This document shows positions 1-64,000 of a DNA stretch of 64,000 nucleotides, in pieces. The stretch is from Diphasiastrum complanatum. Taxonomy: Eukaryota > Streptophyta > Lycopodiopsida > Lycopodiales > Lycopodiaceae. The first letter of the stretch is position 1; every line of letters begins with the position of its first letter. The position numbers and the translations under genes are program-made. The DNA lies in the NCBI GenBank assembly GCA_029204225.1, contig CM055092.1:46317486-46381485 (forward strand). Direction: 5' to 3'. The notes below the pieces were generated by a model that did no database searches, was not told where the DNA came from, and saw only the letters and a program-made list of their open reading frames with translations.

Positions 1-3000
1 AGCTAGAAGGCACCTTTTTTGGACATCCTTGGGCCAAAATGACTGTTGAAACTGGCTGCTCAGAGCTAGCGGATAGAGCAACGTCACAGAGCAGGGAGAA
101 AGGCATTTTGGGAGGTTCTCATCACCATTCTATTGAGCGGATTGCGGGTGACCTAGTGATGGGCTACATTTGCCATTTGGGTACCATAGGGCCAAATTTG
201 GGGCTTATTTTGGCTGGTGAAACCTGCTACAGGGTGGTAAAATGAGGCATTATCACTTTGGAGTCATTATTACTTACTCTTGACAGGGTAACAGGGTATT
301 TGGAGGCAGTAAATGCAGTATGGGTGTGAATGGTAGCAAAATTGTGTGGAGAAAGCTAGTTTTGGCGACGGAAGTGCAGTTTGGCAGCATGACTACTCAT
401 CATTGGCGACAATTTTGAGAGGGCAAGCAATCGAGGGTGAGAGGTAGGCATGGTATGCCGGTTATAGGTGAAAAATTCTTGTGATCAGGTTCAACTCTTG
501 GGGTTCGAACCAACCAATGTCAAGTGGCATTTTGGGGGAACGCTCTCACAGGTATGATCAGCAGTGACATTGTCGAGTCAGGTGATAGCTACATTGACAC
601 ACGCATTTGTAGCTTGGAAATCTCTCGTTTGGAGAGAAATATGGGCTAATTTGGAGGTACACACATTTTGGCAGTCACAGGTGATGGAAGTGCGAGGTGG
701 TGCTAGTTGAAAGCCATTGGGCAAGATAGCGGACTTGCATTGGACGAGCTGTGTGTGGGACACGCAAAGGATGAAGAACGGGTCAATAATCACACTTTGG
801 ATGCTCTTGGTGAGTGGTGAGTGTGATGATTTTGTAGTTTTGCAGTTGGTAAGTCAATTTTGATCAAGTCATTGTAGATGTGGAGTAGTGTATCAAGTTT
901 GTCATCGAAGAAATACACTTCAACTGTTAGTTTGGATAGGTCAAGTCAATTTGCCATATCAGTATTGCATCAGTGATGTAGATTTCAGTGATGACAAGGT
1001 GCAGATCATTTGGTTTGGGCCATGGAAGATCTCACAAGTTCACTTGGAGGGATATTGGCATGCACAATCATGTGAGGGACTTGATGGTGGCTTTAAAGTT
1101 CACATCTCAGTGTATTCTCAGGGAGTGGTTTGGAACCATTCACAGGAGCAGCTTGGAGCTAGCTTGGGGAAATACAGGCGGGGCACTATAGGGTAGATGC
1201 TCAGATCTTTGTGATCAGGGATGGCATGGGGATACCTGGTAGGGATAGCACTGCAGGATGACATGGGATGATCATCAGGGGGCAGTTATTTCATATTGGA
1301 CTTGAGTCTTTGGATTGGACATGACTTAAGGTGGGATTCATGATGAAATCAGGAAGCTACAAAGACAAATGGTCAAAGCGTGAAGCTTTGAGAGCCAGCT
1401 CTAGGTTGGAGAGCTGATCGCACGGGGTGTGATCGAAGGGAAAACTCTATGATGGGTGTTTTGCTAGCGATCTATTGCAGGGGACATTGATGGCGAGGAC
1501 TTAATGGTATGCTCATTTGGGAGTACATGTTCGCATTACAGCATGGGGCCAATTTTTTGACATTGGCATTGATGGGGAGGCATCTACCATCACGGGCGTA
1601 GATAAGCTATCTATAGCTTTCATGCAGTTGGCTGTATTTGCAGGAGTTTAGGCTTGGCACAGGTGTTGAAATTTCCATGGTGCAGATTCTCAAGTGGTGA
1701 GATCAAGGATAAGCCTAGAGGGAGTCACTCAGAGCCATATACCTTAGTATGATCAGGGAGATAGTAGTCTCGGGATCCCCTAAGCGGTGACTCAGGGATA
1801 TGCTTGCATTGGCATGGTGTCGGGTGGCACATAGCCAGGGAGAACGAGCAGATTCTAGGAGCCAGGTGGAGCAGGTGATGCTTTGGAGTTCGGCTTGTCT
1901 AGCAGGATGGTGACCAAGATTGGAGACATCAGGTGATCATAGTATGTGGATGACGAGTCGATTGGGGTGGCACTCAGGGAGATGCTACTGTTGCTCAGGT
2001 ATGATATGTCATTTGATGTATGGATGATGTTCTTCAGCTGGTGCATCATGTGGTGACCTGGGGATGGGTCAAGCCTACTTGGAGGTAGGTGGCATGGAGT
2101 GTACCTGGGGTGGTACATATCCTGAGGGCATGGAGTGCATTATGGGGTGATGTGGATCCAGCATGCCCATGGTTGTGAGCTAACAGGGATGGAGATGGTT
2201 GCTCAGGGAGTGACAGCTGATACTTTGGAGAGTAATCATGTGAGCTGCATGGTTATATGCGCAGTAGTCTCCAGGTTGGCGTCACATGTTGTTTCTATCC
2301 ATCATCTATTTGGTAAGCATGATGCAGTTTTTGGTTAGATCCAGTTGGAGTCTAGTTGCACTATAGGTGGACAGATTCTTTGGGAGCTATCAGCGGGTAA
2401 TGGATACTTGGTGATCAGATGGTACAGGGTACAGGGTTCTGGAGCTATCAGCGGGTAATGGATACTTGGTGATCAGATGGGACAGGGTACGGGGTCTGGG
2501 AGCTATTCTACCTAATATGCTATGGATTGTGGGTGAGATATTCATCATGATAGTTGATCTAGTTTGCATTTGCTTTGGCTTGGACTCTATGATGGATGTT
2601 GTGGGGAGATAGGCTCCTTGGTGGGAGGCCTATATAATGGTCAAATCAAAGTTGGCAATGTCAAGCATGGAAAGTTGAACCTACATGGGATGTAGGACAG
2701 GCAGATCATCATCAGTATCTCTAGGAGGTGGGCGAGCTACTCAGGTATAGCCTATGGTGAGGTTCGTGTACATTCATTCATTGAGTCCTTGGTAGACTCT
2801 TGTGCTTGGAGCATGGGGAATGGATGGAGATCATCTTTCAGGACTTATTGGATAGTTGGATATGCTTGGACGTGAGGGCATCTTGGTTACAGGTGCGGAC
2901 CATGGTTGGGGACCTGATTTGGAAACCAGTGGTGTAGCAGCAGATCTACAGGTGGCACAGGTGTTGGTACGACAGGATACCACAGTTTGGGTAGGCCTTG

Positions 3001-3603
3001 GTCATGTATTTGATGCTTTATCATTTGTGTTGGTTTGCATGAGTGTGTGTGGGCTTGCATGTTACCTTGTCACGGGAGTCTAGATCTGAGTCAGAGTCGT
3101 ATGTGGTTGTGTACTTTTTACAATAAAACAAAGTAGTCATTTTATGCTCATTGACTTGTCATTGTCTACTAGCTGTCTATCTGGTGAGGGTGCAATCTTA
3201 TGGTGGTAGTAAGATTACCTCTGGTTGAGCCTCAATCGCTCATTTATGTCAGCTTTACAGGTTTGTGCTTGTAAGTGTCTGATAGGATGTCAGCTTAGCT
3301 AGATGAAGGATGTAAGTCTCATGGTGGTAGTGGGGTTTCCTCAGTTTGAGCCATGTCGCTCATGTGGTCCACTTGTGTCCAAGTCGAATTGGGGACGAGT
3401 CAGTTGGTCGAGAGTATGGTAGACTCTCTGTATGAGCATTGTGTTTACATGATACTTTGTGAGTCAAACCTGGTGGTTTGTTGGTGTGCTTGAGTGTGAG
3501 TCAAGTACAGAGTAGCAAGACATGCGTAACATCTTTTGGACACTCCAGACGCTATTGCAATATATTGTTTTTCACTCTTATCACATTTGAGCTTAAGGGA
3601 GAG
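1..3603 (+). other. Non-coding, G/T-skewed region; possible internal part of a non-autonomous LTR element
   Basis: No reading frame longer than about 100 codons occurs on either strand and none resembles a known family. The plus strand is clearly richer in G than C and in T than A along its whole length, unlike the following AT-rich mosaic. It contains a short tandem repeat at 2383-2508 and ends in a purine run (AAGGGAGAGAG, 3593-3603) directly before an LTR-like block. This is the layout of a large retrotransposon derivative lacking coding genes, read on the plus strand. The 5' LTR would lie outside the window. The alternative is ordinary intergenic DNA. Confidence 0.35.
2383..2508. repeat. 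58-bp tandem repeat, two copies plus a start of a third
   Basis: The unit starting GGAGCTATCAGCGGGTAATG begins at 2383, again at 2441, and the first bases (GGAGCTAT) recur at 2499, giving a constant 58-bp period. The two full units differ at only a few positions, so the duplication is younger than most of the decay around it. Confidence 0.85.
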
Positions 3604-4048
3604 AGTTAGAAATCAGTTGTGATCTGATTCATTAGTATAAGCTCTAAATGTGATGATGTAATTAGTGTACAGTTTATTTGGTTTACTATATATGGTTGTG
3701 TTCGGGACGTGACCCGTTAGGATATATTGATCGGGCATTGATCCCGTAGACGGCCACTTGGGTTAGCCAGGTAGCCACACATAGGAAGAATTAGCCTGTA
3801 CAGAGTTATTTACAGTACTTGCTATACTTGGGGGCATGTCCCAAGTTTGTCAGTCGAATTTGGCCATATTGGGCCGACCTTAGTTTGATAGGTGGTAGGC
3901 CAATTTTAGAACACCTGCCTTTTCATGCAGTTTGTGAATACTCTATATGTACAGTGTTTCTTTGTAATCTAATAACTTTTGTTGTGCCATCTTTGAGAGC
4001 TTGTGAGGAGTGGCTATGGTGATTGTGTGATGTGATCTGCATACTACA
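3604..4048 (+). mobile_element. Copia-type LTR (3' LTR or solo LTR)
   Basis: The block begins GTTAGAAATC, close to the TGTTAGAACC start of the copia LTR at 11887, right after a polypurine run, and ends ...CATACTACA, a usual copia LTR end. A TATA-like ACTATATATGG lies near 3687. Immediately right of it the copia pol fragment on the opposite strand begins, so the LTR is a junction between two insertions. Boundaries are by eye, without a second copy in the window. Confidence 0.45.
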
Positions 4049-5307
4049 CTAGATCCTAATAGAATTTCAATTGATCCCTCATACAATATGCCAAAATCTC
4101 GAGTTCCAATTATGTACCTCAAAACTCGCTTTCCTAGCTTCCAATGCTCCTCACTAGGATCTTGCATGAATTGACTCAATCTTCCAACACAATAGCTTAG
4201 ATCTGGTCTAGTAATGGTTAGATAGATGAGTGAACCAACTAGCTTCCTATAGAGAGTAATGTCCTCGAAGGATCTTTCATTATTTTTTATAATTAGCTTT
4301 ACATGAGACTCCATAGGTGTATCACTAGCTTTTGCATCTACCATATGAAATCTTTCTAGAATAGAATTAGCATACTTCTCTTGACAAATGAAAGTAGATT
4401 GAGAATATCTAATGACTTTTATTCCCAACATTTAATGCAAATTACCAAGATCATGCACCTCAAACTCCTTCTTAAGAGCATTCTTGATATCCTCCACATC
4501 TTGATTGTTTTCATCACTCAAGATGATATCATCCACACAGATTAGCAAGATGGTAACATCATTTCCAGCAAACCTATAATAAAGTGAATGATCATACTCA
4601 CTCATAACAAAGCCTTGAGAGAATTAAAAAGTGTCAAGCTTAGCATACCAACTCCTTGGTGTTTGCTTAAGGCCATACAAACTCTTTTGTAGTAGACACA
4701 CATGATTTGGCTTTGTTGATGAAATGTAGCTCTCGGGCTACTCCATGTACACTTCCTCCTCAAGATCACCATTTAAGAATGCATTTGAAATGTCCATTTG
4801 CCATAAATCTCATCCATAAAGTGTATCAAGTGAAATGATGACTCGAATGCTTACCATCTTTGCCACGGATCTCATCATAGTCAATCCCTTGTTGTTGAGC
4901 ATATCCTTTTCTCACAAACCTTGCCTTGCACTTGTTGATAGATCCATCTTGGTTTGTCTTCACCTTGAAGATCCATTTGCATCCAATAGGTTTCTTGTCC
5001 TTAGGCAACTCCACCAATCTCTATGTTCCATTCTTCGTAAGAGCTTGATACTCAAGATCCATTGTTTGGATCTACTCCTCTTCTTTCCTTGCTTGATCTA
5101 CACTTGTAGGTCCATCCAAATAGGTTAGGAAAGTGACATAATGTTCAGAAGCTACTTGCTTACCCTTTTGACCATATGTGAGCCTTGAAGGTACTTGTCT
5201 TTCTCTTGATGTTCTCCTTGGCTTTGAACTTGATGAAGGTCCATGATCATCACCATCCAAAGTAGCATCCTTTTCATCTACATCAAGAAAGAGTAGAGGT
5301 GGTACTT
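4049..5307 (-). pseudogene. Ty1/copia pol fragment (integrase tail, reverse transcriptase, start of RNase H)
   Basis: Read leftwards from 5307: an Arg-rich inter-domain segment (PRRTSRERQVPSRLTY), the start of the RT domain ([18 protein letters not shown]), the catalytic VDDI motif near 4530, then LGIKVIRYS and the RT end (TRPDLSYCVGRLSQFMQDP) and the first RNase H residues (FGILYEG). There are several stops and frameshifts and the catalytic part of RNase H is missing, as homology stops near 4070. It is closely related to the fragment at 28981-29800 and, more distantly, to the elements at 10055-20936. It would have acted in element replication; it is dead. Confidence 0.85.
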
Positions 5308-5664
5308 AACTAAGCTTAATGAAATCACGAGTTCCATGGGACATGTGGCAAATTAATTATAAACTATCACTTCATTAGATATTGAGCCCAAAAGGGGCCC
5401 TATAAGAAATGTCATGTAGGAGAGAGAATAATAGACAAAAATTATTAGAATACTATTTAGAAAATACTTGTAGACACCCACTAGCGATTCCTTTGTATTT
5501 TTGCAAAATGTTCAACAATCCCGTGTATTTTTGTAGACTATCAAATAACCTTTGTCTTTTTGCAAAATGTGTAACTAAACAAGTAGTTGTATACAACAAA
5601 TGAATGGACTCTAGATTAGCCATAGAATTAGAGATGGAGAGATAATAAAATCCAACACCCTCCC
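5308..5664 (-). mobile_element. Copia 3' LTR, minus orientation
   Basis: On the minus strand a purine tract (AGAGTAAGGGAGGG, 5665-5678) is followed exactly by TGTTGGATTTTATTATC, the classical copia polypurine tract plus LTR start. The upstream side carries the copia pol C-terminus. The inner end is uncertain and is taken as the border with the older copia fragment at 5307. Confidence 0.6.
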
Positions 5665-5868
5665 TTACTCTGGATTCTTGAATGCCTTGATTTTTAGATT
5701 TAGGACTGCACAAAAGTTTTTATGTGCCTCTTGATTTAATCCTTCTGTGAAAATGTCAGTGTTTATCAAACAACATGATGTGAACGATTCTTGGGATAAG
5801 TCAATCCCAAGCATGAAGAAATTGTCGATATTTCAATGTTTACCCAATTGAAATAATCTCTTAATCAA
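5665..5868 (-). pseudogene. Copia pol C-terminal remnant plus polypurine tract
   Basis: Minus-strand translation gives DIFTEGLNQEAHKNF, the conserved end of copia RNase H (consensus DIFTKxL), followed by a short tail, the polypurine tract and the LTR. Everything upstream of about 5868 is missing, replaced by the TNP2 fragment, so only about 65 codons survive. Confidence 0.7.
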
Positions 5869-6369
5869 TCACTTCTTGGATCCTATGCATATATACAAAA
5901 ACATGGGTGATTCTATATGGAAACATATAATTGGTGCAAAGTACACTGTTGCAGCATGTCAAGACTTGGAGGTGGCTAAGGTGAAGAGACCTTACTGGAT
6001 TCAAAACGATGAAAGTGGGATGACAAGTACTCCTAGTTTTCCATGGATTCTAACAAAGGGAGAGCCCTCACATGTAAAAAATGTCATAAGACAAATAAGA
6101 AATGTAACTGGCTATGCATATTCCTTGTGCAACACTTTCATCAAAGATGACAAATTAAGTGGATTAAAATCTCACGATTGGCTAAAGATGTTGCAATTCA
6201 TTCTTCCAATTGTTATTCGAGGTTGCTTAGGAGACAATCTATGAAGTTTTTTGTATAAATTAGCATCAATTGTCAAGTATTTACAAAACTCATTTGTGAC
6301 TAGGGACATTAGCAAAGACATGACTAAACTAGTTGACAATTTCTCACAACTACTAGCTAAGGTTGGTTA
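5869..6369 (+). pseudogene. CACTA (En/Spm) TNP2-type transposase fragment (DUF4218-like region)
   Basis: The frame from 5876 encodes MDPMHIYKN, PFPWILTKGE-like and LKSHDWLKMLQFILPIVIRG, in the order and spacing of the TNP2/DUF4218 part of plant CACTA transposases (family pattern: MDPMHIFKN, then PPAPWTLTKKE, then LKTHDYHVMMQRLLPVGIRG). After a TGA at 6242 the same frame continues into a typical LASIVKYL-like segment up to a TAG at 6367. Only about 165 codons remain, with no terminal CACTA repeats seen nearby. Identification of the family is from memory of its motifs. Confidence 0.75.
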
Positions 6370-6449
6370 GTTTTAGAAAGTTTTATAGTTTTCTATAGTA
6401 TTCATTATATTTTTATATGTTTTTTTTCTTATGAAATTACATCACTGTT

Positions 6450-6780
6450 TATAATAAGCCTAATTTGAAAAAGTTTTACCCTAATAATTGCATTACAACA
6501 AAAAGCTCTGCTACCACTAAACAAATGTATATCCTTAATTATATGCCTTCTAAATTCGAGTTCATGAATTGCAAACTTGTATATTCTCCTATGGATCTAG
6601 TTCTAAAACTATCAAGAGCAAGGCCCTCAAACCAAAGAGGAAAAGAATGAGATGGAGGGATATCCATTTCAATGTATTATCGGATCTCTCATGTATGTAA
6701 TGATCTCCACTAGGTGTGATCTTACATATGTCGTCAACTCGGATGTCCTTCATTGTTTTCTAAAGCTAGAAGTGCAACAA
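6450..6780 (+). pseudogene. Copia RT/RNase H linker fragment, frameshifted
   Basis: Two overlapping frames together give YSPMDLVLKLS and then YPFQCIIGSLMYVMISTRCD, the conserved copia stretch between the RT and RNase H (P-M-D ... Y-x-x-x-I-G-S-L-M-Y-x-x-x-x-T-R-P-D). One frameshift lies near 6650. The fragment is of a different copia lineage from the one at 4049-5307, being closer to the element at 44300-46830 (YHSLIGSVMYAMLCTRLD). Confidence 0.65.
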
Positions 6781-6965
6781 GGCTTCCAATTTGGATTTCA
6801 TTCAAATCACCACACCATTACATTTTTGCAGCTTTTATACTTTGCCTATTCTTCCTTGAGCCCACATAAATTCCACGTTCCCCACCTTGCACAAGCTACA
6901 AGAAATCATTAATGAGAAAGATTTGAAGGTTCGACAATTGTAGTTGAAGTTCCCAATTTATGAGG

Positions 6966-7208
6966 CTAATGAAATTCTTCAATTGTTGATGCATGTTCGA
7001 GATTGAACAAACTGATTTTTTGTTCCTCGAAAAAGTCCATCCACCAATGTTGATCAAACTCATCAAAAAAATGATAAGTTGCTTGAATACTTGATTCGAA
7101 AAAATTTATCGAGGCAAATGAATCAATCTCACGATGTTCTCTTTGTGCCTTTTGTTCTTCTAGCATGGACTTCAACGGAGACAACACAACAAGCTTGATT
7201 TTAGTCAT
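6966..7208 (-). pseudogene. Short acidic reading frame, possibly the C-terminal part of the DUF7869-like gene
   Basis: An 80-codon frame rich in Phe, Glu and Gln (HFFDEFDQHWWMDFFEEQK) on the same strand as, and about 115 bp downstream of, the DUF7869-like pseudogene. I do not recognise it. Its position suggests it could be a later part of that gene, but no splice sites were fixed. Confidence 0.25.
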
Positions 7209-7324
7209 GGAATATGAAACAAAAATCGAACTCCTTCAAGAGACAGCCATGAAACTGAATTTGAAAATAGGTTTCCCCATAATAATATAATGTCTGATTC
7301 GTTACATTTGATTTTAAATTGGTG

Positions 7325-8258
7325 CTAAAAGCTAATATCATTAATATTAGCTACACATCTCTCTGTTTCATTGGATGCCTTAACATAATCACAAAAATCA
7401 TATGTGTGTCTGATTAACAACACGTTTGGCTTTGGCACATACAATTCCTCGACAATGCTTTGAAGCACTGGAAAGAAAATGTCTTCTTGCATCTCAACCT
7501 CTTTGAAAAGCAACTAAACATTTGATCAATTTGACCATGGGTATGCCCTACCAACAAAAATCGTATTTTTATTTTTTTGAAATTTTTTTTCTCAGCAAGC
7601 ATAGACAAATATGCCAAAACACTTTGGTTTTTATTTTTCCTAGCAGTGTTGCCAAGTTGCAAATAAAGTATTTCTGGAAGATTTTCACCGAATTTGCAAA
7701 TTATCTTATGTACAATGGTGGTCGTCAAATTTGGATCATTTCGAACGTTGGGACAATTATAAAAGACTTTGGACTCCAAAGTGCCATTAAACACAAGTGC
7801 TCCAACGAGATGAACTGAATAGAATCTGCCTCGTTTAAATTTGCACTTTGACAAAATGAGACAACATTGTTTTCTTCTGATCCATGCCGTCAATAACAAG
7901 GCCCAGATACTTTTGTGAACATTCCAAACATTTCATTCAATGCTTGGCCAACTTTGTCTTTCAATTGTTTGTTGATCTCTGCGCACTTGAAGGGCTTTTG
8001 TAGCATCCACTGAAAATACAATGAACATATTTAATAGAAGAAAGATACTATAATGATATTAAAATAGATTGCAACTTAAATTTATTTCAAAACATAAAGT
8101 ATAATTAAAATAAAAGACAAATCTGATTAATATTTACCTTTCTCATCATTGGTTTTGCAAGTTGTTTTGCAGACTTTAATAACTTGCAAGTAGAGCAAAT
8201 TGTCATTCGTGATTTTTTCGGAATCTGTACCAGTCCAAAGTCTCTTTTCCAAACTATA
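7325..8258 (-). pseudogene. DUF7869-like protein pseudogene with a 128-bp intron
   Basis: Read leftwards: exon 1 ends LAKPMMRK at 8138 with a GTAAATA donor; the acceptor TTTTCAG ends at 8010 and exon 2 resumes in phase. Downstream come VIDGMDQKKT (about 7890), then after a frameshift QLGNTARKNKNQSVLAYLSM and FLLVGHTHGQIDQMFSCFSK, then VPKPNVLLIRHTYDFCDY. These match the pattern of the DUF7869 family (I-I-D-G-M-D-Q; DN-x-x-x-E-N-K; L-P-V-G-H-T-H-x-x-I-D-Q-x-F), of unknown function and found in plants and animals, often near mobile DNA. The Asp expected before NTAR-K-N-K is Gly here. Two frameshifts make it non-functional. Confidence 0.7.
8010..8137 (-). other. Probable spliceosomal intron in the DUF7869-like pseudogene
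   Basis: The minus strand reads AAG|GTAAATATT at the donor and GTATTTTCAG|TGG at the acceptor. Removing 128 bp joins two frames in phase 0. The intron is AT-rich, as usual in plants. Confidence 0.55.
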
Positions 8259-8431
8259 AGAAAATATGAGTAAACTGTCTAAACTAACCTTCGTAAAGCC
8301 TTCTGAAGTTCTATCTTAATCTCACTAAGCCAAGGACACACGATTCTCTGCAAGAGTTAATTTCCAGCCATTTTTTAAAATAGCCAAAAAACAACTAATT
8401 AAAAAAAAAACTCTAAAAATCGGAAAAGAAC

Positions 8432-8505
8432 CTAAGCCTCGCTGGTGAGCGACTCTATCTTTTAGATAGCCTCGTCCCACGACTGCGATGGTTCTATTCC
8501 CCTAA
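8432..8505 (+). repeat. tRNA-derived SINE-like unit 1
   Basis: The unit has a D-arm/A-box-like part (AGCCTCGCTGGTGAGCGA), an anticodon-arm-like hairpin with CTTTTAG in the loop (CTAT...ATAG), and a B-box-like GATGGTTCTATTCCCC, in tRNA order and spacing, followed by an A-rich tail. No acceptor-stem pairing is preserved, so it is a tRNA-derived repeat and not a working tRNA gene. Confidence 0.55.
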
Positions 8506-8536
8506 AAATATAAAAACTAAAAGTTGGAAGAAAAAC

Positions 8537-8605
8537 CTCAGCTTGGTGAGCCGTCTCTATCTTTTAGATAGCGTCCTCCCACGACTTTGACGGTTCTATT
8601 CACAA
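8537..8605 (+). repeat. tRNA-derived SINE-like unit 2
   Basis: A second copy of the same module about 105 bp downstream: CAGCTTGGTGAGCCG, the same CTCTATCTTTTAGATAG hairpin, and GACGGTTCTATTC. It is followed by an A-rich tail. A third partial head (AAGCCTCTTTGGTGAGTGA) lies at about 8774-8792. Confidence 0.5.
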
Positions 8606-8760
8606 AAAAAACAATTAAAAGAAAAAAACCAAAAAATAAAAATCATAAAAAAGAAAAAAAAGAAAAAAAAAAGACCGTAAAAAAAATCGTATAAAAAAAA
8701 GGTCGAAAAAAAATCGTAAAAAAAAAGACCGTAAAAAAAACAAAACAAAACAAAACAATA
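8606..8760 (+). repeat. A-rich tract with CCGTAAAAAAA / TCGTAAAAAAA units
   Basis: Almost pure A interrupted by periodic CGT or CCGT trinucleotides and an AAAAC run. This looks like the degenerating poly(A) tail of a SINE or other retroposon that ended at 8605. Confidence 0.6.
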
Positions 8761-8799
8761 ATTTTAATTTTAGCCCAAGCCTCTTTGGTGAGTGATTTC

Positions 8800-9058
8800 C
8801 ATATCAGTTACCATCCATCCTTCATTTTCATTTTTCTTGTCCATCTCCATTCAATCTTCCATCCGCTCTCTCATTTGTTAAATTCATTTCTATTTTATTC
8901 TTCAGTTCTTACTGATCAATCTTTTTACTTACTCTTTTCTCGTCTTCTTCTTCTCCATCTCAAAAATAAATAAATAAAAATTTGGAACACCAACGTCATT
9001 GAGCGAACCTTGAAGCAATTCATTAATCAACTACTTTGCAACATTCTGGTGCTGAGCT
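8800..9058. other. No gene seen; pyrimidine-rich spacer
   Basis: A T/C-rich stretch (TCCATC, TTCTTCTTC) with a short AAATAAATAAATAAA run near 8966. It carries only a short, unsupported frame. Confidence 0.5.
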
Positions 9059-10054
9059 ATGGAGACCACCAATGCAGGATTATCTAAACTAAAAATATTC
9101 TTTAATGAAACAATCCGAGACTACACCTATCGAATCATCCAATTAGTGAAGGATTGTAATCCACCGATTTTTGAATGGATCATCATGGCAAAATAGTATG
9201 CTGGACTGTCCAAAAGGATCAGATTTGGTATGGCAGAATTAGCATCCTATGTGTCACCTGTACAACTCTGTAAGGATGCTGCCATGACAGAAATCTCACA
9301 AGGGGTGAGAGATTTTTTCTATCGCTCTGATGAATCATCAGATGGGAAATCAGAGGAACAAAGGTGAACAATGAACGATGATCCAACAAGAATGAGAACC
9401 TGTGGGAGGCAACAAAGTGTAGCAAAGTCAAACAGATCAAGTGTAGCAGAGGACCAAGAACCTTGCACTTCAAGTTCAGGCCATCATCAAGCTCGCACAG
9501 TCAATTTTCTTGAAAAGGACGAATGTACCTACTGCTTTGGAGATCATCCAAGTACCAAGTGTCCAATCAAGAATTCGTGCTTATTAAAAGGACAAAATGT
9601 AGAGCAGCAAGTTCGTCGACGGAAAGATCCAGCAGTTCAACGATTAAAAGTAGAATCAAGCCAACAAGGAGCTCACCCGAAGGATGGATGTCAAATTGAT
9701 CCATCTAAATCACGAGTTTCTTCAACAAACAATGACAAGGTAGAAGTTTTGGTTATATCCTCTTGCATGTCATCGAACTCAATGGAGGACCATAGCAGCC
9801 TATCAGTCTATTTTGTGGAAGATCCTAAGGAGAATCTGTTATCGGCTATCAACTTAGAGGAGATGGCATACTGCACTCTGTTAGGTGCTATGGATGTGGA
9901 GGAAAATACCATCGTGCTGAGTGTCCACACCGAGGGGATCCGTCAACATTTGATCCCTAGTGTTGAATTACAAAGGGGCCTAGCGTCAATGGAGCGACAA
10001 GAAGGCAATTCAACACAAGATCCAAGAGAAAGTGAAATCACGTAGCCTTCAACG
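9059..10054 (+). pseudogene. Unrecognised reading frame with CCHC-like zinc motif, 5' part
   Basis: From the ATG at 9059 one frame runs about 329 codons to the TAG at 10043 with only two internal stops (TAG near 9196, TGA near 9366). It contains a zinc-knuckle-like motif CTYCFGDHPSTKC (C-x2-C-x3-H-x4-C, one residue shorter between Cys and His than the retroviral type) followed by a further C. The N-terminal third resembles a gag-like helical region only loosely. The copia element inserted at 10055, and after one frameshift the frame resumes at 20937. It may be a gag-like protein of an unknown element or a host protein. I cannot assign a function. Confidence 0.45.
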
Positions 10055-10783
10055 TGTGAAGTTTTTAGCACGTGTGAACTTCACCACACAACCTACAGGA
10101 TCTTATTGAGGTGTTGTGATTGCACAAGATTGATCAAAGAACAGTATGCTTGAAAAATCTAAGATAGAGCACAATGGCATACATCTGATGAAAAAATCTA
10201 ACTCTTCACTATGAGAAATGAATGTCAGAAATAATTCTAAGTGTTTAGTATGGAAAAAAGAGGCTGCTCTCAAGTAGAGAGAGAAAATCATACATAGAAA
10301 ACTCGGATAGAGAGAGAATGAGTCCAAAACACCAAAATCTCAATATTCACAATATGGCAAAACATGCCCAGCTTTCCCTACATGAGAGAGACTCGAATTC
10401 CTACAGTGGAGTTGCATGGAAAGTTCACTTAACTGAACTAATCCACCTACCAGAGATCCACATGTGTAACTGCATGCATGTATGGTGCGTGTACTGCATG
10501 TCAACTCATAAAATTGTCTAGACATGTGTAGATCACATAAACTACTTTGCATGTTGCATGCACTGATTGCATGTGGCTTGCATGCATACAGTAAGACTTT
10601 GCATGCTATCAAAACATCTGCATGTCATTACAATTGAACCTATCTAACTCAAATCCGAGCTACACTAGAAGGACATGCGTTCAATTCACACTCCTTATAT
10701 GTACAGCATGAAATCTAGTGGAAATTATCATGGTCATGACCCCAAACTCGAGATAGGAAGATAATATTTTAATAATCTTCACA
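10055..10783 (-). repeat. 3' LTR of the minus-strand copia element (729 bp)
   Basis: It is nearly identical over its length to 20243-20936, apart from a block of about 35 bp near 10155-10195 absent from the other copy, which accounts for the full length difference. A TATA-like CATATAAGG (minus strand) lies near 10695. On the right the minus strand shows a short purine tract (TTTTAAGGAG) just before the LTR. Confidence 0.9.
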
Positions 10784-10794
10784 CTCCTTAAAAT

Positions 10795-11866
10795 TTATGC
10801 TCCTATCAACATAGATTTCGAAATTAGGCCAAGGTTAGACCTCATCTTCATAAAGACATTCTTGAGTAGAGGCTTGGTGAGAAGATCTGCAACACAATCT
10901 GAAGATGAAACATGTTCCAATGAGATCTCTCCTCCAATGACTTTTTCTCTTACAAAATGATGAGCCACTTCAATATGCTTGCTCCTTGCATGAAAGACTG
11001 GATTATTTGCAAGAGTCTGAGTAGAAATGTTATCATTCTTGATAATTGGTAAATCTTCATCGGCATAACACTTAAGTTCCAAAAGTAGCCTTTTGATCCA
11101 TAAAACCTCCTTTGTTGTGGTTGTAAGAGATTTGTATTCAGCTTCACAGGATGATAAGGAAATAGTTGTCTGTTTCTTTGACAGCCAAGAAACCAAATTT
11201 CCTCCAAGAAATATAGTGTAAGCACTTGTGGATTTTTCTGCAATATCCGAGTCTGAAAAAGCAATCAAAGTCAGATCTTCCCCTTCATAGTAGAGTCCAT
11301 AATCCAAGGTAGAAGATATATACCTCAAGACTCTTTTAGCCAACTTCCAATGATATAACTTTGGATCTTGCATGTGTTGACTCAGCTTATGAACACAAAA
11401 GCTTAGATCAGGCCTAGTCACTGTTATCCAAATAAGTGAGCCAATAAGACTCCTATAAAGAGTGATGTCCTCAAAGGACTTTCTACATCTTTAATAGGAA
11501 CTTTTACAGTGTGCTCCATAGGTGTATCTATGCCTTTACAGTTCTCTATATGAAATTTCTTTAGCATGGAAAGTGCATATCTACTTTGGCCTATAAATGC
11601 ATGACCTTTCAAAAAATCTATTTCTAGGCCAAGAATATAGTGAAGAACTCCTAAGTCCTGCATTTTAAACTCAGTACCAAGTGCATGCTTAGTTTCTTCA
11701 ACTAACTTCTCACTGTTTCCACAAAGAATGATATCATCTATATAGATGAGAAGAATAATTACAAAGTTATCTACAAACTTATAGTACAAATAAGGGTCAT
11801 ATTCACTTAGACAAAATTTGAGTGATATGAGATAAGAATTGAGCCTTGCATACCAAGACCTTGGTA
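10795..11866 (-). pseudogene. Copia pol, 3' piece: reverse transcriptase end and RNase H
   Basis: Read leftwards from the nested insertion: PRSWYARLNSYL, the catalytic IYIDDII motif (the YVDD box with Ile, near 11735), LGLEIDF, a frameshift near 11485, TRPDLSFCVHKLSQHMQDP, then RNase H with FSDSDIAEK, SWLSKKQTTISLSSCEAEY, KHIEVAHHFVREKV and VADLLTKPL, ending shortly before the polypurine tract and LTR. RNase H is largely complete. It is the continuation of 17373-19467. Confidence 0.9.
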
Positions 11867-11886
11867 TGTTCTCAAGTAGACCTAAG

Positions 11887-12430
11887 TGTTAGAACCTTTG
11901 AAATGTGTCCAAATTATGCTTAGATACAAGAGAGAAAAAATAGGAGCTATTTTTGGTAATTTTTGCATTGTTGAGGGATCTCCAAGATTCCAACCCTAAC
12001 TTGGTAGGGATGAAAGATCCACCAAAGTTAGCATTAGGGATAGGTTTAGGCCTACTCATACCTGCCCAAAACCGTGATGGATCATGTATATATAGGTGAT
12101 GATATCTCACCAAAATCAATCAAGCAATTTCATGATTTTTCTCTCATAATGGTGCAATTGCTCTCTATGTTCATAATTGTTTGAGTACTTGTGATTAATA
12201 ATGATTATAGGATTGAATGTAGGTTTGGTGTACAGTACTCAGGCTGTGGGAGGCCGTACTTTCACACGTGTGAAGTCTTCTTCAAGGATTTGGGCCATTT
12301 AGTGAGGTTCAAGCATAGATTTTTGATGGATTTTGATGGTTCAACTTGTGCTAATCTTGTGAAATCATAATCTATTGTTTCTCTCATCATTTCAAGTGTT
12401 TTAGGATCCTTATTTGCTGTAATGTTTACA
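11887..12430 (+). repeat. 5' LTR of the nested copia element
   Basis: It starts TGTTAGAACC and ends TTTACA just before the primer site. A TATA box GTATATATAGG lies near 12086. A 14-bp perfect palindrome TTCACACGTGTGAA (12261-12274, containing the G-box core CACGTG) lies downstream of the presumed start of transcription. Confidence 0.92.
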
Positions 12431-12443
12431 TGGTATCAGAGCC
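12431..12443 (+). other. Primer binding site (initiator tRNA-Met type)
   Basis: TGGTATCAGAGCC directly follows the LTR end; this is the standard copia primer site complementary to the 3' end of plant initiator tRNA-Met. Confidence 0.9.
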
Positions 12444-13239
12444 TAAAGGCTGAAATGAGCTAAATACTTGGTTTTCATTCAATTTGATCACAATTTTTGA
12501 TCTAAATCTTGTGTAGATTGGATCTTAGCATCTAGTATTGATTCTAGAACTCAAAGTGAGTCAAATACATTGGAGATTGGTGTTGTGTGACTTCATTTGT
12601 AGGTGTTTAGGTGTCTAAAACCAGAGGCAAAGTTGACCTCAATTCACATGACCAAGATAGCAAGTTTTGCTTGCTCTAAGCATTGATTTCTAAGCGAGTT
12701 TTGGAGGTGATTTCATAGAGGAGGCTTTCTAGCATTCAAGGAGAGGGAAGATCAGAGTTTTGGGGACTCTTCAAGGCTATTATAAGGTGTAGTGGACACC
12801 TCCTAAAGTGATTTAGGTTCAGTCTAACCATTGCTTGACTTATGCACCAAATTAGATCAATTTTTCATCACTTTTGATCATTTTTTGCTTGTGATTGGAT
12901 AGTAGATTGTTGCATCCTCATTAAGTTCAATTTAGATCTTTTACAAGTGATTTTGGAAGTATATTAGGTTGCTGAAATTCACTCTTGATCAGATCATTTG
13001 GAAACTTTAATGTTCTTTATAGAAAGAGGGGCAATTCTACTAGTATTGTCTACTTCAATCAAGCAAGTGCATTGTTTCTAGTATTCTATGATTTGATTTT
13101 GTTAGAGATCATTCTTAGATCTTTATAGGAAGTCTATTACTGATCTTTTCAGGTCCCTAAGAAGTGGGATAAGGTAGATCTTCAATCAAATCAATAGAAG
13201 TAACCTTCATTTGTGTCAAGTCCTTGATTAGGAGACTAG
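12444..13239 (+). other. Untranslated leader of the nested copia element
   Basis: About 800 bp between primer site and gag start without a coding frame. It is similar in style to the leader after the LTR at 23635-24198, for example in recurring TTGATC-rich text. Confidence 0.7.
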
Positions 13240-13803
13240 ATGGCATCTATAAATGCATATCTTTTGGATACTAATGAAAGGCTCAAAAAAACTAACTATT
13301 CTATATGGAAAGTTAGAATGGAATCCATCATGATCATGCATGATCCGATGGAAATTTTAAATGGTAAGGAGGGTGAACCTATTCATCCTCAAGAAAAAGC
13401 CAAATACATCAAGAGGTGCAATGTTGCACTACATTGCATAAAAATGAATGTTGCAAATGAACTCTTAAGAGAGGTAGGATATTGCACTTCGGCTCAAGAT
13501 GCTTGGGGGACTTTGCAAAAGGTCTACGAATCCAAGAACCAAACTAGAATGTTAGCTTTGAGGAATCAAATCTATAGAAGCTATCAAAAGAAAGGAGAGA
13601 GTGCACATACTTTTGTCCTAAGAGTAAAGGAATTGAACAAAGAGCTAGCCTTCATAGGTGATCCTATCAAGGATGAAGAGCTTGTTCAACTCATATTGAA
13701 TGGACTAAGCTTTGAATTTGACAATTTGGTTCAGGGATATGCAATTATGGATAAGCTACCCATACTTGAAGAACTCCAAGGCACACTCATCGCCAAGGAA
13801 TAA
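13240..13803 (+). pseudogene. Nested copia gag (capsid part)
   Basis: A 187-codon frame from an ATG 5' of NERLKKTNYSIWKVRMESI, the usual copia gag start, through AWGTLQKVYESKNQTRMLAL and SFEFDNLVQGY, typical of the gag_pre/UBN2-like capsid domain. A TAA at 13801 stops it; pol continues in the same frame 12 bp later, so gag and pol were one frame. The stop could be a C-to-T change of CAA or a G-to-T change of GAA. Its product would assemble the particle in the cytoplasm. Confidence 0.85.
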
Positions 13804-13815
13804 AAAAGGAGCCAA

Positions 13816-16790
13816 ATGCAAGAGAGGATGGATAGGCTTTCCATCCAAGGTGGAGATGACCAAGCTCTCTTCACCAAAGGAAAAGACAACTCCAAAGGCA
13901 AAGGATCAACATTCAAGAAGTCTACAAAGCTTGAGGATCAAGAAGGACCCTCAAAGGGATCTCCATCAACCACCAAAGTCAAGAAGGACAAATCAAAGGT
14001 GAAGTGCTACTATTGTAGCAAGATGGGGCATTATGCCTCGGAATGCCTCAAGAGGAAGCAAGATCAAAGCCAAGCCAACATGAGCAAAGAGGAGGAGGAG
14101 GAGAGTTCACATGAGGACTCTCTCATGATGTCCATATTTTTTTCAACAAGCTTCAAAGGAGAAGATCCTTGGTGGATTGACTCGGGTGCTAGTTCACACA
14201 TGACTAGTAAAAGGGAGTTTTTCTCTTCTCTCTTATCTTATGATGGACCTATAAAGTCTATCTATACAGCAAATGATGAAGCTTGTAAGATTGAAGGAGC
14301 TGGTAGCATTCCCCTTTGCTTAGGATCTTCCAAAAAGATCAACATAGAAGGTGTTTTGTACATTCCTACAATAACAAAGAATCTACTAAGTGTTGGCCAA
14401 ATGGTAGACAATGGTTTCAATGTTGACTTTGCTTCAAATGAATGTTTCATCAAGAAGAAGGGTAAGATAGTGGCTAAGGGCACTAGACTTGGCAAACTTT
14501 ATAAGTTGGATGCATTTGTGGATACTAATGTTGTCATGTTGGCCGAGAAGAGCAAGATATATACCTTTACTTTATGGCACAAAAGACTTGGACATGTCAA
14601 CTCGGGTTCCATGGAGGCTATGATCAAGGAGGAGTATGCTTTAGGCCTACCAAGGTCTATTGGGAAGGAAGACAAGGTTTGTGAAGCTTGTGCCTTATCC
14701 AAGGCACATAAGAAGGTGTTTCCTAACTCCATCACAAAGTCATTTCATCCTCTTGAACTCATACACTCGGATGTGCACATTGCTAGCACCAAATCTAATG
14801 GAGGTTCATCCATGTTTTTAACCTTCATTGACGACTACTCAAGATATTGTTGGGTGTTCTTACTTTCCTTCAAGTCTCAAGTATTTGATACTTTTGTAAA
14901 GTTCAAGTTGTTTGTGGAAAAGCATCATAATCATAGCATCAAGATTCTTAGAAGTGACAATGGTGGAGAATTCATCTCCAATGACTTCAAGGCCTTTTGT
15001 GAGGAGGAAGGGATCAAGAAAGAGACTTCTTGTCCTTACACTCCTCAACAAAATGGAGTTGCTGAAAGAAGGAATAGAACATTATGTGAATGTTCTAAGG
15101 CTTTAAGATTAGATGCTTGTTTTCCCAAATCCTTTTGGGGTGAGTCTCTTGTATGTGCAAACTACTTGATGAATAGGGTGTCTTGCAAAGCAATTGAAGG
15201 CAAAACTCCTTATGAGATGTTGTATGGAAAGAAACCCAATCTTAATCACTTGAAAGTTTTTGGGTGTATATGTTATGTGCATGTGCCATTGGAAACAAGA
15301 ACCAAGGAGGATCCATCTTCCACAAGAGGGATCATGCTTGTATATGCAAGCTCAAGCAAGGGCTACAAAGTCTATCTCCCATCCTTGAACAAATTTGTTG
15401 TTTCAAGGGATGTCATCTTTGATGAACATCATATGCATATGCTTGAAGAAGGCTCAAGTGCTCCAACAATCAAAAAGAAGATGGCCGAGGAGCAAGATCT
15501 TGGTTTCGAGGAGGAGCTCATGGAGGAGCAAGCACCAAACCCACCTATCACACCAAGGAGATCTTCAAGGGCAAAAGTGGAGCCATCAAGGCTCACATAT
15601 CAAGGCAAAGGACAGCAAGTTGAGGGTATCTCATCCACTTCTTATGCTTTATCTAGTTTTGAAGAACCGTCTAATGTTGAAGATGCATTGAACTCCAAAG
15701 AATGGTATAAAGCTATGTTGGATGAGTATGATGCCTTGATTGAGAATGAAACTTGGTTGCTTGTTGAGAGACCTCAAAGGAATGTAATAGGATGCAGGTG
15801 GGTCTTCAAGCTTAAGTTGAATGCAAATGGGAGTGTTAACAAACATAAAGCAAGATTAGTTGCAAAAGGTTATGCTCAAGAGAGAGGGATAGACTATGAG
15901 GAAACTTTTGCACCCGTGGCCAAGATGGTCACAATAAGGCTAATCATTGCACTTGCATCAGATTTTGGATGAATTCTATGTCAAATGGATGTCTCTAATG
16001 CTTTCTTGAATGGTTTTTTGGAAGAGGATATCTATATGGAGCAGCCACAAGGGTTCATCAAGCATGGAATGGAGAACAAAGTATGTCATCTCCAGAGAAG
16101 CATCTATGGCTTGAAGCAAGCCTCGAGATCTTGGAATTCAAGACTACATTGCTATCTTATTTAACTTTCTTTTTTCAAAGTGAATATGATACCACTCTTT
16201 ACATTAAGTTTGATGACGTTGGTATTGTACTTTTACTCATTTATGTAGATGACATCATCATTAGTGGAAATAATGTTGATGGTATTGAGAAAATCAACAT
16301 AGATCTATCCTTAGAGTTCAAGATGGTAGATCTAGGGTGTCTTCACTTCATCTTAGGCATAGAAGTACTTAGAGGGTCTGATTTTATCTTTATAAGTCAA
16401 GTAAACTATGCTCAAAGTCTTTTGAAGAAGTTTAAGATGGAAGTATGCAAAAGTGTTGACACACCAATGGAGCAAGATGTAAAAGTGCCAAATGAAGATG
16501 ATGAAAGATCCTTCATGGACATCACTTTGTTTAGGCAACTTATAGGTTCCTTAATGTGGATCACTATAACTAGACCAGATCTTAGCTTTAGTGTATGTAG
16601 GTTGAGCCAATCCATGCAAAAGCCATTGAATATCCATTCGAAAAAGGCTAAGAGGATTCTAAGATACATCTCGGGTACATTGGATTTTGGGATTCTATAT
16701 AGAGGAGATGTGATTAACCTTCATGCATTAGTGATTCAGATTTTGCAGGGGACAAGAGGGATAGGAATGTCACACGTGCCAAATAGCATA
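13816..16790 (+). pseudogene. Nested copia pol: zinc knuckle, protease, integrase, reverse transcriptase
   Basis: The frame open from 13816 to 15972 has, in order: the nucleocapsid knuckle CYYCSKMGHYASEC (14005-14046), protease WWIDSGASSHM (Asp at 14179), the integrase zinc region (LWHKRLGH ... CEACALSKAHK), the core HSDV, LRSDNGGEF and AERRNRTL (D, D, E), and the start of RT (GCRWVFKLKLNANGSV). A TGA at 15970 replaces a Trp-like codon; after a frameshift near 16137-16160 the RT continues with YVDDI (16242-16253), SLEFKMVDLG and TRPDLSF. RNase H begins in a shifted frame near 16728 and is cut off after about 20 codons. At 718 open codons it is the best preserved coding stretch in the window. 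Confidence 0.92.
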
Positions 16791-16828
16791 GGATTCCATT
16801 CATAAGGATGTTCTCAAGTAGATCTAAG

Positions 16829-17372
16829 TGTTAGAACCTTTGGAATGAGTCCAAATTATGCTTAGATACAAGAGAGAAAAGATAGGAGCTATTTTTGGTA
16901 ATCTTTGCATTGTTGAGGGATCTCCAAGATTTCAACCCTAACTTGGTAGGGATGAAAGATCCACCAAAATTAGCATTAGGGATAGGTTTAGGCCTACTCA
17001 TACCTGCCCAAAACCGTGATGGATCATGTATATATAGGTGATGATATCTCACCAAAATCAATCAAGCAATTTCATGATTTTTCTCTCATAATGGTGCAAT
17101 TGCTCTCTATGTTCATAATTGTTTGAGTACTTGTGATTACTAATGATTATAGGATTGAATGTAGGTCTGGTGTACAATACTCAGACTGTGGGAGGCCGTA
17201 CTTTCACATGTGTGAAACCTTCTTCAAGGATTTGGGCCATTTAGTGAGGTTCAAGCATAGATTTTTGATGGATTTTGATGGTTCAACTTGTGCTAATATT
17301 ATGAAATCATAATCTATTGTTTCCCTCATCATTTCAAGTGCTTTATGATCCTTATTTGCTATAATTTTTACA
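16829..17372 (+). repeat. 3' LTR of the nested copia element
   Basis: A 544-bp copy of 11887-12430 with scattered substitutions; its palindrome reads TTCACATGTGTGAA (17203-17216), with one change in the G-box core. No polypurine tract precedes it. Instead there is the block TGTTCTCAAGTAGATCTAAG, which also flanks the 5' LTR. Confidence 0.92.
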
Positions 17373-19467
17373 GTCCATACAGACTTTTGAACAAAAGGAA
17401 AACTTTTGATTCATCACCTTCCTTCACAAAACTTGGAGGTTGCGCCATATAAATCTCCTCCTCAAGGTAACCATTGAGAAATGCATTAAAAACATCAAAC
17501 TGGACTCATGCTCCATTTGTGAAAACATGCAAGAGAGATGAGTATTTGAATTGTTACCATCTTTGCAACTGGTGCAAAGGTATCTTCATAATCAAGACCT
17601 TTAATCTGAGAGTAGCCTTTAGCACAAAGTCTTGCTTTATACTTATTGATAGATCCATCATGATTATACTTGATTCTGAATACCCACTTACATCCGATCA
17701 CATGCATGTTGTTTGGTGGCTCCACAATCTCCCATGTGTTATTTGACATCAAGGCTTCAAATTCTTGGGTCATTGCTTCAACCCACTTCTTGGATTGAAA
17801 AGCTTCTTGGACATCCTTAGGCTCTTCATTTGATATAAAAAGTGCATGATAGGAAGTTTCACCTTCCACTTGCCTTCCTTCTTCATCATATGTGAGCCTC
17901 CTTGGCTCAGATCTTGCTCGTGTAGATCTTCTTGGTGTGATAGCTTGAATCTGCTCCTCCTCAAGCCTTGGCCTCACCTCTTCTTGAACAACATCAAGGT
18001 TGATGATTGATCTTGCATGAGTCTCTTTGATCTGAACATCATCCAAGTTAAATTTCTGATCTTCATGGAAGACCACATCTCTACTAACAACATTTTTGTC
18101 AGTAGAGGGCAAATAAATCTTGTATGTTTTTTTAGTAGATGCATAACCTACAAAAATTCCTTTCATTACACTAGGATCTTCCTTCTTTCTAGTTTCTATA
18201 GGTACATGCACAAAGCATGCACAGCCAAAAATCCTAAGATGATCTACCTTAGGCTTTTTCTTATACAACATCTCAAATGGTGTCTTTCCTCCTATTGCAA
18301 GATTTGGAAGCCTATTACAAAGATAGTTTGCACATGCAACTACCTCTCTCCAAAATTCTTTAGTCAGAGAAGCGTCCAGCCTAATGGCTTTTGCACATTC
18401 ACACAAAGTTCTATTTTGTCTCTCAACAACTCCATTTTGCTGAGGAGTATATGAACAAGAAAACTCTCTTTGAATGCCCTCTCTCGCACAAAAGTCTTTA
18501 AACTTATTGGAAGTGTATTCCCCTCCACTATCACTTCTTAAAGCTTTTATCTTGAAGGGAAACTACTTCTCCACATAAGCTTTAAAAGTAAGAAAAACAT
18601 CATAAACCATGGCTTTTGAAGACATCATATAGATCCAAGAATGTCTTGTATAATCATCTACAAAAGAGACAAAGCAGTTGGCTTCTCCTTTGCTCTTAGT
18701 TGATGAGAAACGAACATCTGAGTGTACAAGTTCAAATGGTTGCTTTGTCTTGATACTTGATCTGTGTGACTTTGCCAGCACACATGTTTCACAAGGTAGA
18801 CCAACAACTTTTCCTTCTTTGACCATAGATTGCATGGCTTTGAAATTGGGATGACCCAATTTCTTATGCCACAGATCCTCCTGTAGAACCTTGGTCTCAT
18901 AAGCAATATCTAAAATGTTAGCACTCTCCCTAGAATCTAGTTTGTATAACTTACCAATTCTAGATCCTCTAGCAATAACTTCATTTTCTCTTGAGATTAT
19001 ACACTTGTCAACTTGAAACTTGACATCCAATCCACTATCAAACAACTGTCCTACACTAATGAGATTCTTAGTCAATCTAGGTACATACAGTACATCATGT
19101 AAGCAAAAAAATTTTGATGATGATGCATGTAATGGAATACTACCTATTCCTTCAATCCTACACTCTACATCATTAACAGTATAGATTGACATTTTTGGAC
19201 TTAAATATGGCATGAGATTAGCGAAAGAGTTCTCTCTCTTAACACTTCATTGATAACATTCATTTTTATAAAATGAAGGGCAATTCTGGTTCTTTTGTGG
19301 AATGTTGCAGCTTCATTAGGTGCAGCAGGTTCTTCTTTAGCTCCACTCACAATATTCATTACATCTTGTAGAATCAACAATGATTCCATTTTGATCTTCC
19401 ACATTGCATAATTGGAAGATGTTAATCTCTCATTGTGCTCTAAGAAATGTGAACCAGTTGAAGACAT
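17373..19467 (-). pseudogene. Copia gag-pol, 5' piece: gag start, integrase, start of reverse transcriptase
   Basis: Leftwards from 19467: gag begins MSSTGSHFLEHNERL and runs about 80 codons, then jumps at about 19210 straight into the protease C-terminus and gag-pre-integrase region (VPRLTKNLISVGQL, LWHKKLGHPNF). The zinc knuckle and the protease DSG are deleted. Integrase follows with HSDVRFSSTK, FVDDYTRHSW, LRSDSGGEY, YTPQQNGVVERQNRTL (D, D, E present), a stop near 18566, then GCKWVFRIKYNHDGSINK of RT, a frameshift near 17500, FNAFLNGYLEEEIYM and SLYG at the nested insertion. It joins the piece at 10795-11866. Confidence 0.9.
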
Positions 19468-20230
19468 CCTTTTGGTGAGAAATTCTAGTAATTTTAAAGA
19501 ATGGAGTTGAAAGAATGTTACTTGCTATCTCAATCTAGGATCTAACATAGATGTTGATCCACCCTAATAAATCTAGCAACAGATGTGAGAACAAATTCTC
19601 AATACAGAAAATCAATCTATCTTGAATTTGGATCTTGCTTCAGTCACAAAAGAAGAAGCACATGCAAGCAAGAAGTCTATCCCTCCCACAAGTTTCAATG
19701 TACTGAAAAACTCTCTAGGATCTTACTTTCAACTCAAACACAATAATATGTGTGAAATAAAAAGTCTAAGACCTTTGAACACTCACTTCTATCCAATCCT
19801 ACTTGATTGACAGTGAAAATTGATGAAAAATGGTGAAAAAGAAAGATGTGTGCTCACTTTGGCATATCCCACGAGTTGAGTACCCTCTCAAACTCTCTGC
19901 CTGCCTAAAACTCTTCTAAAAGCATTTCAAATTGATTTAGAAACAAGAGCAACACATTCTACTCTTCAATACCTATCCAACAAGCTATAGAACATCAAAT
20001 CTGGATCATTCCTTGAGAAGTAGCACTCATTAATGAGGGCTGAATTCACACATGTGAGCTCTCTGTCCGTACAGAGCTCCGTTGGATCAAATAAGCCTTG
20101 ATTTGATCCACGTATGATCTATAGATTGCTTGTTTCTCAGTGAGTTTGAATCCTTCTCCAAAATCCGAATTCCTACAAGCAAAAACACTGATGATCTGAT
20201 GTATACAGCCTCACCTCTTCAAAGCATGAA
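19468..20230 (-). other. Leader of the minus-strand copia element
   Basis: Region between primer site and gag with no supported gene. The minus-strand text contains no long frame. It includes ordinary 5' untranslated retrotransposon sequence. Confidence 0.6.
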
Positions 20231-20242
20231 GCTCTAATACCA
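20231..20242 (-). other. Primer binding site (initiator tRNA-Met type)
   Basis: The minus strand reads TGGTATTAGAGC directly after the LTR end CTTCACA, one change from the standard TGGTATCAGAGC. It fixes this LTR as the 5' LTR and the element as minus-strand. Confidence 0.9.
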
Positions 20243-20936
20243 TGTGAAGTTTTTAGCACGTGTGAACTTCACCACACACCCTACAGGATCTTACTGAGGT
20301 GTTGTGATTGCACAAGATTGATCAAAGAACAGTATGCTTGAAAAATAAAATCTAAATCTTCACTATGAGAAATGAATGTCAGAATTAATTCTAAGTGTTC
20401 AGTATGGGAAAAAGAGGCTGCTCTCGGGTAGAGAGAGAAAATTATACATAGAAAACTCAGGTCGAGAGAGAATGAGTCCAAAACACCAAAATCTTAATAT
20501 TCACAATATGGCAAACATGCCCAACTTTCCCTACATGAGAGAGACTTGAATTCCTACAGTGGAGTTGCATAGAAAGTCCACTTAATTGAACTAATTCACC
20601 TACCAGAGATCCACATGTGTAACTGCATGCATGTATGGTGCATGTACTGCATGTCAACTCATAAAATTGCCTAGACATGTGTAGATCACATAAACTACTT
20701 TGCATGTTGCATGCATTGATTGCATGTGGCTTGCATGCATACACTAAGACTTTTCATGCTATCAAAACGTCTGCATGTCATTACAATTGAGCCTATCTAA
20801 CTCAAATCTGAGCGACACTAGAAGGATATGTGCTCAATTCACACTCCTTATATGTACAACATGAAATCTAGTGAAAATTATCATGGTCATGACTCCAAAC
20901 TCGAGATAGGAAGATAATATATTAATAATCTTCACA
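20243..20936 (-). repeat. 5' LTR of the minus-strand copia element (694 bp)
   Basis: Direct repeat of 10055-10783 with the same TGTGAAG...CTTCACA ends and one internal deletion of about 35 bp. Confidence 0.92.
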
Positions 20937-21437
20937 CAACAGGGAAGTGCAATGATCAGGGAAATACAAAGGTTAATGATTGCCCCTGAACGAGCAAGAT
21001 TCAACCAAAGTCTCCTTGTTCCACAATGTAGCAGTATGTCAGCAAGATTTATCTTGGGATCCTCTGATGGAATGTCTCGACTACTCAATTGTCAATGAAC
21101 AAGGTTACCCAGAATGGCCACTAGACCCTTATGGGTATTATTGAAAATCTGGCAAGTCCCGGTTCTTGCTGATCATCCACTAATAAAGCCGCAGGTTTTA
21201 CGTAAGCAAATTCTATCCACGCTTTTCCTAAAGCATCCATGTCCCAACAATAAAAGAACCGACAATAGTGCCCCTCCACGACAGTTGTAGCCTAGTGCCG
21301 AGGAACCGGCACTACTTTGGGCCGTGGACCCTATTGTGGGTATTTCCTGCACAATAATAAACAAGTGGGTCCCACCACTTAAAAAACTATTGGCCAAGTC
21401 TTACCTAGTAGGCCCCGCCATAGTACAGTAGTGTATA
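20937..21437 (+). pseudogene. Unrecognised reading frame, 3' part (continues 9059-10054)
   Basis: After removing the copia element the frame read as KSRSLQQGSAMIREIQRLM continues from the 9059-10054 frame, given one frameshift close to 10020-10040. It stays open for about 165 codons to a TAG near 21435 with just two internal stops (TGA near 21093, TAG near 21290), each one C-to-T change from a sense codon. Recognisable features: a basic segment and a hydrophobic patch near LLAKSYLVGPAIV. Family unknown. Confidence 0.4.
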
Positions 21438-21668
21438 GTAGAATAATAAGTGCAAGGGCACTAGCGTCCTACGTGTGTAAGCCCAACCCAGTGAGCACAC
21501 TAGTTAAATATTAAGTTGTGTTCTAGTGACTTGGGCACTAGTTGTAAATTATTAAGTTTGAGGCCCAAGTTCACAAAGTCAAGTTGAAAAATAAGGAATC
21601 TAAGTTGCACAAAGTAGAACTCACATGAATCATGTGAGTGCCCTTGTGCTTTCTTAGCACCATTAGAT

Positions 21669-21756
21669 TTAAGTTGTGTTTCTTTGAAAGGCTTGGATTA
21701 GAATCTTTGCCCCAATGAAGTGGCCAATGAGAGTGAAGGAGGCTCACCTCTAAATC
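21669..21756 (+). repeat. 88-bp inverted repeat, left arm
   Basis: It is the reverse complement of 22429-22516 with about two mismatches by eye. The arm ends exactly where the TATA-like TATAAGAG begins. Confidence 0.9.
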
Positions 21757-21835
21757 TATAAGAGAGAGCCATTTCCTTTTTATTGTAGCATCTTCCATTA
21801 TCATTCTAATAAAACTCTCTTGGTTTCTCCATCTC

Positions 21836-22021
21836 CATCTCCATCTCTCTCTCTCTCTCCTCTCTCTCTCTCTTCTCCCTCTCTCTTCTCCTACTCTCCC
21901 TACGTTGGGATAGAATAGCTTTGGGTAGGCGCTCGGGCCCCCAAAGCCTTTCTCAACCTAGGCATTCTCTCTCTCCCTCTCTCCACTCTCTTTCTCCTCT
22001 CTCTCCTCTCCCTCTCTCTTC
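21836..22021. repeat. CT-rich microsatellite, interrupted
   Basis: Runs of CTCTCT and CCATCT in 21825-21900 and 21966-22021, separated by about 65 bp of mixed sequence that includes GGCGCTCGGGCCCCC. Confidence 0.85.
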
Positions 22022-22428
22022 TTGCTATGTAGGTGAAGGCGAGGTTGCCGCTCTCAACAACGGACCCCTATGCTACATCGACAACACAACATTGGCGTTG
22101 TTCCCGTCTTGTCGCTGAGATGCTAACTTCTCTCCTTTCTGACCTTTCCCATCCTGCACACCGATTAATCTCGGTAAAAATTCAATCGTTTGATAGGTAG
22201 GTCGCTCTTTGTGCTACTTTGTCCTTCCTTTCTAGTAAACTGTCTTCTTTTTCCTATCTCGGATGCAGATACTACGGAGTTTGGATTGTTGAGATTAAAA
22301 TTGCCCGTTATTTTGCTTGTGTTCTGAAAGTATTTATCTTGGAGAGTGGAAAAGCTTGGTCGTTTAAGGAGACGCTCGATGGCCAACGAGATAATCTGGC
22401 TAAGGCAGTTCCTGGATAAATTGGGCTA

Positions 22429-22516
22429 GATTTAGAGGTGAGCCTCCTTCACTCTCATTGGCCACTTCATTGGGGCAAGTATTCTAATCCAAGCCTTTCA
22501 AAGAAACACAACTTAA
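22429..22516 (-). repeat. 88-bp inverted repeat, right arm
   Basis: Reverse complement of 21669-21756; the arms are separated by 672 bp and could form a long hairpin in a read-through transcript. Confidence 0.9.
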
Positions 22517-22590
22517 GGTAGCAACGCATCCAATCCCTCTTTTGGATTGATTAGATCAAAATTAAGATCCAAAAGTTCTACTTCTTCACA

Positions 22591-23634
22591 TGGTATTGGA
22601 GCCTTGTTTAAGAGGTTGAGTGTTTGATCCATTCTATTATGTCCAAAAATAGCATTTTTGGATAGCAAAAAACTAGTTTTGGAGGGCGGTGAGTTTCTAA
22701 CAAGTGGTAGTAACATAGCACAATTGTTTTGTTCTTTCTCTCTATTATTACAGAGTATTGATTCAAGAAGAACGCTACTCTGTTTGCACTCAGACTGTAT
22801 TTTCTTCATGACTGAATAATCATTGTTTTAGTAATCTAGGTCGTGTATGTCGTGCTGAATGCTCATTTTATTCATGTTTAGGTTAAACTTTTTCATGGAT
22901 TAAACTGTATTCATATGAGTGATAGCATGCGTTAATTTGTCACTCTAATTAATGGAAACACATCACCAAAGAGTATCCAAGCTTTTTCAATGAATAAAAA
23001 AATGTGAGATATGGTCTTGCAACATATGGTGTGAATCTCTTTGGTGTATGAGCAACTACATGATCCATTGGCTATATGCTTGATAGATTATAATATTCTA
23101 CCTTGGTTAAGTACCAAAAAGAGACACATTATGTTGGCACTTCTTGTTGAAAATGGAAAATCATCTATCTTGACTTTTGGCTATGATAAAGTTTTTTCTA
23201 CATGTATGTAATGTTCCATATTGAAAATGCCAAATTTGGCCTAGAGGAAACTCGAGCTACACAATTATATGAGATCTATTGGTCAAGTACATCATGCATA
23301 TTGAAGTTTGACATAGAAATGTCAATTATAGGCTTGTAGAAACACGAGTCATATCACATGCAAAGGTTGTAAGTGTTCCAAAGTGACATGGAAAGCATGC
23401 ACAAAGTGTAATGGACACATGCATAGTGATTTGGACAATTCTAGATTAGAAATTTATGTAACTAGTTTGTTAGTTTGCACTTTTAGATGTGGAACAAAGT
23501 AGATGAATGCTAGCTCTACCATGTTAAATTTACACAAGCTAGTTTGCACAATTACCACTTGTAAATGACTTTGAGGCCATGTTGTGGGATGTCACAAGTA
23601 CCAAAAGCATAGGATACCTTATTCTAAGTCAAAT
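22591..23634 (+). other. Primer site and non-coding internal region of the preceding LTR element
   Basis: It begins with TGGTATTGGAGCC. The remaining ~1 kb is AT-rich with no gag or pol motifs in any frame. Either a non-autonomous element or a truncated leader before the next LTR. Confidence 0.5.
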
Positions 23635-24198
23635 CATTAACCTAGCTTTGGAATGGTACCTTTGGGATATGTCTAAAGAGTGCATAGATAGGGTAGAGAG
23701 AAAGTAGGAGCTAAAAATAGCATTTTTCTCATTGTTTTTGGATCTCGAGGCATTGACCCTTAATAGGGTGGATCAAGTGGATATTTAGGTTAGATGTTAG
23801 GGTTAGATTATGATGAATACATAGAAGCCCTAATATGCTCAGATCCGAGCTCTACATGTATAAATATGTGATGAGATTTCCATCAATTATGAGCAAATCG
23901 AGATTTTCCTTCTTGACTAGTTTGAGTCTATGATTTGATTGATGAATGCTATTGGCATATGATCTTTTGTGATGATTGAATGAGTTTGGAGTTGCAGGTA
24001 CAGTATACAGGTAGCAACAAGCCGTACTTTCACACGTGTGAAGAGTTTTGGAGCTAATTCATGGAGTTCAAGCCAAGATAAGCTAGGAATCAATGCATTG
24101 ACTAGTAATCTAGCTTCTAGATCTTGTTTGGATCTTAAGTAGGTGCTTTCTCCATCATTTATAGGACCAAATGGGATTATTTTGCTACATTTTTATGA
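23635..24198 (+). mobile_element. Copia LTR related to the nested element's LTR
   Basis: Followed by a primer site TGTTATCAGAGCC (24199-24211). It shares with the LTR at 11887-12430 a TATA region (ATGTATAAATATGTGATGA near 23855), the text GCCGTACTTTCACACGTGTG (24021-24040) and the palindrome TTCACACGTGTGAA (24029-24042). Diverged elsewhere; 5' end approximate. Confidence 0.65.
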
Positions 24199-24211
24199 TG
24201 TTATCAGAGCC

Positions 24212-24940
24212 ATTCCAAGAAATGAGCTTCACTTCATGCTAGAATCATAGATTTTGATGCAATTCAAGCATTGATTGCTATCTAGACTTAATCTATGAGT
24301 AATACCTTCAATTCTTGATCAATTTGAGTGAAGAGGGATCTAATGATTTTTTATTTACAGGCTTTTTTCCTTCAAAATCTCAGTTGTGGTCATCTCTTTT
24401 TAATTGGATCAAAATAACAAGTATTTTGCACTTTCATCATATTGATGCTACCCGATTTTTGGTTTCTATCAAAGGAATAGTTTTCAATCAATCAAAAGGA
24501 AGGTAGATTCTTATATTTGGTACTGTAATAGGTCGTTCTTAGAATTATTGAGATCTTAGAAACTCAATATTGGGGTCATCTCAGAGACTTTGCTAAGTGC
24601 TCATCAAAGAATGCAATTCTAGTCAAGATTGAGTTCATTTTTGCTTGATTTGTGAGATAGTTTGGATTGATTATTGCATGATGATTCAACATGATCTTGT
24701 AGGAATGATTTGAAGAGGCATTTATGTGCATATGATTCTTTTTGGTTCAGGTTAGGTGAATATTGTATCCTTGTGAAGTTGAGATCAAGGAGGAGGCAGT
24801 TCTAGATCCAATTTTTATGCAAATTCAAGCTAGTTTTCATTCTTGTTGACATTAATAGATTTTTTTGGGCTTAAGATCAGATAGGATCTTATTGAGAGGT
24901 CAATTTTTGAGCAACATAAGTGAGAGTCAGAGGCGCGAAG
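24212..24940 (+). other. Leader-like non-coding region after the LTR
   Basis: No gag follows. The text resembles the leader at 12444-13239 in composition. It leads into the palindromic repeats at 24945. Confidence 0.5.
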
Positions 24941-24944
24941 ACAT

Positions 24945-25265
24945 CCTATGTAAGCATAGGTGGTAGGAGATTACCCAAGAGACCACCTATGTTGAGCATA
25001 GATGAGAAGAGGATCGAGGAGGCGACCTCTCAGCATAGGTCAGATAAGAAGTAAGAAGCAAAACACCACGGGGACATGCTATGCTAAGCATAGGTGAACG
25101 CTTAGCACCCGACCACATCCTATGATGAGCATAGGTAAAAGGAGGAGACTCAGGCGACCACCTATGCTGAGCATAGGTCACCTAAGTTATAAAGAAGTGA
25201 AACTCTCTTAAAAAAATGAATATTCGGTAGTTGCAATACTTTGTTACCAATGCTAAGCATAGAAA
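24945..25265. repeat. Minisatellite of an 18-bp palindrome (CCTATGCTNAGCATAGGT)
   Basis: Copies at 24945-24961, 24986-25003, 25026-25040 (half), 25078-25095, 25119-25136, 25161-25178 and 25248-25265, mostly 40-42 bp apart. Each full copy is self-complementary. The spacers share GACCAC or GCGACC on the left. It arose by tandem duplication of a roughly 41-bp unit. Confidence 0.85.
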
Positions 25266-25667
25266 GGAGTTTATAAATGACATGAATCTTACCGTGAAAG
25301 AATGTGTGCACGGGAACGTATGCAAATAACTATAGGAATCCGTGATTTGTCGCAACGAGAGCTCTGGCAGCATGTGTGCTTCTGAATTCGCAAATGAGGT
25401 TTATGCTCTGACTAGGGTGCTTAAATAATTTTTTTTCTAGGACACCCGCCGCCTAGACAATTGTCTACTGCTTCCATCAAAGGTAGGACTAACGTATTCA
25501 GTTAGTCATTGGTTGCAACAATAAGTGACTTTCAACCATTCATTGATATGGTTTGTACATAAGTGCTTCAGAGCAAGTGCACGATTCATCATATCATGTA
25601 ATTCCATAAAACTAGCGGCATAAATGGATTTGAAAAGAGTTGGTTGAAGCACATCTTTTATAGGCGT
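25266..25667. other. No gene seen
   Basis: AT-rich sequence between the minisatellite and the gag fragment. Only short frames without family features. Confidence 0.5.
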
Positions 25668-26099
25668 TTAAAGGGAACCCGCATAGTAGTTCAAACATTT
25701 TCTATAATTAAATTTTTTCTTCCGAACCAATGCCAAAAAATTTTGATTGAATTGTTTTGTAGATCTAGTTTGTTCAAGAGATTCAAATGATTTCACATAG
25801 AATCTTGTAATACTATCAATGCAAGCATCTTTGAATTGACTCCAAAGCTTTGTGTTCCGATGTGTTTGAGTATCCCACCATGCTCGAACGTGTCCTTGAA
25901 AGAATAGTGAAGCAAAGTAGATTTTATTCTCTTCAGAATAATGGTGAGGATGGAAGTGGACCTCCAATTTAGTTAACCAATCTTCAATACTGATTGAATT
26001 TGGTTGTCCATCAAAAGCAAGGTCGTAAAGTGCGATTTCAAATTGCATTTCGCCAATAGATGGAAGATGAATGTTATTACGATAATAGTGATCTATCAT
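25668..26099 (-). pseudogene. Ty3/gypsy gag fragment (Retrotrans_gag-like)
   Basis: A 143-codon minus-strand frame with FDGQPNSISIEDWLTKLEVHF, HVRAWWDTQ and LWSQFKDACI, the pattern of gypsy capsid domains (W-x-x-x-L/F-E ... A-x-x-W-W ... F-x-x-x-F). It differs clearly from the gag at 26305-27396 directly upstream on the same strand, so it comes from another element or is a second gag in tandem. No zinc knuckle follows. Confidence 0.75.
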
Positions 26100-26304
26100 T
26101 AATGACTAATGAAGACTTGTATGATATCATCGACTGAAATTTATTCAGAATGGTATTTTACAAGCTGTAAAATGCTCTTATCCACCTACTTAAAATTCAG
26201 AGTCCTCGAAGAATAAAGTGGTTGTGAATTGGGTCTGTCTTGCTGGGCTGATGCTGTAGTACCCTGTACATAGTTAGTAGTCGCATCATTTTGAAAAATA
26301 AAAA

Positions 26305-27396
26305 GTACCTCCTAGACAGGATCTTCAATGTATTTGACATTCACAATAGTGCAGTCTTCCTTAGTGTGTCCAGAAGTTCCACATTTTGTACACCACATTC
26401 CTGAGTTGGAAGAAGATGCTTTTGGTCTTTTATCTACAACTTTAGAGATCTGCACTTTCAAGTCATTAAACTTTTTACTAAGGTCAGCCATATTACTCTT
26501 CCAAAGCTTTTCAACTTTAGAAGTTGACGACTTATCCTCGACAACTTTCGTGTCGTCCTTTTGTTTAATTCGTTGTTTATTCTTTCTCTCTCCTTTGTCA
26601 ACTTCTGATTCTGATGAATCGCTGCGTTCAAATTCCGAGCTTGAAGAACTGGTACTTGAATCTGAATCTGAATCTTCATCGCTGTCACTAAAATCAGTCT
26701 TCGACTTTCAAGATTTCTTCGTCGATCGTCACTTTCGTGCTAGTTTCAAGGTCTCAAAATTTTCGGCACTAGCTATAACTGCTGCTAAGGAGGTCATGTC
26801 CCCTTGTCTACAGTACCAATCTATCTTTGGTGGTAAACCAGCCAAAAACCATTCGATCTGCATATCTACGGGATATACACCGGTTAGTTATCCTATGAAA
26901 TTTTTAACCTTACGTGTATATTTGCGATGGGATTCTATACTCTTCTTCTGAACATTGTTCAGACGTCCAAGAATTCTAGATTTGTAACCGATCTCTCTGA
27001 ACTGGTTCAAAAATGCATTTTCAGCAAGTACCAGGTTCCTACATGGCCTGGTTCAACTTGATTGTACCATATGCGCGCCTGCTTTCTTAGCAGACCAGAG
27101 AAAATTCATAGTTTATCTACATCAATTCCCTCGTTATTCGCATAAGCGATTGACTCGAATTGTGAGACATAGCTATCTGCATCATCAGAAGAACTCCCTT
27201 TAAAATAATCGTATTTAATTTTGGAGATAGAAGTGAAACATGCAGCAGGACCCTCCATACCGAAGCTAATTAGGAGTTCAAGTAACTAAGCAGTGATTTT
27301 GTCTAGATTTCTTCGACTAGTATTCTCACTTTGTCTTCGTAAAAATTCCTCTATAAGCTTACAGTATCGTTCTAATCTGTATTCTCTATCTGACAT
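26305..27396 (-). pseudogene. Ty3/gypsy gag (copy A), frameshifted
   Basis: It starts at an ATG at 27396 (MSDREYRLERY) and parallels the gag at 37830-38537 with ISKIKYDYFKG, DDADSYVSQFESIA, WYNQVEPGHVGTWYLLK. There are several stops and at least one frameshift (near 27010). It retains the C-terminal half lost in the other copy: a Ser/Asp/Glu-rich stretch, a Lys-rich helix and a zinc knuckle CTKCGTSGHTKEDC (C-x2-C-x4-H-x4-C, near 26350-26400). Gag would form the capsid and bind RNA. Confidence 0.85.
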
Positions 27397-27450
27397 ACAC
27401 TAGAGATGGAAATGGATGTATCAGATTTCTTATAACTTTCCTAAACTATC

Positions 27451-27467
27451 TCCGACGGGGGGGCACC
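27451..27467 (-). other. Degenerate Tat/Athila-type primer site, copy A
   Basis: Position matches the primer site at 38591-38607, but the plus strand reads TCCGACGGGGGGGCACCA in place of CCCCGACAACGGCGCCA. It lies about 55 bp upstream of the gag ATG. Confidence 0.7.
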
Positions 27468-28739
27468 AAAAATTGGCATATGTCATACTATATCAACAGG
27501 GTTAATATAGATTTTATAGTAAATAATGTCGTTCCCACAAAGGACAACGTTAGAAAGTTATATTTTTGGTACAATTATGGCAAGTGGTTTTGAGTGTTAT
27601 TCTGGTTGTTGACAGACATTTAAAAGTAACCAGTATTACTTATATTTGGGATGGGTAGTGTTAATAAATTCAGAACAACAATCTGGCCTCTATCGAATTG
27701 GATGAAGCGCGTTCTACAAATGAGATGTTATCAGAGTAGTACAACGGTACTACACTCTGGCTGATTAAGGTGTCAACAGAGAATCAAGAATTGTTCGATG
27801 TATTCGCGACTGTGCATACAATAAATTAGTCACGTTCTTTTTTGTGATAAGAACTAATTCCTTGTGCTTGTCAAGAGGAATCAAAAGCCGAACAGATTTT
27901 GTTGTGAAGGATCTTTTTGCTTGTTTCTGTCAGATTAATTTACTTACTGTTGTCCTAAGAGCCTAGAAGATAACGTACTCTTCTATACCTTCAGACCTTG
28001 ACCAAATCGTTTCATCATTGGTGTTTTTGAACGCCAATTTACTCAATATCTTTGGATAACCAGATTTGTCATTGTAGTATTCTGCTTTGAAAATTACATT
28101 CGCCATCTGTCCATCACCGTTGTACACTTATCGATCTGAAAGAGGAGATTTCTCTCTCTCTTGGGGAACGATAAAACCTTTTATACTACTTAATTCACTG
28201 ATTTTGTTGAAATCTATAATGACTAGGCAACCACATATGGTACTGTCTCTTTCCATACAACAGCAACAACATACTGTCCTTCACATGTGTGGATTGAAGA
28301 TCAACAACAAAAATGACATTCTACACACTAGAAATCACAATATCTTGAGAAATACACATGAGATGACTTATGAGATGGACATAGAATAAAAAGAGATGAA
28401 TTCTCCACATAAAATGAGAATACAAAGATACTTTCTCCAAGCTGGTACTTCTATTTATAGCTGCCAAAATGTCACTTATCCAGTTGCCCTAAACTTGTTT
28501 TAAATGATATCTTCTTGGTACTTCATCAAAAAACCTAGAAATTCTAGTCTAGATGCGATGTATCAAAACTAGCCAATTAGAATGCCAACCTGATTCACAT
28601 ATCTACTTGCCAAAAATAGTACAAACAATATTTAGACCTTGATTGACAAATATAAATCTATCTCTAAGTTGAAATTTCATGTTGGCCTCAGAATTGCCAA
28701 CATAGATCAACCAAACTAGTTGAATTTTTTCGCATGGTA
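27468..28739 (-). mobile_element. Gypsy 5' LTR, copy A (minus orientation)
   Basis: The first ~370 bp (27468-27840) match 38608-38965, including ACCAACAGGGTTAATATAGA-like text; beyond that the two diverge. A strong TATA box, TATAAATAG on the minus strand, lies near 28452, which puts U3 right of it and R/U5 left of it. The right end is taken as the copia fragment border. Confidence 0.6.
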
Positions 28740-28980
28740 ATGGATTTTCACTTGTTGGATTTTTTAGAGAGTCCAATCATCTTTTGTGATAATATTTCAG
28801 TCCAAATATTGGCAAGCAATCCTATTTTTCATGCATGGAGCAAGCATATTGAAGTGGCTTATGATTTTGTGAGAGAACAAGTCATGGAAAAGGAGGTGGA
28901 GCTTTAACATGTCTCATCAAGGGAGTGTGTGGCTAATATCTTCACCAAAGCATTGGGAGAGGACTTGTTTATGAAGCAAA
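28740..28980 (+). pseudogene. Copia RNase H tail, inverted relative to its body
   Basis: The plus strand encodes NPIFHAWSKHIEVAYDFVRE, a stop, then HVSSRECVANIFTKALGED, the end of copia RNase H. The preceding part of the same domain lies next door on the minus strand (from 28981), so this segment was inverted after insertion. Confidence 0.85.
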
Positions 28981-29800
28981 GTATCTCCTTTGTGCATGAA
29001 GTCAAGGCTTTGTCCTCAATCTCATTAGATGATAATGAGATTGTTGCTTGTTTCTTCGACATCCATAAGATAGCACCATCACCTATGAAGTAGCATTTTC
29101 TATCCATTTGATCTCCAACAAAGTTCGAATCTGAGAATCCATACAAGTTAGGTGAGGACCCTCTATAAACAATGCCAAAATTTCTAGAACCCGAGATGTA
29201 CCTCAATACTCTCTTGCCTAGCTTCCAATGCTACACACTAGGATCATGCATAAATTGACTTAATCTACCAACACAATAGCTAAGATCAGGTCTTGTGATG
29301 GTTAGATATATGAGTGAACCAACAAGCTTTCTACATAGAGTAATGTCCTCAAAGGATCTTTCATTACCTCTTATAGTGAGCTTTATATTTGACTCCATAG
29401 GTGTATCACAAGATTTAGCATCTACCATATGAAATCTTTTTAAAATAGAATTAGCATACTTCTCTTGACAAATGAAAGTAGATCAAGAAGTTCTAAATAC
29501 CTCTATTCCCAAGGTATAATGCAAAAGACCAAGATCATGCATATCAAACTCCTTTTGGAGTGCAATCTTGATATCATCAATATCTTGATCGTTGCCTCCA
29601 CTCAAAATGATATCATTCACGCAGATTAGATGAATGGTAACATCATTTCCAACAAATCTACAGTAAAGTGAATGATCATATTCACTCATTATGAAGTTTT
29701 GAGAAAGTAGAAAGATATCAAGCTTAGCATACCAACTCCTTGGTGCTTACTTAAGTACAAAACACACATGATTAGGCTTGCCATGTGAAATGTATGAAAA
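28981..29800 (-). pseudogene. Copia RT to RNase H fragment
   Basis: Leftwards: MSEYDHSLYCRFVGNDVTI, the catalytic VNDI (Asp-to-Asn at the first of the two Asp, near 29615), LGIEVFR, TRPDLSYCVGRLSQFMHDP, FGIVYRGSS, FSDSNFVGDQMDR and SKKQATISLSSNE of RNase H. It matches the fragment at 4049-5307 closely. The domain stops at the inversion border near 28980. Confidence 0.85.
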
Positions 29801-30841
29801 ACTGCCTATGTTGGCAAATCTAGCCATGTAGAATATTGTAAATTATGTGCATAAGTGGGTCCAACACGTGTGAGGCCAAGATGCCATGAGGGAAACCTAT
29901 CCAAGTGGAGTATTGTCTTTTTGTTACTTTCGCTTGTACCCTAGAAAATCCTCCTATTGATTGGAAGTGATGTTACCCATGTTCATAATGCATAATCTCT
30001 CCTTAGGTTATGATCCCCTTCGAGGTTGGCCCACAAGGTCTTATCTAGAGTATGAGGTCTGATGTTCATTTATGAGAGTGGAGGTACATTCTTCAAGAGT
30101 GGTTTTTCGTTGAGCTCATTTACTGCATGAAAAATATTCTACCCATGGTCAATTTCATCTAGACATTTCTATTGTTTATGACATTAGTGATGTGATTTCA
30201 CGTTACCCACCCCCTTCTAATGCTTGATTTATACGTAGCATGGCTTGATGATTTCATCGTCAACATTTATGGCTCGCATGAGGTATTTCCTTAAGTCATG
30301 AGGATGGCCTTTATAAGGAGTGGGATTTGACTGATTGATTATGGATTTTCTACTTTTGTCAGATGGGGCTCCTCCGGCTTGGTCGGCTTTTTTTTAAATC
30401 ATCTCCTTCTTATGCTCATGCTAGTGAGTTGACCCGGGTTCCAGGGTCACGTGAATCTCGCAATGCCCATGTATTCCAATGGCACAATGGGAAATGTGTT
30501 CTAAGTGTGGTATCAAAACAGGAATAATTATGTTCAATCTCCTAGGCTTGGGAGGATATTTCGCCTCGCCGAGGTCCCTGTTAGCCCTCCCTTGATATTC
30601 CAAGAGATTGGGGTCTTAATATGATCATATAAAAAATTGACAGCTAGTTAAATATGGAACATCAGTTTTTCCATCAAGCATTCCATATGAATATTGTCTC
30701 TTAGGCTGCTACTGTTTGTTTGATTCTGACAAAATCCATGTGTAACTTGCAGGATAAATGAACGAAGGCTGTGAATCTAAAAACCCCAACCAACAAGTAG
30801 CGACTTTGGAGTTTGTATGAAACAATGTTTCATATAGAACT
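29801..30841. other. No gene seen
   Basis: Mixed sequence with only short frames and no recognisable motif on either strand, apart from an 11-bp CCAACACGTGT near 29850. Confidence 0.5.
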
Positions 30842-31856
30842 TTGGCAAATGAAAGCACATCTTCCAGAAGGAAGAGATTGGCCCGTAGGAGACAAGCCAA
30901 GAATAGGGCTTTGCTAATACATAGTCTAGGCACTACATGTGTGTCCCTACGTAGCAATGGTACATTGACTTTAGATGCCAGTGTACAGTCCTCTAGAAGT
31001 GGTGCAGTAGAGCACATCGTGAGTAGGGAAACGAGTTTGGTTGTAGGCACACCTCCGCATAGCTATCATCCGTTGACATCACATCATGTCATGGTACCAT
31101 CGCCTCAGCATCTTGCTGTAGAGTTTGTTGGAAGTAGTGCATTTTCATTAGATTCTAGGAGTCCGTCCACCCAGTTTAGGTCATCCGAGATAGAGGTAGC
31201 AACTCAGGGGGTAGAGTTGATTACACCCGAACATGTTCATGGTAATCCTTCATACTTGACTCCCGAAGTGGAATCCAAAAGTGAGAGGAAGAGGAGGATT
31301 CGTCGCGAGTCTTTGGCAAAACATAAAGCAAGGGCGTTGCAATTTACCCTTTAGGAAGAGGATACACGTTTGGGGTCCCATGGCGATATTAGAAGAGAGA
31401 TGGATATATTGGGTAGAGGGTCAATTACCCACGTTATATTGGTCCAATGTTGATGTTATGGAGGGGGTAGACTCGACGACGACAATGTTTGTTATACCCG
31501 AGAATGTGCATAATCACCCATCATATAGGACTTCCAAAGTAGAATTCAGATCTGCTAGGAGTAGAAGGTTGAATCGTAGGTACCAAGCTAAGCGAAGACA
31601 TCTATCCTTGCTTTTGGCTTCACAAAATTTTGTAGTAACAGAAATCTCACATTCTAGACGGGGCCTTTTTGAATTAGCTAGAACACCAACATCTCATGAT
31701 CTTGGAGAGATGGAGTTTCTGTGTAGTCATTGTTCGGCCCTAAGATGGAAAGCAGAAAGAAATAGCTCTTTTTGTTGCATGAAAGACAAGGTGCATTTGC
31801 CTTTGCTAGAAAACTGGAATCAAACTTCAAAACACCTTCAAACTGCAAAGATCTAG
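30842..31856 (+). pseudogene. Helitron Rep/helicase N-terminal fragment with repeated basic motifs
   Basis: Two overlapping frames (30842-31354 and 31281-31856, shifted near 31330) carry three copies of a unit: SSRRKRLARRRQAKNRALL, SERKRRIRRESLAKHKARAL and SARSRRLNRRYQAKRRHLSL. The last two are each preceded by PEHVHGNPSYLTPEVE or PENVHNHPSYRTSKVE. The end, LGEMEFLCSHCSALRWKAER followed by FCCMKDKVHLPLL, matches the region just before the Rep domain in Helitron proteins (family pattern: C-x2-C-x-A-L-x-W-x-x-E-R ... C-C-x-x-G-K-V-x-L-P). Rep and helicase domains are missing. No 5' TC or 3' CTRR ends were located. Confidence 0.65.
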
Positions 31857-31889
31857 CTTCAGTATCACAGATAGGCATCAGCATGACAA

Positions 31890-34491
31890 AGACATGAATA
31901 ATATTTATGAATTATTCAATTCTTCATATAGTTTCTTAGCTAGCTCCAAGTTCTGTTGAGGTTCGATCAACAACAAATCTTCTTTGGATTTTGTATATTG
32001 GCCAACTGGGAGGTTGTCGAATTCTTCTAGTTTAATAGGGAGTAATGTTCCATCGAACAACTCTTGAGTCAACTTTGTATCTTCATCTGAATCACTTCGT
32101 AGAGTGATTTCTTCATAGTATTGAGCTGAGAATCTAATAAAATTGCTTTTAACATAAAGATTCTGAACAAAAAATAATGTCTTTGCCGCAAAGGTACCAA
32201 ACTGCGAAAATGTATATGTACAAAATTGCTTATATCTGAATGAATTCCTTCTATCCTACAGATTATGTCGAATCTTCGCAAAATATTCTGCAAGCTTTTG
32301 CTCCAGATCCACATATAGATTGAATAATTCTGGATACACCATATTAATGTTGATCAGCAACCCTACGTCGTCGAATGCGCCTAAATTCGCAACAGCTTTG
32401 GGTTTGTATAATTGAAACTGCGACTTTCGCTTCCAAAAATGTCGCTTATTGTCTTCGTTCTGCAAAAATTGAAGTTCTTTGATGCGAATATATTCGAGAG
32501 CATACATAGCCGAAGAGCCTATGTATAACTCTACTGACCCGAAAGGTAGGACTTTAAACTTACCCTGGATTATGCCCCAGCAGAGACATCCTTTTTGCTC
32601 GATAGAAAGCTAGGCCCATAACTAGAGAAAGTCTTCCTTCTCCCATGGTCGTTTCCAATTGTCGAAGGCAATGCCTACTGCGCCTTCGACTGATTTCGCC
32701 GCATTCGTTTTGGCTGTGTAGATGCAGTTGCCAAGTCCTGAGTTTGCAACTCAGCAGCCAGCTTTCGATCTTTCATTTGTTGTTGGAGATCTGACAGCTC
32801 CTGTTCAAGCTTGTCAATCTTTGCGACTGCTTCCAGATACTCGGGATGGTCTGAGGCTCCGGTGCAGGCAGGCACAGATGGAATTTGCTATGTAAGGTCA
32901 TCAATTCTGAGTAAGGCCTGAAGGTACTCGTCGTGTGCATCTGGTTTGCTGCAAGATGGGGTAGCTTCACTCAGAAACTCCTTTAGCTCTGCCAATTCTT
33001 CCTCGACAAGAGCCTTCGAATCCTCGAGTGGTTGCAGGAACTCAACTCGAAAATTGTCGAGCATCTGATCTTGGAGCTGGTTTAGCTTCGTGAGGTCGAC
33101 TGTATTGGACCCTGCATTGTGCATACAGAGAGAGCCGCTTCTGCCTTCAGTCTTCTCATTCGCTCCTCCTGGAAATGTTTCTAGAGCGAGACATTATGTT
33201 GATTTGCAGCTGTTAGTTTTGCTTTAAAGAATCGTTTTGAGTCTGATAATTATCAGACTTGGCCGCAATCGCCTTATTGATCTGTTTTAAAGAATCAGCT
33301 TCCTTTATTAAGGTTTGAAGTTGTGTGTCGAGAGAACGATTTCGTTCAATCAGCTTCGTGCTGTCTGATTCGAGTGAATCAATCTTCTTGAAAGATGCTT
33401 TGAGATCCTCTTGGCATCTCCTTTCTAAGTTGACAAATTCCATCGTAAGTTGTTGGTGGTACTTGTCTAACTCATACACTTCAGCCACTAGGTTTTTGGC
33501 TTTTTCGGACATAGTGCAAAACCACTGGGGCTGGTTGTCTGGTTGTTCTTCATCTGCCACAGGTGCCCCAGTGTCGCCTTCAGCAGTTGTTTGTCTTTTG
33601 TCTGATGTATCAGACTAAGTTGCGTCATCGTCAGAAGAGGAGGCACTCGACTGCTTCTGAGATGTGGGAGTAGATGCGGGCTGTGAAGAATCAGCAGCAG
33701 CAGTAGCAGTAGCTCCATCAGTCTCCATCGCCACAGTTGGAACTGGTTCCGACTGGGATGGTGCAGCATCAATGTCCATAGCAGTGGTAGCTGCTACTTC
33801 GACGGCTAGTGCAATTTCAGTAACGAGGCCGGAAAGATCAATTGGCTTGGGAGCCAACATCCTTCCCGTTAGCAATGTTTTCTCTTGCTCGTTCAAAATG
33901 TCAAAATGGACGCATAGCCGAGATACATGTGCTCCAACTCCAGAAAATTTTTGGTGCTTGATCTAGCACAAAAATGCTTCATATGTAATAGTGTCGAAAC
34001 AAACTGGATTATCTGCAAGTGCATCTAAGATGTAACCAAAATTTCGCATCGAAATCATCGCATTCGCATCCGTCAAAAAGAGTGCCTGGTTCGCATATTT
34101 ACAAAACATCTCAAACGTGGTATCACGAATCATAGAGATCTTGTACCCCTTCATGGGTACGAAGCAATTGTTAAGGAAGTGGGTAGCTTCATCCACCGAA
34201 TCCTTATTTGTTGAGATCATCTTCCCATCCATCGGTAATCCAAAGGCTATGTAGAACAAGTCTTCAGAGATAGTGAAGAATTTGCCTCGCACATGGACTT
34301 TGAAATCCATCTCCGAAATGGAATGAATGGAGTTGACAAACTCCATACTGACTTTGGAGAGGATGATGGAGGGGTCCACTTTTAATTACCCAACATGCAT
34401 CGATCCAAAAAGGACTGGATGGATGCCAGGCAGATTCCTGCGCGTGCTTTCTAGATGATGTTAGAGCTTGAACTGGATCCAGAAGCCATTG
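31890..34491 (-). pseudogene. Long downstream ORF of gypsy element B (function unknown)
   Basis: Leftwards from an ATG at 34491 (MASGSSSSSN): a frameshift near 34385, then EMDFKVHVRGKFFTISED and GLPMDGK, reminiscent of the plant-mobile-domain/'putative plant transposon protein' type (V-x-G-x-x-x-x-I-S ... x-x-G-L-P). Next come an Ala/Thr/Ser/Asp-rich linker (33615-33900), two long heptad-rich segments (33210-33560, 32675-33120; coiled coils) and a C-terminal part with YVDLEQKLAEYFAKIRHNL and ELAKKLYEELNNS. About 820 codons in all, with several stops and frameshifts. It follows integrase on the same strand. It has no evident membrane segment, so an envelope is not supported. Confidence 0.5.
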
Positions 34492-34685
34492 TTCGAATTT
34501 TTCACAAAAGCTCGTAGATTGCAATAGGTCGCAAATGAATGCTTTGATCGCAAAGAGAACGTGCGCAGGAAAGCATAAAATCGCAGGCAGAAAGTGTAAG
34601 GAAGAAAAATGGAAAATAACTCTGATATGTAGTAGCAGCGTGGAAGGGATGATGATGTGGCATGGTGACTTGACATTTGTCACTT

Positions 34686-34699
34686 CTATTTATGGAGTA
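34686..34699 (-). promoter_or_regulatory. TATA-like box upstream of the downstream ORF
   Basis: The minus strand reads TCCATAAATAGAAG, about 200 bp before the ATG at 34491. The same TATAAATAGAAGTAC context occurs in the related LTR (28452), where it has one more T. Confidence 0.4.
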
Positions 34700-34884
34700 C
34701 GTGCATGGGTCAGTGTTTGAAACTATGATTGATCTTTAATGACGGAAGACCGTTTTTGAAAAGAAAACAAATAAATTAAGGAGAAACAAAATCTATTTTG
34801 ATATGTGAGCCTACACACGTGTGAATAATGATGATCATGTGGTCATCATCTTCAATAGAGGGATGTAAAAAGTAGGTAGATAGA

Positions 34885-35080
34885 TTCTCGAAAGATTCTC
34901 AAAAAGGTAGGTTGAGAGATTCTCGAAGGATACTAGAAAGTTTCTCGAAAAGTTCTCGAAAATACTTTGAAAAATAACTTAAAAGATTTGAGAGAAGACA
35001 AGAAAAATTCTCAAAAAATTCACAAAATAGTTTGAACAAATGTTGAACAGTGGTAGAAAAGTTCACGAAAATTTCTAGAA
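34885..35080. promoter_or_regulatory. Cluster of TTCnnGAA (heat-shock-element-like) modules
   Basis: TTCTCGAA at 34885, 34920, 34942 and 34953; TTCACGAA at 35062; TTCTAGAA at 35073. The pair at 34942-34960 reads TTCTCGAAAAGTTCTCGAA, which is close to, but has one base more than, the perfect alternating TTC/GAA spacing of a plant heat-shock element. It lies between integrase and the downstream ORF. Confidence 0.4.
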
Positions 35081-35268
35081 AATTTTCTAGTAAAGAAAAA
35101 AAAGTCGCGAACATTATCAGAAAAGATAGAGAAAAATTCGCAATTGATTCTTAAAAAATACTAGAAAATAATAAGAATAAAAATAAATAAAAAAAATTCT
35201 GGTCAAAGGTAGTATTTTTTTAGTCTGGACCCGTTAATACGTGTAGGTAACAGTTCCCCTTCAAGTGA

Positions 35269-37800
35269 TTAAAGTTGCATAGAACCATTGTCAAACACCT
35301 CTATGACTTTAAAAGGTCCAAGCCATCGCATATGGAGTTTTCCTGGGAACTTTTGATGGCGACTGTCATATATCAGCGCATAATCATCAGCTTTAAGATC
35401 ACATTTTTTTATATGACTGTCATATTTGTTCTTTCTTTGTTCCTGGATTTCCTTTGTTAATTTTTGTGAAGACTCACGAGCTTCAGCTAGTTCTTCAATA
35501 TTAGTCAACCTTTCGTTTATACATTCTGCATTTGTTCGTTGAGCTTGGATACGAAAAGTTTTGACCTCAAATTCAATTGGCAGAATAGGATGCATACCAT
35601 ATGTTAGAAAATATGGTGTCTGTTTCATCGTGATTTTCTCTGTTGCGTGTGCAATAGTAATTTTAGTCAGGATCTTACATAAAATTCCATTACCTCTTTC
35701 TGTCAACCCATTTGCTTTTGGATTATACGGTGTAGTTTTTCTGTGTTTGATGAGGAAATAAGTTGTCAACAACCGTATAGTGTCATTTAAAAAATGTGTA
35801 CCTCGATCACTTACCAGTTCGAGTGGACAACCATATCTGGTGATAATACTTTTGAATAAGAACGTCGCGACAGTTTTTGCATCATTTTTTTTTGTCGCCT
35901 CTGCTTCCACGTTCTTTGTAGTATAATCCATTGCAACTAGAATATATCGACATTTCGTATGTCGGGTAACAGGTTTAATTGGATCGACAAAGTCAATCCC
36001 CCACTTCTTGAATGGTGCAAGAGGAAGGATTGGTGTCAACGGCCAATTCATTGATTTTGTAGGCTTACCAGATCTTTGGCATGGATCACATGAACAAATA
36101 AAGTTTGATACATCCTTAAACATTGTTGGCCACCAATACTTGGTAGTCAATATCTTATAAACTGTGTTCTTCAAAGCAAAATGTCCACCAACATCTTCTG
36201 AGTGTAAGCCTTTAACGACCTTTTTAATATCTTTGGATTCGAGACATCTTCGAAGTTGATGATCTGCACCAAGCTTGTACAGAACATTGTTAATAATTGT
36301 ATAAGGTGCTACCTTATATTGAAAAACTGTCTTTTGCTCCAAATCATAACCATCCGAATATATTTGATCCTTGAGATAAGTAATGATATCAGAATATAAC
36401 GAATTTGTAGATGAAATCTCGAATAAATGTTCGTCTAGAAAATCATCATTGATAGGATCTTCAAATTTTCCAGTGCTAAGTCGCGATAGATAATCAGCAT
36501 TTGTATGATACTTTCCTTGACGAAGCTCTACTCGATAAGTGAATTCTTGCAGAAGTAGAACCCATCGAGCAATTCGTCCTGATAGATCTGGTTTATTTAC
36601 AAGATACTTAAGAGCATAATGATTCACATGAAAAATAAATGCATATCCCAGCAAATAATGCCAAAATTTTGTAACAGTGAAAATCATGCCAAGTGCTTCC
36701 CTTTCTGTAGCCGAATACTTTTTCTCTGATGCACTGAGTTGTCGACTCGCATAGTAGATGGGATGATCCTTCTTCTGGTCGTCCTTATGGCTTAGGCAGA
36801 CGCCAATAGCAAATGCAGAAACATCCACATAACTGTGAGATAAAATAGCCCAGTTGGGTGGTCTCAAAATAGGAGCATTGATCAACCTTTGCTTAAAATC
36901 TTCAGATGCTTTCTATTGTTCATTCGTCCACAAGTATTCTACTTGTTTCTTCAGTAGATGGGTAAGAGAAGCAACAATATAAGCATGATTTTGAATAAAT
37001 CCCTTGTAATAGCCAACATGTCCTAAGAAAGCTCTTATTTCACGTAAATTGGTTGGTATCAAGAGGTTTTTTATAAGCTCGATTTTATCTTTGTCGACTT
37101 CTATTCCTCTGCTAGATATTCTGTGTTCGAGCAATATTCCTTCTTTCATACCAAAAAAACATTTCTCTGAATGAAGAGATAAACAAGTATCTCGACACCG
37201 TTGCAATGTTAATTTCAGCTTCTGCAGGTGTGTCTTTATATCACTGTACACACAGAAATCATCAATAAATATTTCAAGAAAAGTTCTCAGGAAGGCAATG
37301 AAAATTAACATCATGATTCGTTGAAAAGTTGCTAGAGCATTACAAAGACCAAAGGGCATTTTGTTGTAGGCATAAGTGCCCCAATCCATCGTGAATGTGG
37401 TCTTTGAGCGATCCTCCTTTCGCACTCCCACTTGATTATATCCAGAAAAGTCGTCACAGAAACTATAACGCTCTTGACCACCAACCTAATATAGGATGGA
37501 ATCAGTAAAAGGCAAAGAATGATGGTCCTTCCTGGTGGCAGCATTGATTTTTTGAAAATCCTGACATATTCGCATTTTGCCAGTCTTCTTCTTCAGGACG
37601 ACAACAATGGGTGAAACCCATTCACTACTTAAGACGAGATAGATTATATCTGCCTTAAGGTGTTTGTTAAGTTTGTCCTTGACCATTAGAGAGTATTTAG
37701 GATTGAGACGATACTTTCTATGTCGAACAGGTACAGCATCTTCCTTCAGATCAATTCGGTGCTCTCCGAATTCTGCAAGTATACCCTTCAAATTGTCAAG
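35269..37800 (-). pseudogene. Ty3/gypsy pol (element B): reverse transcriptase, RNase H, integrase
   Basis: Leftwards from 37800: RT start (WVSPIVVVLKKKTGKMRIC), FSGYNQV, MPFGLCNALATFQR, FIDDFCVYS (catalytic Asp pair), FLGHVGYYKGFI; RNase H (YVDVSAFAIGVCLS, YSATEREAL, HTNADYLSRL); integrase zinc region (H-x4-H-type GLHSEDVGGHF ... CSCDPCQRS), core GIDFVDPI, VSDRGTHF and GLTERGN (D, D, E) and a GPF-x-V end (LGPFKVIEVFDNG). No chromodomain. A 538-codon stretch (35269-36885) is open; other parts have a stop near 36912 and a frameshift near 37430-37490. Protease is deleted. Confidence 0.92.
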
Positions 37801-37829
37801 CGGACAGACAAAAACACATCGCTGTCACT

Positions 37830-38537
37830 GGAATCAGTCTTAGACTTTCAAGATTTCTTCGTTGATCGCCGCTTTCACGCTAATTTTGAAGTCTCAAAAT
37901 TTTCTGCACTAGCTATAACAGCTGCTAAGGAGTTCATGTCCCCTTGTCTGCAGTATCGATCAATCTTTGGTGGTAGACTGGCCAAAAACCATTCGATCTG
38001 CATATCCATGGGATATACACCAGTTAATTTTCCTATGAGGTTTTTAACCTTATGTGTATATTTGCGAAGAGATTCTTTACTCTTCTTTTGAACATTGTTC
38101 AGTCGTCCAAGAATTCTAGATTTGTAACCTATCTCTCTGAACTGGTTCAGAAACGCATCTTTCAATAGGTACCAAGTTCCTACACGGCCTAGTTCTACTT
38201 GGCTATACCAGATATGCGCCTGCTTTCTTAGTAGACCAGGGAAAATTCGTAGTTTGTCTACGTCAGTTCCCTCGTTATTCGCATTGGCTATTGACTCAAA
38301 TTGTGAGACATAGCTATCTGCATCATCGGAGCTGGTCCCTTTAAAATAATCATATTTAATTTTAGAGATAGAAGTGAAGCGTGCAGCAGGACCCTCCATA
38401 CCGAAGCTAATTAGGAATTCAAGTAACTGGGCAGTGATTTCGTCTAGATTTCTACGACTAATACTTTCACTCTGTCTTCGTAAAAGCTCCTCTCTAAGCT
38501 TTCGGTATCTTTCTAATCTTGATTCTTTATCTGACAT
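37830..38537 (-). pseudogene. Ty3/gypsy gag (element B), 3' end deleted
   Basis: A 220-codon open frame from MSDKESRLERYRKL through DDADSYVSQFESIA, WYSQVELGRVGTW, FLNQFREIGYKSRI, MDMQIEWFLASLPPKIDRYC: a complete capsid-type domain. It then breaks at SDSD near 37820, where sequence jumps to the RT region. The related copy at 26305-27396 shows what was lost: the acidic stretch, the zinc knuckle and all of protease. Confidence 0.9.
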
Positions 38538-38590
38538 ACTTTAGAGATGGAAATGGATGTGTCAGATTTCTTATAACTTTTCTAAACTAT

Positions 38591-38607
38591 CCCCGACAAC
38601 GGCGCCA
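38591..38607 (-). other. Tat/Athila-type primer binding site
   Basis: Minus strand TGGCGCCGTTGTCGGGG, the typical primer site of plant Tat/Athila-like gypsy elements (TGGCGCCGTTGCCGGGG), about 55 bp upstream of gag. Confidence 0.9.
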
Positions 38608-39560
38608 AAAATTGGTATATGTCGTGCTATACCAACAGGGTTAATATAGATTTTGTAGTGAAAAGTATCGTTCCCACAGAGGACAGCGTTAGAAAGTTAT
38701 GTTTTTGGTGTAATTATGGCAGGTGGTTTTGAATGTTATTCTAGTTGTTGACAGACATTAAAAAGTAACCAGTATTACTTATATTTGGAATGGGTAATCT
38801 TAATGAATTCAGAACAACAATCTGGCCTCTATCGAATTGAAGGAAGCGCGTTCTACAAATGAAATGTTATCAGAGTAGTACAGCAGACTACACTCTGGCT
38901 TACTAAGGTGTCAACAGAGAATTGAAAATTGTTCAATGTATTCGCGACTGTGCAGACAATTAATTAATCGAGTTCGCGAACTATTTGTTCCTAGACAATA
39001 GTCCTCAACAGCTAAAGCCCAATTTAATGGTTAAAGAGCATGAATGGTTTTAGAGCACGTTAGAAACTTATGTCAATGTCAGTCAGGAAAACAGATCAGA
39101 GACTCAATTCTTCAGACAGGGATTGTGATCTCATTTGTGTACATACAACTTAATTCAATGATCGTGCTAGATTGCACAAAGATAGTCATTATTCGAGTGT
39201 CGAAAAGAAAGTATTCGCGACAGACAAATAAGATGATTTTAAGACAGTTCTTTAGAGCATGCTTTACGGAAACACAACAAACGACTGTAATGCACTAGAG
39301 CATCTATTTGATCAGAGAGTAATTCATGAAATGCGTTAGAGATTTTAAGCAGACTCAAGATCACTCACACTCAATAGTGCGGAGAACATAGATAAGGGAG
39401 AATAACTCACAGAACTCTATTCACTTCTTCAATCTCTTACATAAGCATAAACTCTTCTCTCTCGATGATCGAGACTGAAGTGTGAGATCAATATATGTTC
39501 TACGGGACGAACAAACACACCTCTAAAACAATAGGTGCGTCGCTCCCGCGAAAGGGTCTA
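38608..39560 (-). mobile_element. Gypsy 5' LTR, element B (outer end uncertain)
   Basis: The inner ~360 bp match the copy at 27468-27840. Farther right it diverges and no second LTR of this element is in the window, so the outer end is open. It may extend to about 39900. Confidence 0.6.
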
Positions 39561-40516
39561 GTTAAGAATTAAACTAAAAACACGTTCAACTATACCATAA
39601 GAGGTATACTTAACTATGAGTTAAAGTTATTCTAGTTTAACATGTCTTTTCATAACTAGTCGTTTCGTATGGACGACCTAGTTAAGGGTTATCCAAGGCA
39701 ATGTCTTTTCCTATTAAAGGTCTAGCCCTTAATTTATAAGGCAAGTACCTAGGAGATACATTCTCGAAAAATGACTTAGGCCTCTTCATGATTTATACTT
39801 AACCAACTCATATCTTCATTTTCGAGTATATCATGCCATATTTATGTTGATATTCAATTTTTGACATTTGTGTGGCATCACAGTCTTAAATCCCAAAAAA
39901 AAATCAACAAGTTAACAGCTTGTTGATGAAAAAAAGAAGAAGGCGGGGGGGGGGGGGGGGGACATACATGCCTCTATAAATTCGCGACCACTTGAAGAGC
40001 TCTCGAACTCCATGAAGAATTCAAACAGCTACAAGAAACATCAAATGGAAAACCTCTGCTAATGTCAAGTTCTTTCAAAAGATAGTAATGATCAAAGGAA
40101 TTTTGATACATCCATCCACTTCCATATATCCACCTTCACCACTTCCAAGATTACAACAACTCCTATGATGCCCACTCCATCTTCATCGCACTGCCATTCA
40201 ATAATCCCTTGTGTGGCATTCACATCATTTCTAAAAAAAAAAAAAAATACTAAGCTCGTGTACATCATCCATTGAATCATCAACGTGGGCACTTGGAAAT
40301 ACAACTCATCAAAGAGCCAACTCTCATATGATCCACATCAAATCTTCTAAAGACGCTCATACTTCTTCAAAAGCTTCATCTCCTATGAAGTAGCACTTTA
40401 CAAAAAGTTTCACATCTACAAACTGCATCGATTTTTGACTCCTCCAGCACCATAAGGAGCGGGGTCTTAACATTGCACTTGGCATGGGACCGCCAAGTTC
40501 TTAACGGAGGGGAGAA
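39561..40516. other. No gene seen; possible rest of LTR and 3' untranslated part of another gypsy element
   Basis: AT-rich, with only short frames. The end, just before the purine tract at 40505, contains a small hairpin CTTGGC...GCCAAG (40480-40499). Confidence 0.5.
39903..39961 (+). repeat. Perfect hairpin followed by a 17-G run
   Basis: ATCAACAAG-7 nt-CTTGTTGAT (39903-39927) forms a perfect 9-bp stem; a purine run leads into 17 consecutive G (39945-39961). Confidence 0.85.
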
Positions 40517-41150
40517 TGTAGGCTGATATTCCAAGCAATATTCTAGCCATCCTGCAGAATATCTTTAAAAATACAAGCATGATAGATTATAAACTTAGAA
40601 CTTGCCCATCAAGTTTAGGCTTTTACTTTATTCGTAATGGCTTAAGTTATTCAGTTGTAAGTTTAAATTGTCATGGGCACTGCACATAGATATGTAATTT
40701 CAAGTTATGTAAAAGTTAGTCACAAAGGCCTATTAGGGGTTTGTCCCATGGCACCAATGTGATTCAAAGTTAAGTTAGTCTATGTGGCTTGTTTGTCCCA
40801 TAGTGCCTCTCTGTAAGTGACCACCACTCCAAGTATATATAGGAGTGGAAGAGTCCATTTTCGACAAGAACCTCATTTGCAATATATGCCTATCTTTTCT
40901 CTTTGAGTGTTCTCGCTTGTGTGGTTTCATGTATTGTGTTACTTCACATTGTATTATACAGTATTGATCTTGCAACAAGTTAAGTTAATCTAGGCCCTCC
41001 ATTCTCTAGTATTGTAAGCCTAAGAGGAGGAGATTTAGTTTAGGGTTTTATCTTTTAGGTAAAGCCTTCATTTGGGTTTAGTTGCTAAGTAGAGAAAAGA
41101 GATTCAGAAGAGTGGATCTTACCCATCAGAATACTCACCACCATGCTCAT
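40517..41150 (+). mobile_element. Plus-strand 3' LTR, gypsy or copia type
   Basis: Polypurine tract CGGAGGGGAGAA (40505-40516) then TGTAGGCTGATATTCC. A TATA box TATATATAGG lies at 40836-40845, about 320 bp in. The 3' end is not fixed. No coding part of this element remains. Confidence 0.5.
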
Positions 41151-42221
41151 GACTGTCTTCTTGCATCCGTATCTATGTTAGCTGGAAATAGCCTTAGTGA
41201 GGGTTAGTTGGGAAAAGCCATAACTCGTACTAGTTGGAGCCATAGCTGGAAGGATGCTGAAGATCCAACATGGGTTTTTGAATGGGAGGGGATCCCTAGT
41301 TGCATATGGTACTGAATGAGAGATAAGGATCCTGTTTCTCTCGGTGTCATACGTTGTGCCAATCTGATCACGCAAGTATGCACAAAGAATCTGTTTGTGT
41401 TGTGGAAGTGGAAGAGCAGACAATCAGACAAATCAATTAGAAAGTCGGACAGAAAGCAAAAGTAGCGAAGCATACTATACTGACAAAATCTGAACGCAAA
41501 TCGAAACAGTAGTTGATTCAGATTGATGTATGTAGAAATACAAGTCAAATGAATGCCCTGAGCACAAGACCATTACGGATGAAACTGCATGCTCAGAAAA
41601 CTAACTGAAAGAAAGAATCGATGCATGAAAGCATCTACAATGTGTCTGTCTCTCTCTATGTGTGTTTGTGTGTGTGATTACAATGATAATCATCTATCAT
41701 CTATATACGATTTTACATTAGTGCGTATGTAAGTACAAGAAGATGGTGTGGAGTTGTTGCATCGTCTGAGGTAGATCTTGACTTGCAGTCATTGTCGATG
41801 TAGGTACAACAACAGTCATGAGAGAAGAGCGTGAAGCAGTTGAGCATGAAAACTGTGGTGCCGCTCTTTTGCGTAGGCATGGAAGTGACGCTCTTGTGGG
41901 ACCTTGCGATCCTTTGCGCATGACTGAACACTTAGCATAGTCATCGCTACAGGCCGCAAGAAAGGCTCTTGCGGGACCTTGCGATCCTTTTGCAGTTGCA
42001 GTCATTGGCCAAACGTTATTACAAACAAAGGAACCTACTCTATCAAGATTAATAATACCTTATATTGTATGAATGAAACTTGAAAAATTCATAATTACAA
42101 CCTACTTTTTGTTATGAGTGTGAGCCATGGAGGTAGGGGATCACCGCCCATTGAGAGGCAATGGATCCAATGCTGTCTATATCAGTAGTCTAGAATAGAC
42201 AAGTCTTATTACGATTCTACC

Positions 42222-42223
<2 letters not shown>
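41151..42223. other. No gene seen; contains a 28-bp duplication
   Basis: GCTCTTGYGGGACCTTGCGA plus CCTTT(T)GC occurs at 41890-41917 and 41965-41993, 75 bp apart. Short GT/CT runs at 41645-41680. Frames on the minus strand here have no family features. Confidence 0.5.
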
Positions 42224-42278
<55 letters not shown>

Positions 42279-42298
42279 CTGCGTGTGTGTGTGTGTGT
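42224..42298. repeat. (GA)n microsatellite followed by (GT)n
   Basis: About 26 GA units (42224-42276), CTCTGC, then about 8 GT units. Confidence 0.97.
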
Positions 42299-42419
42299 CA
42301 TAGTAACTTGTCGTAAAAGCTTGCTTTGTTTCTACTAATTAATGTTGTGGACCAAGTTTAGAAATAAGTCTGAAACGGATTTGAGATGGCAACCCAAGAA
42401 AAGAAATAGTGAAAAAATT

Positions 42420-42790
42420 TTAGGGTTTTTTTTTTCTGGCAGAATTTTATTTCTAGCCTTCTATTATGACAAAAACATGTGCTTTTTAGTGTTAAGGCAA
42501 TGTAGATTATAATTAATTAACAATCAATCCTGAATCCTAACTCAAGAGTTAAAAAATTTGAGTCCCACCTAATTCCTATGTCATGGTCCATACATAACAC
42601 CTACATTGATGCTTTGAAACGAAAAAGGATCAGCGAAACAGTTTCAGGGTTTACTTGTCCTGTGGATTCTATTTCTAGCTTTGTTATATTATTGCAGAAA
42701 CAAGTACTTTATTGTAGTGTTTAGGGAATGTAAATTACCATTAATCAACAATCCAAACAATCAATCTTGAATTCTGACTCAAGAGTTGCA
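42420..42790. repeat. Diverged direct duplication of about 140 bp
   Basis: 42425-42560 and 42645-42790 share AGGGTTT..., ATTTCTAGC, TAGTGTT.AGG.AATGTA.A and AACTCAAGAGTT/GACTCAAGAGTT, with many differences. It lies right beside the SQD1 pseudogene's 3' end. Confidence 0.6.
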
Positions 42791-42805
42791 ACATAATGCA
42801 AAACT

Positions 42806-43644
<839 letters not shown>

Positions 43645-43886
43645 CTACCTTACAGATCACAAATACTTGCGAAGAAAACCAAACACTTTGCTTAAGGAAG
43701 TGAAAGTCATCAGTTTCTGTGTTGCAGCTTAAGAAGATATGAAACCCACAAGCAGAAAATTCGTTAATGGTTGTTTCTTCCTTGATTGTGAATGATAATA
43801 GCCCGCCCGGTGGTCACGCATGATGCAAAAGGCATCATCTGCTCAGTTCCACTTTCTTTGCTCTCTCCTCACTCTTGATCGGTGGT

Positions 43887-43998
<112 letters not shown>

Positions 43999-44299
43999 AT
44001 GTTGTTATTTTTTATTCTGAAATTTCAATCTTACAAACCTTAATCCTAAACCTCATCACATGGACTTAAAAGAAACCAACACAACACAGAAAACCAAATT
44101 GACTCTAACTTTAGGTATCTCAATGCTTGTGCACTCTCTCTACACTTGCACATATGGCAAGTATGTTATCAAAGAGTAGTATGAAAAAATGGATATATGT
44201 ACAACAATGAACTTGGATGTGTTGTAGCAAGATGTGGTTGAATGTGTCATAAAAAAAAAATTCACACTCAAAAATCCTTCCACATTTAGATATGGATGC

Positions 44300-46830
44300 G
44301 AGTGATGTTGTTCAGTCTCTAAGATAACTGATGAGGGCTACAGTATTACTTTCTCATCTGAGCAGTGTACAATACTCAAGGAAGGTACTACTCTGACTAC
44401 ATGCACTAGAGTCGGAAATTTTTATGCACTCTCCAGTTCAGTTGCATTAGCTAGTATCTCTAATGAAAATGTAAACGACAGTGTTGTTCTATGGCATAGT
44501 CGATTTGGACACATGAATACAAGATCACTTTCTTATATGCGTTGTAATAACTTAGTTGATGGTTTGAATTTCCCGTCTTCACTAGATAGGAAATCTTTCT
44601 TTTGTGAATCATGCATCTATGGGAAGCACTCTAGAAGCAAGTTTCCAAATCACACATCAAGCACACCTACCTGTGAAGTTTTGGGCAGAAGCTACTACCA
44701 CAGCTTGTTACGTGCAGAACAGATCCAGCACCAAAGTCATCAACAACAAGACTCCTCATGAAGTTTGGCACGGGCACAAGCCTAGTGTCAGTTATTTAAA
44801 AATATTTGGTTGCATATGTTTTGTTCACACTCCTAAACAGCTTCGGAAGAAGCTGGATCATAGGACAAATAAATGTATTTTCATTGGCTATCCTGATGAA
44901 CATAAAGCTTATAAAGATTTGATCCATCCACCAATTTAGTATTTGTCTCTAGGGATGTAATATTTCAAGAGCATACATACTATGATTTTAGACAACCATC
45001 AATAAATGATGCTATGTCATTTCATCCTATTTTACGTAGCATGGATTCTTCCAACGTTGATGTTCCTTCTACAGAACCTACATCTACAGCTATAGAAGCC
45101 GAGCAGCCGACAATACCTGTCATTAGACCAGACCAAGTCAGCTCGAGTAGATCTAAAAAAATTCAAGAAGAAGCATCATTGCATCCTGGTCAGCCCAATG
45201 TCCACAGATCCTCACGGACTCAGACAGTTCCTGAGAGATATGCACCTCAATCCTTCTGGACTTCATCAGAATAATCAGAGAGCCTAGCCGAAGCAATTAA
45301 CTCCAAGGATGCTATGAAGTGGCAAGAAGGTATGGAAAGCGAGTATAACTCACTTTTGACGAATCAAACCTGGACGCTGGTCGACTTTTCCACTCACAAG
45401 AGGGTTATCGACAACAAGTAGATCTTCAAGAAGAAGATCAACTCTAATGGTTCTATTGCAAAATGGAAAGCACGGCTAGTGGCTAAAGGATTCACTCAAG
45501 TCCAAAGGGTGGATTATCAAGAAACTTTCAGTCCTGTCATCAAGATGCAGTCAATCAAAACTCTGATTGCGTTAGCAGCTGCAAAAGACCTCGAAATGTA
45601 CCAAATGGATGTCAAGACAACATTTCTCAACGACTTTGTCGAAGAGGAGCTGTACACCTTCCAACCAGAAGGATTTGAAGTCAAAGGCCAGGAGCACAAA
45701 GTGTGCAAGCTGCGCAAAGCAATCTATGTCTGAAACAGGCCACAAGAGCATGGGTCGATAGAATCAACTCTTATCTCATTCAATTAGGATTTGCAAACAA
45801 TTCAGTTGACTATAATGTTTATTCAAAGCATATAGACACCAATTCAGTTCACATAGCTCTTTACGTAAATGATGCATTTATTTTGTCTAATGACACTTCT
45901 CTTCTGCAAACTACTAAGAGTGATTTGGCAAAGGAATTTGACATGACTGATTTAGGAGCTGTTCATTCTTTGCTAGGAATTCACATTACTAGATCAGAAG
46001 AAGATCTATCTTAGCCAGCAGGCATATCTAAAAGGCATTTTAGAAAAATTTCATATGTCTGATTGCAAACCAATTGATGCTTCAATGGATCCAAGTATAG
46101 TATTGACTAAACCTTCTTGTGTTGAGACTGATAGTGAAGTATTCGACTTAGCGAAGTACCCTTATCATTCACTAATTGGATCTGTAATGTATGCAATGTT
46201 GTGTACTAGACTAGATTTAGCATATATTGTTAGCACGTTAAGTCAATTCATGTCTAATCCTAGGATCTCTCATTGGAAAGCATTAAAGAGAGTGATGAGA
46301 TATATTTAGGGAAGTTCAGACCACATTTTATGTTATGATGGAAATGTTATCAACCCACTCGTCCTGCGAGGCTACTCCGACTCAGATTGGGGAGGAACAG
46401 TCTCTACCAGAAAATTTACCTCCAGGTTCTATTTCTATCTGGTAGGGGGACCGATTTCGTCGAACTCAAGGAAGCAAAAATCAGTTGCGCTTTCTTCGAT
46501 AGAGACAGAGTACATCGTAGCATGTCAAGCTTCAAAAGAAGCTATATGGATCAGGTTATTACGACTTACATTACAATCAGTTTAATGCTACCACCATTCT
46601 GTGTGACAACTTGAGTTGTATTTCACTGTCACTGAATCACATATTTCATGGCAAATCCAAGCACATAGAAATCCAGTATCATTTCATTCGGGAGAAAGTT
46701 TTTTCAGGACAAGTGATCCTTCAATCATGCTCTACAACAGAACCAAAGCACTTCTCAGGATCAAGCACCAAAAGTTCTTCAACATGCTGAACCTGACGAA
46801 GATACCAAGGCACCAACCGTGACCTTAAGG
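44300..46830 (+). pseudogene. Ty1/copia pol (third lineage), integrase core deleted
   Basis: It begins in the protease-integrase linker (EGYSITFSSEQCTIL), then LWHSRFGHMN and CESCIYGKHSRSKFPNH of the integrase zinc region. At about 44658 it jumps to VKFWAEATTTACYVQNRS at the end of the core, so all three D, D, E residues are missing. RT follows from 45300 (KARLVAKGFTQVQRVDYQET, MDVKTTFLNDFVEEELY), then with frameshifts near 45730 and 46015 the catalytic box reads YVNDAF (first Asp to Asn), LLGIHITRS, YHSLIGSVMYAMLCTRLD, RNase H (GYSDSDWGG, SVALSSIETEY) and a tail ending near 46822. 5' LTR, gag and protease are absent. Confidence 0.9.
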
Positions 46831-46834
46831 GGGA
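46822..46834 (+). other. Polypurine tract
   Basis: ACCTTAAGGGGGA just before the LTR start; primer for plus-strand synthesis in the copia element. Confidence 0.7.
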
Positions 46835-47158
46835 CTATTGGAAATTAAGCCCCCAGTTTCTTCCTTGGTGAATGCTAGTTTCTATTTCGTGATTCTTCCT
46901 GCATGATTATTAATTATTGATCTAGGGTCAGGTGAAACTACCTTTGGTTCTATGTCTGCTCTCCTGATACCTGCAAGAATCACAAACTTAGAAAGCCAAT
47001 TTATTTAAAGAATGTCTACAACAGGCTTCCGGCTGATCTCCAGCAAAGGGTAACCAATCCTGTCATAATTTCAAGTTCAGATGCTAAGTTCAATAATTTG
47101 AAGTCATTGAAGACTTGGCCATCTTCAAGGACTTCCACGAAATTAGCATTTAGAACAA

Positions 47159-47230
47159 GTCTGCAGAAATACATTACTGTCGCGACAGTCTGCAAAAATA
47201 GTCTAAGTGTCGCGACAGTCTACAGAAATG
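47159..47230 (+). repeat. 30-bp tandem repeat with palindrome CTGTCGCGACAG
   Basis: Unit GTCTGCAGAAATA...TGTCGCGACA at 47159-47187 and 47188-47217, with a third start at 47218. The first unit contains the perfect 12-bp palindrome CTGTCGCGACAG. Confidence 0.85.
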
Positions 47231-47240
47231 AACTGTGTTT

Positions 47241-47430
47241 TCAACAGCTTCGGCTTTTTCGTATTTCTCCAAAATGCAACACTTGCAAAGTTGCAGTTCA
47301 AAAGCTTAATTGTTTTTAACACCTTCGGCTTTTTCGCATTTTCTCAAAAAATGTGAAGAGAGAGAAAATTCCCGAAGGTCATCTATTTTTAAGTTAAATT
47401 GTTTCAAGGGCACCTTCGCCTTTTCGCAAA
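47241..47430 (+). promoter_or_regulatory. Three copies of a CTTCGGCTTTTTCGCA-like motif in LTR U3
   Basis: GCTTCGGCTTTTTCGTATTT near 47242, CCTTCGGCTTTTTCGCATTT near 47320 and CCTTCGCCTTTTCGCAAAAT near 47410, 80-90 bp apart and 280-460 bp upstream of the TATA box. This is an enhancer-like arrangement; the binding factor is unknown. Confidence 0.45.
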
Positions 47431-48059
47431 ATCCCGAAGAGAGAAAAAATGCCAAAGGTCGTCTATTTTGAACAAGGAATGTTCCCAGTCACTTCTCGAA
47501 ATTTGCGAAGTAAGAGAAAACCAGTTCACAGAAAATGCGAAGTGAGAGAATCAACGACATCCTCGTTCACGTCAACAATGCTAAATTATTGACCATATAC
47601 ACTATGTACAATCGTCACAAAAGCCATATACTTTCAAGTACAATGGCTTTCCTAATTAGGTGACAAACATTGAATGTAATTAATACACGGATGAAATCTA
47701 TAAATAGATCGTCCGAGCACAGATTAGTGGTTGCTCCATGCATGAGACGCATTATTTGAACATTCCAATCACGCCGTCATTTTTTATTGTAATTGTTATT
47801 TGGTATTGTGCTTCAGTGTTATATCTGTGTACAACGTAGATGAATGCTTGTTGTGATTGAATGCACTTTCATTGCTATTTGATCGCGCATGTTTATTCAT
47901 TTTGATCAAAACACGGACATCTACGACTCCTCAGTTTCTGATCGGACGATGGTTGTCTTTGAAGCTTGGAAATCATCGATGTGGATGTGCTAGCAGATGT
48001 CGAAGCTCTATCGGAGGGATGGGCGTTCAGACAATGGCTTGATGGGTTGCTTAAGCTTT

Positions 48060-50147
48060 TCACGCATTTTTTTTTTGTCTCTCAGTTAGTTTTGTGTCGA
48101 CGATTTTGTTTTTTTGTTCATCTTGATATATGTCCCATCGGTAGACCTTAGGTTTGGGCCGATAGGCCACTGTGTTGGCTACTTTGGACGTGAGTTGGAC
48201 ATGAGCCATAGGCCCTAGTGACTTAATATCTTTTGGGATCAATTTTGGTGCATACCATTTTTGATCGAGATACATGAGGACTTGGTCATCAGTCATCACA
48301 TCATCATTCACCGAAAGAATACCATCTTCTGAAACGCGGTGGCAGAAATACTAGGTTCTCCTGGGCACCAAGCTATAGGAATTGGGTCTATCATCATTAA
48401 TGGAATGATGGGTGTCTCTATGTCTGTAGAAGATGGTAGAATATATGTGTCTTCTACAGTAGTTTCTATTCGACATCTATTGGAATTGGCACAATCCACA
48501 ATGGCCAGTGCTTGACCCCAAGTCAACAGTGACTCATTTTTAGCATACAAATAGAGTACAAATGGTGCCTTTTTATAAAATGGGGAAGGCCCTTGCCCCA
48601 AAATCCTATTGGCTAATATTTACATTGATCCTATCCATTCATCTTGGACCCAACTTGATCCAAGGGTCCACAAAAAGTACATTGAATTCACAAGATTCAT
48701 GTGAGTCCCAAATTGGACCCAACTCTTAAAAAGTAGTCTCTAAGTTTGAAATTGACTTTGGGCCTCAAGTTTCATTTTACTTACAAAGGTCCCAAGCCTA
48801 TTATTTTATTTACAACTTAGCTTGCGTGCTCATTGGGCCATGGGCTTATATGCGCAAAATGCCATGCCCTCACAACACATTTTATTGGACGATTTTATTT
48901 ATTTGCACTTCGTCGAGAATATCCCCAACAAGACCCACGACCTGAAGTAGTGTTGGTCCCTCGGCACTCTGTCGGTTCAGTAAAGAGTCTTCTTGGCCCG
49001 CCTCTGGTGGATCAGGTAACCCGTGACGTCTTCCATGAAGTTGATGCGGTCCAGTTTCTTCAAGTCCTTGGGCGTGTGAAGGGACTTGTGGACTCCTGCC
49101 AGCCAGTCTTGGTCGACCCACGCTTGGAATCTGCATGTCCAGGGATCGCGAAGGAAGGCAGCTCGATAATAGACACGAGCAACTGGCAGTTGATCTTCGA
49201 CTTTGGCAAAAGAGCCTTATTAGGATCAAAGAATATGGGGGAATTGTATAGAAGAAGAAGTGGCGATGGTTGATGGAGTGGTTACTGATGTGGTGGTGGT
49301 ACGTCGTCTAGTGCTAGGTGGAGATGAGGAGGAAGGGGCAGTGCCATGCATTCTCTTGCTGGCCGTTGTGTTAGTAACTGCGGGTTGAGAGGATGTGGAT
49401 GCGGCGGATGGCGTATAAAGGTTAGTGTGCGGCACGATGGAAGATAAAACGCTGGAGCGGTGGACGCCGTGCACTTTCGCCTCGAGAAGCACAGAAAAAA
49501 TTACACAACGGGGGACCTGCTGCGATACGCTCACGGTTGTTGGGTTTGATGGAGATGGTTAGTTCGTGAATGAGAAAGATGTGTCAGTCGTATGGCACAA
49601 TCGTGGGACCAGATTTCACTATCTGACTCAGCAGCGTGGACTGGATTCTGTCCTTGCAAAATGTTGAAACAACTAGAAAGTATTCAACAGATGCACAACC
49701 GCCTGTATGACTAGTTCCGTGATAGCATCTATCAAGTAACCATTGTTAGTCTGGATGGGGATCTCTGGTGCAGTGTTGGCGACGAAAGGTTTGATCACGT
49801 TTTTTGCTTGACGATGGGAGATGGGTTGACGGTCACCGGACATAATGCCAACAGTGACCATCAAGTTTGCGTAGATCTTGACCTTGTATGTGTGGTACCT
49901 TGGTACAGGAAGTGGAAGTGCAACTTCGACGCATCCTAGGTGGCGTAAGCGTGAAGGCGAGGACCATGTTAATCTCAGAGTGGAAAAGCGCCGGGAAAAA
50001 ATCCATTGCCTCAAGAAGTGGGCCAGCAGTCTGCATCCATGGTTGAATCAGAGTGTTAGAGGGTAAGGGCCAGATCTGTGTGGTCGAGGGTATTTCACGC
50101 TGGATCACCTGCTTGGTGCCAGAGTCTTTCGAGGATGAAGAGGCCAT
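48060..50147 (-). pseudogene. Downstream ORF of gypsy element C (function unknown)
   Basis: Leftwards from the ATG at 50147 (MASSSSKDSGTKQ, similar to the MASGSSSS start at 34491): LPSNTLIQPWMQTAGPLLEA, then in shifted frames VEVALPLPVPRYHTYKVKIY, GYLIDAITELVIQAVVHLL, a Ser/Thr/Pro-rich linker (49230-49530), LLVSIIELPSFAIPGHADSK-like text and finally WGQALAIVDCANSNRCRIET and DQVLMYLDQKWYAPKLIP. About 690 codons with many breaks. It follows integrase on the same strand, as in element B. No membrane segment or known domain is evident. Confidence 0.4.
48600..48900. other. Sequence interrupting or flanking the downstream ORF
   Basis: Between the two halves of the downstream ORF there is about 280 bp of non-coding text (48605-48885) with phrases such as GGGCCTCAAGTTTC, resembling GAGGCCCAAGTTCAC in the LTR at 21474. 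It may be a small insertion or LTR relic. Confidence 0.3.
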
Positions 50148-50398
50148 GTTAGCAGTGATAGTTAAAGTGCGAAAAAGTAGAAAAAATGGTGGAAAAGGTA
50201 AAAAGAGGTGGAAACGACAAAAAATGTGAATAACGAGTGTTGGATGGTAAGAACTGTAGTTCAGAACGCAGATCTGAATTTGGAATGTGCAGATGATAGC
50301 TTGTATAAAGTTTGGTCGCAAACAGAGAACTTGGAAATTTCAGTGAAAATTTGAATAGAGCTTCGCCAGCAAAGGTGACAAATGACGCGAATTCAGCC

Positions 50399-50408
50399 CT
50401 TATATAGC
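50399..50408 (-). promoter_or_regulatory. TATA box upstream of the downstream ORF
   Basis: Minus strand GCTATATAAGGGC, a good plant TATA box, about 250 bp before the ATG at 50147. Confidence 0.5.
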
Positions 50409-50461
50409 GGAATTTAGATTGTGTATTAGGTGAAATCCACTTTCCCTTGCTCAGTTCCACC

Positions 50462-50790
50462 CAAATTTGGCAAGGACCTTCTTCACAAAATTCTAAGACC
50501 TTAGAGAAGTCTGCGAGAGTTCGAAAGGTGATTTGACTTCCCTATGAAGGTTCTACGAGGGTTCAGACTATCTGCGAGGGTTCAACTATTGCAGGAGGTG
50601 ATCTCTCACACAACATGTTCCTGTGATTGGATTTTTAAGATCAGACCATGTAGGCAGACTAATTTTACTGCTCTGATTCCATTTATGCCCCTTGCGAAGG
50701 TTGGTAGGATGATCTTGATGCTCTGCGAAGGTTCTGAAGATTCAGCCTCTGGGAACCCTCGCACACACTCAAAAATGATGATTTCTCCTT
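50462..50790. repeat. Cluster of GCGARGGTTC motifs
   Basis: CTGCGAGAGTTC near 50510, TATGAAGGTTCT near 50541, ACGAGGGTTCAG near 50552, CTGCGAGGGTTC near 50571, TTGCGAAGGTTG near 50692 and CTGCGAAGGTTC near 50722; a weak copy TATGGAGGTTCT near 51003. It sits between integrase and the TATA box of the downstream ORF. Confidence 0.6.
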
Positions 50791-51321
50791 CAAGAACTCT
50801 TGCAGAGATTTTTATGAATGCATCTAGGTTAGATCTAGTGATTGTCCAAGTTTCAAGAGCTATCTCCCAAAGGATCTCCAAAAATGATGAAAAAAATGCT
50901 CTTTTAGAGTTTTTTTTGACGAGATCTTGAGATTTTCTGATTTTTAACTTTTGCGAAACGGTAATCAGCTTCATCCATGCTTGATCTGACCGTTGGTAGT
51001 TCTATGGAGGTTCTGATGGAAATTTGGTACCAAATTCATCAGTTTCGGGTGGATTTTGTCCTTAATTTGCCATAGTTACTAAGATTGAGGTTTCTGATTT
51101 GCAAATTTAGGGGACTTATTGGCATAATCTGATGATCTGCTTTCTTCTTGATCCCATCTAGATTTGGATCCCTCTTGGATCTTGATGGATTTCCCCGATC
51201 TTGACAAATCTGGCCGAATCTTGATGAATCTAGCTTGATTTGGCTTGATCTTCCTAGATCTAGTTGTGATGGCCTAGCATAATAGCTTTTCATAATATGC
51301 CACCACCAATCTGGATCTATC

Positions 51322-54077
51322 TCACTGCGGTGGCCAATACTTGTGCAACCGACTACTGTTGATGGGTGTGTCGAACGGTGTCCCATCTAGCTTCTCTAGA
51401 TTCACGACTCCATGATTAAGAATTTCCTTGATCTGATAAGGACCTTCGCTTGTGAATTTTAATTTTTCCTTGATCGCCTTGGTTTTATACATCAGGACCA
51501 GATCTCTGGAACGAAGATCCTTCTTTTGTAACCCGCAATCGTGCCATGCTTTGCGTCTTTCCTTTTCAACTGCCAGTGCATGCACAACTAGTAAGCGTGT
51601 TTCACAGAGTTTATGTAGAGCTTCATGGCATAGTTGTAGAGATTTGGATTCATTAAGATGTTGCATTGTAGCAATCCTTAATGAAGGGACTAAAAACTCT
51701 ACCGGCATTACAACATCCTGACCATATACCAAGTGGAAAGGTGTTTGATCAGTGCTTCCCTTATATGATGTCCAGAATGCCCACAAAGTAGCATGCAACT
51801 TATGTTCCCAATCTGATCTGCTAGCTTCAACTGTTTTCGTGAGCATGCTACACAGGATCTTATTGGATGATTCTGCTTGTCCATTACCGCGAGGATAATA
51901 AGGCCTACTGGTTCTAAAGATCACTAAGAATTCCTCCAACAGGACCTTGATGGTCTCATTGATGAAATGACTTCCGTGATCGCTGACTAGCTCCACCAGG
52001 CATCCAAAGTGCACAATGATATTTTCATAAAGGGACTTGGCAGTGGTCCTAGCATCAGCTACTCTTACTGCCTTGGCTTCGACCCACTTGGTGAGATAGT
52101 CCATGGCTACACCTATCGAGCCTGGGTACTCCTTGCTGCAGGGTGAATTGGACTGATGTAATGCAATCCCCACTTTTTGAATGGTGTTTGGGCTAAGACC
52201 GGGTGCAGAAGGTCATAATTCAATCTCGTTGGTCTCCTCGCCCTTTGGCACATATTGTACTTTCTCAGGTATTCCTCTGTATCCTTATGAATCGTTGGCC
52301 ACCAACATCCTGATTGCAGAATCTTGCGACCTGTAATGTCGGATGCAAAATGGCCTCCACTCATGCCTTCATGTGAGAGTGAAATGATTTGGGTGGTCTC
52401 GTGTGGAAGAATACACTGCCGAAGAATCCCATCTGGTCTTCTTTGATACAATTGGTCAGCAATCAGCTAATAAGGTCTAGCTTTCAGGATCAATTTCCGC
52501 TGATCCGCCTTTGGTAGTGATTTGTCTCGTTGGCCCCGCATTAGATATTCAACAATGTCGGCAGCCCATTCTGGTACTGTGTCCACATAAAATAAGGCAG
52601 CATCGGCCAGCTCATCATCGGGTTGGGTTGCAACCTCCTTCCCCTTGATTCGTGACACATGATCTACCACGTAGTGTTGTTTTTCCTTGTGGACTACTAT
52701 CCGAAAATCAAACTCCAAAAACAGAAGTAGCCATCTGGTGATTCTTCCGGTGTTGCAAGTTTTGTTAACGAGATAGAGCAAGGGCTGATGGTCTGTATAA
52801 AAAGCAAAATGTGTGGCCATCAGGTAGTGCCAAAATTTCTTAACCGCATAGATCATTGCTAGTGCTTCCCGCTTTGTGGTTGAATAATTTATTTCTGTAT
52901 CAATCAGCTGTCGACTTGCAAATCAGATTGAAAAATCCTTTTTGTGTTCACCTAGCTGGGTTAAGACTGCTCCAACTGCATACTTCGATGCGTCTGTATG
53001 CACATGAAACTCAATGGACCAATTGGGTGGGCGTAAGATTGGTGCTGAAACCAATGCATCCTTAAGCTTTTGGAAAGCCTTTAGGGCTTTCTTGTTCCAA
53101 TATAGATCCGTTGTGAGTTTCTAGATTGGTTGGGCTAGCTCCGCAAAATCTAGAATGAAGATCCTATAATAGTTAGCATGACCCATGAAGATGTAGACTT
53201 CGCAGGTTGTCCCTGGTGGTGGTAGATCAACAATGATTCTGATCTTTGATAGGCATGTGGCGATCCCGTGTCTTGACACTATATGGCCGAGAATCAAGCC
53301 ATGTGTAATCCAAAATTGACATTTTTCTATATTCAAGGAGATCTAAAAATTGCGACATTTTTGTAGCACTTTCTCCAAACGGGACAAGTGTTTGGAGTCT
53401 GGTCCATGCATGCACAGATCGTCCAAGAAAATTTCTAGAAATTTTTGCAAATATTCTTTGAATGTCGCCTACATGACATGCTGAAGTGTGCTTGGGGCAT
53501 TGCAAAGTCCGAATGGCACTTTATAGGCATAGGTTCTTCATTCTATGGCAACTGTTGTCTTGTGTTGGTCTTGGGGGGCTATCTTTACCTGGTTGTAGCC
53601 ATCGAAGCCGTCTAAACAACTGTAGGCTTCGGCGCCAGCTACTCTGTCGAGGACACTTTTTGTAAATGGTAACGGAAAATGCTCCTTTTTGGTGACTGCA
53701 TTGAGCGCCTTCAGATTCACACAGATTTGCATTTTGCCGTTCTTCTTGGGTACTATAACTATCGGCGATACCCATTCTGTGTGCTCGATTTCATAAATGA
53801 AATCTGCATCTAGCAGCTTCTACAACTCCTGCTTGATCAGCTCTATGTAGTTCGGGTTGCAGCGATAGTAACGATTCACCTTGGGGACTACTCCATCCAC
53901 CAAGGGTATGGTGTGTTGGACTATAGTTGGTGGAATGCCCTTCAGATCACAATAACTCCAGGCAAAACAATCTTTATACTCCACCAACAATGATCGTAGT
54001 CTCTTGAACTGTGTGGGTGTTAATTGCTCTCCCACATGCACTATTTTTTCTTCTTCACCTGGCTCGGCAAGGTTCAT
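51322..54077 (-). pseudogene. Ty3/gypsy pol (element C): reverse transcriptase, RNase H, integrase
   Basis: Leftwards from 54077: EEKIVHVGEQLTPTQFKRLR, CFAWSYCDLKGIPP, RT with WVSPIVIVPKKNGKMQIC, FDGYNQVKIAP, VPFGLCNAPSTLQHVM, FLDDLCMHG (catalytic Asp pair), RNase H (VHTDASKYAVGAVL, YSTTKREAL, FYTDHQPLLYLV, HYVVDHVSR), integrase zinc region (HEGMSGGHFASDIT ... CQRARRPTR), AMDYLTKWVEAKAV, VSDHGSHFINE, GNGQAESSNK (core D and E), ending LNHGVVNLEKLDGTPF. No chromodomain. Stops near 53820, 53530, 53120 and 52457 and a frameshift near 52150 inactivate it. Distinct from element B. Confidence 0.92.
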
Positions 54078-54206
54078 CGGATGTGTTCACGCAGGTCCCT
54101 CGAAGACTTGTTTCGCTGGTGCCTGACTTTGATCAGGTTCTCGCTGGGCTTGCGACATCATGATTACCACGTCGTCCAAGGTATAATTCTTGAAAGTCTC
54201 AAGTAT

Positions 54207-55400
54207 CTACTGAACTGGATCTCGTCGAGATTCCTCCTTCAGCATATTGATCTTAGCCCGACTGGTCATCTTTTGATTTTCTGTCATCTGAGTAGGGGAC
54301 GACACTGTATCTGAGTCCATCTTGATTGACTTCAAGGAATTCAACACCTTTTTTTTGTCATTTTGGTCGTCCTTGTTGTCTTTCATCAGAACTGACGTGA
54401 CATTCGCCTCGTGGTTGCGAATATCAACATCCACTATAGCTATAGCCTCCTCGAGTAGATCACTCCATCGGATTACATGGTTGTAGCATTGTTTCAAATT
54501 ATTCTTCTTATTCGTAGGGGCCTTTGCTGGGTCGATCATTGAAACCTTCGCCATAGCAAAATTTTGCGGCGGTTGAGCTAGTACTTTCTTGATTCCGTAA
54601 CAATCTGGGTCCATGTGGTGTAGGACCTGCTCATCAGTCAGTTCAATCTCCTTATTATAAGTTAGGGCATGATACCAAGGGACTAAATCATCGTCCACTG
54701 GGTTCTCAATAGGTTTTGCTGACAGCCATGCTACGTTTATCATATTCACCCCAAATGTGATTGGTGTGTCCATAGTGTAACATTTGGGTGAAGATGTGCT
54801 GGGTTCAGAATTTGATTCATATTGACATGCCCTATAGTCAATAGTTGCTAAAGCATCCATCCATCTCTCGACATCCGTCTTTGAATCATAGTGACCACCC
54901 TTGGCTGGCCTTGGGCAAATCGTGTGATCTGTCGTGGATGATCCGTCATCAGCATTGGGTGCAATAGGTTTCACCGCCCATGTAGTTGGATCAGCATTCA
55001 CAGCCTGCTCTCTATTCTCAAATGTGAGTTTCCCTGTACCCCAGTTGTGTACTACTTGCGCAGTCCTCAACCATGGTCTTCCCAGTAAAACACGATATGT
55101 TGTTGGAGATTCAGGTATATCCATCACTACAAAAGTGATCACAAATTGCATGCCTACTATTTTTAGAAGGATATCAGCAACTACACCCTTTGGTTTTACA
55201 CAGGATTGATCTGCTAGCTTGATGGCGAATCTCGTTGGCTTCAACCCTTGTAAACCCCATTTTTAATATAAAGTGAGATCAAATTGACACTTGATCCTCC
55301 ATCTACTACTGTTGCCTTGTCCTCGTATGTCTTGTGTTTAATTGGCAAGGTGATGTTGTGTTCCTTACTTTCTCACGCTGCCCCAATGTGGAGGACGCTA
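54207..55400 (-). pseudogene. Ty3/gypsy protease region (element C)
   Basis: The minus strand encodes KATVVDGGSSVNLISLY with the retropepsin Asp-Gly-Gly (55292-55303), a stop near 55255, then FVVMDIPESPTTYRVLLGRP WLR-type C-terminal part of the protease (I/V-L-L-G-R-P-W). A 345-codon open frame (54207-55244) then continues as a linker with an acidic and Lys-rich end before RT. Protease would cut the Gag-Pol polyprotein. Confidence 0.85.
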
Positions 55401-55775
55401 CTTGTTTCTTCATAGCCCGTATAATATATGGGCTCAGGCGCTACTGGCTCCTCGTTGGTTTTGGCCCATTCAGCCAAAAGGCTTTTAGCTTGTGGCGCAA
55501 TCCGCAGTAATTCCACGGCTTGCCAATAAGATTGTCATGCCTTTCAGTGCGCGGTTCCTCGAGCTCTACCATGTGAAAAAGTGGTTCATGACAATGCAAC
55601 CGATCGTTCTGATCAGTGCACTTGTGGTTCCCATTCGTCGTCAGCTGGAGGTTCCATAGGATTGTCCCTTTCTTGCTCTTTTTCCTCCGCTTGGGCTCTC
55701 TATACCCAGTGTCGTATTCTCTGGTACTGTCTTCTTTCTTCCCTCACATTTGGATATGGCACTGAAGTTGGGGGC

Positions 55776-56530
55776 TAGTCATCAGTGACCGATGGTGATG
55801 GTGAGGGAGCCACTTCCTTCCTCTTCTGTGTTCGCATAACAGCTAACACAGGAGCATGGAGTTGTTGCTCTTCCGATGGCATCCCCGTTGGAACTGCTGG
55901 TTGTTGTATTGCAATGAAGTTTAGCGGTGCACTGGTTTCAGGTCTCAATGGACAATTCTTGAAGCAATGTCCATAACCACATTCTCAGTAGAAGGATGTA
56001 TATTGTCTTTTGTAAGGACATTCTGCAATTCTGTGTCCTTCGCCACATCCGTAGCAGCCGTAGGTCCTCCCGCCTTGACGTTGAGTTTGAGCTGCATAGG
56101 CTACAAAATGTTTATTTATGGTAGGATCCATAAATGGTTTGTCCGGTCCATACCTTTGCTGCTGCTCAAGTAGAGGTGGTACTTGCATCTCTGGTTCCGC
56201 TACTGTTAGGTTTATATTGGCCACTTGTTGATTGACTGGCATTGGCCATATGTTGTTGCTGATTCGGTGTGCCATACCTCGGTGCCGCGTTTGGTGCTCC
56301 TTGATGATATGGATAAGAAGTCTGATAAGGACTTCTCTTCTGTTGAACAATCCGGGGGTTAGACGGGCAAAATGCCGTATCGTGCGATGTTGCATTGCAT
56401 AGATGGCAAAATCTATGTATCAGTCTCAGATTTTGCTTTAGGACTGGACACTCGTTTGTTGTATGATTTTGTGTGCACATTGAACACCATACATTCTCCC
56501 GTCGTGGGTTAAGGAGAAATAGCTTGCTTG
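55776..56530 (-). pseudogene. Ty3/gypsy gag C-terminal part with several zinc knuckles (element C)
   Basis: Leftwards: CTQNHTTNECPVL, CHLCNATSHDTAFC (C-x2-C-x4-H-x4-C), a Gln/Pro-rich spacer, then CYGCGEGHRIAEC (C-x2-C-x3-H-x4-C) and ECGYGHCFKNC. Several knuckles in tandem are typical of some plant gypsy gags. The capsid half is missing, as recognisable sequence stops near 56530. Frameshifts lie near 56200 and 55985. Confidence 0.8.
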
Positions 56531-58899
56531 GTTCAAATAAGTTGTACTAAAGCAACAACCATAATTATAATTTTTTAAAATATAAATTTCAATTGAGGAT
56601 TACTTATCCCCCCAATCATAACTCTACCATTTGCATATTGAGATGATGGCTTTTTCTTCCCCTCTTATACTTCCTTCATAACCTGATTGTCCTTTTGAAA
56701 TTAAGGTCATAATATTCTCTTTGATTTCTTGGAGGCCACTTCATTCCATTCATCGAAATATACATTGTGTAATGACAACACATTATGATGACATTCTATT
56801 TTTGCGTAGTGGCATCTTTGGCATCTATGATACATACCTTACATATAAGTCCAAGAAATCATGGATATAATCGTCCAAATCCCTACAACCATTTGACATG
56901 AGATCAATTTCTTGTAATTAGTGAAATTGCCAACCACCACAAATGATTTCTAGAAATTCTCTTGAAATATAATCCATGTGGTTGGTTCTTTGTAGTTGTG
57001 CAGGGCTCCCTATTTTTGGCATCAAAAGATTAGAACACCCATGTTTACAAAATGTATATATAATTGCCAACTATCACAATTTCTTTTAGATACACAAATG
57101 TGTCTAGGGAATGATACAATTAATAATGCCCATGTGCATTGAAAATGTCAATCAAAATAATGTTTGTAACATGATGGTTCATGTTCCAATGGATGCAAGT
57201 GGTATTTGAGGTCTGCTTTTGTGGAAAGGTCAATCTTGTTTTAATACAAGAGACAAGAAAAAGGAAGTTCCGTTTTTGGCCTATAAAAAGATTGAGTAAA
57301 GACCAAGGTGGATTCATTTATACACTTGTAATAAAAGATGATACAAAATTGGATTGAGGAAAGGAAGTCTCATTAATGCATCTTCTTAACATATTATTGA
57401 GTTTGTAAGTTGTGCCCGAGAGCTTGGATTCATCTTTGTGGGTTTAAAAGTGGTCACAATATGTCTCACATAATAGCAAAATTGGATATGAGCATTCTCT
57501 GTGGTGCTAGAGACCAAAGCTCGAACGCTCGAACCCCTGTTGCATGTGGATATGAAACATCTTAGAGCCCTCATGCTTGAAATCGTATTATGCCAATTTG
57601 AGAATTAAATTGTGGATGTGCGTAATGTACACACAATATGAATGAAACAAAATAGCTGCTTACTTTGGTCTCAAAAAAAAAAAAGTGTTCACAATATGTC
57701 TAATATGTTCAATTTATGACTGATGATGCTTAGAAGGTGCACATCACCTAAGCTTGAGGTGCCCACACAATGTGGTCACTTCACATATGGCTCACATAGC
57801 ATGGGCACGTAAGCCATAGGTGCTCACACAACTTACTCAATTAAATATCTGTGTGAATGTACACCACAATAAAGAGAAACACCTATTCCTTTGGATGAGC
57901 ATATGTGGGTGTCATGGGCATATTGTCATTAGCCCTCAACTACGAGCGGAGATCGCTTGAGAGTCTAAAAAATTATCTTCTCAATATCACCAAGGCTGAG
58001 GGCTCCTTTACCCTTGGATGAGGGTGGGGCCGTAATTGCAACCTCGGTACTAGTCAACCATACTCCCATTCCAACATTCCCCAAGCACCCAACACGTTTT
58101 TTAAGCCCTTTCATGGAGGTGGGCCCAAGATCACCATAGCATCCATGATTCAATACATGCTCATCCACGGCTCTCATTACAAAATGCACCGCATAGCATA
58201 TGATGCACAGGTCCCACACCATCCAAGGGGAAAGAAATAGTTTTTCTCCCTTAGCCCTGTTGATCACCATTGGATGGAGTGGGGCCAGCACTACAGGCCT
58301 AGGTCCCCCACGGTGCACAGATATGTTATACATCTCCTTAAGTAAAACCCTCATCAACTCCTTTATTAGCATGACTGTGGAATATTCGTATCACAAAATT
58401 CTTGTAACCATGAAGATCCAATGGGGATGAATGCTCTTGAGCATCACCAACATATGCCTCTCACCTTCTTATGCCCTTTGATGCTTGTGGGCCCATGATG
58501 CCCATGACTCTATGACAACCTAGATTGTGTATAGTATGCTCATGCCACTACTTTATTGCGAGGACCATAGTCCATCCCCCAGTTTGATAGCACGAAATTC
58601 ATCTTGAAACGTATGAAATAAGGGAGGGCATGACCCATTAATAAGGGCCCTACAAAACGCTTGAGCACATAGTCAAGCCCTACACCCAACCAAAATCCAA
58701 TCATGATTCCTGTTTCTTATTTGGCCAGGGCCCACCCACAATTTGATTGTCAAACACACAGCGTACTGGGTACCTGCTTGGGTACCTGCTCAAAAGCTAC
58801 ACCGGATATTTCTGGACTGGATATTGTTATTTTAGGAAAGGAAAAGAAATGTTTCTTTACACGAGGAAATAAAGCTACAAGTGGATAATAATAATGAAT
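56531..58899. other. No gene seen
   Basis: Mixed AT-rich DNA. 57970-58620 is CA-rich with diverged internal similarity (GGTGGGCCCAAGATCACC / TTGTGGGCCCATGATGCC), like an old LTR or MITE. Short frames have no support. Confidence 0.5.
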
Positions 58900-58907
58900 A
58901 TGTATAG

Positions 58908-58935
58908 CCCCCCCCCCCCCCCCCACCCCACCCCA
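58908..58935 (+). repeat. 17-C run with CCCCACCCCACCCC tail
   Basis: C from 58908 to 58924, followed by ACCCCACCCC. Able to form an i-motif, or a G-quadruplex on the other strand. Confidence 0.9.
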
Positions 58936-59039
58936 AAGTTTGTAACTGACAGCGCGTGCCAGAATAAAATAATTGAAGGGCCCCGCCCTATGGCATTATG
59001 GGTGCATGGAATCTAGAATATTTGACGGAATATGCTAAC

Positions 59040-59230
59040 TGACTCTGACGGACTGGGGTGCACGGCCCGGACGACGGGTGCGCGCGTGATGGAGAGCCCG
59101 CGGGTTCGGGCCGGTTGCTGTCCCCGTCCATCCAGCTTCAGCTAGTCGCCGTTGGATATTCTTCGAGCATTCAGATCGTGCCACGTTTCCGTCTTGACGT
59201 CAGCTTTAGTAGTAAGGGTAAGGCACGTCA
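59040..59230. promoter_or_regulatory. Small CpG-rich patch with bZIP-type motifs
   Basis: Unusual GC and CpG density for this window (GCACGGCCCGGACGACGGGT, GCGCGCG, CCCGCGGGTTCGGGCCGG), followed by GCCACGTTTCC and the palindrome TTGACGTCAG (59194-59203), a bZIP factor site type. CpG surviving in heavily decayed DNA suggests a recent or unmethylated piece, perhaps a promoter remnant. No gene is visible next to it. Confidence 0.3.
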
Positions 59231-59339
59231 GATCTTGTCCCATGCCAACATGTGCTCCGAAAAACCTTTTTTGAGTTGTCCTTCAAAAAAAGACTTGCAA
59301 TCTTCTCGATTTTTTAAGAATCTTCAAAAAAGTTAGCAT

Positions 59340-60430
59340 AGGGGGTTTTTGAGAAATAATGCCAATTTCATTCCTATACTTTGTCAGTTTTTTAGAGCAC
59401 TCATCTTGCATGTTCACGTTGAGCTTTTCCATTGGGTGAGCCCTTTCAAAAGGAGTTCCGTTGAGTGTGAATCTTAAGGTTGTCCTAATTCAAGGATCTT
59501 TATAAGTTTGTATAGTTAATAAAATTTGTTGATGATTATAATTTTAACACAACATAATCCATGGTTGATTATACATATGTTTGTATATTATTTTTTTCAA
59601 CATGGTTATAGTTGATCTTATTTGAAGGGATGTAAGAAATTGGAAAATTGCATCATAATATTGTCCATTACCAATGCTTTGTAACATGAGAACATTAATA
59701 TGATGTCGATTTGATAGAAATAGAAGTTATCACATGAGGTAGTGACAGACAACAAGTTAGTTGCTCAAAGCAACAAGTTGCGCAAAGATTAGATACATAC
59801 ATTTGAAATTGCTAAGTATCAGCTTGTCATTGAATTCACATGAAGAGATTTGACATGATAAGATTTGTTGATGACTACTATGTTGTTGTATTAAACAACA
59901 TAATCACGATCACTATATCCAATATATTTTGGTTATTACTTACAGTATATTCGATTAGTATTCATAGCTTATTCGATCTGTAGTCTCAAAATTAACAATG
60001 ATTATGCAAGAGTATTCACGCTTAATATTCATGATTTGTATATTCACAATCAGTATTTCAGAATATTCGTTTCTTAGTATTCACAATTTTAAATCAGTAT
60101 TCACGATGTTCATGATCAGTATTCACAATATTCACGATCAAAACTCGCAATTTTTACTATTAGTATTTCAGAATATTTTTTTCTCAGTATTTACAATTTG
60201 AGATCTCACAAACCATCAATTAAGTAGTCTTCGGGATGCATATCTAAAAATTTGACCATTTCTTCATCCAATACTGAAGACATTTTGTATATGTCCTTCA
60301 AAAGAAAATATAAAGATCACACTGTTTTGTAGTTTTCTACTCAATTGATATTTTGCTCATTTGGACTTTTGGGACTATTGGTACATGTAGAAGTTTATAA
60401 ACAACTATTATAGTTTTCATGCTTACTCAG
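59340..60430. other. No gene seen; AT-rich
   Basis: Low-complexity AT-rich DNA leading to the downstream end of the leftward gene. It contains the TATTCAC repeats listed separately. Confidence 0.5.
59950..60200. repeat. Degenerate AGTATTCACRAT repeats
   Basis: AGTATTCA or TATTCAC occurs about ten times in 250 bp (e.g. AGTATTCACGCTT, AGTATTCACAATTTTAAATC, AGTATTCACGATGTTC, AGTATTCACAATATTC), with TTTCAGAATATT twice. Confidence 0.6.
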
Positions 60431-61825
60431 ATCAACATACGCAGCATAGAATGCATAATGAGAAGATCTGAACATGGAATTCACTGGTCCATATCCTAAT
60501 ATTTTTCTTAACAAAAATTATTTTATGCACCCTATTAAAATTATGTCCTCCAAGAAAATGAGAAAGTGCCTTGATTGTCATAATCATTGTTTTCCCATGT
60601 TGATGAAACTTTGAATGAGCAACACTTATCTCATTATTCTTCATGAACTTTAGATAATGCCCTAGTGCATGATCTCTTGAAAATTCTCCAACAGAAGATC
60701 TATGCCCTCCTCAACAAATTGCAAAATCATCAAGGTAAATTGTTTTCTGAAAAATACAAAATAAGCTCCAGTATAAAATCTGACATTATAGATCAACTAG
60801 AATAAGACAAGATACAAAACTTACACATTCAGCTTTGTTCTCCTTGATTATTGTCTCACCATCAATATTATGTCCACCTCTCGATGTCAATAAGGTTGGT
60901 GAATAGACAATTGGTTTTGGAAAATCAAGATGATCTTGAAATCTGAGGAACTCCTCTTCAGAAGGAAAATGATCTTCTTTTTGGTGCATTTCTTCAACAG
61001 CCATTTTCAAGCAATCTTACCCTGAATAAAACTCATCCTTATTTACATCGTCAACACCAGAGAGAAGATCATCAACATCATAATCAATTAAATCAGAAAA
61101 TTTATGAAGCTCTTTGCTCAAAATTCAAAGAGTCTCGTCCTCTGTGAAATAAAAAAAATCTGATATATCCAATAATGTCAAAAAAAAATTAGTATCTATA
61201 TTGTAAGTAGGCAAGGTGATTAGAGATTTATCAAAAGGACCAATGATAGTGGTAGTTCTAGGACCTATAAAAAGAAGCCCTATTTTGAATAGGATCAAAA
61301 TATGTACAATCATCTAAACTAACGCTCATGTCAATAAAAAAAGATTCTATATCTACAGGCTTGGACTTGTCATATTTTCTACAACTGGAAGAAGGAGCTT
61401 CAAAAGTAGAAAGAACAGCCTTCGGATCGTCGAAAATATTTAACAAATGAAAAAAAAATAAAGGAAGACTGAAAATCTACAAATCTACACTTTTTATTGT
61501 GTAGTTGACAATCATCTACAGACTTGAAATCATCATGCACCTTGGTGAACATTTTGTCAAGCTTAGCTTTATAACTATGCTTATCGAGGTTCACCAAGTC
61601 ATGATAATGAATCATGTCCTTATTTTGAGATCTGAACAAGGGGGTACTGAACAAAGACTTAAATCAGAGATAAATCTCTAAAAATGCTTCTACACCAAGA
61701 TCCTCTATAATAGACGAAAGAACAAAAATAAAAGGAGAAAAAAGTGACTTAAAATACTCTATATTGTCACTAATACCAAATTCAAAAAAAAAAAAAGATA
61801 GCAGACTAAAATCAAAATTAGACAT
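60430..61825 (-). pseudogene. Unrecognised intron-containing gene, leftward member of a divergent pair
   Basis: Leftwards from an ATG at 61825 (MSNFDFSLLSFF): about 410 codons are traceable through two frameshifts (near 61460 and 61270) and four in-frame stops, each explicable by a single transition. The first half is acidic (KAKLDKMFTKVHDDFKSVDD, KPVDIESFFIDMSVSLDD); the middle has DYDVDDLLSGVDD and HFPSEEEFLRFQDHLDFPKP. An intron of 78 bp (60824-60747; TGT|GTAAG ... TTTTCAG|AAA) joins AEC to KTIYLDDFAI in phase. Exon 2 has GGHRSSVGEFSRDHALGHYL and ISVAHSKFHQHGKTM. The protein looks cytosolic or nuclear, with no membrane segment. I do not recognise the family. Confidence 0.5.
60747..60824 (-). 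other. Probable spliceosomal intron, 78 bp
   Basis: Minus strand GAATGT|GTAAGTTTTG at the donor and TTTTGTATTTTTCAG|AAAAC at the acceptor; splicing keeps the frame. Confidence 0.6.
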
Positions 61826-61868
61826 TTTTATAATTTAAAAAAACTACAAAAAGAAAGATTTTGACAAA

Positions 61869-61876
61869 CTTATAAA
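61869..61876 (-). promoter_or_regulatory. TATA-like box of the leftward gene
   Basis: Minus strand TTTATAAG, about 45 bp before the ATG at 61825. The short distance would imply a short leader. Confidence 0.35.
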
Positions 61877-61942
61877 TTCCAGACTTGGATATTTGTTTTA
61901 GGCACAAAACAGAAGGCTGAATCACTCTGGAAAGCACTATGC

Positions 61943-62117
61943 GCTCGGAACCGATATCAAGGACCAATATCGGTTTCGAGCATGAACACAATGGTCGATG
62001 GAAATTTGCAAGACTAAGCGCGCTTGAGAGTGATATCCAAGATAGCAATATCAGTTTCAGACGCAAATGCACGAATGGTAGACAAACCATAGAAATAGTG
62101 CGTTTGAAATCGATATC
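61943..62117. repeat. Palindromic repeats, left group (three copies)
   Basis: GCTCGGAACCGATAT with its inverted partner ATATCGGTTTCGAGC (61943-61981, one mismatch); a diverged copy at 62018-62064 (GCGCTTGAGAGTGATATC ... ATATCAGTTTCAGACGC); and a half copy at 62098-62117 (GTGCGTTTGAAATCGATATC). Starts are 75 and 80 bp apart. Confidence 0.8.
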
Positions 62118-62177
62118 CGGGTCACAAAATATTCGTGAAAATTCGTGTCCAAAATGTTGTATTTATAAAGAAAAATT

Positions 62178-62402
62178 TCACACATGTGGAATTGAATCAA
62201 AAGGACACATGTCATTTTTTTATTCATTGAAAATATTCTCACGTACAAATAATGATTGATGCGACAGTTGTCACATGCAGAATGACACATGTCATCGTTC
62301 GATTTGTCCATGTGTAGGCCCCCATGTGTCCCTCATCAATACGTAATAATTACTTGTATGGATGGACACATGGATGAATGACATGCTGCCACATGTCCAC
62401 CC
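62178..62402. repeat. ACATGT motif cluster in the divergent intergenic region
   Basis: About nine ACATG/CATGT occurrences. GACACATG recurs at 62204, 62284 and 62365, that is, at 80-81 bp steps; the first two read GACACATGTCAT identically. Confidence 0.75.
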
Positions 62403-62542
62403 CTATTTTCTCATACGTGCAATTTTTTTTCATAAATATCCTTCTTGGAGTTTTCATGTTTTCTCACACATTTTCAGTTCTTTTTTTCGAATACCGCTCT
62501 CAAGCACGTCCAATTGTCATATGCTTTCCGCCACCGCACCCC

Positions 62543-62650
62543 GCGTTCGAGACCGATACCGCGTGCTATTCAATATCGCTTTCGAACGCGGAACGTGTAA
62601 CGATTATTTCTGACTTGTAGACTTGCGTTCGAATCCGATATTCAATATCG
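62543..62650. repeat. Palindromic repeats, right group (two copies)
   Basis: GCGTTCGAGACCGATAC ... ATATCGCTTTCGAACGC at 62543-62589, and GCGTTCGAATCCGATAT followed by AATATCG at 62625-62650, 82 bp apart. Same family as the left group (core CCGATATC / GATATCGG with TTCGA arms). Confidence 0.8.
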
Positions 62651-62772
62651 TTATTAATGTCAAGTTTGTTTTATGTGCAATTTTTTTTTTAATCCTTACT
62701 ACACGCTTGGATCAGATATCTAAATTTTGATTTGTTTTTTTTTTCTAAATCTGTCTTTCATTTCTAATAATA

Positions 62773-64000
62773 ATGGCTAGGACTGAATCCAATGCCCGTG
62801 TCAGTACGTCTGTACAACCTTCCCATGTACGTGTCCCTCGTAGAACTGGCGACGACATGGTAGGAAGCAGGTCTGGCTGAGAGAGATCAAAAAACTTTAG
62901 AGATCAACTAAATTGTCGATCTGTTAAGAATGTCACCCTGTCTCTGGGACGTGATGTTCGTTTTGCCGTGACAGCCATGTAGGCCTTACATGGTGCTGTA
63001 GAAAATTTTATGTCTTAGTTTTTTGAGGATTCTTGTCTTCTGGTCATGCATGGTAAGCGTGTTACCATCATGCCCAAGGATTTCGTTATTCTCAAAAGAG
63101 TTCTGAACCATTATTCAGGTCTTCATGTGGATAACGCCAACACCTTCAGAGATCTGTCTCTAGAAAGATCAGACTTGCCAACTACCTCAAGGAGGAAAAT
63201 GAAGCAGGTTGTCCCTAAAAAAGCTGGATCGCGTAGGCCAGCTGCTTCCCTTCCTCCTAAGGTAATCCCTACAAAACAACTCGGATCGTCCTGATCTCTA
63301 AATCGGGCTCTAATTCAAAAATATAATCATCTCCTCCTCATGTTACTCATCAACCTCCTCAAAATGTTTCTTCGCTAAAGGTGGAGATAACCCAAAAGGA
63401 GCTTGACAAGATAATAGAGAGATCTATAAATATTGTGTCGACATCTATTTCAAACCCTGTACATAACCTTTTTGTTAGGATCCCATATAATTTCAACCAG
63501 ATGTTTTTTCATTCTGAGCATTACAATCAATATGAATCTTATTTAGGAAATAAAATTGATATGATTGACAGCTATTTTGAGTTTTTTCTTCCAGATTCAA
63601 ATAGAAACTATAAATTAGGTCCCAAATTTTGTATAGAGCTTAAAGATAAAACTTCAGAATTTACAGATGTGATTGTTGAAGTCGGCCAAAAATTTTTGCA
63701 ACATTAGTATGGATTCCAACGAAGTCATTTTTTTGGTTAGTCCATTTTTCATGGGTGCAGTGAAGGCAAAAGAGGCCACTTTTGAAAGGGCTATATATTT
63801 CATCCATTGCAATCCTGTGGCCAAATTCTACATGATTCCATATGAGAATAAGTAAGGTTTGCTATATGATATTGATGCCATTTATTTTGATGATTATACT
63901 CCTGTTAGAATTGATTCTGATTTTTATTTTGATTATTGCAATCGGCATTAGAGACTGAATATTCTTTCTGTGAAATAAATAAGGAGGAAGTATCAATTTT
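62773..64000 (+). pseudogene. Histone H3-like domain fused to an unknown protein, rightward member of a divergent pair
   Basis: From the ATG at 62773 the product begins MARTESNARVSTS, matching H3 residues 1-11 but with Glu for K4 and Val for K9. After a shortened tail comes a histone fold: RDVRF, AL, FFEDS and HGKRVTIMPKDF align with H3 helices 2-3; by hand 23 of 50 positions from RDVRF to the last Arg match canonical H3. In-frame stops at 62878 (TGA), 62980 (TAG) and 63016 (TAG) break it. A basic linker (RRKMKQVVPKKAGSRR) follows, a frameshift near 63285, then about 130 codons of unknown type (EITQKELDKIIERSINIV, HSEHYNQYESYLGNKIDMID), another frameshift near 63690 and more (FVSP-like, ERAIYFIHCNPVAKFYMIPY) to the window edge. 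RVTIMPKD favours canonical H3 over CENH3 as ancestor. Confidence 0.7.

Follow-up and report, generated by a model that had tools for sequence, protein, structure and literature searches.

Histone H3-like sequences have been described within hAT transposons of Dothideomycete fungi, where they reach up to hundreds of copies; the same source lists 26 copies in Pyrenophora tritici-repentis, some of them possibly functional, and reports that in P. fijiensis 94% of the copies match the third H3 exon only and are RIP-inactivated (PMC6710886). The elements described here, from the lycopod Diphasiastrum complanatum, also place an H3-like sequence in a DNA transposon, but the fungal cargo is, as that source presents it, an ordinary H3 copy, whereas the present one is divergent and diversified, carries extra domains and travels with a different transposase. 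The TET/JBP transposons of fungi likewise bear an epigenetic cargo gene, and some of them belong to the CACTA/Transib group, as here; their cargo, however, is an enzyme acting on methylcytosine, in contrast to a putative nucleosome component in plants (PMC12730594). The VANC proteins of Arabidopsis VANDAL elements are element-encoded anti-silencing proteins (PMC10398659; see also PMC5735166). They counter host silencing, which by analogy is the function that we propose the element H3 may have, but they act via sequence-specific binding, and the abstract of PMC10398659 mentions no histone fold. Histones of parasitic genomes, some with unknown fused domains as here, are also described for viruses (PMC9145170), whereas our family consists of TIR transposons and four queries from it had no match in IMG/VR. 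Finally, CENH3/CENP-A proteins have a divergent H3 fold, and in our comparison of seven rows (five provisional sequences and two from a protein search) five carried a loop-1 W, as do subfamilies D and F and the fern-type proteins discussed below; CENH3/CENP-A are host genes, however, and the element H3 is transposon cargo. No report of a transposon H3 variant was found among the best-ranked papers of searches in an open-access library.

The window, the whole stretch of 64,000 nucleotides that was analysed (C1:46317486-46381485 of the 1.74-Gb genome), contains at 62773-63855 an H3 fold preceded by an H3-like start and followed by a C-terminal domain, with in-frame stops and frame changes (Table 1). 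The initial annotation had recognized an H3-type start and a fold with KRVTIMPKD, and both were confirmed; because an intact subfamily A protein finds the region by tblastn with E 1e-22, the match is not due to chance. R83, H113, K115-T118 and D123 are the same in this copy as in subfamilies A, B, D, E and F. A search with Pfam Histone (PF00125), proposed at the outset, gave 20.5 bits for the window fragment alone, below the cut-off of 26.4, and succeeded with the relatives from subfamilies A, B and D (98, 101 and 89 bits, respectively). The fold had been described as followed by unrelated protein, which did not hold, and the fusion is not one open frame. Counted on the translation, stops fall at codons 36, 70, 82 and 174 of the frame starting at 62773, and two frames are needed to read the C-terminal domain. 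This domain matches the C-terminal domain of relatives that keep it in a single frame (tblastn, 33% over 103 aa with E 1e-8 for D and 29% over 111 aa with E 7e-9 for F), and by reading only its end resembles the intact F end, EIFVVSPFF...IIPYCSK. A 43-row tree joins the window copy, which has a long branch, to D and F with support of 99/97. Its place in the tree and a C-terminal domain shared with D and F led us to reject an ordinary host-H3 pseudogene.

The companion ORF2 is left as several pieces upstream of the H3 remnant, and an ORF4 remnant lies beyond the window end (L021 1117-1866, equivalent to window 65117-65866), so the element extends past the window. No transposase remnant was detected by tblastn in the window or the following 10 kb, and no TIRs were found for the window element, which is dead and either partial or heavily decayed. 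These analyses show that the window feature is an old, inactivated gene copy, and that it stems from a family of DNA transposons that have TIRs at their ends and are present in many copies. Since it is broken it can mimic nothing, and the earlier idea of a nucleosome mimic does not apply to this copy. The remnant is located within a repeat-rich stretch of the window, in which Copia-like/Gypsy-like retrotransposon ORFs (type by reading only) lie at 13240-16805, 17495-19213, 35269-38537 and 51322-56395. A minus-strand ORF at 7414-7899 contains a VGHTHGQIDQMFS motif that may resemble a domain known from a different plant transposon protein.

Table 1. Features of the window copy (window coordinates) and the near-palindrome of B-type elements (oriented locus coordinates), with the basis of each assignment
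Feature	Position	Strand	Basis
H3-like N-terminus, MARTESNARVST...	62773..62877	+	translation; homologous starts in other copies; first in-frame stop at 62878-62880
Helix-N/alpha-1 remnant in another frame, stop inside	62850..62921	+	tblastn, 58% over 24 residues to subfamily F; translation
Remaining H3 fold and basic linker	62917..63291	+	A-protein tblastn, E 1e-22 over 62917-63234; translations
GKRVTIMPKD	63052-63081	+	translation
C-terminal domain, first part, another frame	63381..63707	+	tblastn with D and F; alignment
C-terminal end of the fusion, VIFLVSPFF...IPYENK stop, first frame again	63673..63855	+	translation, by reading
Companion ORF2 remnants, several pieces	60413..61684	-	tblastn, A_O2a E 1e-22, A_O2b 6e-23, A_O2c 2e-11
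Near-palindrome	L011 5420-5556; equivalent places in L012, L013, L018, L019, L020		

The genome search with PF00125 reported 153 matches, almost all of which were listed; its scoring covered 150 of 6325 first-look candidates. Thirteen matches at 163.7-165 bits were all ordinary H3, and the lowest three listed (82.8-84 bits) were exons of intron-containing H3. The other matches listed, at 95-110 bits, mostly started late in the profile and often lay in frames of 200-400 codons, and all 12 loci fetched from this group belonged to the H3-fusion family. Unbroken frames of 331-527 codons occur elsewhere in the genome in subfamilies A, B, D and F. Such intact paralogues answer the concern, raised with the initial annotation, that two separate genes had been joined only by chance. 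The subfamily A protein of L009 (L009:4985-5968, 328 aa) starts with MDRRKQTRRD and continues with the fold, a basic linker and a C-terminal domain, and the same layout is found in subfamily D (L037, a 527-codon frame starting with MARTKQTTRPK) and subfamily F (C1393, L065/L066, a 351-codon frame starting with MARTKQAARLT). A, D and F extend about 200-280 residues beyond the fold. The subfamily B protein (L019, 417-codon frame) starts with MARTKQTARDPRV, has about 300 tail residues with a proline run and, like H3, terminates directly after the fold, with LARRLRRERN. In subfamily E (L045, 131-codon frame) the fold was identified in the short stretch that was read. Weak Pfam matches to the CENP-T and CENP-S folds appeared alongside Histone.

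Some further features of single loci were observed. In the internally deleted copies L040 (subfamily A, C7:53543500-53545000) and L041 (subfamily B, C17:8896300-8897800), part of the transposase frame is open into the H3 fold, over 412 and 196 codons, respectively. Residues 148-164 of the L009 protein, in the linker that follows the fold (PTKRPRKQTAPKRAPKK), resemble H3 tail residues GGKAPRKQLATKAARKS, a similarity that is not significant (-0.3 bits).

The element that houses the L009 H3 gene is bounded by perfect TIRs of 35 bp (46-80 and 8692-8726), and a related A copy, A_C2, is about 9.3 kb long. The B TIR measures 38 bp and is 100% complementary on two ends within one rearranged region; in B_C11 and B_C17 a single B TIR end precedes the H3 start by about 2.2 kb. 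A length of about 8.6 kb for the B element is suggested by the genome positions of TIRs and gene starts (start C2:563131 to TIR C2:569607; TIR C1:20402060 to start C1:20404319), as no complete copy was fetched. Both TIRs have CATTAG ends. With up to three mismatches allowed, the genome contains 2378 matches to the A TIR and 1828 to the B TIR, together with 602 A and 194 B H3-gene starts, and the reversed controls gave 0 throughout. The genes are arranged as transposase(+), ORF2(-), H3(+), ORF4(-) in A and as ORF4(+), H3(+), ORF2(-), transposase(-) in B. All four A genes found a match in B by tblastn, with identities of 47-49% for H3, 24-54% for the transposase pieces, 30-34% for ORF4 and 30-33% for the one matching ORF2 piece. 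At the D locus ORF2(-) is followed by H3(+) and the transposase match is marginal; the short E and F stretches, which end before the expected place of the transposase, gave no match to it. The element ends gave no clear target-site duplication: a 3-bp flank match (TCA, AAT) was seen in two of nine end pairs, some of which are perhaps not true mates, and none was seen in the two contiguous A copies. The adjoining transposase and two further ORFs, the TIRs and the intact frames identify the window-type gene as an H3 variant encoded by a transposon rather than a gene of viral origin or two sequences joined by chance, and the view of an H3 fold fused to another domain within a mobile element is thus borne out. 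Two repeat structures were also noted near the H3 genes. One is a near-palindrome of about 137 bp (80-89% self), found in six B-type loci a short way past the H3 gene (Table 1), and it may be a binding or regulatory site; the other, at L009 4531-4632 upstream of the A-type H3 gene, consists of two 44-bp repeats, 58 bp apart, with ACACGTGT at both ends.

The A and B transposase carries the D-D-C(2)C-H(4)H-E signature of the CACTA/Transib/RAG1 group. A D-D-C(2)C-H(3-4)H-E layout is given in PMC12730594 for the CACTA/EnSpm, Mirage, Chapaev, Transib and RAG1 transposases. A search with exons 2 and 3 of the B-copy transposase (492 aa) returned 48 relatives at E ≤0.01, of which 45 are nameless, two are called 'hypothetical protein' and one is a fern gene model covering 14% of the query. 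When 18 of these 48 were aligned with one A and one B sequence, D367, D464, C484, H536, H541 and E575 were present in all 20 rows and C487 in 19; we infer from this sequence pattern which acidic residues would be catalytic. The 18 homologues matched no transposase family at E ≤5 among the 25 of 47 families listed. The element's own pieces likewise matched none at E ≤1 among the matches listed, and no PDB transposase match was obtained.

In the alignment of subfamilies A, B, D, E and F with H3, the residues R69, R83, E97, F104, D106, H113, K115, R116, V117, T118, D123 and R129 are identical to H3 in all five. Only E differs at P121 and K122; none of the five subfamilies retains R63, and R49 is replaced in A, B and E. 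The group formed by R83, H113, K115-T118 and D123 comprises what we take to be L2/DNA-contact and H3-H3 bundle residues. NG86 counts for the fold gave dN/dS of 0.21 (95% interval 0.12-0.37) for six A copies and 0.32 (0.16-0.65) for nine B copies, both biased downwards because the copies were picked by histone score; shifted frames of the fold gave 0.81-1.47 with wide intervals. ORF4 and two ORF2 pieces, which played no part in this picking, had values of 0.34-0.44 in four A copies, with intervals below 1 (shifted frames 0.67-1.28). The H3 linker together with the C-terminal part gave 1.02 (0.59-2.41) in four close A copies, the C-terminal part gave 0.65 with all seven A copies, and the transposase piece gave 0.89 (0.51-3.33) in three. 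The linker with the C-terminal part and the transposase piece were not clearly below their shifted frames, some of which were lower (0.20, 0.42 and 0.70). These values fit selection on active lineages with decay after insertion, which is unproven for the C-terminal part.

At the N-terminus, the window copy has E at position 4 and V at position 9, as had been read initially. K9 is also absent from the relatives in this genome whose start was read, and loss of K4 is not general. K4 is kept in 21 of the 24 A copies with codon 4 read (the others have R, R and M), in all seven B copies and in the single D and F copies. Position 9 is D in 23 of 24 A copies and G in one, D in five B copies and G in two, P in D and L in F, so that no family copy of this genome with its start read has K9. 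One sample of 20 start regions comprised 19 A-type and one F; codon 4 was uncovered in the A-type L053 and L056, and L053 has N at position 9. The sequence MARTKQTAR is exact in four of seven B copies, the other three having one substitution or a stop within it. ARTKQTTR in D and ARTKQAAR in F are near-exact versions of ARTKQTAR, and DRRKQTRR in A and ARTESNAR in the window copy are not exact. Conservation of codon 4 among the near-identical B starts was set aside as evidence, since by reading of about 100 of the 194 places listed many of the changes are at CpG sites. MARTK opens all but one (P0086) of 11 similar proteins from other sources (P0022, P0083-P0092); of the ten that have it, nine carry K at position 9 and one carries R. 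Loss of K9 is therefore not a general feature, and the notion that it is the rule is contradicted by these fern and metagenome proteins. An alignment of nine proteins from other sources shows no variation at M, A, R, T, K or the T at the second position after this K, and the later tail is mostly unalignable. The shared feature is thus an eight-residue H3-like start and not K9 loss, which is a trait of the elements in this genome.

Similar H3 fusions occur in Ceratopteris, as a cluster of 13 member sequences, and in metagenomes, and the nearest named proteins outside the genome, for transposase and fusion, include those of the ferns Adiantum and Ceratopteris. A 25-row tree, which leaves out 15 other H3-like proteins, the window copy, P0117 and P0086 of the 43-row tree, places the five element H3s on one side of a branch (89/87, below the support mark), and in it the fern/metagenome H3-fusion group is firm (100/99). 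A clade of both groups was neither demonstrated nor rejected (p 0.33), and a clade of both with plant CENH3 (p-AU 0.26) or of both with H3 (p 0.14) was not rejected. The element H3s are not near host H3 in either tree. Profile comparison of the C-terminal domains of the element and fern/metagenome proteins gave just 36% probability, so a domain common to both was rejected; the other C-terminal searches had P0022 in the query profile and are no independent test. P0128, a metagenome protein of 335 aa with eight member sequences, opens with MARTKQTARR and, after a long charged insert, has its H3 fold at the C-terminus, which parallels the layout of B. Several candidates were discarded: P0001 and P0002, which topped the initial protein search, are not relatives but gene models in which two copies of ordinary H3 occur. 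Among candidates for the host CENH3, C20:35713900 and the exon matches on C7 and C22 are H3 variants with introns, and C11:15454700 is an H3-like fragment only. A host CENH3 was not found in the genome search, and PHROGs gave no match.

These findings suggest that the elements interfere directly with host chromatin. Reasoning from sequence, we consider it an evenly balanced proposition that the transposon-carried H3 variant enters nucleosomes and there counters silencing or guides insertion. The element H3 would pair with host H4 and enter nucleosomes or H3-H4 tetrasomes, and its N-terminus would be recognizable by H3-tail readers and K4-modifying enzymes. The K9 silencing site is missing from the element H3 of this genome, and such nucleosomes would carry no K9 mark. 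Through the extra domain or tail, other proteins of the element may be linked to this chromatin, and the element would probably gain resistance to silencing or guidance of insertion. A more specific version is put forward tentatively: CACTA/Transib-group transposons of seed-free plants may deploy a selfish histone, their own H3 variant, in nucleosomes at the element, where the K4 part is kept and, in this genome, the K9 site is not, so that the host could not silence the element in the usual way.

The main rival is that the histone fold serves as a dimerisation or DNA-binding module of the transposition machinery, comparable to NF-Y, CENP-T or TAF, and never replaces H3. The weak CENP-T and CENP-S matches, the large extra domains and the replacement of R63 in all five subfamilies and of R49 in three agree with such an adaptor, which we regard as possible, if doubtful; a generic fold, however, needs neither the H3 tail start (exact in four of seven B copies, near-exact in D and F) nor the conserved R83, H113, K115-T118 and D123, and B terminates after the fold like H3. 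Derivation from CENH3, with the histone steering the element or its chromatin to centromeres, would agree with the RW in loop 1 of D, F and the fern/metagenome proteins, which resembles the W of five of the seven CENH3 rows, with the LLIP-type alpha-1 of D and F and with the clade with plant CENH3 that was not rejected. We judge it unlikely: A, B, E and the window copy have no loop-1 W, the clade with H3 was likewise not rejected, five of the seven CENH3 rows are provisional sequences, and the host CENH3 was not found.

Capture of a host H3 or H3 variant that merely hitch-hikes by transduplication and has no role has its precedent in the H3 captured by hAT elements of Dothideomycete fungi (PMC6710886), but we hold it to be distinctly improbable here. 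Divergent subfamilies retain the fold, the tail start and the adjoining ORFs, the element H3 is not near host H3 in the trees, and there is a purifying signal, though with copies picked by histone score and with a value near 1 for the C-terminal part. The viral origin considered in the initial annotation, with the protein as a viral histone mimic, could appeal to the histones fused to unknown proteins that large DNA viruses have (PMC9145170); with no relative in IMG/VR (pattern-based scans, four queries) and with TIRs, a transposase and a copy number typical of a DNA transposon, it is barely credible.

Transposons and their hosts contend over chromatin, and DNA demethylases and anti-silencing factors are already known as cargo of some elements. 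A DNA transposon whose standard gene set includes a dedicated and diversified H3 variant could supply the nucleosome itself. The elements and their relatives also offer naturally occurring H3 proteins whose tails are altered, some having K9 and others lacking it, with which it may be asked which tail residues plant silencing needs.
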